64,000 bases of DNA from Cloeon dipterum (lineage: Eukaryota; Arthropoda; Insecta; Ephemeroptera; Baetidae): NCBI RefSeq assembly GCF_949628265.1, contig NC_088786.1, positions 5,084,001 to 5,148,000 on the forward strand, in the 5' to 3' direction. Positions within the stretch are counted from its first letter, which is position 1, and each line of letters starts with the position of its first letter. The position numbers and the translations under genes were made by a program. Below the pieces are notes generated by a model. That model was not told the origin of the DNA. It saw only the letters and a program-made list of their open reading frames with translations, and ran no database searches. Positions 1 to 64,000 of this stretch are shown here, in pieces.

Positions 1-1346
1 TTGTTTATAATTAGAATGACTTGCCTGGCAAGTGCGTGGTTGATTATTTGGTTGGGATAGGCTGAAGCTTGGCGAGTGATTAGAGTGGTGCAAATTTTTC
101 TTTTACTATGAGCAAGAGTAAACATGAAGTTGTTTATTAATAGAGCAAATACTCTTTTTAACCTTCTACATTTTTTAATGAACACATTGCCATTTAAAAA
201 CTGATTTCAATTTAAATTTTCCAATGATCCTTGACGAGACAGCGCCATATTGCTGGGTAGCTCTTTTGGCGTTATTCGAGCATAACGCCTGTTCAACCTA
301 ACAGCAAGAAAGGATTTTATCGCCTATAAAGATTAGGGGTTAAATGAAAATTTTAATGCGCACTTTTCTAACGAGCACTCCTATAGCAAGTTCACGCGAA
401 TGAATATTTAACTTGGATAGCAAATCTTGCAGCTTTGCGTTTTATCACAAAGCTTTTGTTTTATTAATAAAAAATCCCCTTCTTTCAATAGAATAAAAGG
501 TAACCAAAACAACGATTTTTGTTCTTCAATGATATCGATTATAAAAAGTGAAGTAATTCAGCGCAGTTTTGATGAATCGACTCGATCGACCAAAACTGTC
601 GTAATTTTCCAACGAGTGTAAGGCCAAATTGATGTTGTTTACGGAGCATCTTTCTTCGTTTTTCAGCCCAGAAGGACACGCGAAGAACCCAGCTTTGGGG
701 GTGGCTGCGGCACGACGTTCGTTCTGTTTGGTCTCATGCGAGCAGCGTGTAAGTATAATTGAGGTGAACGTAAAGATACCCACCATCGCAGATAAATAAT
801 ACATCACTCAGACACGACGGTGAGCGCAGAGCAAAAGACCGCGGGCGAGCAACAACAAAGGTTGAAACACAAAAATGCCTTCTGTTTTATTCACGAGTGA
901 ATGAGCTTTTCTTCCAGGGCTTTTTCAGCAGTGACGCGTATGACTCGAGCTCGAAATAGGCCTGTTTCATTATTCAGAATATTACTGTTACTGAGCCCCA
1001 GTGGAATCAACACCAGAAGAGAATTCTCGATGCTCAACAGAGTAAAAATGAATAAACTCATTTTACGGGTTTCGTGCACTTCTTTGTCACCAAATAGCAC
1101 TCGGAAAGATAATAATTTATGCCTCGGTGAGGGTGTTACCTTGTCTAAATCTATATTTACACTATTGACTCACAAAAGGCTTATTCTTCGGCGCGTGCTC
1201 GAAATAAAGGCGTTCCATTAATAAGGAGTCGCGGCCGACAAACCCCGCTTGCGCGATGGCTGGTCGAAAAAGGTCACGTAATAACAGAAGCCACTTTCGG
1301 TCAGCGAAGCCCGGCAAACGCTAAAGAGAGCGCGCGCAGACAGCTG

Positions 1347-1347
<1 letters not shown>

Positions 1348-1414
<67 letters not shown>
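1348..1414. repeat. (TG)n microsatellite, about 33 units
   Basis: An uninterrupted run of alternating T and G covers about 67 bp. Runs of this length are usually polymorphic and can adopt left-handed DNA under torsion. Apparent poly-Cys-Val or poly-Thr-His reading frames across it are artefacts of the repeat. Confidence 0.97.
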
Positions 1415-1417
<3 letters not shown>

Positions 1418-4041
1418 GCGTTGAACGCGGCCTTTTCCTCCTTTCTTTCTTACTTCTCGTCTGCCTGCGTGAAATCGAGCGCCGCGGAAAGCAAAAATCA
1501 CCATCTGGGTCAGCGTCAGCTGCGCAAGGCAATTTATCTGACGATGGAAAAATGGAATCTACGAGCGTAGAACTCAGATTTTTCAAAGGAAGATGAATTT
1601 GTGTGCCCAGACGATAAGGCGAAACTAATGTGGTGTAACATCTGATCTAAATGACTCAAAAGATTGCTCACTGGTTGATATTGCCTCCAAATAGAACATT
1701 TTTTCGTTTTCCTCATTGCTTTTTGACGACTCTAAAAGAAAATCCCGCAATCAAGAGGTGATGCCAAAAATTCACAATTAAATTATTATTTCGGATTAGT
1801 GTGGTATATACAAAAATATTTTGATCAACCCTTCGTTTTCTCAGCTGACTTTCTTTTTCTTCTAATATCATAAAACTTGTGTTCTTTTTTCGTTGGAATG
1901 CATCAGAACACAAATTGAAAGAAAGCCATAATTGTATATATTATTATAGCTTTTATGTGGAACTAAGATAAAAATCTCAATGGAGAAGAAGAGTTGTTAA
2001 AAAAAGATTGGTTGGTTTTTGTCTCAACAAGTTGTTCTCCACCACCGTTTAATAAAATGTGGAATGCAATTTTCCCTTTAGTCAATACGTGGGTTACAAA
2101 TAATGCGACAAAAATTGATATGGGCGAGCATCTGAGGTTCAGCTGACGACGAGCCATTTTTAGAAAGAAGCGAAAGAAGAGAGAATTGCGAGTGGCACAC
2201 GCGGCGCCAGGCAGTCTGCATAATATTGCATTTTCCAATATAATCGAAAAGCCACTCTCTGCCTTTTGACAGACCACATTTTCCATTTTCCGCCGACAAA
2301 GAACGCAATTTCGCTTCAAAATCAACTAACTGTTGCTACTGCAGAATCCTTACATTCAGATTGCGCTGCCTGCCACTCGACTCGTCGTGTTTTCCGGAAG
2401 CAAGCCATCGAATTCGTGGTTTCATCTGCGTATAGTTGCTTTTTTTCAGTGCCAATGCCACCAATAGTAGCTTGTTTCCTTTTGACAGGAAACGGTTCAC
2501 TGCGTTGTTTGTTTATTGTGCGCGGAGCAAACATTTGATGGAGCATAAACATGGGAAAAGGATTGACGCGAGCGCTCACTCTCGCGTGCCTCGCCATCGT
2601 GTGAGATTTGACCGATTTAGCTACTTTGTAATTGAAACGGACCTTTGCAGGTGATTGTCACCGACCATGTAGTTTCTACGAAAAAACAACCAAAAGGATC
2701 AAAATTGTGAAAGGTTGTCTGTCGTGTTGTTTCAAAAAACCGTTGAAATGACGTTATTCCTGATTTCAGACCTCAACGCGACGCAAAGTTTGATTATTGA
2801 AAATTGCTGCGGCAATGAACCAACCATGCGCAGTATTGATTTTTGAGTGCTAATACAACTAAATCCGGATCCACTCTTTCTGAAAACGGAAAAGATATTT
2901 TGTCCCGTCTTTCGTAAATGTCTGATGTGTTGATAGAGTACGAAGAAACACTAAGTAATTTCATGTTTGGTCAAATTTACTGCCACTTCTAAAAAAATAT
3001 TATGAATTTTGAGTATAGCTTTTGGGATTTTACTGAAATCTCAAAACACTACAGAAGGACGATTGAGATGAACGCATTTGAAAAGAATAAACATCATAAA
3101 ATGATGAATTATTAAAACTTTAAAATCTTCAGCAATTTTATTTGAACCGTGGAAACTGATATCTCCATTTCTGTGAATTTCTACATAGCTGAGTTAGTTG
3201 AAAATACGACGAGGAGCTGTGAGTATGAAGCCATGTAATCCACACACAAGTTTCAACCTCTATTTGATCTTGAATCACGAACTTCTTCCGTGTAGATGTC
3301 TTTCCAGCCTGGGTAACAAATTGTCATTATTTTGCACTCTGCAAGACTTTCGTGTAACTAACAAAGGAAGAGAGGAGGAAAGTCCAGCTGCGTTATTACT
3401 ATTTCAAATGCAGTTGAGCTGCGCTGCTCTGTTCTTTGGAGCAAACAAGCAGCATCGTTAGGCGCCTGTTAAGCCGGCAACAACTAGATTTCTCTTTTTC
3501 CTCTGTTTCTTTCAGCAGCCTCCGGCTCGAACGATAAAGCGCAACGGCTGCTGTTATGCCATTACCGCTCTTCTAGCGCCTTTAATTATTTATGTAGCAG
3601 CTCTTATAAAGACATAAACTTGAGAAATCAAAAGCTTTACATCACTCGAAGTTTCAAACCACACACTTGTCACAGTTTGTTTTAACCATCAACTGATTAA
3701 TTTAAATTTTGCTAAAAACTATGATCAAGATGAGACAAACATAAATGTTAAATTAAAAAGTTGGCAGCGATGATGGTTAAAAACTAAATATCATTTATAA
3801 AAAAATAAATCAATGTTACTGTCACGGTGCCTGGCATTGAATCTAAAGATTTGTTGACGTTCTTTCCCATGATAAGGCTTACAGAGAGATAAAGAAGGCA
3901 CATCTCGAGTCATTTCTGTGACATTTTACCTAAATGCGATTTTATCTTGAGCGGCTAATCATCGACCAAAATAAGTCGGTAACGTTTTCTTGCTGTGAAA
4001 ATCGATGGAGCATGTTGTTTGTGTGTATTTATTGTGTGTGA

Positions 4042-4067
4042 GAGAAAGAAAGAGAGAGAGAGAGAGG
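4042..4067. repeat. (AG)n simple repeat
   Basis: A short purine tract of GA dinucleotides with a few extra A residues follows a TG-rich stretch. It is one of several CT/GA tracts in the non-coding half of the window (others near 20,670, 26,400 and 26,440). Confidence 0.85.
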
Positions 4068-7000
4068 CCCCACTTGGCGGCAGGGGGTGAGTGGCATTCA
4101 TTCCTCGCTTTCTGAATGGAGCGCAGCGCAAAGTTGATGTATGTATGCAGCCTGAGTGGCTTTCAGCAAAAGCTTTTATTTGCACACACGCACGTCACGC
4201 TCCATTTGCGAAGGAACAGTGCACCTCGGTGTCTTCTTCTTACCGCCTCCAGAGAAATGCAGCAGCTTTCCGGAATGCAATTTTGCCTCCCCGCTTCCTT
4301 ATCGAGCCCTCGGTTAAAGGAGGGCAGGGGAAAAATAGAAAATGTGAGCAAATCAAGTCAAACAAACGATGCAAATTGCCTTTTGCTTCTAGGTCTCAGT
4401 GACTGGCAAAAGCTGTCGGAAGTAGAATTTCCTTCTCAGCCAATTAAGGAAATTGCAGCTCCATTGAGAATGACAGATGGCACCGCTGCCACGCACGAAG
4501 AGGCAATTTGTTTCGCTAAATCCGTGTGCATTCTCTTTTGAGTAGAGCTTTATGTGCTCTATGATGAGCTTTAAGTGGAACGAGCTTTGATAAATTTAAA
4601 ATTCTTGCTCAGTGCCTCCTAGCATGAAATCCGTTTTGGGTATTTCAGATCAGCAGCCGTATGAAAAGTTGAAAAGCCTTCTTCTGCCTGCCATTTGAGT
4701 TAAAAAGCCGTCACTCAATTTCGAGGCGCGCCTTCATTTTTGCACCGTCCGAGTCTATTCACGAACGGGCACTTGTTGGCTTGAACAGCGCGCGTAAAAA
4801 TGATTGATCCCGCCTCATAAAGCAAGCCAGAGCGATTGACGGCCGTAAAGCTGCAGGAGAGAGCACGCGAGACGAAAAATAATAATAATAATAATCATAT
4901 ACACGTTGGCCAGAGAACAACATCGAGATATGGTTATAGACTGTCGGAAACTGGAATTATGGGAAAGACCGACAGTCAATTTAATCAATAGAGTTGTCTG
5001 ACCGCGTTACTGTTCTCTGTATTGAGAAAATTGTAGCTAGCAACGAGAATATATGCATTTACTCCTATTTACTTTTTTGCTGAAATAAAGGATGCAGCCA
5101 CAATTTTTATTTCCTTGCCGAATTGGATTTTGTTCATTACTATTTCTTAGCCAACATTATTTCGTTTATTTATTCATATTTGAGAGTGAGCATATTTCTC
5201 TCTCGATAGACGCATTCCTTGCAAATACGACAGAAAAATAGCTATTTTTTAGTTACGTTTTCCGTTGCATTATCGTTTTTTGGTTTACCAGAACTGCAAA
5301 ATAAATCATATATATGGATAAACTGATATTTTGATAGCGAATCAGACGGAATGAACTGAACATTTCTGGTATCTGTACTTCACTAACCAATATTTTATCA
5401 TATTTTTTATCAATTAGGAAATCCTGTGTTTCATTTACATGATATTTAAGGTTAATAATGGCTTTTGATGGTGCTCAGAGACGCGTAGGTTAGAAATCGA
5501 TGGTGTTATAATTAATTAAATGAATTTATCTGATCTGGGAGGTTCAGTGAGTTTTTAATTAGAGCAAACTCAGCCCGGCAACTTTTGTCCTTTATTAATT
5601 GAAGTGGTTCCCCCGACTGATAAGCAGAGAATGGGGGAGAGTGCGCACAAAAGCGGCAGGAAAATGAAGGCAGACAAACAAGAGCAACCCGCTGCAAGCA
5701 CATTTTCGGCACGCGCGACCGTTATTGTCTCACTTTCAACAAGGAAAAGTTTGCTCGTAGATCGAATCAGTTATGAAACTGATTGCAACAAAAATGCCGA
5801 AAACCAGAGTAAAAGTTTTCCTCCTCGAGACCAAAAATCTGAGATTAAAACGTTCATTAAGCTTCAGGACAAAAGCACTCGGCGTTAATGTTCGTTTAAA
5901 AGCCGCTGGAAAAGTGGCTCTTTTGGCGACGTGCAAATTGCAAATCAGTGGCTTAGGATTAGAGGCAGCTAGGCTTGGAGGCGGAAAGTGGCACGGCGGG
6001 ACCGCTCGCTCACTCGGCCGTGCATTTTGCATGAGACCCAATTGCAGGCAGGCCGACATCTCTCTCTGGCCTAGTGTTAGCCACGCCGATCCACAGGTGT
6101 GCTTTAAAATCATAACAAACGCCCGCCAGATTCTCATAATTCATTCATCGACACTCGCTCGCGCGGAGCGCCGTCAGCCAGAACACCTTTGAGGGATGCT
6201 AGGATACAAAGTTTCGCTTTTAATCAACGTTAAAGTGTTTCCATATATCCATTTCATGCAGTTTCTATGGCATGGCTTCTAGCCGTGTTGGAAGCTCAAA
6301 GAGAGCGTCTTTTGAAACAAGGAGAAATCTCAAGGGCCCTCTCAACCACCGGGCATATTTAGATTTGCAGAACCTTCGCAAGCAGGTAAATAGCTTCAGA
6401 GGGAATTCGGATAAGGCTTTCAGCATTTTAATTTTTCAAAAGAGAAAATTCGAAAGCAACTTCTCTCCAGCCACCGCAGAAGCTCCCGAATCGATTGTCC
6501 AGTCTAATAAAAAAGGAATCGGTTCTATCCAGCTTTAATATTAGCATTGATTGTTTTGATTATTATTTCAAAGTAGTTACAGCTATTTCAGGCCAAGTTA
6601 AAAATTGGTTCCAGAACAAACTTGCGCTGAAAGCGTGCCAGCGCTCATGGATTTTGATTTTGCGCTGTCCTGACAGGCGGAATGAAATCAAGCGAGCCTC
6701 ATTTTTGGCAAACGGCTAAAATTAATCCCAGTCGAGGCAAATCAAGCGGTCACACAGGTGCTGCCAATTTTTTGACGCAAAAAGCCGCACGCCATATTTG
6801 ATTATCGCTTTATTGGAGGTGACAAGCCATGCATTTGCGCGCGCGACACACTTCTGTTTCTCTCTGGAACCTGTCGGACCGAAGTGTTCGTTATTTATGC
6901 ACGCATCCACCAGCAGCTTTACATGCGAAACGTGGGCGTCAACGCACTCGCCACACCAGCAGTCAGATCTACATGCACGCTGTCGTCACCGCTGCTCTTA

Positions 7001-8581
7001 TTATTGTGCAAGCGGCCTGTGTGCTGGACGTTTTTTCACACAGCTCACACCGGCAACAATTGTTCTGCGTAAGCCACTCGGCCGTGTAATTATTGGGCTT
7101 CTGAGCACTGTTCTCTTTGTTCTTCGGCTATAATTACATTTCGCTGAAAATCGATCTGCACGCATGTATTCCATGACCGAGATCGTTTCGAATTGCAGTC
7201 ATAATGATCCGAAACTCTGTTGCAACTGCATAGGAAAAGGCTGCAATTTATTTTTAAATGTTTTATACGCAGGGCTGTAAGAAAATGTCATAGATACTTT
7301 GTCAGGCGAAAGACATACAATTTGTTCTTCGCGTATTTATTTTCGCTGCTTGAGACAAAGTTAGATTACTTATATCACAGTTCTCTCTGGCGGTGGTATC
7401 ACTTACTCATAAATTAAATTATGAAAACCGTGACAAGCACTTCTTGTGAACATCTGTTTGCAATGGACATTACTTTCTTATTATGGTTGACCACTGCAGA
7501 AGGGCTGTGGGTCAATATCAGCCTTTTAAGAGCTGGTTAACATTAAAGTATGTCCGAGGAGTTGCAGAAACGAAATATTGCATTCTGCTAAGGAAAAAAC
7601 CAATTCCAGAGCAATGCAAATGTTTGGACAAAAAGTCGCTCTAATGAATTCCTGAACAAAAAAAGAAATTAAAGAAGCTTATTAAATGTCTGTCAATATT
7701 TTCCTAAGCCAAATACAATTTTTCAAGCAGGTGGATGTAAAGAATTGCCCTTTCGGTGGTGTGGAATTTACTTTTTCCTGAAACGAGCGTGACGCAAAAT
7801 AAGAAATAAAGCATCTCTTTCGGCGCTGGAGCTGGGCCAATGCCATTCAATAATAGTAGCGCGATATTGGCCGCGAGACACGCACGCTGGTCGCGCCGGC
7901 AGGCCTGCGTGTGAGTATGTGTGTGTGTGTTGTGGGCCAATTTAATCTGTGCCTCGTTCGCTTTTCTTTTTATTAATTCGAACCATCCTATTTTTGAAAC
8001 GCGACTTCTTTCTGCCGAGAGTTTTTGTGCGTCAACGGCACATTTCGATATTCGGTCAATCCTGAGTTTACGAAGGAACGCGGCCAGCGACCAGTTTTAT
8101 AGGCTTAATAGGCTCGTAAATCGCGTCGCTTAAGTGCCGGCGCGGGTGACAACTCAATTAAATTTAGCCACACTATACACACTGGATCATTTGCAGATGC
8201 TTGTTTGGAAATGGATACACCAAAATAAAAGCGAGTGCCTTTTTGTGCTTCGCATGGAATTATTTACAAACGAGATGACAGAAGATTGAAATGGTTGGTG
8301 AAAGCTGAGGAGTTGAAAATTAAAAAGCTATGTGAGAAGAATGCCTAAAATAAATTACGTACACTCCAATTAATTAATTTGTGACACAACTTATTGTGGA
8401 TTTTCAACAAAATTCATAAATTTAGAATTGTTAAAAAAATTTCATGTGTGAAAAAGGGGCAAAAAAATCTATCAGAAAAAATTTAAGAGCATGTTTTTCA
8501 TTCGATTTTTATCGTGAGTATTGAATTTTATGCTAGCTGTGCCAAGAATAGAAGATATTTGATCATTGTGGAGATCTCTTC

Positions 8582-8852
8582 CTGAATATCAGAGATGGCA
8601 AAAAAGTGGCTAATTAAGTGACTTGAAATGCTTAGCTCAATGAGTTGGGAGGACTCGCCACTTGATGGTTTTCGCACCTTTCCTGCGGATTTAGGGATGA
8701 ATGTCAGGCGTTTCAATAAAATACCTCGGTACGGGGAGGCGAAAAGATGGCCTGCACATTGGGCCCAAGCTCCTCTGCGGTCATTCAAGCCCCGCGTTAT
8801 CCGCTTGGCGGTGTTAATAGGACTCGGTAAGCTTATAGTCCACGGGATGTGC
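8582..8852 (-). repeat. Dispersed repeat family, copy 1
   Basis: Read on the minus strand, this block matches the blocks at 21,515-21,725 and 53,718-53,980. Shared landmarks in the same order are a CCGTGG start, a TACCGAGTCC segment, AACACCGCC followed by a GCGGATAA-type segment, CCGCAGAGGAGCTTGGGCCC, GGCCATCTTTTCGCCTCC, a GAAACGCC segment, GGAAAGGTGCGAAAACC and AGTGGCGA. The 3' part (TTGAGCT, GCATTTC, TTTGCCAT, GATATT) is shared only with copy 3. No conserved reading frame runs through all three copies, so this looks like a non-autonomous mobile element or SINE-like repeat. Family identity is unknown. Confidence 0.85.
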
Positions 8853-9149
8853 TGAGCAGAAGTTAATTTTTTCTCCAATTATCAGTTAAAAAAGCTGGCA
8901 GATTTTTATGCTTTGCAAGTTCTATGCAATTTCAATTCTATTGATTTAGTTCAAGCGTCAGATTTGGAGTGTGCCAACAGCATTGTATGTGTGGGGTCTG
9001 ATGAAAAAGCGCAAAGCACGTCGCCGCGGAATCAAATGTAGATGGCAGCCCCTAAAATTGTACAAGCCAAGCAAATAAACATGGCGACGCGGGTCCGATA
9101 AAACCAGAAAGAGCACCACCACCTGGTGAGAATAATTCAGCCATTCTAC

Positions 9150-9720
9150 CAAGCCAAGAGCAGCGGACGGCCGGCCGCCCCCACCCCTCCCCCGGCTCGA
9201 GTGCAACGTGTCGGCACGTGTCGTGGTTATGCAACCGGCAGGACGGGCGGCACGCACCGGTTGCATAGCCGGGGCCCGGCGTCGCCGCGTGGGTGACACG
9301 CCTCGCTCGCGTTTTGGCGCCAGATCCGCGGATTCGGTGTGCGTGCAAATGGCCGTGATTTCGCCGGCCGCTCACCGAGCGAGTGAGTGAGTGGCGGTGA
9401 GCTGCTGATTTGCTCTATTCCTGTGACACACGCGGCGGCCCCGCGCGCGCCAGAGAGGCGATCGTTCTATTTTCACTGCCGCAGGCCCGGATTCGCCCTC
9501 CCCGCGCCGCGCGCATAATTTTACACACGTATGCACGCATCTCGCACGCCCGTCAGCCGTTCCTTTCTGCCGCCGTTTCCAACAATCGCGCGGTGGCGAC
9601 GAGACAGCAGCAGTCCAACGCACCCTCGTTGCGCCGAAAGTAGCTGGGTCAAGATCGCACGCCCGCCCGCCCGCCCGTAAGCCAGCCAGCCAGCCCAACG
9701 CCCACTGCTCAAATTGCTGA
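9150..9720. other. GC- and CpG-rich block without a recognisable gene
   Basis: This stretch is far richer in G, C and CpG than the flanking AT-rich DNA. It includes CCGCCC repeats near 9,660-9,680 and CCAG repeats just after. Several frames stay open because stop codons are AT-rich, but none encodes a recognisable domain. It could be an unmethylated promoter-like island, for example an internal promoter of the exchanger gene or the promoter of a non-coding RNA. That is inference only. Confidence 0.45.
9660..9700. repeat. Tetranucleotide repeats (CCCG)n then (CCAG)n
   Basis: Adjacent short tandem arrays of a CCCG-type unit and a CCAG-type unit lie inside the GC-rich block. Confidence 0.85.
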
Positions 9721-12133
9721 ATGACAAGGGAAAATGCGTGCAATAGGCATGCCCACCCAAGGCCGAGTGCCGTTTTTAAACCCGCTGAAAAAATACATCT
9801 TTGCTACTCCGCTTGCGGATATGTCTGAAGCCAAGGCGGCTATTTTTAGTCGCTTTGTTCCCAATGCGTCCGAGTCATCAAAGATGCAACAAGAAAGATT
9901 TCTAGCGTGAAAATTCATTAAGAACGTTTCAAATTGGAAAAGAATGCTGTTATTGATGCATTTTAAGCTTTCACGTAAATCGTGCAACAAAAACAGCGGA
10001 TTTAGAAGCACTAAAGCCGTAATATATCTATTCCACTAGGTCGCAAATTTGATAAACCACGCGACGAAAAGAAGCCGTGCCAGTGGCATCAATTATGCAG
10101 TAGATGATGCAGGGAAAAGAAGCGAAAAATTCCAAGCAGAGGCTTCCTAACTCGCTTACAGCTGAGCGCGCGAATAATGGAAAGTGAAAGGCGTGCGCGT
10201 TTCTTTGTCGTTCTGCTCACTCGATGCGCTTTTGCTAAGAATAGCCGCCGCAGAGCGCTTTCCATTTTTTTGCCTCTCCGGCCTAAAAGCGCCAAAACCT
10301 CCGACGCGGGACTTAATGGCCCATTTATTTGTGCTGCTTGCTGTACACCACCGACGCCCAGATATCCGGTTGCAACTTAATTCGCACCACCGCTCGCAAA
10401 TGGCATCATTTTCCGATCGAATCGCGCCAAATTGGTGCGCGCGTGAAATTTCACGCCCGAAACGTGCACCAGTAGCGAGCACCGCGTGCGTCCAATTTCC
10501 GCAGACGGCCTCGAAAATTAGTTTATCATTGCAGTTTGCCGCAATCAGCGTATAATTTCGCCGGCCAATTTGAGCGTTTAGCTCGTCATTAGTTTGTGTA
10601 CGAGAGCGAGTCGCCGTTTGCGAGGGGGCAAAGCTTTGAGGTCGTTCTTTCCGTCCTTGAAACCAAGATTAATCAAAGAATCAACAACAGTGCTAAAAAC
10701 AAATTAATTTAAGTAGCCAACGCATCTAGTACACAAGCAGAGCTCCAAAGCCATTTGAAATTCTGAAGGTTAAAATTGTATTATATTTTGTTTTTCCACG
10801 CCCAACCTTTTCAGCGTTTGAAATCAAATAAAAATGAAAAATGTGTAACAGAGCAAGGATATTGACTTTTGTAAGCTGAGTAAGAGCACTACCCTAAAGC
10901 TTCTCTTTCAGTTGGGACTGTGAGCACTGCGGCGAAAAAATTATGGTGAAAATTCGCCCATGTACGCAACAATGTCTTCTGTGCACTCTTCTTATAAATA
11001 AGTTAAGTGAGCCGCTTGCTATCATTGTTCCTTCAAATTTGGAAGAGCACTTATTTGCCATCTTGTGTAAATGTTTGAGGAACTTTGCCTCAAAATTGTT
11101 GTTTTGTATGAGTCAAAAGAGAAAAAATATATAGCGTTATTTTAATTTGGGGAGTGCAAAACATGTTCCCAAGGTTTGTAAGTAAGAAATAAGGCTAAAA
11201 GGTCCTGGAGGTCCAGAGTTTATCGGCCATAAAGTTAAACGAAAATTCTGGAAGAATTGTTATGGCATGTTTTCTTTCCGCAGGGCATACTATTGAATAG
11301 GTGTTTGACAAACGCGCCACACGTCTCGCCGTTACGAGGCATGTAGCGTAAAATCGACCTTTCACGTCCCGCTCGGGCGACGAGAGGGTCTTAAATTTTG
11401 CGAGCGCACGCACGTATTTGGGCTGCATTCACGCGCATTCATTTGTTTACACTCAGCACTCTCGTGCCGGCTGCCTGGTAGCGGCGAGTAGAAAGTGCGC
11501 GCCCAACAACAATAACCGGCAAGATAAAACGGCACACACATATGCGGCATCGAGAGGAATTCCAATTCCGCGCTGCCCGAGCGGCAGCAATGCTCCTTTT
11601 TACGGCCTATTATTTATGGCGAGAGAGATTCAATCGCGATCATCCACCCGCGTGGTGAATGGCGGAGGCGCCGTAACGTTCGCTTTGGGATCAATGCCGA
11701 ATTATGCGCGCGAAAGATGAAGCGGCCGATTTCGGCTTTAACGAGCTGCTGCGATAATGGCTAAACTTTTCAATGGCGGTGCCCAACTTTGTTTGCGATA
11801 AGCAACAACTGCGAGTTGAGAACTAGTCTGAGGCTTGGCGACGAAAATTGATGAGCCATTTCTCAGCTGGCGAGGAATCCATACAAAAGTAGTGCAATAA
11901 ACCCCTAGGTATAAACGCTTACAACATGTTCTAAACCCGGTCAGTCGAATCAACATAAATAGTGGCCTACTTCGGCACCGTGTAGGCATTTCTGTATATA
12001 TATGTTTAGCAAACAGCTTCACTGGAAATCTAAGATTTGCCGCGAAACCCTTACCTCGGAACGAGAACCAAGTACATCGCACCCACCCTTTGGTTAACCA
12101 TTATTATTAGTGAAAAGAAAAAATTGTACTCAC
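9721..12133. other. Non-coding DNA downstream of the exchanger exon
   Basis: No exon can be supported. The right edge is the splice donor of the exchanger exon (GTGAGT on the minus strand, just below 12,134), so at least the right part is intronic. Mixed GC-rich and AT-rich segments occur, with no long repeat that I could see. Confidence 0.5.
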
Positions 12134-13887
12134 TCGCTCTCGTTGTTCTCGAAGATGATTTCGCCCTCTGCCTTTTCGTACTCCTTTCCCTCCTTGGCGG
12201 TGCCGTCCTCGGTGGTGTAGGGAAGCGCGACGCGTCCGCGGGCGCCGCTCCAGCGCACGATGCGCAACTCGTAGGTGCCGACGCTCTCGACTAGTTCGAT
12301 CGTATCCTTCTCGGCAATGCTGAAGATGCCGCCGTGATCGTCGTCGAGGATCATCACCGTGACCAGCGAGGGCATGGCCAGCTCGAGTTCGTCGGTGCAC
12401 GTGCCCTTGCCGGTGGCAGTTACGGTGCTGTTGTTGGCGTCGCCGTTCTGCGCACCGGGCCACGAGTCAACGCTGCCGAACCTGAGGTTGGTCAGTCGCA
12501 CGTAGAAGTGCTCGTCCTCCTCGAAAACGTCGTCGTCCAGCACCTCGATGCTGAACTTCTTCTCCTTCTCGCCGGGGCCGAAGACCAGGGTGCCGGCCAC
12601 GCCCATGTAGTCGGAGCCGGCGTTGGCCGACCCGTCCTCGGACGCGTAGTCGACGAGCACGATGGCGTTCGGGTCGCCGCCCTCGCGCACCACGGTCACC
12701 TCGAAGGTGCCGACGTTCTCCATGACGGTGTAGTGGCCCGGGTCGAAGTAGACCCTGATCTTGTGCTCGTCGAAGTGGAGGATCTCCTCCTTGACCTCCT
12801 CGCGCTCGTGGGCATCGCGTTCCTGCGCCTTCTTCACCAGGTTGGTGCCGCCCACCAGTTTGCGGGTGGCCTGGATGCGGTAGTAGGCTCTGCTCTTGGG
12901 TCCCTTGTTGAACACCTCCTCGCGGGCCATCGCCTCGATCTGCTCCATGTCCATGTTGGGGTGTTTCTTTCTCAGCTCGCGCAGCATGGTGATGTACTCA
13001 CGACGGTTCTGCTCGAACTCGCGGATCTCCTCGTTCTCCTCCTCGTCGAAGGTCTTGAGCATGCCGTCGACGTTGTTCATCTCCAGGTCGCCGCCGCCTT
13101 CGGTCTCGACGATCATGCCGCGTTTGTTCATTCTGTAATTCTTGTTGAGGTACTTGTAGATTAGCAGGCGGCGGTCGGCGATGTAGGCCGTCAGCACGGT
13201 GGCGGGGAAGAAGAGGAAGGTGAGGAAGGCCTCCCAGACCTCGACCTCGCCGCGCGAGATCACTTCCAGGATCAGGTAGAGCCACACGTAGGCGAACACG
13301 GACCACGTGGCCGTGACGAAGAAGACGCGGAGATGCTTGATCTTGCGCACCTCGCCGTTGGGGATGACGTAAATGCACAGGGCGATGATCACGAACAGGT
13401 TGTAGGCGGCCGAGCCAACGATGGTGCCGGGGCCCAGGTCACCGGCCGTAAAGTTCTTGGCGTAGATTTCAATGATGGACAGTAGGATCTCGGGTGCCGA
13501 CGAGCCCAACGCCATCAGGGTCAGGTTGGCCACCGTCTCGTTCCACACGCGCACCACCACGATTTGGGTCTCGCCGTTGGCCTTCTTCACCGTGATCTCC
13601 TTCTCTTTGGAGGTGATCACCTCGATGGACGCCATGAAGCGGTCCGCGATGATGGACACGCCGATGAAGAGGTACACCATGGCGAAGAAGTAGACGAAGC
13701 CGCGGGCGAAGCGGTCACCGGCGGTCAGGTTCTCCTGAGGCAGCCACATGGGAATGACCAGTCCGTCCTCGCACGTCGTTCCGGTGTCCTCGATGGCCTC
13801 GGCCGACGTCGTGCCGTTTTCCTGGGCCGCCGCGGCCACCCACGTGGCGGCCAACGCGGCCGCCGCTGCCAGCGTTCGCGCACTCAT
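12134..13887 (-). CDS. Calx: Sodium/calcium exchanger (NCX/Calx), large first coding exon, partial
   Basis: Plasma-membrane exchanger that removes calcium from cells using the sodium gradient. The exon encodes 584 codons plus two bases. A hydrophobic leader covers residues 1-21, and membrane segments follow from about 63. The alpha-1 repeat is intact (ALGSSAPEILLS at 126-137, GSAAYNLF at 158-165). A basic XIP-like segment lies at about 239-257 and a charged cytosolic loop to about 370. The first Calx-beta domain spans about 371-519, with acidic calcium-binding clusters (DDDVFEEDE near 451-459, LDDDHGG at 514-520). The second starts at 521 and is cut by a splice donor (exon ending in GA, then GTGAGT). 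One giant exon carrying the N-terminal half is also typical of vertebrate SLC8 genes. The other exons were not found and should lie beyond the left edge. The 3' bases are GC-rich, which explains long open frames on the opposite strand. Identity is very secure; the symbol assumes an arthropod orthologue. Confidence 0.96.
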
Positions 13888-14184
13888 CTCAGCGCTCGGG
13901 TCCTCAGCAGCTTCAGCAACAGCAGCAGCAGCGGGCTCGTCGACGTCGGCTTTCTAGCTGCACTCGATCTGCAGCACCATCGCACACTGGCTGCAACCCG
14001 ACACACCGACTGACGACGGACTGACTCGGTTCTCCGGCCGCTCCGGTCGCAACTGCTCCGATCCTCCCCTTCTTCCTCGCTCCGTCGCCGGGCCGGACGC
14101 ACGCGCTGCCTCTCTCACTCCTGCTGCTGCTCGAGCTCTCAACCCCTCGACGCGGCGCCCACCATGTCCACCAGAGGGCTGCAC
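13888..14184 (-). other. Probable 5' untranslated part of the exchanger exon, with splice acceptor
   Basis: Upstream of the exchanger start codon the minus strand is CpG-rich and carries several out-of-frame ATG codons. At 14,185-14,186 there is a convincing acceptor: a TG/T-rich tract ending in TTCGCAG just before GTGCAG. I infer that the coding exon begins at about 14,184 and is preceded by a non-coding exon further upstream, perhaps the one near 26.7 kb. Transcript evidence is not available. Confidence 0.5.
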
Positions 14185-16430
14185 CTGCGAACACACACAC
14201 AGCCACACGTAAGCTATTTTAAATCCGCTAACATCGTGTATTTGTGCGAGCACACAAAAAGAAAGCAGAGAAACAAACGCGCGCCAGGTATTTTTCTATC
14301 CCTCTCTCTAGCTTTTGTCAGTCGCGGAAACCTTGCTCTACATTTCTTCCCGCCGCGCGGCTGCCGCGGTGGAGCTAACGCCAATACGCGCGCACCGGTG
14401 ACGCCAGTCGCGCGACACACCGAGAGATGATGCGCGCGCGAACGCGAATGCACGAGAAGCCCTAGGACCTGCGGCCAAGCAAGCCAATTTACTTATTCAG
14501 CTCTTTGCCGCCGCTTAAGGAATGCGATAATTTGATCAAACTCGCGCGCGCACGCGTTTATGCCTGTTTGCATCATCAAAGCGCAATGTCTGCAAAACGC
14601 ATTTGCCCCGCGGGTGAATCAACTTACTAGAGCTGCTCAAACATAGAGTTACAAGCCTGCAAGTAATATAGCACGGCTTCAGTTAGTCCAAATTAGAAAA
14701 ATTTTGCGTGACCCTTAAATTATCATCTTTTGCTCTTTTATTAGAACCGCTGGGAACTCAGAGACCCCAGATTTTCCCAAATGTAAATTAAAAAAATTCA
14801 TCGTTGATTTATACTCTCAAGAATTCAATCCGCTTGTTAAAATATCTATGTTTCACCCTTTCAACAATTAATTCCACAGTTAGTTCTAAATGTTGAAAGT
14901 TTGAATCTTTGTAATCACGGGTCTGTTTGAATAATCATATTCCTTAGCTCGGTTCGCTTCTTTTTTATATTTTAGTGTGTAACATTTTTTTTGTAATTTA
15001 TCCACCAGTCAAAAACAATAAAAGCAATTTGTTCGAAACAAAAAAAAAAGAAAAATATCAAAAGAAGGGTGCTTGGAGACAAAAACGAACCAGTTCAAAC
15101 GGAGACAATATAGAGCATTGTCATCAAAATTGTAATTAATTTGCGAATCAACAAACCGGATTGGCCGCAGAGAAATAAAGCTGCAAGCGCAGGTTGCTTG
15201 TTTTTACGTGCGGCGCCCCTTTGAAGTGAAAATCAGCACGCTGGGCGAAACAATGCAGCGTCAACGAGCAAGCCCCTGCTGACTCGCGGGCTAGTCAACC
15301 CGCTCAACAAGCGGTTTACATTCATCGTAGCATTTTGTGTGGCTACATAATTGCGCCCGCCGGCGCTCACTAACAAACACACGGTGGCCGAAAACTGCTT
15401 CTGACACGGGCCGGGCAGGCTTTTTGGAATTATTATCCTGATAGCTCTCGGTCGAAATTGCCCCAATGCTTAAAGATAGTCGATATTTACGAACACACAA
15501 ACGAACCCAGCACAAAACTGGATCCTCACTTTATCCGCTGGCCGGCGGCAAATATTCTCTGCCTTGGACTTGAAAGAAGTTTCTGAAGGGGGGATTAACC
15601 AGCAAAGATACTCTTGTGTGAGGGAGGAAGAGGACATTATGTCAATATACCACTCGAACAAGTTTGCCGATTCCTGTTTCAAGTAGAAAGTGGCTCGCTG
15701 CAGCTGAGAGCAAGATATATTCAAAAGCAAGCGAGCCTGTACTGGGCATCTCAGTCAGTTCTCTTGTGATCTTTCTAAACGTGGGGAGAGATCAAGGAAG
15801 AAACTGTTATTGCGCCGACTCTTGCATGGAGTCAAACCAATAGTTTGGATTTGAGATAATATTTGCTTTCCAACTTTACCCACAGTTAAAGCCGATAAGG
15901 AGAAGGAAACACGTTAATAACTCGTCAAGATTGATGACTTAAAAACCACGAGCAGATAAATATGCGCTCTTAATTGAATTAATCAATTACTTAATCGTGG
16001 ACGCGGGATCAATTTGAGTCGGCGAGCGACTTTGCCTGCGTCGTTTCACGAGTCAGAAAAATGCCAATTTTCCGCCGGCGCTTCTCGGCAGACGCCGCCG
16101 GTCGATCCTGAAAGAAAGAGAGAAAGAGCAACTTGGCCAAAGGATGCAGATAAAAATAAATTGGTCAGAGGATTGAGAGGTAGTGGGGGTAGAGGCCGCT
16201 TTTTATATCTGCACCAAATCAACAAAATAAGAAGGAGAAGAGAGGCTCTCCGCAGAGTTATGCAAGCCGTGTGACGCTGTCCGATCAAAAAGTGTGGCCC
16301 ACTTGGAGTTGGCCACCCTCTAACTCATTAGATGGGTGTATTTTTAATTTATCCTCGCACGCATCTCTCTTTCGGCTGGAATTAATTTCGCATCTATCAG
16401 CGATTCTTCTCAGCGATTGCTAACAGTCCG

Positions 16431-16465
16431 CTGACTGACTGACTGACTGGCTGGCTGGCTGGCTT
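16431..16465. repeat. Tandem tetranucleotide repeat (TGAC)n/(TGGC)n
   Basis: About four TGAC-type units pass directly into four TGGC-type units, a compound short tandem repeat. Confidence 0.9.
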
Positions 16466-19400
16466 GCGTTCTGAGAGAGATGCTTTCAGAGCTCCGAGCG
16501 GCCAAGGTTTTCGGCTCTTAATTGGCCGCCTCCGTGACAACATTTTTCAAGATTGCCACCGACCAGAGTTTATAAAAATGTTTATGGCCGCGAATTTGCC
16601 GTGTGCGACTATTTTCGTGTGTCACTCACTAAATCCGGTCTCCCTCGCCTCTTATAGAAAGCCATTAGGCCGCAAACCTGGATTTGCATTCTCGCCTCAA
16701 CCCTATTTGGAGCGTTGGCGATCGGAACTTGTCAACAGCCACCCGCACCGCACGCTCAGGAAACATTAATCCTCCGAGTTAAATTTAAATCATTTGCTGC
16801 TGGAAATGCCAAAAATTTCGAAACGCGAAGCGCGTGTCTTGATTTTCGGCAGTGCCCATCAGTGCGGCTGTTTATTCGATTTGCACGGTTGCAATTAAGT
16901 GATGCGCGATTCGCGGACTCGCGAATTAGACAGCCGGCGGCCCCGGGGCGAAAGGCGAACGGCGAAATGTAACGAGATTAGTTGCTGACATGAAAGGAAA
17001 GTTGCGCAAACATCGGATTAGAACCGTCGACCCACGCACACACTGAGCATTCACCATAGCAACCCTTTCTCTGCGACAATATGCAAGAAGCAACCTTGCG
17101 GGAAGGATTTCAAGTGCAAAACTTGCAAACGCCAGCCTATTTACGCCCGTAATGAAAATTTCTGTAACACAGAAACTTGTTCAAGAACTCCTGACGCAGC
17201 AGAAAATAAGCCAGAGTTCAACACTGCTCTCGCTTTTGTGCATATTAGGTTTGCTAATCTGCAGATATTGCAATTTAAATTAATTAACTTACACGCAATA
17301 AGGCTTGTTACTATTCCCTTCCAACAACTTGTCTCAATGAAAATCATTAACCTGTTTACAGGTGGAGTGCATTAATGGCCATTCAGAATTTTAATCTGGG
17401 TCTCTGTAAATTTCCTACTGAGATATATCGTCCATGCAGTAGAAACTACAATAACATGATTATTGAGCACAAAGTGACATCAAAAATGCATGTCTGTGAT
17501 GTTGGCGCGGGTGGAACCGTCTATTCGACATGCGGTAAGTGACCTGCGAGTGAAAATTTATTTTTCGTCTGGGAAAGAAGCGTAATTGCTCGTCGCTCGT
17601 AAATTAGCTGGCGGATTAGCGTGTTTCGCCGGCCGCCGTGCATTAAATTCCGCAAGTAGTGTGTGTACACTCACACAACATGCGCCGGTCAAAAATACAC
17701 AGAAGGCTCGGTGAGCACCATAAAAGTGCGAAACCGACGAGGCGTGTGTTTATGGCTTATTCGGGCCGCGCGCATTCGTCCAAACAAACCAACTCGACTT
17801 TTCTAGCTGCCTCATTCGCATGATTTATTGCGCGTGCGACACCGCAGGGCAAGGTATATACGCGGCGTTGGGAAATAAGACGCTGACACCAAGTGATTAA
17901 TCAAAGGAAATAACAAGAGCTTTTCGCTTGCCCAATGTCAGTGGCGAGCGAAATAGGTGTTGGCAGAAAAATCGCAGCAACAAACAAACAAACAATTCTG
18001 AATCAGTCTCTAATTACATTCATTGATCACTCTAAATGTTATTATTTTACTTCCACATTTTTAATGAAATAAAAGAGAGAAATAGCAAACAAATATTCGA
18101 AGACAATAATGCAATTAGGATATTAAGGAGATGCAATGTGATTGTTATTCTTTCAGTGCATGGAGATATATGTATGTACTGTGTAAGCTTTCGTTGTATG
18201 CACATGTTAGGATTTCTAACATAATACGCAGCAAAATAATACATATTAGACTTCCCCATAGCCAGGAAAGGCGTATTCAAGCCACACGTTTTGCTCTGTG
18301 ATAAAGAACACTGCCAAAGTCCTTGGTTTGAAGCTTAATCTAAAGCAAGAAAATAAATCAAAAGCATTCTTTTGAGGCGTTTATTATCTTATCTAAAAAA
18401 TTAATATTTTGTTCAATAATGACTTGTATTGTTTGAATTGAATTTCCACAACTTATTGCAGCGTAGACTGACAATGAGCAAAATTTATCTTATCATAATA
18501 GTGAAGGTCTCATCGCGTTCCATCAATCTTGCGAGAGGTGCGGAGTTTTCAATAATTGAGGAGGACACACCGCAAAACGTTACGCACCTTTGAGAAACGC
18601 CAACTTGTAACAACCACCTTTCATCGCGCAGAGAGTGTTTGAAAGTTTTACCCACGCACAAGGCAAACTTCCTAGGGCCGCAACTTTAAGCTTTTCCGGC
18701 TTGTTTTCAGAGTTCACGCGAGGTCAGTGGAATCACACGCCAGATCAACAAGGGAAATTAATGCAAATTGCTTCAGAATCTTACTTCGATTCTCATTTGC
18801 ATTCGAAATTGGATTTGCTCTTGCAAGCGTGAAAAGTGTTGATCCTGCTAGGTTTAAAATGAATTAAAAATACCCACATTTCCCCTTTCGACGATGTATA
18901 CAAAATAATTAACGTGATGTGTGACGCAACTCGTGCGAATAATATTCTTCTTTTGATGGGCTATAGTTGGAATAATATTTGTTGCGTTTCAGCGTTAAAT
19001 TACATAGCGATTTACATGTCGCGGTCGAGACACTCAGTCCATTTTGCAATTCTCTCACGCTGAACGAGTTTTACGAATTTCAATTCCAAATGCAAACGAC
19101 CCTGGGCCCCAAATGATCAGTTTAATTCGCAAATTTAGTTATGAGAGCGGCGGTCGCGTGCGTGCGGTCCCAGGTGCTACATTATAGAGAGAGTGTTTGC
19201 AAAGCGGTCCGTGTCAGAGTGCGCGAGAGCAGCCTATTTGCGCGCGGGAGAGCGTAATGTGGTGCAAATTGGCTGTCGCAATTAACCCGCATGGCCTGCC
19301 GCGCCGTCAAATTCGTATTCCGCCGCCTATGGTCGGCCGCACTAAAACACGCGACTCTGCATCTGCACAGTGTTTGATAATTGAGTGATAATGCGTGGCA

Positions 19401-19885
19401 AAAAGCGAGAAAAAAGTGAAATTTCGCAGCTGTGATGTAACACGATTTTACGCTAGACCAGTATCTATGTCACGTTAGCTTCCTAATTTTAAAATGCTTG
19501 AACTTGATAATTTTGCTTCGAAATAAATTGTTTTAACCGTGAAAATGCAACGTGATAAATATATATCTGCAGGAAAAACTGATTGTAAAAATCACGCATT
19601 TAATTTAAGATAAGGAAACAAATACAGCGTGAACTAAACTAGGTATATAAGGCACTGTTTGGCCAAGGGCTTTAGATTTTGATGCAATGCGGTGAAGTTG
19701 TTGCACCAAGTAGACTTTAATCGCACCTAATAATTTCAGGATGAGGTTAAAAGAAAAGTCCATTTTACAGGAGCCTTAAGTTGCAACTCTTCGAAAAGGT
19801 AATTTTATTCAGGAGCTTATTGTGTTTGTAGAGATTAATTGAAAATATATTAATACCAATTATGCCCAACAACTTTACCACACGA

Positions 19886-19917
19886 TGACCTTTTTTGTAG
19901 GTCAAAGGTCAAGGTCC
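19886..19917 (+). promoter_or_regulatory. Cluster of AGGTCA half-sites (perfect DR1 plus flanking half-sites)
   Basis: The plus strand reads AGGTCA-A-AGGTCA at 19,899-19,911, an exact direct repeat with one-base spacing. This is the classical element for HNF4 or RXR/USP-type nuclear receptors. It is followed at once by AGGTCC, which creates a TCAAGGTC monomer site of the ERR/Ftz-F1 type. An inverted half-site, TGACCT, lies at 19,886-19,891. Function is inferred from motif alone, and the surrounding 400 bp may itself be an old repeat. Confidence 0.4.
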
Positions 19918-21514
19918 CAAAATTTTGAGTTAATGTTTTCAAAAAATCTTGGGATTGAAATTTCTCAAATTTAAAATAGCCAAAATGTTCCCCATTTCAA
20001 GTAAAATAAAGGTGATAAGCTTTTTGCCATTTTTGAGATATTCGCGACCACAGCTGGAAAAACGTTTAATTTTGGCTCCCAACTCCCCTCGAGAGTTAGT
20101 GAAACTTGGTTCGTGCAAATCTGCCCAGATTTCGGTCAAATTTGATTCATCGTAATTATTTTAGACTCAATTGAAGTGGTAGTTGGGGTTGGAGACCCAC
20201 TATCTCCTGAAGCCCCCCGGGGATGGATTTTAGGGTTATTCATATTCAAACCGTTTGCGGTTTTTTTTGGTAATTGATCAATTCATCCGTGAAATTGGAC
20301 CAATAATGTATGTTAATATTATTGTTTCAAACACACCGTGTTGACACAAGTTTTAAAGGCATAAATCAACAAACACAATTTAGACGCAACACCGAGAATT
20401 TGAGACGGAGCTTTCAATGCCGTGTAACAAATCGGCCTTTCACCCAGAATAAATTAATTTCAGTGTTTAAATATCTGTTCTGTTTCACTTCATGTAAATA
20501 CACGGACCAAATCGATTTGAATCCGAATGTTGGAGCACCGGCTCGCATAGTAATTTCCTGAGCTGGCTGATGGCGTGTTCAACCTGGCTCGCTGCCCATT
20601 GGCGATAGAACGGTAGCGAGTGTGTTTAGCAACTTTTTGCGAGAGAAAAAACGACTGCTTCAAAGCGAGAGTGAGAGAGAGAGACAAACCGATTAAAAAA
20701 TCAATCCTTCGACGCGGCTGGGCGCGAAAACAGATTTGTGTTACCCTATTGTGCACTCACGCGGTGTCGTGGAGTCGCGGCCTTTGTTCTGGCCGCTTTA
20801 TTTGTCTGCGGCGGAGCGACGACGCAGCGCGACCTGCTCTCCTCTAACTGCTCGTCGGCTGACAGACGGCGGCAAAACGCTCCTAAATTTACCAGCGGCT
20901 GTTGCACCACCGCACAAAATGCACCTCGTCGGCCGACGCATATTTCACAAACCCGCTCGAATGGTGCGCTGGCTCTCGCGGCGTTTCGTTTCCGCACGGC
21001 GCGAGTCCTGAGAGCAGACACACAAGAGGACGCGGCGGCGGCCGTCAGCTGGTGCGGCGCGCGCGGCCCTTGACTGATAGCTTTATCACGCAGCTCGCGC
21101 CTAGCAAGTGGGTTGTGCACGCCAGGGAGGCATGAAGACAGACGTGGCCCCCACGCACTTTCATCCAGCCACTCAGCGCGCCGTCGATTTTGCATCGCAC
21201 CACTCGTTCAAAATCTATTCAGCCCTAATCGCATTTGCGTGATGAGAAAATGACGAAGCACGACTGACGCAACTGCAGTGCACACTTGAAATTCGTAAAA
21301 GAGCGATAAAATTTGAACTTGAACCACTTCTGAATACCAAAATCGGCATGAAACGATTATTTTTTAGGTCCAGATAAAGACAAGGTACCTGCAGAAGGTT
21401 CAGATAATTTTTTATTCAATATATTTCTTAACTTTTATTGACTCTTTCGATTTTATCTGGATAATAGATTAGACAAAGAAAGGTTACAAGTGAGTTTTAG
21501 TTCATTTTTTAAAC

Positions 21515-21725
21515 CTCTGATACATTCCGTGGGCTTCTACCGAGTCCCAAAATAACACCGCCGAGCGGATAACGGGGCCCGAATGGCCGCAGATGAGCTT
21601 TTGGCCAATTTGGCCATCTTTTCGCCTCCTCACATACCGAGATCTTTCATTGAAACGCCAAATATTTGTCCATAAAGCCGCTGGAAAGGTTCGAAAACCA
21701 GCAAGAAGTATAGCGAGTCGGCGCC
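21515..21725 (+). repeat. Dispersed repeat family, copy 2
   Basis: Plus-strand copy of the family also found at 8,582-8,852 (minus) and 53,718-53,980 (plus). It shares CCGTGGGCT, TACCGAGTCCC, AACACCGCCGAGCGGATAAC, a GGCCGCAGA segment, GGCCATCTTTTCGCCTCC, GAAACGCC, AAATATTTGTCC, AAAGCCGCTGGAAAGGT and CGAAAACCAGCAAG. Similarity fades after about 21,700, so this copy lacks the 3' part shared by the other two. Confidence 0.85.
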
Positions 21726-24700
21726 GGTGCGCCTTACAACATGTCTAATTAAGAATTTTGAATGACAACATGCTTAAAATCAAACCATTTTAAGAATTAA
21801 AATTAACCAAGACTTAGAACTTCAGATGTTTTTTTCTGATAAATTAGCTCTGCTTTAAAGTTGTTCTTATTAAATCAACTTTATATGCAATATTCATTGA
21901 TCAAACTCCACTTTTTTTGTTTCCAATGATTAAGATGATAATTATAAAAAATAGCTCTCATCTTTAACAATGAGGAATACATTGAGCGTTTTAAAAAGGA
22001 GTTAAAGGTTTGTGAGGCGATTCATGATATAGACAGTTTAAGGTGATTTGAACGGTTAAAATCAATTTAAATGTTGCCTTATTATATTTATTAATATTGC
22101 GCAGTTGATGCTCATTTCAATGCCTATAAAATTTACCAAAAATGTTGATCGTTTTGAATTCTCAACCCCAGATTAAATTTTCAAATTTTAAACGTATAAC
22201 GTTTTTATTTCTCTTAGGCAAATGAAGAATCTCAACCGTAAGGAATTCTACGTTCTTGCGGCACATATTTTTGAATGAAGCAAAACAAAGGCTAATTTTA
22301 AACAGTGCGAAGGTGTGTTTATTTTTAGTAAGAATCTATACCCGATTGTGAGTGTGAATTGCTGGTAAAAAGAATAAAAGATTAGGCAAACCATCTAGAT
22401 TTTGGGGCCGAGATTGTTTGACAGCACCAGCAGGACCCTAATTTTTGATCATCCATGCTCGCTCTCTGGTTGCGAACGTCAATTACCCAGCGTTGATGGG
22501 AGTAACCTTCGATTTTGCCTTTCGCAGAGAGCCCGTGATCTTTTTGTCATCAGCCACGCAGAGCGTATTTTGCCAGCAGCGGCGCTCGTAACGAAAAAGA
22601 GAAAGGCTGGCTAGCTCGTCGTCTGCAAAATGAGAAGTAATAAATTTCCCTGTAAATAAACAAGCGAGAAAATCGATACTAAAAAAAAAGGATGAACGTG
22701 TCAATCTGAGGCGAACTGCAAAACAGCTTGTGACATTGTGGCTAAAAAGAGATCTTTTATTGGCTGCTAGAGAAATATTTTTCTATCGATTTGTTTTTTA
22801 CTGTCCCCTGATCGGCGTTGATTTGAAAATATGCTAAATATATCATTGATTTGTTGAGTTCGTTTCAAATGCAGTGTAAAAATTTTATAATATTATTATT
22901 TAGTTTGGATTCAATGTTTTCATAGGGTTCTATAATTTTTATCAGCATTCAACCCATCGTGCATATTAATTATATTATAATTGCTGGATTAAAGTATATG
23001 ATGACGGCTTATTGTTAGTACAACGTGAAATGGCATGATATTAAATTATTAATCGTGTTTACAGGCAGCTTCTGGTTCCCGTCAGCCTCTTTTCCTCCTA
23101 TATCAATTTTGTGGTGGTTTTACTTTGGACACGTTTAATGTGATTAAAATGTTTTGAATGTATTTTAGACCAAGCAATAAAGTCAGAATTACATTCACGC
23201 GATGAGCATTAGAAAATATTAATCAGCGAGAAAATTTGGGAATGCCGTCGTGGTGAAACGGAACTTTGGGGCGCGCGTCGTTTAAACTCTAAAAGTAGCT
23301 GGTCCCAACCCACTAATAAAAATTTAATTGGGTCACTCCCATTCTTTCTCATAGTTGGCCGTTTTCGTGTTTCGCCTCCTGCGGCCTGGACCAAATTCAA
23401 TTCGCTCGCACGGCGCGACAGGCGCTTTCAGATCAAGCGGTTTACGTGCGAGAGGCTGGCTGCTGCGCCGCGACCGTGCGAATCGACTGCGTTCTCGATG
23501 AATTCGATCCGCGTGTGTGTGTGTGTGTTTGCCGATTTATTTATTTAAACGGTTTATCTGGCGGGATGGAGCGAGATTTGTTCGCGACGAGGGATGCCTG
23601 AGCACAGAGCGAGAGCTGAGCGCTAAGAATAGCTGCCTTTGCGCTGACTCGCCGCTCGCAGCTTTTTCTCTCGCTCGCCACGACGAGATGGACCGTCCGT
23701 CCGTCCGTCCCACCGCGTCCGAGCCACGACCAACAACCGCCTGTCCCGTCACTTTGCATTATTGGCCGATTGTCGCCGGCAATTACCCCGCTGGCTTCAT
23801 TATTCCTCCCATTAACGCGCGCCAAAGAGGCAGCCAAAGCCTTTCCCTGCGCAGCGAAGCCGCTTCTTGCATATTTCCTGACGCCGCCTGTCTTCGCGGA
23901 CTTTGACGGTTCGAATTGGCAAGCACTTAGTTGAAAAAGCTATTGCGGAAAGGTTTTTAAGCATTGGATGTTATTGGCGTTATTTTTTCATTCATTATTT
24001 CTTTGGCTTGAAAGTGTCAATCTGTCAATATCAAAAAATTTTAATGACCAATTTATTGCTGCTCTACAGTTGTCATCAATTTAATTTGCTTGACTTGAGG
24101 AATTGATAAAACGATGACCGGATGAGATTTGCTAGTCATTTTACAAAATCTTTTGGGTTCTCTGTTATTTCGCTCCAATTCGATCATTGCTTTCAAGGTA
24201 AGGATCGCAAATAAAAAGATGAAACAACAATATACTCTGGAAACCTTCTGACAACACTTTAAGTTGCTTCCAATGATAACAGAATAAAATTAATGTCTTA
24301 ATGCAGGCAAATGAATGATGAATTAATTTTTCCCTATTTTAGAATTTAGTTCAATTTTTTTCTAATAAGATAGTCGAAACTATAGCAATGAGGAAGTTTT
24401 CCTAATTAATTTGAAATCAAGCTGTCAAGTTTTTGACATTAATAGCATTTTTATAAGGAATATTTTGGAAGGCCGTTTGCGACTATTTTCATTGAAAACT
24501 GTTAGTCTTTGGATTTTATTTCTAAAATGGTTAAATTTTAAATGCATATTAACAAACAAAAATTGGGCAGTTTATCTTCAGCACTCTACAAGGGCTCAGA
24601 CCGAAAAAGTTTTATATCTAGGTCTTTTCAGGGTTCTTCCCTGACGAGAGGTCGCGATAAATTCTTATAACTTACGCTTCAAAGCGTGAAGAACTTTTAG

Positions 24701-26697
24701 AGGTCGTGCAATTCCAGACTCGATTTGCGAACTAAAAACTGATTGCAATTAACGTGGAGTTTAAATTAAAAGATTTGAAGCGTTTGAGTATTGATCGCGA
24801 CCTATCGATCACGAAAAGTTTTCGCGTGTTGAATCGCTAATTTACAAATTCACTGCTCGCATTAAGAACATTTCCACACTCTCTGTCTCTGGTCCAAATA
24901 TTGGCAGCTGCGAAATGACGGGCGGATATGAAACGCGAATAGGGACACCAGGCTCTAGGCTAGATTGCCGTTATTTTATCTGTGAGGAAACGTCCCAGCA
25001 GCTGCATTTATCTTTCCAGTTGGAATTTTATTTCGGTGCTGTGATTAATTTCTCCAGCATGTGTCCAGCTCGCAGGTACACGCAAAAACACGATTACATC
25101 ATTAACGTGCGCCCCTCTGCCCCCGCGCGCTCCTCCCCCATCACAAGGCGACGGTTTTCACGATATTTCGAGGGCGTCCGCGGAAAGGTTATTTTTTGGT
25201 TTGGCGTGTGCCGCTTGTCGCTCGCTCTGTATAGCGACGGATCCTCTGCTCTCTAACACACACACACACATGTCGCATTGCTTTCGGCCCTTGACAAACG
25301 CGCTTCAATTAAACACACACGCACTCACACAAATAAACGCCGACGCGCTCAATGAAAAATAAAATAAATATTCGCTCTGAGTAAAAAACGAACCAATCCT
25401 CGCTCAACCAAGAAAAAGACGCTAAAGACGAAGCGCGATGACGCTCAACTTGCTCTGATTGAGGATAAATTTATTCCCCTGGCTGCTGTGAGACTCGTAA
25501 TTTTGGTTACATAACTATCCTGTCGTCTGCTTTGACTTGATTTATCGAAACTCAAAGAATTGGAGCGCGTAAGAAAGATTTGGGGATATTTGAGGAAACG
25601 CGCAGGCGATGAATTAAACGTTAAACTGAAAATTTTCCTTCGCAATAAACCAATTGAAGGCAATTATTATTGTGTTGGTGAATATTCCATTTGTTTCTTA
25701 TGTTTATGGAGAATTTGTCAGCAATTGATGGTATAAAATAATAATAAAAATGCTAAAATAGTTTTGTTCCCAGCTTGCAGGGGAGTTTGTTGTGCCTAAA
25801 AATATTCCGATTTTTTTAAATTAATAATTGCTAGACTTCTAGAAAGAGTTGCAGCTTAAAGATTTTTTTTCAAAGCTGTCCTGAGACCGAAATGATGCAA
25901 ATTTGAAACGACTCGTTTCGAAAGGCGACTGCAGCTGCACAGAAGCAAATAAATCGCAGCCCTGCCGGTGACAACGACAACGAGAGAGATGCAGACAAAG
26001 AAAAAGGATTGTCTGCCGCTTGGCAAGTGGCGCATTATTTCCGCAAGTGAGCGTAATTAGGCCTCTCGGAGTTGGCGCCGCGCGCGCGGCGATTGTATTA
26101 TTGCGTCGCCGCGCGCGCGGTGTGTTTTGACGAGCAAACTGCTAAATTTCGCGGGTCAGGGAATTCCTGTGTGCCGGCGGAGGTCCGCAAGAATGCAGCG
26201 TTTGGCACGGGCCGAAAATTCTAAACAGTCGCCCCCGGCGGGGGGCGGCGCGGCGCGGCCGCTGCTGCGGAAATGAGCGCCCAATTAACGCGCAGAGCAA
26301 ACAAAAAGGTGATTACTCCGCGGGGCTCGCATCATAATTCATATTTTGTGCGGCGGGCATACGTGGACGCGCACCACGCCGGCAGGAAAGAGAAAGAGCG
26401 AGAGAGTGGGAGCGCGAATCAAAGTTAGAGAGAGAAGGGATCTCGAGAGAAAAGAGAGAGAAGCGCGATAAAAATAGCCATTCGGCGAGGTGACGAGATT
26501 AGCGTAAGGCCCAGCCAACTGGGGAGAAAATAATTATTCCAACCGCGGGCCAGCCGGCCTCCAGGCCCAGTCGGCCTCCGCGGAGGCGGCCCTCGACCGC
26601 CCCCGGCTCGAGATTCGGCTCGAGACTTTCTCCGCGAAATTTCTCACCAAAGCAAATCTGATGGAAATGACGATGCGAAATTTAAAATAAAAGGTAC
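21726..26697. other. Non-coding DNA with AT-rich and CpG-rich segments
   Basis: No exon can be supported. Positions 21,730-23,200 are AT-rich. A CpG-containing block with a (CCGT)n stretch lies at 23,400-23,900. 23,900-24,900 is AT-rich again. 26,040-26,690 is very GC-rich with CG alternations and GA tracts. Frames crossing the GC-rich blocks stay open without any recognisable domain. Confidence 0.5.
26078..26120. repeat. Perfect 15-bp inverted repeat made of CG alternation
   Basis: Positions 26,078-26,092 (CCGCGCGCGCGGCGA) are the exact reverse complement of 26,106-26,120, separated by a 13-base AT-rich loop. Each arm also contains a self-complementary CCGCGCGCGCGG core. The structure could form a very stable hairpin or Z-DNA. 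Confidence 0.9.
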
Positions 26698-26990
26698 CTG
26701 ATCTGACTCCTCTTGTCACCTGGAGGCGGCTTCGCGTTCGCGTGTGCGCGGGGGCGGCTGGTGTCCGGAGGCGGCGGCGGCGACGCTACTGCTGGGCAGA
26801 GACGAGAGAGGCCACGCCGGCGGCCGAGCAAGCGAGACCCAGACCACTGATGGTGGGCTAATATTACACACGTGCTCGGACCGCTCGGCCCGACGACGTC
26901 GCACCACCTCCCTTGCGCACACCCTGCCCTTGTTGTGCGTCCTCCCTGCCGCCACCGCCGCCAAAGGTGCACCGGCTGCGATAACGCTCT
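26698..26990 (-). other. Candidate 5' non-coding exon (splice donor inside a GC-rich island)
   Basis: On the minus strand a GC-rich stretch ends in CAG followed by GTACCT at about 26,697, a good donor motif just where the sequence turns AT-rich. It lies upstream of, and on the same strand as, the exchanger coding exon, whose own 5' side has a good acceptor at 14,185. I infer a non-coding first exon of that gene with an intron of about 12.5 kb. No TATA box or transcript evidence supports this, and the exon could belong to another transcript. Confidence 0.3.
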
Positions 26991-28113
26991 CACGACTTGG
27001 AGCTTCGCAAATTAGCATTTTTGCACCCTTCCTTCCATGCGTACAGATTGCAACGCTGCTCCATCGGCTCTTTTTATTGTTTTTCTCTTTTTAGCCCACT
27101 CTGCGCGTTATCTTGGATTTTTACAGCGTTCGGAGCACAACCAACTTTGCATTTGCATATTATGCAAATATTTTTCATACGTGTTGAGGAGAGAAGAAGC
27201 GGTATTTTATGCAGTACATTCGTTTTACAAATTGTATAAAGTTCTGAGAACAAGTTAAACAATTTTCATCAATTTGTAAAACTATTTATTTTTTGGAAAA
27301 AAGTAAAAGTTTACTCTCCCGAGAACTGCGGAAATTTAAAGACACAGAAGCATGTTTTGACTAACACGAAGGTACTTCTCTTGTTCCTTGAACACGAAAA
27401 ATCTTAAGAATTCTATGAAATTTAGATTTTATGGCAGCTTTTTATAGGAACTGAAAATATCAAATTTTAAAAGCTTAAGTTAAATTTTTACCGAAAATGC
27501 TCCAAATCTCCAACAAAGATATTAAATATTCTTCCCCAAATTAGCATTATTTTAAAATATGTTTATTCTCATCAAAATACTCTAAATGGCTAAATAGCCA
27601 TGATGATTTTTTGAATCCTTAATCCTTTTGCACCACACTGTGAAATGATTCCCTCTGTCTTTGCCACCTGAAGTTTTTAAAAATTGACCCTGATTGCGCC
27701 TTATGTACGCAAGGTGGCAGCAGCTGCCGACATCCGTCGATCGGACCACATCGCCTGCCTTGCATCCTATCACACAGCTCTAATCTGATTCCCGCGCCTC
27801 GTCACCGACGTTCTGATTCGAAAATAATAACAACGCACACACACACCAGTCGGCGATGTGACAACTCGCCACTCGCCAATCCTAGGACCCTGCGATGTTG
27901 TAAATTTAGGTAAATTCGGACATTATTAACCTTAAAATTGTGATTTTTGCATATATATATAAGCCAAATAATTAACTTAATTATTTTTGTAAATTGTTGT
28001 TCAGGAGCAAGAAAAATACCAAGGAAATAAAGGGCTACCAAAACCAGTTTTCTAGTACAAGCAGTTAGATGGTTTGATCTTCAAAACCCTTTAAATTGAA
28101 GTCAACACCGAAG
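26991..28113. other. Intergenic DNA upstream of the RUN-PDZ-PTB gene
   Basis: About 1.1 kb with no supportable exon, mostly AT-rich. A GC-richer patch occurs at 27,690-27,890. It separates the minus-strand exchanger locus from the plus-strand gene that starts at 28,114 and should hold that gene's promoter. Confidence 0.5.
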
Positions 28114-30072
28114 ATGTCAGTGACTGACCCACTTTTAAAAGACCTGAAAGGTTTGTAAATTTTCCGCCTAAAATAGCGCAGATTTGTTAAAGTTTGTTTG
28201 TGCTTCAGGTCACGCTGCCAAATTGCTCATCACCTTTTCGACGGAAGGGCGTATCACAGATTATGATCCTTCCCTTCAACCTTTTTGCGAGATCCTGGAA
28301 AAGATTTTCCAGCAGGGTCTCAACGAGTCTTTCCAAATTCAAACACCAGAGTGCTGGATTTGGTTGGAAAATGTCGCTAGTCCTCACCACAAGTTTGTAA
28401 AAACAGGATGCGTGCGTAATTCAATAACTGAAGATTATAACTTTCGTTTCGCGTAGGACTTCATTCGCATATAGCTCATCAGTTTCCAAGGCTAAGAACA
28501 CAGCTCGAGTGCTGACCGACCGAGGCCGCTTCCGACTCTTAGCTCGTCTTTGCCTCTCCAAGGGCGTTCTGCACCATCCTGTTGAGATCATGCTGGAAAA
28601 TCAGGCTCAGTGGGGAACCTACAAGACTAACTCAATTCTTGGCGACGAGATATTAGGCCAAATCTTCCTCTCCGTGTTGCTGCAGTGTGGCAAACTTAAG
28701 TTTGATCTCAACCTGAGCAATGCTCTCTTTCTCGACGAAACCTGGATGCTGCCGGCTTTTGAAAATCTTGAGTTTGTGCCCTGCAAACAACTTGGGCTTG
28801 TTGTAGGGTGAGTAATTTTTCTTAGAATCTATTGATTAATTATTTTCAACCGAAGCAACTCTTACATATTAGTTTTCTTAATGTTTTAGTTTCACTGGAA
28901 GAAAAGGAGCTGTCGTTGTCAAAGCCCAAAGTTCAGGAGTCGCTGCTGAGGACGTACGTTTTTAAGATTTTCAACAGTTTGAATTGAATATTAATGTTTC
29001 CCTCAAGGACAAAGTTATGGTTGGTGACGTCGTGACTGAAATTAACGGCATGGAAATCACGAGCGCAATGCGGACTAAACTTGGCTCAATTATGAAGCAG
29101 GCAGAGGGTCAGCCAATCCAACTGAGTGTTCTACGGGTAATTCGGCAGCTCCTAATTCAATTCAATTATTATTAAATTGATTTTTATTGAATAATCAGGC
29201 GAGGCAGACTGATGGCAAGATATTCCCTCCGATCCAGAGGCTGTTACTTCGTCTGGGCCTGCGCCTTGAAATTGTTGATAGAAACAGGCCGAAGAGCAAG
29301 GAAAAGCAGGATAACGTGTAAGAAAAGAATGATTTCTCTTTGGGTCAATCAGCATCAATACTCTATTGGTAGGATTGGATTTCCGGTTGAATACATGGGC
29401 TCTGTATTGGTGGGGGCCCAAGGAGACGTAAGCAAGGTTTGCACGGGCATCACTAAAATTGTCGCAGAACCACAAACCAGCTTCAAGGTACAGATGGAAA
29501 TTCTAGAGATGGGCGTCAAAGTGACTGCCACTGGTACTAATGAGGTGAAAGAATCCAATTATTAGCTCCAATTATTGCTGATTGTTTAATTTATAATTTT
29601 ACAGACAATTTGTAACCATACATTTATGGAGATTTCCTCTTGCGGAAAATATGAGCGACTACCCGAATACTTTGCCTACATAGCAGGGTAAATATCTTTG
29701 ATTAAATCATAAAATACCAATGTAATGAGAAAAGAGCATTGCTATTATTGACATCCTCAAACTGCCTCAACCTTAAAAATCACTTTTTAATTCAATTAGA
29801 CTTCAAATTCCACAATTTTGCTTAAATTATTAACGAAACTCTTTATCATGGTCATAATGCAATAAATAGAGATAATAAATCCAACCCCAAAACTTATTAA
29901 ACACATTATTATTTACAAATTTGAAGCACGACTAATTGAGTTATACTCACAAAACAGAGATACAACCAGTTGCAACACATCCAGTGAGTTCTGTTGCTTC
30001 ATATTTCGGTCTGGAAACCATGAGGACATAGCAAACATTTTATACAGCATTGGTAAGTGCGAGCGTCATTAG
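28114..30072 (+). CDS. RUN-PDZ-PTB domain protein, complete, 417 aa, name unknown
   Basis: Nine exons: 28,114-28,150, 28,209-28,392, 28,457-28,807, 28,890-28,953, 29,008-29,136, 29,199-29,317, 29,373-29,544, 29,605-29,687 and 29,958-30,072. Lengths sum to 418 codons and all phases agree. Residues of about 5-185 form a RUN domain (early DYDPSLQPFCEILE, later LTDRGRFRLLARLCLSKG and GDEILGQIFLSVLL), a fold that binds small GTPases of the Rab, Rap or Arf type. A PDZ domain follows at about 183-255 (LGLVVGF, then VMVGDVVTEINGMEI). A PTB/PID-like domain covers about 295-412 (FPVEYMGSVLVG, EYFAYIAGD, ending NILYSIG). There is no signal peptide or membrane segment, so it is probably a cytosolic adaptor on membranes. 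A GTAAG motif follows the last Ile-Gly, but translation through it gives five more codons and a stop, which I took as the end. Domain calls rest on my reading of motifs; the gene name is not known to me. Confidence 0.82.
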
Positions 30073-30211
30073 CCTAGGTTAAGAAACGAAAACTTGGGCC
30101 ACGCTGTTTGAGTGAATACTTGTTGACTTATCTGATAAGAACTCCCACCAACAGCGCAAGGCTTCCAACGTACACACTGGGCGGTGTAAGTCAGCTCCTA
30201 GGCTTGGTGCA

Positions 30212-32869
30212 ATGTCGTCTCTCGCACTCCTGCTCCTGTTCTTGGCTGCAAACACTATCGATGGAGCGCGGGATAAACCTAACATCCTTTTGCTCTTGGC
30301 CGACGACATGGGCTGGGGCGATTTGGGAGTCAATTTGCCCCACCTGCCATCAAACACTCCATTTCTTGATAAACTTGCAAACAGCGGTATCAGGTGATTC
30401 CAAAACTATCATTGAATTCAAGGATCTCAAACAATGTGTTGAAATATGTTGAATTAAACTCAATTTTCTCTCTTTATATATGCTATATATTTTGTTTTGA
30501 TTGGTTGTAAAATATTTCCTGAATTACGTCTGGTGTAAGATATGTTGAAAATGTATAGTGCAATCATTCAGCACCCCAGGAATATAAATATTGGGAGTCT
30601 TCTATGAAGACAAGACATGCTACGTAATAATATGAGTACTGATGTCCTGTTTAAACATTTCTTTTAATTTATGAAATAAAATTTCATAGAACAAAATGCA
30701 AGACCTTTTAATGCAAATAATCATGATATTGATTTTGAAAAGAAGATGCTGAAGATTTCTATTTTATGAACTTTTAAAGAGTGCCAGAAGCACTGCAATG
30801 TTGAGATTACCTCGCTCATATCTGTGAAGCAGATATTAGTAGTCAAAACATGATGATAAAATAAGGAGTTTCAAGAGCTTTAAAAATTCAATTTTAAATT
30901 CCTTAATTTCTAAAATAGTTTCACGATCCGTTTCCTTTTTTTATATTATGTTTGTGGATGAACCAGATTTCAAGACTTTCACTCTGGCTCCTCGGTGTGC
31001 ACCCCGTCAAGGTCAGCCCTTCTAACTGGGCGTTTGGGGCAGAGAACAGGTGTTTTGGACAACTTTGGTCCAGATTCGGTTGGTGGTCTTCCAGACACCG
31101 AAATCACCCTGGCAAAGATCCTCAAGGAAGCAGGCTACCGAACAGCAGCGATAGGCACGAACTTTGCAAATAGCATCAAATTGTTGTGATGCCTTTTCTT
31201 TTAATTAGGAAAATGGCATTTGGGACTGACCCAAGGGCACCATCCTCTGGACCACGGGTTCGATCGCTATTTCGGGGTGCCCTATAGCTTGGACATGGGC
31301 TGCTCAGTTCCTCCAGGCTTAGACATGCCACCAAAACGATCCTGTAGACGCAATTTGAATAATGGTGACTAATGCAACACACAACAACAATATAATTTAT
31401 TTTATTTTTTCATGTAGGATCTAAAGAATTTTCGAATACTCCTCTACCGCTGTACAAGGACCGAGATATTTTGCACCAGCCAGTAAAACTTGCAGATTTA
31501 GCTCAACTTTATGCTGAATTTGGAACCAACTATATAAATGAAGACAAGAAGTAATATTTTTAACTATTCCTAAAACAAACACTTCCTAATCTTTTTTTTA
31601 TTAATTAATTAAGTAAGCCGTTCTTCCTCTTGGTTGCATTTTCGCATGTGCACGTGCCGCTAGCGCACGGCAACAACTTTAGTAATGCTACTAATGGAGG
31701 AGTTTTTGAAAACTGCCTGAGAGAAATGGACTGGATTGCTGAGGAACTGGTGCGTGCAGCCGGTCTCGAAAATACTCTAATTTGGTTCCTGAGTAATTGA
31801 TATTTTTGTTTGTTAAAATAAATAAACTAGTAATTTTCACATAGGTGACAACGGTCCCTGGCAGTCTAAATGCAGCTTGGCTGGCTCTGCAGGGCCATAC
31901 AAGGGCGTTTGGCAGCAATACAATGGAGGAGGCAGCGCCAAAAGAACCGTCTGGGAGGGTGGACACCGAGTGCCCGCGTTTATCAATTGGGCTCCCGTCA
32001 TTAAGGTTTTTTCTATCAAATAAGCAAACACATTTTAGATCTATTATTATTGTTATTCGATTTATTACCAACATCAGAATGGTATCATATTTTTCTATTC
32101 TACAAAATGCCCCGTTAATATGCCTAATTACATTGAGTACATACATATTAGTTAATTATTCGAACAAAAATACAATTTATTTCACTATGCTTAGGCTTAT
32201 CAATATCTAGAAGAACGCAAAAATAACGTAAATTACTTCATATTAAGTCAACAGTGTCCAGCGCACTTTTGTCAGCACTTGACGTGGTTCCAACAATTTC
32301 ATCACTAACTGGAGCAAAATTGCCCAGCCATCACTTCTACGACGGTCTTGATATATCTACTGACTTGCTTCAGGGCCATTCCATCGACGGCCACCAGGTC
32401 AGGACAGCATGACTCACACTGCGTAGCATGACATCTACCTTTTTCAGGTCCTTCTTCACCCGAGCAACGCTCACGTTGGCCATTGGGACGATATAGGGGC
32501 CGTCAGGGTCAGACATATGAAAGCAGTTTTCCACTCTGGAGGAGTAGCAGGCTGCGGCCTGCCAGAGCCACCTTTTCGTTTCCACTACCCACCCCTAGTG
32601 TTTGACCTTGCGATGGACCCTGAAGAGCGTTTCCCGTTGCACGGGACTAGAAGATGTGATAAATTTTCTTTATAGAGACTTAGCAATTTGGTTTATGACG
32701 TTTCTCAGTCAAGGTTGCCGAGCGGGCGCTTCAGGTCTTGCATGAATACCTTAACTCGGTGCAAAAGGATAACACAAGCGTGGTAGACACTCGAACAGAC
32801 CCAGCTGTGCGGCCCTGCTGTTCCCACTACCTCGGGAATTGCTTCTGCCCTTGGGATGAGCCGAACTGA
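30212..32869 (+). CDS. ARSG: Arylsulfatase G (lysosomal sulfatase), complete, 505 aa
   Basis: Lysosomal sulfatase of the arylsulfatase A/G group; mammalian ARSG removes 3-O-sulfate from heparan sulfate. Nine exons: 30,212-30,393, 30,967-31,154, 31,209-31,364, 31,418-31,550, 31,614-31,792, 31,845-32,005, 32,248-32,397, 32,448-32,655 and 32,709-32,869. A signal peptide covers residues 1-19. Metal-binding Asp residues are in [12 protein letters not shown], and the CTPSR signature has Cys72, the residue converted to formylglycine. GKWHLG, SHVHVP, SDNGPW and the Lys in [13 protein letters not shown] complete the active site. The fit to ARSG rather than ARSA is best around [10 protein letters not shown] and GGHRVPA. 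The C terminus has paired Cys residues, as in the family. Intron 2 uses a GC donor (31,155); only this splice restores the invariant GKWH. Human ARSG is 525 aa. The gene starts only 139 bp after the RUN-PDZ-PTB stop and faces PNUTS tail to tail. Confidence 0.93.
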
Positions 32870-32894
32870 ACAAGCATCCGATGGCTTTTTTTAT

Positions 32895-32900
32895 AATAAA
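32895..32900 (+). terminator. Polyadenylation signal of ARSG
   Basis: A canonical AATAAA lies 26 bp after the ARSG stop codon, inside the 300-bp gap to the oppositely oriented PNUTS stop. Confidence 0.7.
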
Positions 32901-33080
32901 TGTTTACACCAACAAGAGACTGTGTTTCATTTCTTGAAAAAGTATATAATACTTAGTTTTATTTTAGTCTCAAGACGTCAGTTCTCTCATTATTATTTTT
33001 AAATGCACCTTACATAACGAACTATGTATATTTAGCTGGAATTGCGACATATCACGATTCGCAAATAAGTCCTATTATGG

Positions 33081-33086
33081 TTTATT
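33081..33086 (-). terminator. Polyadenylation signal of PNUTS
   Basis: AATAAA on the minus strand about 85 bp beyond the PNUTS stop codon. With the ARSG signal at 32,895 it leaves about 180 bp between the two convergent transcript ends. Confidence 0.65.
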
Positions 33087-33169
33087 TCACTCAAGATGCA
33101 TTTTAAATAGAAATTATCACATTGGTTTAACGACAGGTCAGTCTTGCTTCGTGCAGCCAGCCACCAGCT

Positions 33170-36100
33170 CTACTGGTGTTTGAAGTGGCAGCTGTCTCCG
33201 TTGCGACAGAAGCCTCGCATGTGGTGTTTGCACATATTGGTCCGCAGCCCCCCTCTTGGAGGAAAGAAGCCCCGTCCGCCGCGCATGAACCCACGCCCTC
33301 GGAAGCCCTGAGGCCCCCAGTTGCCTGGCGGCGGGCCATTAAAGTTGCCTGGCGGTGGACCGTTGAAGTTGTTGCCTGGTGGAAATGGCATGAAGTTGGG
33401 TGGTGGCACTCCGTTCGGCGGCATCATGTTGGGGTTCATCATGCCGTTCATATTATTGAAGTCGGGTCGTGGCATGTTGAAGTTATTCGACTGGTAGCCG
33501 AAGTTGGGGTTCATCATGTTGCCTGTTTCGTAGCCGACGTTGAAGCCCTGCTGGGGCTGGAAGGTCGATGGCTCTGGGACGCTGCTAGCCAGAATTTGGC
33601 CGTCGCCCGTCTGAAAATACATTCATTAATGTTGCACACACACCTCATACTGGCAAGGATCCTTACCCTCCATCCACCACCACCACCGCCACTGCTTCCG
33701 GCCACAGGAGGTGCCACCGCCGGAGTTGCAACAGGTGCGAATCCTTTTGGCTCAATCCAAGGAAGATATGACCAATCTTTGACGTTATCTAAGTTGCCTG
33801 TCACGTCGTCCAAGGGTATGGTTCTCGGTTCGGCAGGAGAGAACTCTTCTAGCAAAGCCTCAGCTGGTGAATCAGGAATACTGGAATATAAATCAGTTTC
33901 TAATTAGCGACTAATTCCTTTACCATGCAAATATTTCTTACGATTCCGGTGAGAAGTAAATCGCCTGCAACACCGTCTTCTCTCTTTCTTCCTGAACTAA
34001 TTTCTCCGTGCTGTTCTTTCCAGGCTCAGCCAAGGGATTTGAGCAATCTATTTTAATTAGTTTCCAAGGAATGTTCTCTATCACTTCTGGTTGAGCATCT
34101 GCAAAAATTCGCACTGCTAAGAGAGTGGACAAAGAATAAAGTTGGTCTTTGTTCACTAAAAAGAATGAGTTAGTGGTCCGAAGAAAATAGCAACTCTATT
34201 CTGATTTGCCAGCATAATGCTTTTAACATTGTCATTAGAGGTAGCTGGCAAAAAATTATTTCTCTCCAGCACATCAAAAATTACTAAACACCAAAATAAG
34301 TATAAAACAAACCTCTTTTCTTGGCGTTCATGTACATGTCTCTTTCGTAAGCAGCGTCAGATACTTTCATGTCCCCTCCCATCTTATTCACATTAACTGG
34401 AAAACAATTTAAATGTTTAGATAAATTAAAATAATACAAATAGACATAGACAGCAAATTTTACCTCTTTCGGTCTCATCCAGCTCGAAATACTGAATGCT
34501 GACTAGTTCTTCATCACTTTTGAATCGCACTGACTTCTTGACCCGATCTGCAGGTCTGTGAATTACTAAAACACTCTTGGTGCCATCTGGACGCAACTCA
34601 CTGTTTTCAGTTGATTCCTCCCCCGTGATCTCAGCTGGAGGGGTGGGACCTGAGGATGGATGAACTTTAGAACAGGTTGTAAATAAAACTTTGACAAGTT
34701 TACTTCTAGCCTCAAGGTTACTGTCATCATCGTTTCTGTCCTGGTCGTCGTCTTTTCCTTCCTGATTCTCTGTGTAGAATTTGACAGGTTTTGTTAGGGT
34801 GGGAGAGGCAACTTTCTCAGTTTTCTTCTCCTTGGAAGGAGGTGGATCATCTTTGCTGGAACTGACACGCCGTTTTCTTTTCCTGGGCTCTATTTTCACA
34901 GTAGCGTTGAGGGCATCCATGAAAAAGTTGCTCTCTTGCAAAAGTTGTATGCCCGCTGAAATCAAATCAGGAAATAATACAATTGAAGGTCAAATTTTCA
35001 AAGGTGCCCAGGTTGTGCTTCACAGGTGGTTGCAGATTGGCTGACGCAGGTGAGCGGCGATTGGTCTGTTGCGCAGGGAGTCAGCTTTTTGAGGGTGCAA
35101 TGGAATAAAATCCAGTTGTCTGAGTTAGCATGCAAGCAATAATAAAAACGAGTTGTTTAAAATTAGGACGTATTTTTAATTTAACAATTTAACTGGTTAA
35201 ATCCATTGGCAAAATTCCTGGGAATGAAATATTGTTTCCCTTGATGATGGTTGTTAACAGATTCAAGCAGAGGAAATTATTTTTAAATGCTTGATATTTC
35301 CATCATTTTAATCCAGTTTAAATTATTAAAATACACTCACACCACCTAATTGATTTCATTATCGCCAGGGGTGTATCTAAGTGTTAATAAGGGAAGCTAA
35401 AATTATCTTACAGCATAAGAACATAAATTGCACAGGGAATAAAGTCAAGACTTTGATGCGGTTTGTGGCTATGTGTCAGTTGACAGACGCGGGTGCAAAC
35501 GCATCATAGAGAAACAGAATTGAATTGAATCGCTTGTATTTCCTCACAACTCGAAACCAAGTTACAAGATATTGAGGTTGGTATCTAATTGTTAAATATT
35601 ACGAAGTTAACTATAGGTCACTGCCAACATTTGTTAATGTATTTTTCATAATCTGAATTGAATATTTTCACGTGTTACGGTTATTTGATTCAACTGCCAT
35701 ATAGAATCCGCAAACAGGTATCTCTTTCAGAAGGGAAAAATTGAAGCGTGGAATTGCAATTTGATGACGAGCTTTTAATCCCATCTCTCTCGGCGATATG
35801 CTATAGTCTAGGACTCTTGCGCATGACGATTCGCCAGAGTAGTGTCCTTGGATGACATCACTTTGCACGCCATTCCTTGGTGAGCTTTCCTTGCTTCAGT
35901 ATGTTTTGTTATAATCGATTCAAATGCTTGTTCCTATATTTATCTTTCACGTTCTTTGTTCAGTTCACGTTTCTTATTTGGCTCATTCGTATTTTCGAAC
36001 AGTGAATTTTATTTGATTTAAACTGAAAGATGTGGGAAAAGTTTTCTTTATTTTCTTATACAGCCAGGAATTTATCTACAATAAATAGTATACTTTTCCC

Positions 36101-39100
36101 GGCGCATTGCCCCTCCCATTATTTTTTCTGTGAATTGCTTTTCATATTTCTCTTTTTCCTTTCAAGCTTTTTACCTCTGGCCACAGGAGGGGCAATACCA
36201 CCTGAGAAAAGCTGCTTGCTTACCTCAAAGAAGGTATCTAGGGGAACGGTGGTTGCGAAAGTGACACCCAAATATTTCTACACTAGGAAAAAACATTTTA
36301 AGGGTGGCGCTTCCGAAGCCATTCATTCCACCTATTGACTGACACACAATACGACACAAACTTGACCAATTGCTGCTCTTAACCGTTAGCCAATCTGCAA
36401 CCCTGCAACATCGGAGCAGAACAACTCCCAAAAGAGGGCTTGAGTATTCAGTGTAAAAATGAAAGCAACACTTACGCTTAGGTTTTGGTTTCTCGTTGAC
36501 CTTCTTCACCACATCCTCCAGCTTACTTTTCTTTTCCACAGGTTCTTTCCCACCTGGTGGAGGTGACCTCTTGAGGTTAGGTTTATCCTTGAGGTCCTTC
36601 TTGCTGTGACCTCTCGGGGGCGGCAGCGGAGGCTCCTCCTCCAAGCCAGTCGACCTGAACTTTGAGTTGAAAGTTTTCACCTTATGCTTGACAGGTTGCA
36701 TGGGTGAAGAGACTTTGTCCACAACAGGTGATTTAGACTCCTTCTTTGATGGCTTTTTCTTCTTTTCGTCGTCAGTGGAGCTACGTCTCGATGAATCCGC
36801 CTTTTTCTCACTAAGCGAATCCTTTTTCTTGTCGCCATCCTCAGCTTTGCTCTTTTTTGGAATTTTTGCCAGCACGACTTTTTGGCTTGTAGACTTGAGC
36901 TGCGCTAAAGTAGCCTCATCTTTCTCTTTTTGCTCCTTCAGCTTCTTTGCTTCCCTCTCGGCCAGCTTCTCTTTCAGCTTTTTCTGCTTCTCTTTGAAAA
37001 GCTTTTCCTTGATTCGCTCCTCGTCTGCTCTCTTCTTTTTGGCCGCCACCTTCTCCTGGTTTTGCTGTCGCTTTTCCAAGTCTTCCGCAGTGTGCAGCTC
37101 CTTCGGTTTCAAGTCCTGCTTCCGTCTGGCCGCTCCCTTTGGTCCATCCTTGACGGGCGAGGTTTCAACGAGTGGCACTTCTACTTCGACAGTTTTGAAT
37201 TCGGGCTGAATTGTTGGGCCAGTAGTGACCTTGGCAAGAACGTGTTTCCCGTCCCGCATGGTCAGTCTGTAAACTGGCAGTTCTCCCAGAGGTTGGGCAA
37301 TCGGCCCATCCTCTTCGATCGATGTCGAAGTGGCATCGCACGCATCTTCATCTTCTTCCTCCTCCTCCTCTTCGACATCCTCAGGTTCCTCTTTGCTCAA
37401 TTCTAACTTGACTGCTTCTTCAGTTAACACCTGGTTAGAATCGATTATCGTTTCTTCGACTTCTTCCTTGATTTCTACTTGGGTTTGATTGGTTGTTTCC
37501 ATCGCCGCAGTCTTAATGTCATTCATTCTGGCTATTTCCTTCCAATGCGAGACTACTTCGTGAGCAAGCAATTTGACGCCTGAAAATTGAGCAATGCACA
37601 TTAATGCCTGCATTACGAAACTGTGAACTTGGATGGCTTGAGAAATAAACTAATGAAATCATTGAGCTTTGTTCTCTTAAATCATTTTGAATTATCACTT
37701 TGAAGGAAAATACATTTTAAACCAACAGAAATAGCAATTTAACTATCGTTTGTGATTTTAAATTGACAGATAATGAAGAAATAATTTCTTACGCTCATTT
37801 GGTGCAGCTGTTATTAAGGAGTTCACAGATCTGGCACAGTCGTTGATCTTCAACACTTCTAGAGGGAACCAACTTTTCTTGGTAAGTGACAGCAGGGTTT
37901 CCAGCAATGGTCCGTTGTTTGTTTCCACAGCATCTAATATCCACTGGCTCACCAGTTCCCAGCCACCATGGACCATGTAGTTCTCCAGTAGTTTACTTTC
38001 AGTTGCATGCAAAATCTCCACATACACACACTTGCTGACAAGCTTCTTTGAGAATTTGCTCATCAGACTGAAACAGAGAAAAAAGAAAAACGCTCGGTTA
38101 GTTCTGTGGAGTGGAAATATGCGAAATTTTGATTTACCTTACTATCCTAGCAACATCCTCTTGGGTTTTGATTCCTCCCAAGGGATTAAGCAGCACACTT
38201 AGACAGTCTAGTAATGAAAGCGGATCAATCCTTGGCTGCAAAACAAAGAGCACGATCAGACACAAATTTTAATGCATCATAAAAACGTTTTTAGAGCTAC
38301 AATCAATTGCTAGCAACTTGAGCGCTTTGAACGTCTCTACTTGCAACTTATGCAGTTATGTCATTTGCCTTACAAGCGTAAAAATGGCAATTGTGATGTG
38401 TCAGACCTCATCGAGTGCAGAAAAACACGCGAATAAGCGATTAAATTCATGAGCTTTAGTCAGCACATTTTGTCTACGGTTTGACAAAAATATATTGTGA
38501 TCAACACAATAAATATATGCCAGCAACAACAGTGCTTTTGTCAATAATGACAATTATGCGCTGCTACCCAGGTAGATCCTCATTTTGAGGAACGCAGAAC
38601 ATTGAAACTACTTCCTGACCCTTTTATGCTATCTATCAACCATTAACGCGTGTGTGAGGAATAGTTACGAATGTCTCTGCGAAGTAATTGTTTTTAAATT
38701 AACAGTTAGTTGATTATTTGTATCATTCCATTCATTGTCATGAAAAACAATTAATTAACCAAGAGGCTCAGGGAAAATATTATGAAGCTTTTAGTTTTTT
38801 TATGATCTTGTTATCCACATCACTCCTAGAAATTTCCCACGTGTTGTGCTATTTCTTAACTTCAGAATGGCGCTTAAATATATGAATAAACAGCTAAAAA
38901 GTAGTGGCAATGGAACAGCCACTAAAGTATATGGAGGACTCACAATTTTCAACAGGATAGGTCATTTCAATTGAGATTGATTAAAAATAGGACATTTCAA
39001 TTGATTTTGCTGGGAAAATATAAAACCAGGCTTCAATCCTCGTTCAAATCTAACAAATTGAGAGAAATTACTTAAAATGGGGCTTTAGGAACTCAGTTAA

Positions 39101-40764
39101 ATCGATTTTAAAATGATTACTCGCTTAACAAGGAATGGAAGGCTAAACATTTGAAATAATTGTAACAAGTATCAATATAAAAGCAGCAGTTTTGACCTTT
39201 ATGGCCTCATCAGCAGTACCATACCTTCAAAAAACGCGACAGAATAATGCTTGAGCTTTAGGAACATGTAAGGCAGTGGACATTTTACAGCTTTTGATCG
39301 AAAATATTAGTTTCGTAATGAAACTGCTTGCACAACATGTGGACTACTGCTTGAAGTGAGTGTGGAAAACAAGTTTTGAAAATAAGTCCCTCCTGCGTTT
39401 TTGTTTTCTCATACTTTCGTAAGTTCGCGGCAAGAGTTATGTTGGCAGAGTCTCAGTCGCCTGCCCAGGGGAGAAAATATTACAGGCAGGGCGCGGATTT
39501 TTAAAATGGATCTTGGAGGGTATTTTGGATGTTTCTACTTGATATTTGATCATACTCCATAATATATTATTTTAGCATGGAGCGTATTTTCAAGGAAAAA
39601 TGCTGGGATATACTGAATTTGTGAAAAGTTATTTCTAGCAATGCAGAGCAAAATATAAATATTTAGTTTTTAACAATGCCAACTTCTGGTAATTTTAAGG
39701 GAAATTTTGATGTGTTATACAGGCGCTTAAATTAGCGATTTAAAATTAAAGAGTATTGATGCTAGATCAGGATTAAAATTTAATAACTAGGAAGCCTAAA
39801 AATATTGTAAACCAATTCCAAAATCGCACCTGTACATATTACGGATTAATGGAATAATTTTTTTTCTGAATTTGAATTTCTTTCAATTGAATTGGTTCAT
39901 GAAGCACAGGTGGGTTTCGGGCAAAGTAAAAACTAGTTCTCTGCTAGCATTTAGTTAAGGCATTTCTAAAAATCTTTTCTCGGTTTTTCGTTTTATGATA
40001 ACATGTTGAAGAATAGGGAAGTTTTAAGTGCAAAAATAAAACTTATTTTGTCGTCAAGAGCAATATTTTTAAGTATGAAATGTAGTGACTCAATAAGCGT
40101 CCAGATTTCAGAAGTGGCCACAAAACTCCGTTCATACCAAGACGAACGTTTGTTTTGTGGCCACTAACAAAGTTCCAACATAACCTGGACTCTTAACTGA
40201 TTCATGACCATACTCGGTATCTCACCAAACGCCAGTTTTCCGCACCAGTTTTCCGCCAATCAGGTCTCCACATCACAATAATTTTAAGAGATAAAAGCTT
40301 GTAATAATCATAGGCACAAATTTGTACATGATCTGTTGACAATATTCAGTTATTTTCTGTGTAGGATGTGTTACAAACAAGTCCAAAAAGTCAGCAGAGG
40401 TTTAAATACATGACGATTCATAACAATATTTCAAAAACTCGCAGTCGCAACTAAGCCCACTGGTGAATATAATGTGCGAAAGTAAACACGCGATGCGTTT
40501 AACTCGTCATGCCCCCTTGCCGCCTGTCTTTCAAGTTAAAGCCACTGCAGAGCCCTCTATATTCGAATTATGAAGATCAGGTACGCCACCGCATTGCATA
40601 ACATCATTACACATATTGAACTCTCAATATTCTACTAACGCCAACTAGTGAAATTTCCTTCCATCATTACTTCGCAAGCCATTTTGCTTATGAGTGTAAT
40701 TGATTGTAGCTTTTTCTATTATGTAATATTAAGACGCAAAACAAAGGCATATTATAATTACCAT
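33170..40764 (-). CDS. PNUTS: PNUTS (PP1 nuclear-targeting subunit, PPP1R10), about 974 aa
   Basis: Nuclear regulatory subunit that targets protein phosphatase 1 to chromatin and RNA polymerase II. Exons in transcription order: 38,235-38,138, 38,067-37,793, 37,579-36,476, 34,955-34,464, 34,396-34,313, 34,155-33,942, 33,880-33,667 and 33,610-33,170, together 973 codons plus stop, all phases agreeing. The TFIIS-type N-terminal domain starts PRIDPLSLL and includes VSKC and VSHWKE. A Lys/Glu-rich coiled region follows, then KFRSTGLE. The PP1-binding segment has KKSVRF before YFELDETERVNVNK, almost as in human PNUTS. A Gly/Asn/Pro/Met-rich tail ends in a CCCH finger (C-x7-C-x5-C-x3-H). The initiator Met lies upstream of 38,235. 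My preferred site is 40,762-40,764, where a small exon (about 40,762-40,811) has an acceptor and ends ATG before GTAATT; a phase-compatible alternative ends at 41,444. The first exon is therefore uncertain; the rest is secure. Confidence 0.88.
34956..36475 (-). other. Intron of PNUTS (about 1.5 kb)
   Basis: This is the interval between the exons ending at 36,476 and starting at 34,955. The donor is GTAAGTG and the acceptor a T-rich tract ending in TTTCAG. I see no nested exon and no repeat that I recognise inside it. Confidence 0.75.
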
Positions 40765-41443
40765 TTTGAAATATTCTTAATATGTTGATTTTACTTATGT
40801 CCTTGAAACAGCTGAAATCAGATTGTCGTAATTTAGCCCATTTCAGGAAACTTCTATTATGTAAAAATTTATCAATGGCGTCTCTGACGTCACTCAGCAA
40901 GTCACGCAGCAAAGTCTCTTAGTTTAACCAAGATTTGTGCAAGCATCACGATTTAAATTGTAATATGAAGGTAGCAACTATTGATTATTTTTATGACTTG
41001 GTTTTTCGTATGGAAATTATTTGGAAAATATCGCTGCTTCGTTCAAATTTGGCGTTAATATTTAATCGCTCAGAGAACGCCTTATACTATTTTTCTGTCC
41101 CAGTTGATTTAGTTTTATAGAAGACTCGTTTACACTTACATTCAAAAAAATTTCAATTAAAATAGCCATAATTTTTTAAGAGTTTTTGCTATGGCAAATC
41201 ACAGGGCAACCAAATCGATGGTCGACTGATGACAATAGAGGTTGGGTGGGTTGGGTGAGGGGACGATAGTTTGTAACAGATTCGTCCACATAATATGCGT
41301 TGAACCTGCGAACAGAGAATAACTAATTAGATAAACCTGTAGATCGAACTAAGGCGAATAAAATTCACTCAGTTCTAGCAGTAGATGACCAAAACCAAAC
41401 CGAATAAACAGGAATTTTAAATAGGAAATGTAGAATTGCTTAC
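38236..41443 (-). other. Probable 5' introns of PNUTS, with a candidate small start exon at 40,762-40,811
   Basis: About 3.2 kb of AT-rich DNA lacks protein-like exons. Two splice-site pairs suit the PNUTS leader. A 50-bp segment at 40,762-40,811 is flanked by TCTGATTTCAG and ATG followed by GTAATT. A strong donor (GTGGAG before GTAAGC) sits at 41,443, just outside the inverted repeat. A leader exon starting in the left arm of that repeat and spliced to the small ATG exon would explain both. Confidence 0.4.
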
Positions 41444-41573
41444 CTCCACGAAATCTTTGCTCAGCTTACAATGGTGATAGAGGGATGAGGGGAAAAAGAG
41501 GAGAAGGAGAGAAAAGTCGAGCATCGTCGGCAACGTCATCGCTTTGGTGGTGGGGACCGGTGGGGACTGGGGA

Positions 41574-42196
41574 GTAGAGTGCTTATAACGAGAGTGAGAC
41601 TGGCCTGCGCACTGCCGCTTCCCTACCTCTCCCCATGTTAAAATAAGCGCACGCGACGCGGTTGGCGCTACAGCTAAATTCATGAAGCCACCCGCGGACT
41701 TATTGGTGTCAATCGAACGCGCACGAGTCGTTTTATCATATAAATATAATTCGGAACCGAGCCTGAAAACAAAAGCGCTTTCGAGAATTCCACCGCTGAA
41801 ATCAAACCATTTCGCTGCGAGCTCCGACAGCGACGATCGCACCCGAGCGTCAGCGGCTGTCGGCGAAGCACGCATCAGCGCATCACCATGGCAAAAAGAC
41901 AGCCAGTGAAGTGAAATACACTTGTTGTCTGGAAATGGGCAGATTTCAGCGGTGGAATTCTCGAAAGCGCTTTTGTTTTCAGGCTCGGTTCTTGAGTTAT
42001 ATGATAAAACGACTCGTGCGCGTTATTGACACCAATAAGTCCGCAAGGTGGCTTCATGAATTTAGCTGTAGCGCCAACCGCGTGCGCGCATTTTAACATG
42101 GGGAGAGGTAGGGAAGCGCAAGCGGCAGTGCGCAGGCCACAGTCGCGTCGGTCGGCCTAGCCAATTAGCCATCTCACTCTCGTTATGAGCACTCTA
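41574..42196. repeat. Long near-palindrome: inverted repeat with 230- and 255-bp arms
   Basis: The left arm (41,574-41,803) is the reverse complement of the right arm (41,942-42,196), separated by a 138-bp spacer. The innermost 49 bp (41,755-41,803 against 41,942-41,990) match without a single difference. The outer parts carry scattered substitutions, small indels and a roughly 34-bp insertion in the right arm. The spacer contains a further small inverted repeat (CCGACAGC and GCTGTCGG). The block lies between PNUTS on the left (transcribed leftwards) and the SPATA7-like gene on the right (transcribed rightwards), so it fills the position of a shared promoter. No target-site duplication is visible. 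Alternatives are a foldback element or a hairpin-RNA precursor. Confidence 0.93.
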
Positions 42197-42225
42197 GTGG
42201 GGAGGAGTGGAAGCTTAGGAGAGCA

Positions 42226-44066
42226 ATGCTTCAATGTGAGTATTTAAAAATTCGCGCGATTACAAATGATGCATTTTAAGCCAATAGCAACCTGGCTAGA
42301 GTAAAATTTTATTTGGGGGAATGTGCATTAAAGATGCTGTCATTTGCTAGACTTTGTGGTGGGGATGATTCTGTGTAGCTTTGGGCGGTGCTCCAGTGCT
42401 TGATCGATATGGTCAAGCACGTCAAGCACCAAGCAGGTGCAGGTGTATGTAAACACGAAATGTGTCAAAAGTGGTGCGTGCTTTTTGTAAGTCAGGAATT
42501 TATTGATTAATGTAAAATGGGGAAAGCAAGAGGTGTTCGTGTCTCGTTGGACAGCGTCGTCGCCTTGGTTAACGAATAATTCACGATGGCGCCAGCAAGG
42601 GTGATTGATCGATGATGGACTTAGCGGCGCTGATTCGGGATTCGGGCCCTCTTGAAAAGTGCGATGCACCTGCTGCGTTTTGTTACTTTGTTACATTTTG
42701 AACGAATAGCTTCTTTAATTTAATGCGCTATGGCAGCAATGCCACACTTCAAAGTCAACTATTCTCGCGTCAGAAGCAATTGTATGTTATTTAAACTCTC
42801 AGGGGTTTGTTATTAAATTTGATAAACAAACTTAAATATTTTCAGGTTTAGCTGATACAACATGTGATCCAGTGGCGCAGCACATGAGAGCTTGGAGGAT
42901 TTTACAGCACGAACTGAAAATTCAGAGGGTGAAAACTTGGGAAAATCACCACGTAAATCCTGGCAGGCAAAATATTAGCAGTTCAAAACATGCGAACATT
43001 CCAAATCCATTGAGATGCTTTAGCAGGTACTAATATTTATATGCATTAAATTTCTCTTATAAATATCGATGTTTTTAGGTTGAGCTTGCAGCCAACAAGC
43101 GTAAGCCGGTCGCCAAGTTCTCTACGAAGTCTTCAGGTGGAGAGGAAAAATGCAAGGATTTCTTTCTCTGCGCATAATGAGAGCCACAAAAAGCACGGAG
43201 ACTTTGCCAAAGAGGTCACCTTCAAGCCTAAGATATTGGACACATCTGCCACTTCCAAATTGATTCAGTCGAGGAACTATCAAACCCCCAAAAAGAAGAC
43301 ACTGCCTCAAAGCAGGACAGTAAGTTGAAATCAACATCCTCTTATCTTTTCATCACCAGTATAACCTTCAGAGTTCGGCTGTTTCTACAAAATCAATCGA
43401 ACCTGGTCAAAGAAAAGCGGAGCATAAAAACTGGTCTCAAAGTCGCCCGGAAAGCAGCAGTTCGTCATCAACTGGCTGCGATTCCGCGTACGAAGCTGGA
43501 GGGTCCATCGAAGCTCTCAGTCCTCACTCCCGGAGCTCAACTCCTCAGCAAGTTACAGTTCGCGGCGCAGAGCCAAAGTTGGATACAGATGTAAGCTAAA
43601 TTTAATTTGAATTTGTGCTTTAATCTGATCAAAATGATTTCTCATCAGGTTGAAGAGAGTAGAATTGTTGGAAAAGAAATTGAGAATGCTATAGAAGAAT
43701 TGATTGAGCGGCCAGGCACCCCAGTGAATTTGATAGACAGGTGAGGCTCCTATGCCCCAATTAAATTTACCATTAGTCATTTTGTTCATTCTCAATTTAA
43801 GAAACGAGAGTCTGGAATACATTTTGTTCGAGCACGACTTGATGAATGAAATCGCTTCCTGTGGTGTTTTGACAAACTTCAGCGTGAGGGAGATCTGCAG
43901 GTCATTCGCCCTGACCAATGGAAAATTGCTGGAGCAGTGCAAGGTGCAAGAAATTGTGGAGCGAGTTCAAAAACTTGTAGGAGTACCCGACAACGCTAGT
44001 CTAGACTTCTCCGATTTTGGGCTGCACGGCAGCTTTGATACACCAAGCAATGCAACGTCAGAGTAA
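42226..44066 (+). CDS. SPATA7: SPATA7-like ciliary protein, 335 aa
   Basis: Human SPATA7 acts at the photoreceptor connecting cilium. Six exons: 42,226-42,235, 42,846-43,026, 43,079-43,319, 43,372-43,590, 43,649-43,740 and 43,802-44,066; lengths sum to 336 codons. The N-terminal block has HMRAWRILQHELKIQ, comparable to the NHM...KILSAK block of human SPATA7. A central NYQTPKKK resembles the human YYTPAKRKK. The C-terminal 75 residues (ESLEYILFEHDLMNEIASCG, then VLTNFSVREICRSF) align well with the helical end of the human protein. The middle is low-complexity and Ser-rich. At 335 aa it is much shorter than human SPATA7 (about 600). The tiny first exon (ATG plus seven bases) is inferred from a donor before GTGAGT and from phase. 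The acceptor of exon 4 could also be 43,360, in frame. It starts 30 bp outside the inverted repeat. Confidence 0.75.
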
Positions 44067-46125
44067 ACTTAATTCACATTTTTTTGTGTGGAACTTGTGA
44101 TATTTCCTAGTCAATATTTGCAAATCAGAAGTGTATTTTATAGAACCACTGATAAGGAGTGTTTGTTGAAAGTACAAAAGCAGCATTTTATCATAACTGA
44201 AACTTTATTGAATTTCAAAAATACAGATTCTGTTTACATCTACAGATTAAACACATTCATGCTGGAACTGACCAATAAATTGAATGACCTTTCGCACAGA
44301 CTTGGATAAAAATTATTTCCCATCCACAAACATGTCGCTTCTAATTTAAACAGTATTGCATCATTAAATATTAATTTGTTCACATTCTACAGAGTTGATT
44401 GGTAACTTACAGTGAACAGTAAAGAGATATAAGTTAAAAAAAAAAATCAAAAAAGAGTCACCCCATAAAGTGAAATATATTTACACGGAGTTCTTAAGAG
44501 TCACATCACCATAAAGAACTTGAAAATAAAGTAACGATAGTAGAATCTACAGCTATCACCAGTTGAACTGGCACGTGTAACAAAATACTGACAGTTTGAA
44601 CTCCCCATACCAATCGGCACACACATTGACGAAATATTTGATTTCTTTTTATCTTGGTTATATCATTCTGAGATAGGACAATATCACAATAAAATGTTAG
44701 AATTAAACATTTTGTCAGCAATCCACGGGTAGAAACTTCCACAAGCAGATCAGTTTGAGTTTGTGGCAGTTTCTTTGCTGCCCGAAATTTGGTCAGTCAC
44801 ACCTTCCTATCCAAATAGGTGAAGGTTTGCAAAGACTTGTTTCATCTAGCTACTTGTAAAGAACAAAACCCCAACTTAGACTGCGCAAAACAAACAGGAT
44901 ATTGTTTTAAAAATCAGACATGTCCATTTTAACTCAGGTGACAAAAAAGTAAAAATCACCATCACAGGCTAAGATGGAGCTATTTTTTGTGTTTCATTTT
45001 TCTTGTGCAGCTTATTTCTCTATTGCTAGAGATATTAACACTAGAAAAATTTAATTTACAGATCTTGCATTTATCATTTTAAAAAGAAATCAACTTGCTA
45101 AGTCCGTCCTTAAAAATCAAGGTAACTCGCAACTCGCGAAGTTATCGTTAACTTCATTCCATTTTGTACAAGCTGTTTGTTGAATACCATATATTTATGC
45201 TTGGATCTTTAAAAAAATAATATTTTGTCATTCCTTTAAAATTGCAAAATTATAATATATTAATTCAGGGTTCGTAAACATGATTAAAAAATACTTAAGT
45301 CGGTTGTCATTTCTAGTTAACTGTTAGGTGGGTGTCAAGTGAGGTAACTAAAGCTTTTCCAACTTAAGCTGCCTTGCCCTTGTGCATCACAACATTTAGG
45401 AACAATGAATTGAAAGTAGGACAAAATTATATTCTTAATCGTGATGTTCGGTATTTACGCGGGAGGTAACAAATATTATTTGTAGAAAAGATGGCATCAA
45501 AAATCAACCCGTACTGTGTTCAAAACAACTGTATTTTCAGTATTTTAAAGTACTGAGAGGAATAATAGGTCTTGGGTTATCGGCGGATGTTGCGATATAA
45601 TTAAAAAAAGGTCTTTTTATTTGTTAATTGATAAATTTTCATGAACAATTTAAACCAAATAAAACTATAACGAGATAAAACATAATTTATTCCACGGTTA
45701 AAATTTGGAAACATAAAGCATAAAATATTGAAAATATATTAAAACTGAATTTAAACCTGAAAGAAATAAAGGTGTAAAAGTAGAATAAGGGGAAATTCCA
45801 TTTTCTATAAACAGAATTCAAAAAGAGCTAAAAATTTGGTAAAAATCATTAGGACGCAAATGAATCAAAAGAAGCGATAGGTATCATTGCATCCACATGA
45901 GTCAAAAATCGTTACGGAGGATAAATTGAAATATTTAAGGCCGGAATGTTGCTTGTAGAGCTTGGTGTCTTTTAAGATCAAATCGCGGCCAGCGCGTTTG
46001 AAGATATTGGCAAGAGCCCTACCGCAGCACCCAGAGGTGAGAACCGCACATTTTTAGACAAAAGGTCAGGGAAAAAAGAGGATGAAGAAGCTGCCGTGAA
46101 CTGATAAAATGAGGAGCAGCAAGTC
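44067..46125. other. Intergenic DNA between convergent SPATA7-like and NANP genes
   Basis: About 2 kb, AT-rich, without supportable exons. It must contain the 3' ends of both neighbours. A possible AATAAA for the SPATA7-like gene lies at 44,275. No repeat family member was recognised here. Confidence 0.55.
44275..44280 (+). terminator. Possible polyadenylation signal of the SPATA7-like gene
   Basis: AATAAA about 210 bp after the stop codon, the first canonical signal on this strand. Confidence 0.45.
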
Positions 46126-49100
46126 TCAGCTGCCATCACTGGCATTGCTGATATTACTGTTGCAGTCATCAAGGTCAGGGGGTGACGGCGCCATGTTCAA
46201 CACCTTGCTAAGGTGAGTGACGTCGGACAGGGTGAAGTCCGGGCAGGCCTGCGGGGGCGCGGTGGCCGTGTCCGAAGGCCGGATCCAGATAGTGGCGGCC
46301 AAAATCTGCCCTCCGAGGATGTCGGTCTCGATTTTGTCTCCTATCATGATGGCCGTCTCAGGTTTGACCTGCAGTATGGAGCACGCCTGCAGAAAAATGT
46401 TTGCGTTGGGCTTCTCCCAGGGCAGGTCACCTGAGACGAGCACCAAGTCGAAGAAGCGCTGTACCTGCAGCAGCTGCACCTTCTCCCACTGAGCCCTCGA
46501 AGACCCGTTGGTGATGAGCGCCAGCCTGAAGCGCATTTCCCTCAAGGTCACCAGCATCTGCTGCACCTGAGGGGTCAGCGCCAGGTACTGGTAGCGCAGG
46601 GTCAGCCACTGCCGATAAATGGCACCTGCGCAACAAAAAACACTCCGGCGGATCACCAAGGGAGCCACACTGTTTGTCAGCATGTCAAAAGAAGTTTATA
46701 TTATAATATGTATGAATAAATATATTTGCATATTTGCAAGGTCTGAATTTTAATGAGGATGATGATGATTTGGTGGCTGTGAAATCCATGAGCACATACT
46801 TTCAAACTCTCATTTCAGCTGGAACAAAGGCTCGCTGATTCTGGCGGTTCGATTAAGACGGATTTGATTTGTTTTGAATTGCATTTAAAGGAAAAGCAAG
46901 GATTATTGAGTCATATCACTTACAGTTTTGTAAAGACAGATCGTCTGGGAAAAGCTAGTAGTTATTGAAAAGCTTTTAAAATAACTCGTAGAGTGTACTT
47001 AAATTTTTTATTAAAAAAAAAATCATACACTCGTCTCACACCAATTCTGTCACTCAGAAGAAATTCACTCCAAACGTTCAACTATCCATTAGAATAGAAG
47101 TTTGTAGTCAAGATTAAGCCTTAAATTACTTTAGACTGGTTTCAGACTTACCAACACGATTGGCAACGATATAATCAGTTGCATTTAGAACCTATAACAG
47201 TGACAAGAAAAACAAGACACAAAATGTTACAAATAATTGTCCCTTGCAATGTTATACAAAAAAGCATGATAATTCAGATCAAAAAAGTCAATATTCACTT
47301 CACAAAGCAAAAGTGTCGCGTAACTCGACCACTTGAGTCAGAGCACAAACATACCGCCCTGTGAGCATGCTCTTTCGCTCTCTCAACAAACTGTGAACAA
47401 ATATTTTGCAAAAATGCCTGGCAAGGTGGAGCTAGCACAGAGATGGATTTCTCACTGCAACACTAAAAACTCCATTACTGGGAAAATGCGAGGCGTCCAG
47501 CGGCTGCGAGTTAGCCAGCACCGAAGAGTCCTCATCTGCGTGCTGGCCGTAACTCGGCCCCGCCGAACGCAAAAGCAATCAAATTTCATATTTTCGTTCT
47601 TCATCAATGTATGTATGAAAATGGAAAGCATGGGCGCGACTCTCACCTGCTAAGTGCCTATAATCATTTCCAAGAGCTTCAGCCCAAAGCAAACGCCGCC
47701 ACTCGTCCAAACTCGGGCAGTCCTTGTTGTCCGGGCATTTACGGAAGGCGTGCAGGAACTTCTTTGTGCAATCGTGAGCTTTGTCATGCGGCACGTTGTA
47801 CTGCTCCCTCAAACTCAGGTAAACCTTTAAAACGTAGAGCAAAAAAACGCAATTTAATACATTTTTAAAGAGGAAAAGCATTTTGAATGTGTCTTAAAAT
47901 TTAAAGCTTTAATTTCTTGATAATCTTCATCAAGATAGAAGACTCTTTTGCTACTATTAGTGAGAAACGTCATTTTTGACCTACATCGATGCAATTGGGG
48001 CGGCGGCCAATACCGCATATATCTCGTCAAAAGTACAATAAATTTGCACGCGCCAAGGCATATTATTTTTAGACGGTGATGATCAGGTTTATTTCAGCAG
48101 CAGGAGACGGCTGTTTGATGTTTCCAACAGCCTTGTTTTAGGAGCATTCGCGTTTTCAAGTAGAAAATAGCGGACGCTGGGGTGCGAAATCTGTGTAGGT
48201 AATTGGGCGAAGAAAAATAGTTGTAGTTTTCCAGTTTTAAGTTTTATTACAAAACTCAAGTATTATTTGGCTTGCTTCACTTTGAAAACCTGCTTAGACG
48301 TTGAACAACTGCGCATCAGCGGAATTACTTTCCACATCGCAACGGACTAGCTTAAAGAATACAAAATTATATGAAATCAGGAAAATGTACAGCTTGGATG
48401 CCATTCGCGGAATCACCACTTTGATCAGCCTTTGTGACAATTGAAATTTTGGGCTATTTTGTGGTACATAAATTGATATCCATTTCAGTTAGCATTTGTT
48501 AAACAGCAAATAAATAGTGGTCAATTCGATTGGTTTCATCAAAGATAGCAACAGATAAATTGGAAATGGTAGTCCCTTTACGCAGTGTAATTTAAGTTTG
48601 TCAAACTGTGTCTGAACTGTCTCGATTTCATGGAAAGTGCAAGAAGGCTTAAGTACGATCGGAATATTAAATTTCAAGATAAGAATGATTAATTTAACCA
48701 TTCATATGCGCTCCACATTTCTCCATGAGACCAAAAATCGATGCTGACACAGTCTAAGCAAACCTATTTTTCACCTGATTGAATTAAAACATTCTCCCAC
48801 TGCGCAACAACTAGAAGTTTTAAATGCTTCAGTCGCCGAAGAGCTTCTTGCCGAGCTCCATGAGCCGATGGTTGCGGCAAACCTGAAGGGCGTCGTTGTC
48901 CTTGAGCAGGGTGGCGACCTGCGGACTGGCGTCGACCAGGTGGCACAATAAGTCCTCGAAGGCGGAGCGCGCGTTGGCAGGAAAGTCGCCGACCCTGACC
49001 CTCTTCAGAGTGTCTATCACGCCCTCGACCCAGCCACTCTCGATGGCGAACTGCGCCACCCACGGCACCAGCTCCAGCACACAACTCATGGTCTGCATGC

Positions 49101-52100
49101 CGAGGAACCAGAGCTCCATCAACTCGAGCCAGTACTTTTTGTAAGTGGTGCTGACAGTGAGAGGGCCCAACGAGTTGTCTCCATGCTCGTCCACGACGTA
49201 CGCGTCCCACAGGAAGCGCATGGTGGCCGTCAGGTATCGACAAATGGTGTAGTCGTTCTTGTTCTGGCGTGCAGACAGCTGCTTCAGAAGGAGCAGGCCC
49301 ATGACCGCCAGGTTGCCCTGCAGAACCAGGTTCTCTGGAGTCGATTTAAGTTCCGGCAGCTTGTTAAAGAGGAACTTGAGGAGTCGGTTGAAGGTGGCGC
49401 TTTGGTCCACCATTTTTGGCTCTAGGACGGTGATGTTCATGAAGATGTTGCACAGGGAGATCATGGCGGCGCGTGCGTCTTCCACCTCTTCCAACTGCAC
49501 CTGCGTGAGAACCACCTCAACTCGCTGTTTAAGACGTTCAGCCCGAGGAATCATAGGTTTGTCTGGCTGTACCAACGCCCAGTAGTATTGCAAACAGTCA
49601 AATAGAACCTCTTCCTGAAATTCAGAAAAATAAAATTGCTGCATTAAATTTGTTCTTTCCCGAATTTATTGTATAAGACTTATTATTAGAGATACAATTT
49701 GGATCACTTAAATAGCTTACATGAATATTAGAGATAATATATCTTTGAAGATAAAAATCAAATTTAATGTTGAATTGCAAAAAAAAATGAAAACGATTTT
49801 CAGATCCTGTCAGTTTTATAATTTCCTCAAATTCATTCAGTAGAACGAAAGTTAATTTTAATTTTTGACATCATTCAAGATCTGAAAAATCTGCCTGGGG
49901 ATGGGATCGAACTCACAACCTTCAGGTTACTAGCTATCGACAGACACAGCGAGCCAAATTGAACTTAAAGAGGAGATGCAGATTTGAAGGTGTCATTATT
50001 GTAAAAATTAAAACATGCGGTAGACAAACCTGCTTCATGTTGATCATCGCCTTCCTCGCCGGCTCTTCGACCGCGAGGTGGCACAACGCGGGCAGAAAAA
50101 GCCGCAGGACGTCAACATCAGTTGGTGCTGCCTCCTGGCCATCCACCTTGCGCTGGGCGGTTGCGCGAAAGGTCTCATTTGACATTTCAAGGATGAAGGG
50201 CAGCAGCTTGTGCACTGCATCCCTGAGGGCGGAGGTCTCCTGCGCCAGCCAGGCGGCCAGCACCCTGATGCTGGCGTAGACAAAGGCCTTCTCGATGGGG
50301 CCCAGTTTGTCCCTGATATTGGCGATCTTGCCCAGCAGGTTGATCAGGGCGGCAAACGCACCCTTTAGAGCTGTGTACAACTGCTGTTTCTCCTTCTGCT
50401 CGAGCTCAAAAGTGGGCGTGGTCGCCACATAGGCGATGGCGATTTCCATCAGGTTGAAGCATGATACAAGCAGGTCAGCGTTCTTCATCACCTGTTCGAA
50501 GGACCGGTCCTCAACCTGCATGCGCACCTCGATGGAGCATAGCTGCACCAGCAGCAGGAAAAAGGCCTTGGGCTTCTCCTCGTCGGTCAGCGACCACTCA
50601 ACTCCGAGCAACTCGATGATGATGGAGGCCAATTTCAGGGAAGGGTCTCTTTGCTGCTTGCCCAGTCGGCTGGTCAGGATGTCAGACAGGGCTTTGTAGC
50701 AGCTTGAAGGCCAAGTTTGCTCTTTAGCCGTGTCACGGATGATTTGGCGGTTGCTGTTGTACAAAAGCGTGTGCAACGTTTCGGCCAGTTCGAACTTGTG
50801 CTCCGACTGATCTGTCTCCATGTCCATGGTGATTTTATTCAGAAGCGTGTTCAGGGTCTGGGCATCTTCATCCCACACAGAAGGGCCGAAGTGGATGGCC
50901 ATTCTGCATACTATAGTTAGGGCTTCATCGGACTCAAAACTCTGGTCTGCGTAGGCTTTCACCAACTGCAAAAAGAATGAAAATGAGCAATTAAATATTG
51001 TTTTGCCAACGGATAACATAGTTTGAAGCCATTTATATTTGTACGTCGCATTAAAAAGATAGGGGAAGTAGAAAACCCTTATGTCCCTTATTTTATTAGG
51101 GAAATTGCTTCAAAAATATTGTTTAAAGTTTCCACATTACTTAAAATTATTTCTGATATGTTTGTTAACCGTAATATGGCTGAGTAATGTTAAATAATAA
51201 TTATCACATGAAGAAAGAGAAAGTTTTGCATTGCTCACCTTGCTAACGGCTCCAATTTCCTTGAGTTTCTCGAGCCCCGCATCGTGGAGGGCTACGTGCT
51301 TCAGGCACTGGTATGTCTCTGATATGACCTGCAAGTTCTCCTCCTCGTCGTCTTCAAGTTGGATGATCTCGACTAGGGCGTTCAGGTTGGCCAGCAACTG
51401 CGGGTGCGTGGCCACCTCAGGTTCGTCGCAGAAACAGCTGAGCACCGAGACGGCCACCGACTTGTAGATCTGCGGCGGACAGTCCTCAAGGGCGTCTGAA
51501 GTGAGCAGCAAGCGTCGCAGGAAGTCGAAGCCGACGGCCTCGAAGAGCTGCTTTTTGCTATCGGCGCTCAGCTCCTTGGCTTTGATAACCTTGGTGACCA
51601 TAAACAGGCCGGCGAACTTCTCCGTGTCATTTTGGGCGCCTTTGAGCACCGCGCAGCACTTCTTCACCGACATTGCAGACGCTCAGGAGTCAGGAGCGGC
51701 CCTCAGGTTGACATTCCCCGCGTCGTGCGCTCGTGCCGTCCTTGCTTTTCCGCTGCTGCGCCGCAACCGAGTTAATTTTACGCACCAGTCACCGATCCAC
51801 GGGCTAAATTCGGCGTCCCCTCATGGAGTTAAGTTTCCCCCTCGGCGAATGCTCCCCGCTTCCAAACGGGTTCAACAGCCCCCGCAGCTATTTCGGGACG
51901 GAAACGCTCTCCTCGTGGGCGCTAACAGATCAGTCTCGAGAGGCGACCGTCCATTGCCGTGACAGCGCGCACGGCGCCACGCGGAGGAAAAAAGCACAAG
52001 TCCCGCTACACCAACTCAAGGCCGACTGCTCGACCATCAGCTGGTTTAGGCCCGAATGGCCCACTGGCCGCCGCCCTACGCCCCTCGCACCCTGCCCTAC

Positions 52101-52221
52101 TAACCTGCTCGCACGCTAGCTTGTCACCTCTTCTCGTCGGGATCAGGGTGTTGTCCAAATCAAAGAAAATCGCGGATATGTTCGCGGAACAGATTCTAGC
52201 ACATCTTACTCGTCCTGCCAT
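46126..52221 (-). CDS. NANP: N-acylneuraminate-9-phosphatase (NANP), complete, 264 aa, hosting a nested gene
   Basis: HAD-superfamily phosphatase that removes the 9-phosphate from sialic acid 9-phosphate, the last step before free sialic acid. Three coding exons: 52,221-52,105, 47,824-47,647 and 46,625-46,126, summing to 265 codons with matching phases. Motif I is AIFFDLDNTL (DLDNT at residues 21-25), motif II is ALITNGSS, the motif III Lys lies in WEKPNANIF, and motif IV is MIGDKIETDILGG. The fit to human NANP is good throughout (248 aa). Intron 1 is about 4.3 kb and contains the whole coding region of neurochondrin on the same strand. Exon 1 is needed because only it supplies the catalytic Asp; its donor (CAG before GTTAGT) and the exon 2 acceptor are both phase 0. 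The start lies in a CpG-rich segment. The N-terminal dozen residues before the HAD core are family-variable. Confidence 0.9.
46626..47646 (-). other. Intron 2 of NANP (about 1 kb)
   Basis: Between exons ending at 47,647 and starting at 46,625. The donor is GTGAGA and the acceptor TTGTTGCGCAG. I see no nested exon. It is AT-rich in the middle. Confidence 0.75.
48829..51673 (-). CDS. NCDN: Neurochondrin, complete, 718 aa, nested in NANP intron 1
   Basis: Cytosolic all-helical (armadillo-like) protein; in mammals it is neuronal, supports neurite growth and binds signalling partners such as CaMKII. Three exons: 51,673-51,239, 50,965-50,030 and 49,614-48,829 (435, 936 and 786 nt, all phase 0). 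The start MSVKKCCAVLKGAQNDTEKF, then LLVTK-like FMVTKVIKAKEL, AVGFDFLRRLL, CFCDEPEVATHPQ and ETYQCL, match human neurochondrin closely. Later landmarks are FVYASIRVLAAWLAQETSALR, LPALCHLAVEE and LELWFLGMQT. Human NCDN is 729 aa, so the model looks complete. Intron 1 is 273 bp. Intron 2 (49,615-50,029) contains a tRNA-like repeat remnant. The coding start is 548 bp downstream of the NANP start, so the promoter must lie within NANP intron 1 or be shared with NANP. Confidence 0.94.
49895..49955 (-). repeat. tRNA-derived SINE head or tRNA pseudogene fragment
   Basis: On the minus strand the segment reads as a tRNA-like string with GTAACCTGAAGGTTGTGAG and then GTTCGATCC, which fits the pol III B box (GWTCRANNC). 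The bases that should pair in the T stem do not, and no full cloverleaf forms, so it is not a working tRNA gene. This arrangement is typical of the 5' head of arthropod tRNA-derived SINEs. It sits in neurochondrin intron 2, in the same orientation as the gene. Confidence 0.5.
51674..52104 (-). promoter_or_regulatory. GC-rich promoter interval of neurochondrin inside NANP intron 1
   Basis: This 430-bp interval separates the neurochondrin start from NANP exon 1. It is CpG-rich, unlike the rest of the 4.3-kb intron, and begins with the NANP donor at 52,103-52,104. I infer that it holds the neurochondrin promoter, or that both genes use one upstream promoter with alternative splicing. No TATA box is evident. 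Confidence 0.45.
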
Positions 52222-52844
52222 CTTTTCACTTTTAGAACTTTTACATCAATTTCCCCCGACGTCATTGGCGGCTCCGACGCTCTGGCCAATCAGGGACCGT
52301 TTTAAAGCGCAGGCGGGTTGCTCAAGGCCGATTTGAAAATCCGGCGAGCAAGTTCGCGTCCTTGGGAGCTGTTTCTATTACGCTCTTGTCTTTAGACTAA
52401 GCCAAACTGTGACTATTTCTCTACCCGCGAGGCGCCCACTTGGGAAATGAAGCAATATAATTGCTCGTGTTGTGTTAATGGCTTGGGCCAGTTTCTCCAA
52501 GTCAATAATATATTATGTCACCTTCAAAAATATTAACATATTAATAAGCTTTTAACACTGCGATAGTATATACATATTCATGGTCATGAAATATTATGAA
52601 AGTGTGAATTAACGAAAAATAGTGCAGCTTTCATAACAGAAAACTTAAAAACAAGTGTTATGCAATCATAAACAAACTTAGCACGGGTTTACAAATAATA
52701 TTGCAAAGCAGTTAATGTTCGTAAATATATTATTTTAAAGGTTTTTACATAAGTGGAAATTAGTTTTGAATGACAAAATGAAGATAAGATTAGCTCTGAC
52801 ACTTTGTACAGTTGTTGCGTCATGGGATTGTGTGTTTTTGAGGT

Positions 52845-55631
<2,787 letters not shown>

Positions 55632-56183
55632 GTTGTTGTAGAAAATAAATCTAAACAAATAAACATTTTGCATTTATTTATTTTTAATTGTAATATTGTT
55701 ACATACGTATTACGTGTTACAATGAAATATAAAAATTATGCTTATGTATGTACTCAAAAATCTAAATAATTAGAATATACATACCTAATTTGCGATGAAA
55801 GACATATACAATATTATTAGAATCGCCTGCAGTTTTTACATTATTTATAACATATCAACTCACCTCGGGACACAGATAAATGAAGCAAAAAATTATTCCT
55901 TGTTGTAAGATCGCTGGCCGGTCGAATTTTTGCTCTCTGACTGGAATGGAATCAGTGGTAGTCTGGAAGGCGCCAAATATCAGCAGGTTGCATAAACAAA
56001 AACGTAGCGGGTCAATGTGGGCGTGCCCACGCAACGACCCCTTTCTGCAATAATTAATAAGCAGAATATTCCTTACGATTCTCGCGATTCTCCAATTTTG
56101 TTCCAGTGAATGTCTTTTAATTTCTGTCAAACATAATTTCTGTTTTAAGTCAAGTCAAAACTTAGAGCACATTATTAAGGACA
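55632..56183. promoter_or_regulatory. Bidirectional promoter region of RAD51 and PEX14
   Basis: The 552 bp between the two divergent start codons must contain both promoters. On the minus strand there is a TTTGGCGCC motif at 55,969-55,977, which fits the E2F consensus and lies on the strand of RAD51, a typical S-phase gene. A palindrome GTGGGC-GT-GCCCAC is at 56,017-56,030. No TATA box placed for either gene was recognised. Confidence 0.55.
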
Positions 56184-57277
56184 ATGGAAAACGTAGATGG
56201 AAATGTCGCTTCGTCTTCTGCCTTACGTGAAGACCTTGTAAGCAAAACACAACATTCAAGTGGGCATTTTAAAATGATAAGCCACGCTCTAATAAATTTG
56301 AATTTTCTTTATTTCCATTCAAAGTAAAAACTGGAGTTGGATGAATATTTTACTATTGCAGGTGAGGACGGCTGTGCAGTTTTTGACAAATCCCAAAGTG
56401 AAAGACAGCTCAAAGGATCACAAAGAGGCATTTTTAAAGAAAAAAGGACTGACTGACGCAGAAATTTCTGCCGCATTTCAAAGGTCACTAACAGCATCGT
56501 TTGAACCAACTGTGCCAGTATGAATGAGAAGGCTTTGGCAGTGCTTCAAAATATTTATTGGGGGCTAAATATTTCAGCAACTCCCAGTAGCTCTTCCTCC
56601 CCAGTACTATGGCCCTCCTCAGCAGCTCATCGTGCAGCAGTCCTTCTGGTCCAGCTGGTGGAACGTTACCAGGGCTGTCATAGTCATTGGTGGATTCTCT
56701 TGTAGCCTGTATTATCTTTTCGACGTATGCATCTTGAGCTTATTAAGCAAAAGCAAACAATGTATTATAATATTTTTGCATGCAATTTAGAAATACCTTG
56801 GACCTGCATTGTTTGGCAAAAGAGACGAGCTCGTCAAGGTGGAGAAGAGCTTGGATTCTCTGGAGCGAAAAGTGAATGAGGCTCTTGTGTCCCTCGCGCA
56901 GGTGACATTAACGTTGGAGAAGCAACAATACGAACTTGCCAAGTTGACTGAAGAGGCAAAGAGTGATTCAAACGGCAGTGCAGTAGCTAAAATCGAGTCT
57001 GAAATCGCCAGCTTGAAGGGAATCCTTCTCAGCAGGCAAATTAAACAAATTTTAACTCTTAGCAGTATTTATAACATCTCATTGTTTTCAAATCAGGAAA
57101 CAGTTTCCCATTCGGCCCAGTGGAACAAGTGGCATTCCTGCATGGCAGATGAAGTCCAAAGATGAAGATATCCCTTCTAAGGACCCCAGTCCAGCAAGCA
57201 ATGGAACCAGCAGCCCGGAGTTGGTGGAGGCTCTTGAGGCGTCAGACTCGCCCGGAGAACAAATTCATTCCGACTAG
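56184..57277 (+). CDS. PEX14: Peroxisomal docking protein PEX14, complete, 260 aa
   Basis: Peroxisomal membrane protein that docks the import receptor PEX5 and forms the translocation pore. Five exons: 56,184-56,237, 56,362-56,517, 56,578-56,724, 56,791-57,035 and 57,097-57,277, phases consistent. The conserved N-terminal PEX5-binding domain has VRTAVQFLTNPKV and FLKKKGLTDAEISAAFQ (residues 42-58). A membrane segment covers about 99-117, followed by KYLGP and a coiled coil to about 195, ending in EIASLKGILLSR. Then comes a Ser/Pro-rich tail starting KQFP, with an IPAWQM motif as in human PEX14 (IPSWQI). The human protein is 377 aa; this one has a shorter tail. Intron 4 uses a GC donor (CAG before GCAAAT at 57,036); this splice is required to join LLSR to KQFP. 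It shares a divergent promoter with RAD51. Confidence 0.93.
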
Positions 57278-59803
57278 ACAAGATATCAGTAGCTCTGTGA
57301 TCTCTTTTTGTTCCCTAGCCAAATGCTAGTTATTTGTTCACCTTTCGCTTCCTGGATGCAAGGACCTTTTTTACGAATGAGAATTTGTGGCCTGTTCAAT
57401 GTTAATTTGTTTATATTTAAAATAAAAAGCAATTATTGTTTAGCTGTGATTAGTTTTATTTTGATAAGGTCGGTGACACTTCAGGGGGTTACATGATTTA
57501 GAGGTTCCTAGACACCAATTTCGAGACACGTAACAGTAAAATTACTTGAACCACATTTTACGTACCCCACAACATAACCTTGCGAATATTCCGAGTTGGT
57601 AAGAGTTGAATGTACTGCTTTAATTCCCTCAACACTGAGCAGGAAATGCGAGTTGGAAATTGAAAGTGAAGAGACTAGCATTTTTGTTCTCAAAAGAAAC
57701 CGCTCAAGATGCATGAGCGTCTGACATTGTGAGTGATCATTCTAATAGCATAAGGCAACAAACACTTCTTTCCGGATCTGCAATTTGTACAACTAACCTT
57801 TGTTTGGAAGAGATCAACTCTTAAAAAACAAAATCTTAGAAGACGCTTTCATACGCTACAGTAGCAATGAAAATGAAAAATAATTAACATACGTTATACG
57901 CAAACACGCATTTGGGACAAATGGCAAGACTCATACTACGATTGCAATCATTCTAAATGAAAAAATAATAATTTGTACTTGCACAGGCAGAGCAACATCT
58001 GCTAGCATAATATTGCTTCAAAGTGCAGTTGGTTGGTTGGTTGTTCGTTTGGTGAGCAGAGACTTGTTTGTTGCCGCTGCTAAACAAAAAAGTTAAAATT
58101 CGAAACAGTCCCTAGAGTTGGTCAACAAATAACTCATGGCCAACAATGCATTCAAAAATGAAATTACGAGAGACTTATGATACAACTTTTAGAATTAGGT
58201 ATGTACAGTCACACTTACCCGCTAGTATTAGTTAAAATTCTAATATCTTTTATAAAAAGAGCAAGAAAACTAACATCAGGGATGTTATTCCGCTATTTTA
58301 CTTTCTCACTTCCTCAAACCCTGGAGAAAAAACTGGGGAATAAATTTATCTTGCTAACTGCATCTCAGCTCATCTTTTTTCTCTCATGTGAACATTATAA
58401 TTTTAGCTCAAAGTTGTGCTCTGAATAGTAATGTCTTTTGTGTACAAGTAGGTTTCGTTCTTTTATCTTGATGAGGATCATCACATTTCATCAAAGTTGG
58501 AGGAGTCTGTAGCGTTTTTATCTCCCCAAATCACACACTCAGCACAGTCTCTTGCAAGTTATGACTCGGCAGCGCTGCTGGTTGAGGATCCTCAACATCT
58601 CCAACTCTCCTTCTTACGCTCTGCATCTACACAAGCGAAGTAAATAAAATAAATGCTTATTTAATTATCCTCAGACGAACCGATTATTTAAGTCGCATGC
58701 AGAAAGCAGTATCAAGCGTTTCTAGTCTATAAGATAACTTCAGAAATTCATCTCGATTTCTCAAACTAATGTGGCACGCGACAACATTAATTTAATGTTT
58801 TGATTGGCGCGTGCATACAGCACATATTTGTTATTGATTGCTACTGTTAAGTGTATTTAATCGTACTTAATAAACAATATTTACATGAGCAGGATTCAAT
58901 TGCTCGATCAAAGTCTAAAATATAGAATTAGATTTATGGCGAGGAAAGTTGTTGGAGTAAATTTCCAAGCAACGGGAACAAAGTCAGTTTTTCTTACAAC
59001 ATAAAGTCTTTAATTTGTTTGTGATTAATTTAGACTATTTTCGAGCGTAAAATTTAATGGGAAACAGTTTAGCTTGACACTTTCATTAAAAATGAATTGA
59101 AAGAAAAGGTTGCAACCTGAAAGGATCCCCTCATATTAGCAAAACTGAAATCTCCATCAATAACAATATGTTAAGTGCTTAAAAATAAATATTTTGCGAC
59201 CAGATTATAAAAAAAAACAATCAAATACCTCAGAGGTTTGCTGATTTGGCAAAGCGTAAAAACACAGATGGGGAAAAAGACTTTGGGATGCACCCTATTA
59301 GACAGGAAAATGAAAGAAGTGACCCTAAAATGAATAAAAATTGCATTCACCAATGACACGATTTGAAAAAAAAACTTTTTGAAAAATTAGAAGCGGTTAA
59401 TTTTTTTTTTTGTAAATTTGATTATTCCAATATGATGTTGTTTAAGGTGTACCACAATGACACAAACGAAATTCAGAAAAATGGGCCAGTGTGCGGAAAA
59501 CTCCGCTCTAAGTTTACTGCAGTGCACTCAGGTTTATCTTACAAAAAAAATAAAGATTTATCGAATGCTCTGCAACATTGAAAGTACTAAAAGTTTGATG
59601 GATATCACTCAATTAATATGTGGTCGGTTAATTTGATGGCTGGAAGTCAGTCACGAAACACTCACTACTGCTATTTGTACACTTTATCTTCTACATGATA
59701 CATCAGGCAACTGACAGAATCAAACTGTCCACAAATGAGTGATTCAATTAAAAGCTGTTTACAACAGAATTGAAAATAGAGAAGGGTACTGCACCTGTGT
59801 GCG
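57278..59803. other. Intergenic DNA between convergent PEX14 and CTDNEP1
   Basis: About 2.5 kb of mostly AT-rich DNA without supportable coding exons. The PEX14 polyadenylation signal AATAAA is at 57,421. The right part should contain the CTDNEP1 3' untranslated region. Short open frames here carry no domain. Confidence 0.55.
57421..57426 (+). terminator. Polyadenylation signal of PEX14
   Basis: AATAAA about 145 bp after the PEX14 stop codon, embedded in AT-rich sequence. Confidence 0.6.
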
Positions 59804-61883
59804 CTACCACTGTCTATGGATGTGCAGATTTCTGCTGAGGACACTTCGCACATCTTGGGTGAACCTCAGGGCGTCAAGCACTGGAAGCAGGTTGAGCAGT
59901 GCCGTGTCTGATGGGTCACTGAACCACGAACGGATGGGAATCGCATTGTCTGCAATAAAAACCTGGTGTTAAATACACTGAAGAGGATGGCAGCCAAATT
60001 GCATCACCTGGATAGGAACGGTACGCTCCGGGTGAGTTGTCAAGTATGAAAATGGAGCTGAGATCTGAGCAGATGGCAGAAAGATTCTTGGTGTAGCTGC
60101 CCAACTCGGGCGTGCAGTGCTGGCGGTAGTAGCGTCTTTGTAGGATGCCGCGCGAGTTGTCCAGTTTATCAGCCACAGCTGCTCCGTAAATTTCCATACT
60201 GGCCGTGAATACGACCAACTCATACCATTGGGAAACCTTAAAAATCGCATTACGCACAAGTTAGTTACTTAAACAAACCCCTTCAATATATTCATGGACG
60301 AAAACCAGACTATCATCCGGTCTAAATAGAAAAGCTACTGTTGATTGCCAAACTCTGAATGCAATTTAATGACCCTGTGAGTATTGGCCTAGTTTCAATT
60401 TGAATGTTATTTAATGTGCCCTTGATTCGGAATTAATGTTTATTTTAAAATATAACTGAGCCATTCAGTGAAAAAAACATGAAGATAAAATATTTAATCT
60501 AGTAGTCAGTTTCTATCTTTCAAGTTAAGCTCCCGTTTAAGTTTTCTTTGTCAGTAAAGCAAGCATAAAATTGAAAATTTTCTATTTAATTTTTTCCCTC
60601 TTTTAAAGCGCCAGGAACTGGGCAAAATCAACTTGTAGAATAGATTAATGGTGGATCCTAGACTAGATTTAACTTGCATGACTAAATATTAATATTTACA
60701 TATTTGCAACTTTCCTGATATTTAAACAGACGTTCTGTAAATTGTGATTTAAAATTTGATGACAGCAGCTTTTGACTCTAAATAATCTGTAGATTTCTGA
60801 TATGAGTTACTTATAGTGGAACTTACAATGTCGAGGAAGAAGTCAACGTGGGGCCTTTTGTGCACAAAGAAACGGACAGGGTGTCTATCAATGACTACTT
60901 TGAGGACAAAGTCGGGTGGAGTGCCTGGCTTGACTGTCTGTCTGACGACTCCATCGTGGTGCGAGTGTATCAGGGTCTCGTCCAAGTCCAGCACCAGCAC
61001 CTTCCTGCGGACAATGCCTGAGGACAGAAAGCGCACCTGTGAGCCGGCCAGCATTCTCGACCAAAGCCGACAACTTACTGAGTCTGTGTCTTGAAAGCGG
61101 AGACAGCGGGAAAAGTTCGTACTTGACGGGCTGGTGCTTTGCAACCTGCAAGCAATTGCACACTTTGTCAATGTTTGATAGCGGCTTTTGGCAGCACAGC
61201 CGACTCGGCTGTAAATTTGGCGTTAGTTGCATAAAATCGGCGCCAGTTTTGGCACGCCTTCAAGGGCACTAACACGACATAACCCGCTTATCGGTCCATT
61301 ATCTAATGACCATGAGTGATTGGAGAGTTTGGAAAGGAGCATGGGAGGCTTACGAAGAATTAGGACAGAAGAGGCCCACAAAATATGAATTTCAGCTATT
61401 TTTTCCGGCAACCTTTTAGTACATCATAAAATTAAAAAAAGAATACATACCCAAAATTATTTTTACTGCTTGACTTTTATTCTTAAGCTCCTTGAAAATG
61501 GTTTTCTCAAACTCAACCAAAAACTCATTACATACACCAAATTAATATTGAATGATTTTAATTAAAAATAACCGTTGTGATGGTCGAGGTATTCAAATTG
61601 CACACCGACCAAACCACAAACATAGCAAGGGGGAGGGGACACCTTAACTCTGTCACGGGCAAAAGTCGAGAGTGGGGTCCCCCAGGCCCGAATCCCTCTA
61701 ACACCCTTTTTGATTCTCGTGCCGACAGCCCCTCGAGGGCCGCGGGGCTCGATATGTGAATCCAGAATTTCACTAGACACTTACCGCGCGAACCTGTTTC
61801 TTGAACAAGAAGCAGATGCAGGTCCATATTTTGGAGGCGAGCAAGAGAAACGCGCGAAGCCCCATCTGCACCTGTTTCAGCAT
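59804..61883 (-). CDS. CTDNEP1: CTD nuclear envelope phosphatase 1 (Dullard), complete, 243 aa
   Basis: Ser/Thr phosphatase of the nuclear envelope and ER that dephosphorylates lipin and dampens BMP signalling. Five exons: 61,883-61,785, 61,145-61,079, 61,017-60,827, 60,236-60,008 and 59,949-59,804, summing to 244 codons; human CTDNEP1 is 244 aa. An N-terminal membrane helix lies at about residues 8-27 ([13 protein letters not shown]). [12 protein letters not shown] precedes the catalytic DLDET (66-70) in [67 protein letters not shown] and [16 protein letters not shown] follow as in the family. The first exon is short but aligns well with the human N terminus, supporting the start. Intron 1 (61,146-61,784) holds a GC-rich repeat-like block. 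PEX14 is convergent; the thiolase is divergent. Confidence 0.95.
61580..61760. repeat. GC-rich repeat-like block in CTDNEP1 intron 1
   Basis: Within an otherwise AT-rich intron lies a compact GC-rich segment with CACGGGC, GTGGGGTCCCCCAGGCCC and CCCCTCGAGGGCCGCGGGGC. Its edges against AT-rich flanks are sharp and several frames are open across it without a domain. It resembles the end of an old transposable element, but no second copy is in this window. Confidence 0.3.
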
Positions 61884-63859
61884 TTGTGCTCGTTTATTGG
61901 GAAGCGGTGACCAAGAAGCCTGCTGTCCCGACACGTCCGGTTACCTTATTCACAGTCAGCAGCAGAAAAATCGCAAACAAATTCCGCCGAGTTATCCGCA
62001 GCCGCCATCACTTCATTGTCCCATCTTCGCTTCGACTAGCATTCGCATTTTGCCGAGAATGCATGCGCGCGCTCTACCAACCGGCGAATAAAGTACGACA
62101 ACAACTCACGATCGCTCCCTTAGAAACCTTTGAACAGGCTTCGCGCAAAACCAACAGCCCCAAAGAGCTCTTTCCTGCCTTTTTATGACGTGTTTCAATG
62201 AAAATTTAAGTGTAGTGAGATAGTAAACAAATATATAACACTTTTGAGTTGTTATATATTTAATTATATTATGCGCAACACACTACAATCATTGAACTCA
62301 TGACTGTGACTGAGTAAATAAATGGAATGGGCGGATTATAGGAATTATGCTGGGGTTTAAAGGATGTTAATAAGTTTTCTATAATAATTCATTTTCAAAT
62401 TTATTATTACTTTTAAAAGGTTTATTAATGCGCGAACTCTATTGCAAAAGGATTCTGATTGATAATTCTCAATAATTCAAAAAATAATCAATCATTGACA
62501 GGTGGTGTAAGGTATAGGTTTTTTCTATTTTTTATTTTATTTATATGTATATATTTAATATCCTTTAAAAAAAATTGTAATTTTTACAACATTTTAGGAG
62601 TGAGAGGAACAATTCACAAAAACACACCCTTTTAAACCTAATCTAAAGATTAGGTTTACCATAGTAAATATCACACATACTAGACTGATTTAATCTTACT
62701 GTTAAAATAATCCCCTTATTGATATTATACACATATTTATTTTTGTATTGCAAAAAATAGAATAAATATTTAGAAATTTTATGAATTATCGTGGATAAAA
62801 AGAAGCAGCATTAATTAGTACGTTTTAAAAAAAATGTAAAAGAATTATTAAATTATTAATCCAAAGCATATTCTCAAAAATTTATTTATTTTCTTCGCAA
62901 ATTGGTTTGAATGGTAGTGGTAGCTGAAAAATATTAACGACTTTTGTGAGTGAAGTAAAATCTATAGAATTAGTTATAAGAGCGCTCAACTCGCTTGATT
63001 TAAAGACAAAATAAGCGTTTTTTATTTAAAAGCAGTAGTAGATTTTTTGCAGATTTCAAGAAAATCCGTAAATATCCGATTGTAATGATGACGTGTTTTT
63101 TTAAATTTTATATTAGAATGAGCCTGCACTTTTAGGTGGAAATGAACAATATATCTCTGCTTTGCAAGCGGGTCTCAGCAGTCCGTGCAAGACACAAAAT
63201 AATAATAATACAAATCCCCCCCATTCATGATTATAATTTGAGAAATTCATAGTCTGATGGTGAGCGAATATTATTTTTTTATTACATATTTCCTTTTTTT
63301 CCTTTCAGTTAGACATTTTATTAATTAAAAATGTATATTAAATTTAATTCATTAGTCAGAATAAATCCATTGTAAATTACACTATATTGTCTTATTTTTT
63401 ACTCGTGAAAATTTTCTATTACACCTCAATAAAGTTCATTTTAATAATTGTTTTTATTACGCAAAGTTCAGCAACCAGCAACAACTTGAGCCCCACCCTT
63501 GTGCTCCCCTGCACCGACAAGCAAACAGCGTCTCCTCTCCAGCTGTTTTAGCACCATGCCGGCTTGAGCAGGCTTGAGAGCCGCAGCCGCATGTTGTGAG
63601 GTGACGTGTGTGTAGAGATGAGCAAGAGAGAATTATTATTGAGGTGAGAAGAGGTGGAGGAAAACCGAAGGAGAAAAAAGTGAAAAGTGAAATCGGTTGC
63701 GGCTAGCTGTCTCTGAATTGTATCCTCGCTTTTCTCCCATTGACGAGTCGAATCTCTAAAGGGAGAGAGGAAGGAAGGCCAGACCTGAAAGGACCTCTCA
63801 GTCACCTCAAAAAGAATCTGCATTACAAATTTCAAGCAACAGCACCGTTTTCATTCGAG
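61884..63859. other. Intergenic region between divergent CTDNEP1 and thiolase genes
   Basis: About 2 kb between two start codons. The left 250 bp and the right 350 bp are less AT-rich and should contain the two promoters and 5' untranslated regions. The middle (62,200-63,450) is strongly AT-rich with many T and A runs and no exon. Confidence 0.55.
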
Positions 63860-64000
63860 ATGTCGCAAAGGAAGGTTGTGATTCTTTCGGCAGCTAGGAC
63901 GCCAATCGGTAATTTTTGGGTTATTGAAATTTTCGAAACGTTTTGTGATTAATTCGAATTAGTAAAGAGGTTAATACATACAGGTTTAGCCCAACTTTCT
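63860..64000 (+). CDS. ACAT2: Acetyl-CoA acetyltransferase (thiolase), 5' end, partial
   Basis: Thiolase that condenses two acetyl-CoA to acetoacetyl-CoA, the entry step of the mevalonate pathway when cytosolic. Only the start is in the window: MSQRKVVILSAARTPIG, the family's N-terminal strand and SAARTPIG motif. There is no mitochondrial leader, so a cytosolic ACAT2-type enzyme is the better fit. Exon 1 runs 63,860-63,908 (donor GTAATT). The next acceptor is at 63,983, and the second exon continues LAQLS to the window edge. Joining these skips the usual short segment between PIG and the LAQLS-like part (family members have PIG-S-F-x-G there). A different donor, a microexon or a later acceptor may therefore be used. 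Thiolase identity rests on a short segment. Confidence 0.7.

Follow-up and report, generated by a model that had tools for sequence, protein, structure and literature searches.

The window analysed here, a stretch of 64,000 nucleotides from the mayfly Cloeon dipterum, contains between two genes a long imperfect palindrome that extends from position 41575 to 42196. As the original prediction had it, these neighbours stand head to head, with PNUTS on the minus strand and a SPATA7-like gene facing it; base 41574, which had been counted as the first of the palindrome, already belongs to the flank. The features are listed below in positions of the window.

41140 to 41169, minus strand: exon that opens the coding sequence of PNUTS isoform X2 at NCBI (MAILIEIFLN); next comes the PRIDP exon, with its start at 38235
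41567 to 41574, no strand: left target-site duplication CTGGGGAG, equal to the right one in seven of eight bases
41575 to 41813, plus strand: left arm, read here as terminal inverted repeat of a P-MITE, with a deletion near its outer end if compared to the right arm
41814 to 41931, no strand: central part, corresponding to an inner section of the left terminal repeat in a 5.2-kb element and ending in the junction that seven MITE copies share
41932 to 42196, minus strand: right arm, read as the other terminal inverted repeat of the P-MITE
42185 to 42227, plus strand: first coding exon of the SPATA7-like gene, LOC135942617 isoform X2, whose first four codons, ATG included, lie in the terminal repeat
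42197 to 42204, no strand: right target-site duplication GTGGGGAG, which in the NCBI model encodes residues 5 and 6 and supplies two bases to begin the codon of residue 7
42226 to 42235, plus strand: another candidate for the first coding exon, located beyond the element (ATG CTT CAA T / GTGAGT); its frame continues into exon 2
42846-43026, 43079-43319, 43372-43590, 43649-43740 and 43802-44067, plus strand: remaining exons of the SPATA7-like gene

The identity of PNUTS was confirmed by its NCBI name, serine/threonine-protein phosphatase 1 regulatory subunit 10-like. The name of the second gene, which is unnamed at NCBI, whose protein belongs to a cluster of seven and which we take to be SPATA7-like partly from resemblance, is hinted at by a Pfam match of its Neocloeon relative to HSD3/SPATA7 that stays below the cut-off (E=0.00027, 21 bits against 27); the Cloeon protein itself gave no Pfam match. 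Searching Pfam with single window exons of both genes yielded nothing, and a search of solved structures with one PNUTS exon gave nothing better than a weak hit on a different protein (E=0.83). The annotated start of PNUTS isoform X2 at 41169 lies about 400 bp to the left of the palindrome, and the PNUTS proteins of a second Cloeon record, of Neocloeon triangulifer and of Ephemera danica begin with MPRIDP, unlike Cloeon X2. A splice donor predicted on the PNUTS strand outside the left arm is present after base 41444, but the exon it would close contributes no coding sequence to either of the two Cloeon PNUTS proteins inspected. PNUTS of another NCBI record of Cloeon dipterum (P0004) is 86% identical to the query, compared with 96% for the record of the window, so records under this species name may hold divergent lineages.

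The palindrome itself is beyond doubt. Alignment of its arms, which lie at about 41575-41813 and 41932-42196, gives 216 identities among 227 aligned bases (95.2%) and a further 50 gap columns distributed over six gap runs, and the best self-inverse local score in a 3-kb region is 200, against a maximum of 20 in 60 first-order Markov samples. The identical inner block that had been described is present and measures 50 bp instead of 49.

This sequence is not confined to the locus. In the Cloeon dipterum genome (190 Mb on 10 contigs were searched, so that counts are lower bounds, and matching pieces within 6 kb were joined into one place) at least 59 related pieces fall into at least 20 places. 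The repeat end TAGAGTG was matched 19 times with up to three mismatches, the reversed control pattern not once. Among nine copies with both ends, five are flanked by perfect 8-bp target-site duplications and the window copy by one with seven of eight equal bases; three show no duplication (4, 5 and 1 of 8 bases equal), perhaps because of later change. Random pairs of 8-mers from the window reached at least seven of eight equal bases in 117 of 200000 trials. Repeat ends at many places together with 8-bp duplications are marks of a DNA transposon. Dispersed copies with target-site duplications are also what the original prediction had named as the sign of a mobile element, and its passing suggestion of a young foldback element was right in kind.

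Short members of the family measure 605-622 bp in four full-length copies and 436-453 bp in three others that have lost part of one arm. All seven examined share one junction stretch with small differences among copies, which is best explained by a single deletion and subsequent spread. The full-length copies correspond to approximately the first 339-342 bp plus the last 251 bp of a 5.2-kb element, and their matches to it lie inside its terminal repeats and outside its coding part. Being short and non-coding, with terminal inverted repeats and several copies of one internal structure, they are miniature inverted-repeat elements (MITEs). Arms of the window copy are 96.0-98.4% identical to the matching arms of the three other full-length MITEs, thus closer to those than to each other (95.2%); this fits independent drift, and the gene conversion between arms that had been considered is not needed. 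Three more diverged relatives (C2:5365134-5366351, C2:35913627-35914921 and C4:34258186-34259468) are long palindromes themselves, with self-inverse stretches of about 750-1000 bp that are 71-88% identical.

The 5.2-kb element is represented by two copies, L016 (C2:724150-729359) and L015 (C5:3638175-3643377). Where their bases align they agree to 99.87%, a closeness that points to recent activity in Cloeon dipterum, and they have terminal inverted repeats of about 369 bp with within-copy identities of 100% and 99.5%, respectively. A Pfam scan of ten open pieces of L016 alone revealed above the cut-off the TNP-like RNase H N domain (PF21787) in two pieces (4.8e-6 and 4.3e-8) and the GTP-binding insertion domain (PF21788; 1.4e-6). 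THAP (1.2e-4, 23.3 against 23.9 bits) and RNase H C (PF21789; 0.017, 15.6 against 24 bits) remained below it. The exon pieces of L016 joined by X match the structure of the Drosophila P transposase (PDB 6p5a) with E=1.7e-18. In a protein search with these joined pieces, in which the best 7990 candidates by shared words were scored, two matches were found, P0117 and P0118. The latter, an unnamed protein, has the same P-type domains and 30% identity to the transposase pieces (E=2.1e-65). The former (NCBI LOC135934700 from Cloeon, 372 amino acids) is 68% identical to 32% of the joined pieces; it may represent either an older copy of the element or a host gene that arose from such a copy. Tnp_P_element (PF12017) has no match in the 5.2-kb copies; its only genomic match (C1:27843744-27843896) lies away from the palindrome family.

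Membership in the P superfamily is indicated by the P-type transposase domains of L016 and by a target-site duplication of 7-8 bp, which is complete in five of nine two-ended copies, has seven of eight bases in the window and is lacking in three. Two other origins were considered and dropped. The TAGAG end together with the 8-bp duplication was first taken as hAT-like, presumably in keeping with the end rules of that group, but the transposase is of P type and no hAT domains occur in the ten pieces of L016. A heat-shock promoter, which visual inspection of the arms had brought to mind, was discarded as the arm sequence recurs at the ends of an element that bears a transposase.

Several known systems are comparable. 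With the Drosophila P element the Cloeon family shares a homologous transposase (6p5a) and the 8-bp duplication, the latter according to one report (PMC1562414). The same report describes P-MITEs of Anopheles gambiae as non-autonomous elements that retain P element ends, make 8-bp duplications, have P masters in the same genome and are over-represented within 500 bp on the 5' side of genes (PMC1562414). The Cloeon MITEs resemble them in the retained P-element ends, the 8-bp duplications and the P relatives in the same genome, and by analogy the position of the window MITE fits this 5'-of-gene bias. They differ in that the Anopheles masters, as given there, have terminal repeats of 27-31 bp instead of about 369 bp in the Cloeon 5.2-kb element, and the core of the Anopheles MITE is unrelated to P, whereas the Cloeon MITE consists nearly entirely of repeat (PMC1562414). 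Long foldback-like terminal repeats and a THAP-bearing transposase are known within the P superfamily from Galileo of Drosophila, as two papers present it, although THAP in Cloeon is below the cut-off (PMC4168063, PMC3688188). According to these papers the Galileo repeats are 0.5-1.2 kb long and internally repetitive, compared with about 369 bp in Cloeon, and its duplications are mostly 7 bp long with three of 8 bp in D. willistoni, whereas those of Cloeon have 8 bp at TAGAGTG ends (PMC4168063, PMC3688188). Other members of the superfamily have terminal repeats of 30-50 bp in the account of one of them (PMC3688188), again in contrast with about 369 bp here. Membership in Galileo itself was rejected on account of the 8-bp duplications, the repeat length of about 369 bp and the GTANTAC motif typical of the 7-bp Galileo duplications, found in none of six Cloeon duplications with seven or eight equal bases. 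Among the matches listed in a search of open-access titles and abstract openings, no report of this P-MITE or its gene start was found.

We therefore regard it as almost certain that the palindrome is a P-superfamily P-MITE and that the annotated start of the SPATA7-like gene lies in its repeat, a statement about the position of this start and not about its use in cells. The reading is carried best by the repeat family, its ends and duplications, the shared junction, the transposase homology and the exact match of the annotated protein. The P-MITE consists of little beyond both long terminal inverted repeats of a transposase-bearing element of approximately 5.2 kb. A copy that had lost its interior and carried a specific junction would have arisen and then spread, presumably with the transposase of the 5.2-kb element acting on it in trans. 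One copy would have been inserted between PNUTS and the SPATA7-like gene and have duplicated 8 bp of the target, and a change in the right terminal repeat would have created the ATG at which the public SPATA7-like model starts the protein. In this respect the origin of the palindrome is ordinary and well explained.

The start of the SPATA7-like gene deserves closer attention. NCBI isoform X2 of LOC135942617 begins MSTLVGRSGSLGEQ and was rebuilt exactly from exons of the window (346 of 346 residues) with five introns, of which four are GT-AG and one is GC-AG. When exon 2 was kept at 42846 and 20 ends of exon 1 were tried (42220-42239), 42227 alone reproduced the beginning of the X2 protein. The end of this exon lies in a CAATGCTTCAATGTGAGT repeat (42223-42241), and the GC-AG intron may reflect an 8-bp GCTTCAAT indel between haplotypes. 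The annotated start codon at 42185 is inside the right terminal repeat: the transposon closes with the 12 bases ATG AGC ACT CTA, which code for residues 1-4, and the adjoining GTG GGG AG is the duplicated target site, in which residues 5-7 lie or begin. This ATG results from one base change that is present in one of the 19 matched repeat ends. In its frame the nearest upstream stop is at 42158 within the element, and after removal of the element in silico the frame contains no ATG back to its stop. The start that had originally been placed 30 bp outside the right arm exists as an ATG at 42226, but the annotated X2 start is the one inside the arm.

Two accounts of this start were weighed, and both accept the element as a MITE. 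According to the first, chances of which we consider even, the start at 42185 is a by-product of annotation, and translation really begins at ATG 42226, spliced at the GTGAGT donor. This ATG together with the canonical donor after 42235 opens the clean frame MLQCLADTT..., and with that donor exon 2 is read in frame from ATG 42226 but not from ATG 42185; a canonical splice at 42235 would thus favour ATG 42226. The donor of the X2 intron (AAT|GCTTCA), which begins with GC, is poor, and the CAATGCTTCAAT repeat could hide an 8-bp indel between genome and transcript. In addition, three in-frame ATGs occur upstream in the element (41888, 42056 and 42098), each followed by the stop at 42158; a longer transcript would meet them first, which counts against a start at 42185. 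On the other side, a GC-AG intron at a poor donor would be an unlikely model unless transcripts supported it, so that X2 presumably had such support, and the Neocloeon protein has 14 residues before CLADT, like the NCBI Cloeon model, though the letters differ.

The second account, in which the P-MITE was captured as 5' end of the SPATA7-like gene, can be put forward only tentatively and appears somewhat less probable. Transcription would start in the element, the point change would supply the start codon and the first residues would be those of the terminal repeat and the target-site duplication. It thus supposes a transcription start inside the element and a use of ATG 42185 in cells.

Turning from the gene start to the palindrome as a whole, it could be a functional hairpin locus from which siRNAs are made of a read-through transcript. 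Its RNA is predicted to fold very stably (-452.6 kcal/mol against a mean of -195.2 in 20 shuffles; z-score -43.9), but any element composed of long inverted repeats folds in this way, and we hold such a function to be unlikely. The original prediction preferred a mirrored promoter, i.e. a regulatory region duplicated in inverted orientation that would co-regulate both genes. Indeed the palindrome fills the head-to-head gap, and the two genes share one contig in Cloeon and, apparently, in Neocloeon. Against it, the sequence is dispersed throughout the genome, several copies having target-site duplications of their own, a transposase-bearing element carries it at both ends, and the annotated PNUTS start is about 400 bp outside its left end. 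As to origin this proposal is refuted, the arms being terminal inverted repeats of a P-superfamily element, and it retains hardly any probability. Least likely of all is an assembly fold-back, since, although long inverted repeats can form during assembly, seven copies at different places have the same junction, five two-ended members of the family have exact duplications and the arms differ in sequence.

The P-MITE reading thus adds for a mayfly a long-repeat family of the P superfamily in which nearly identical 5.2-kb copies occur alongside MITEs. What merits further attention is that the model of a host gene takes its start codon from a transposon. If this codon is used, it would be a compact example in which the end of a transposon, together with a single point mutation and the duplicated target site, became the 5' end and the first residues of a host gene, and this event could be dated by comparison of populations.
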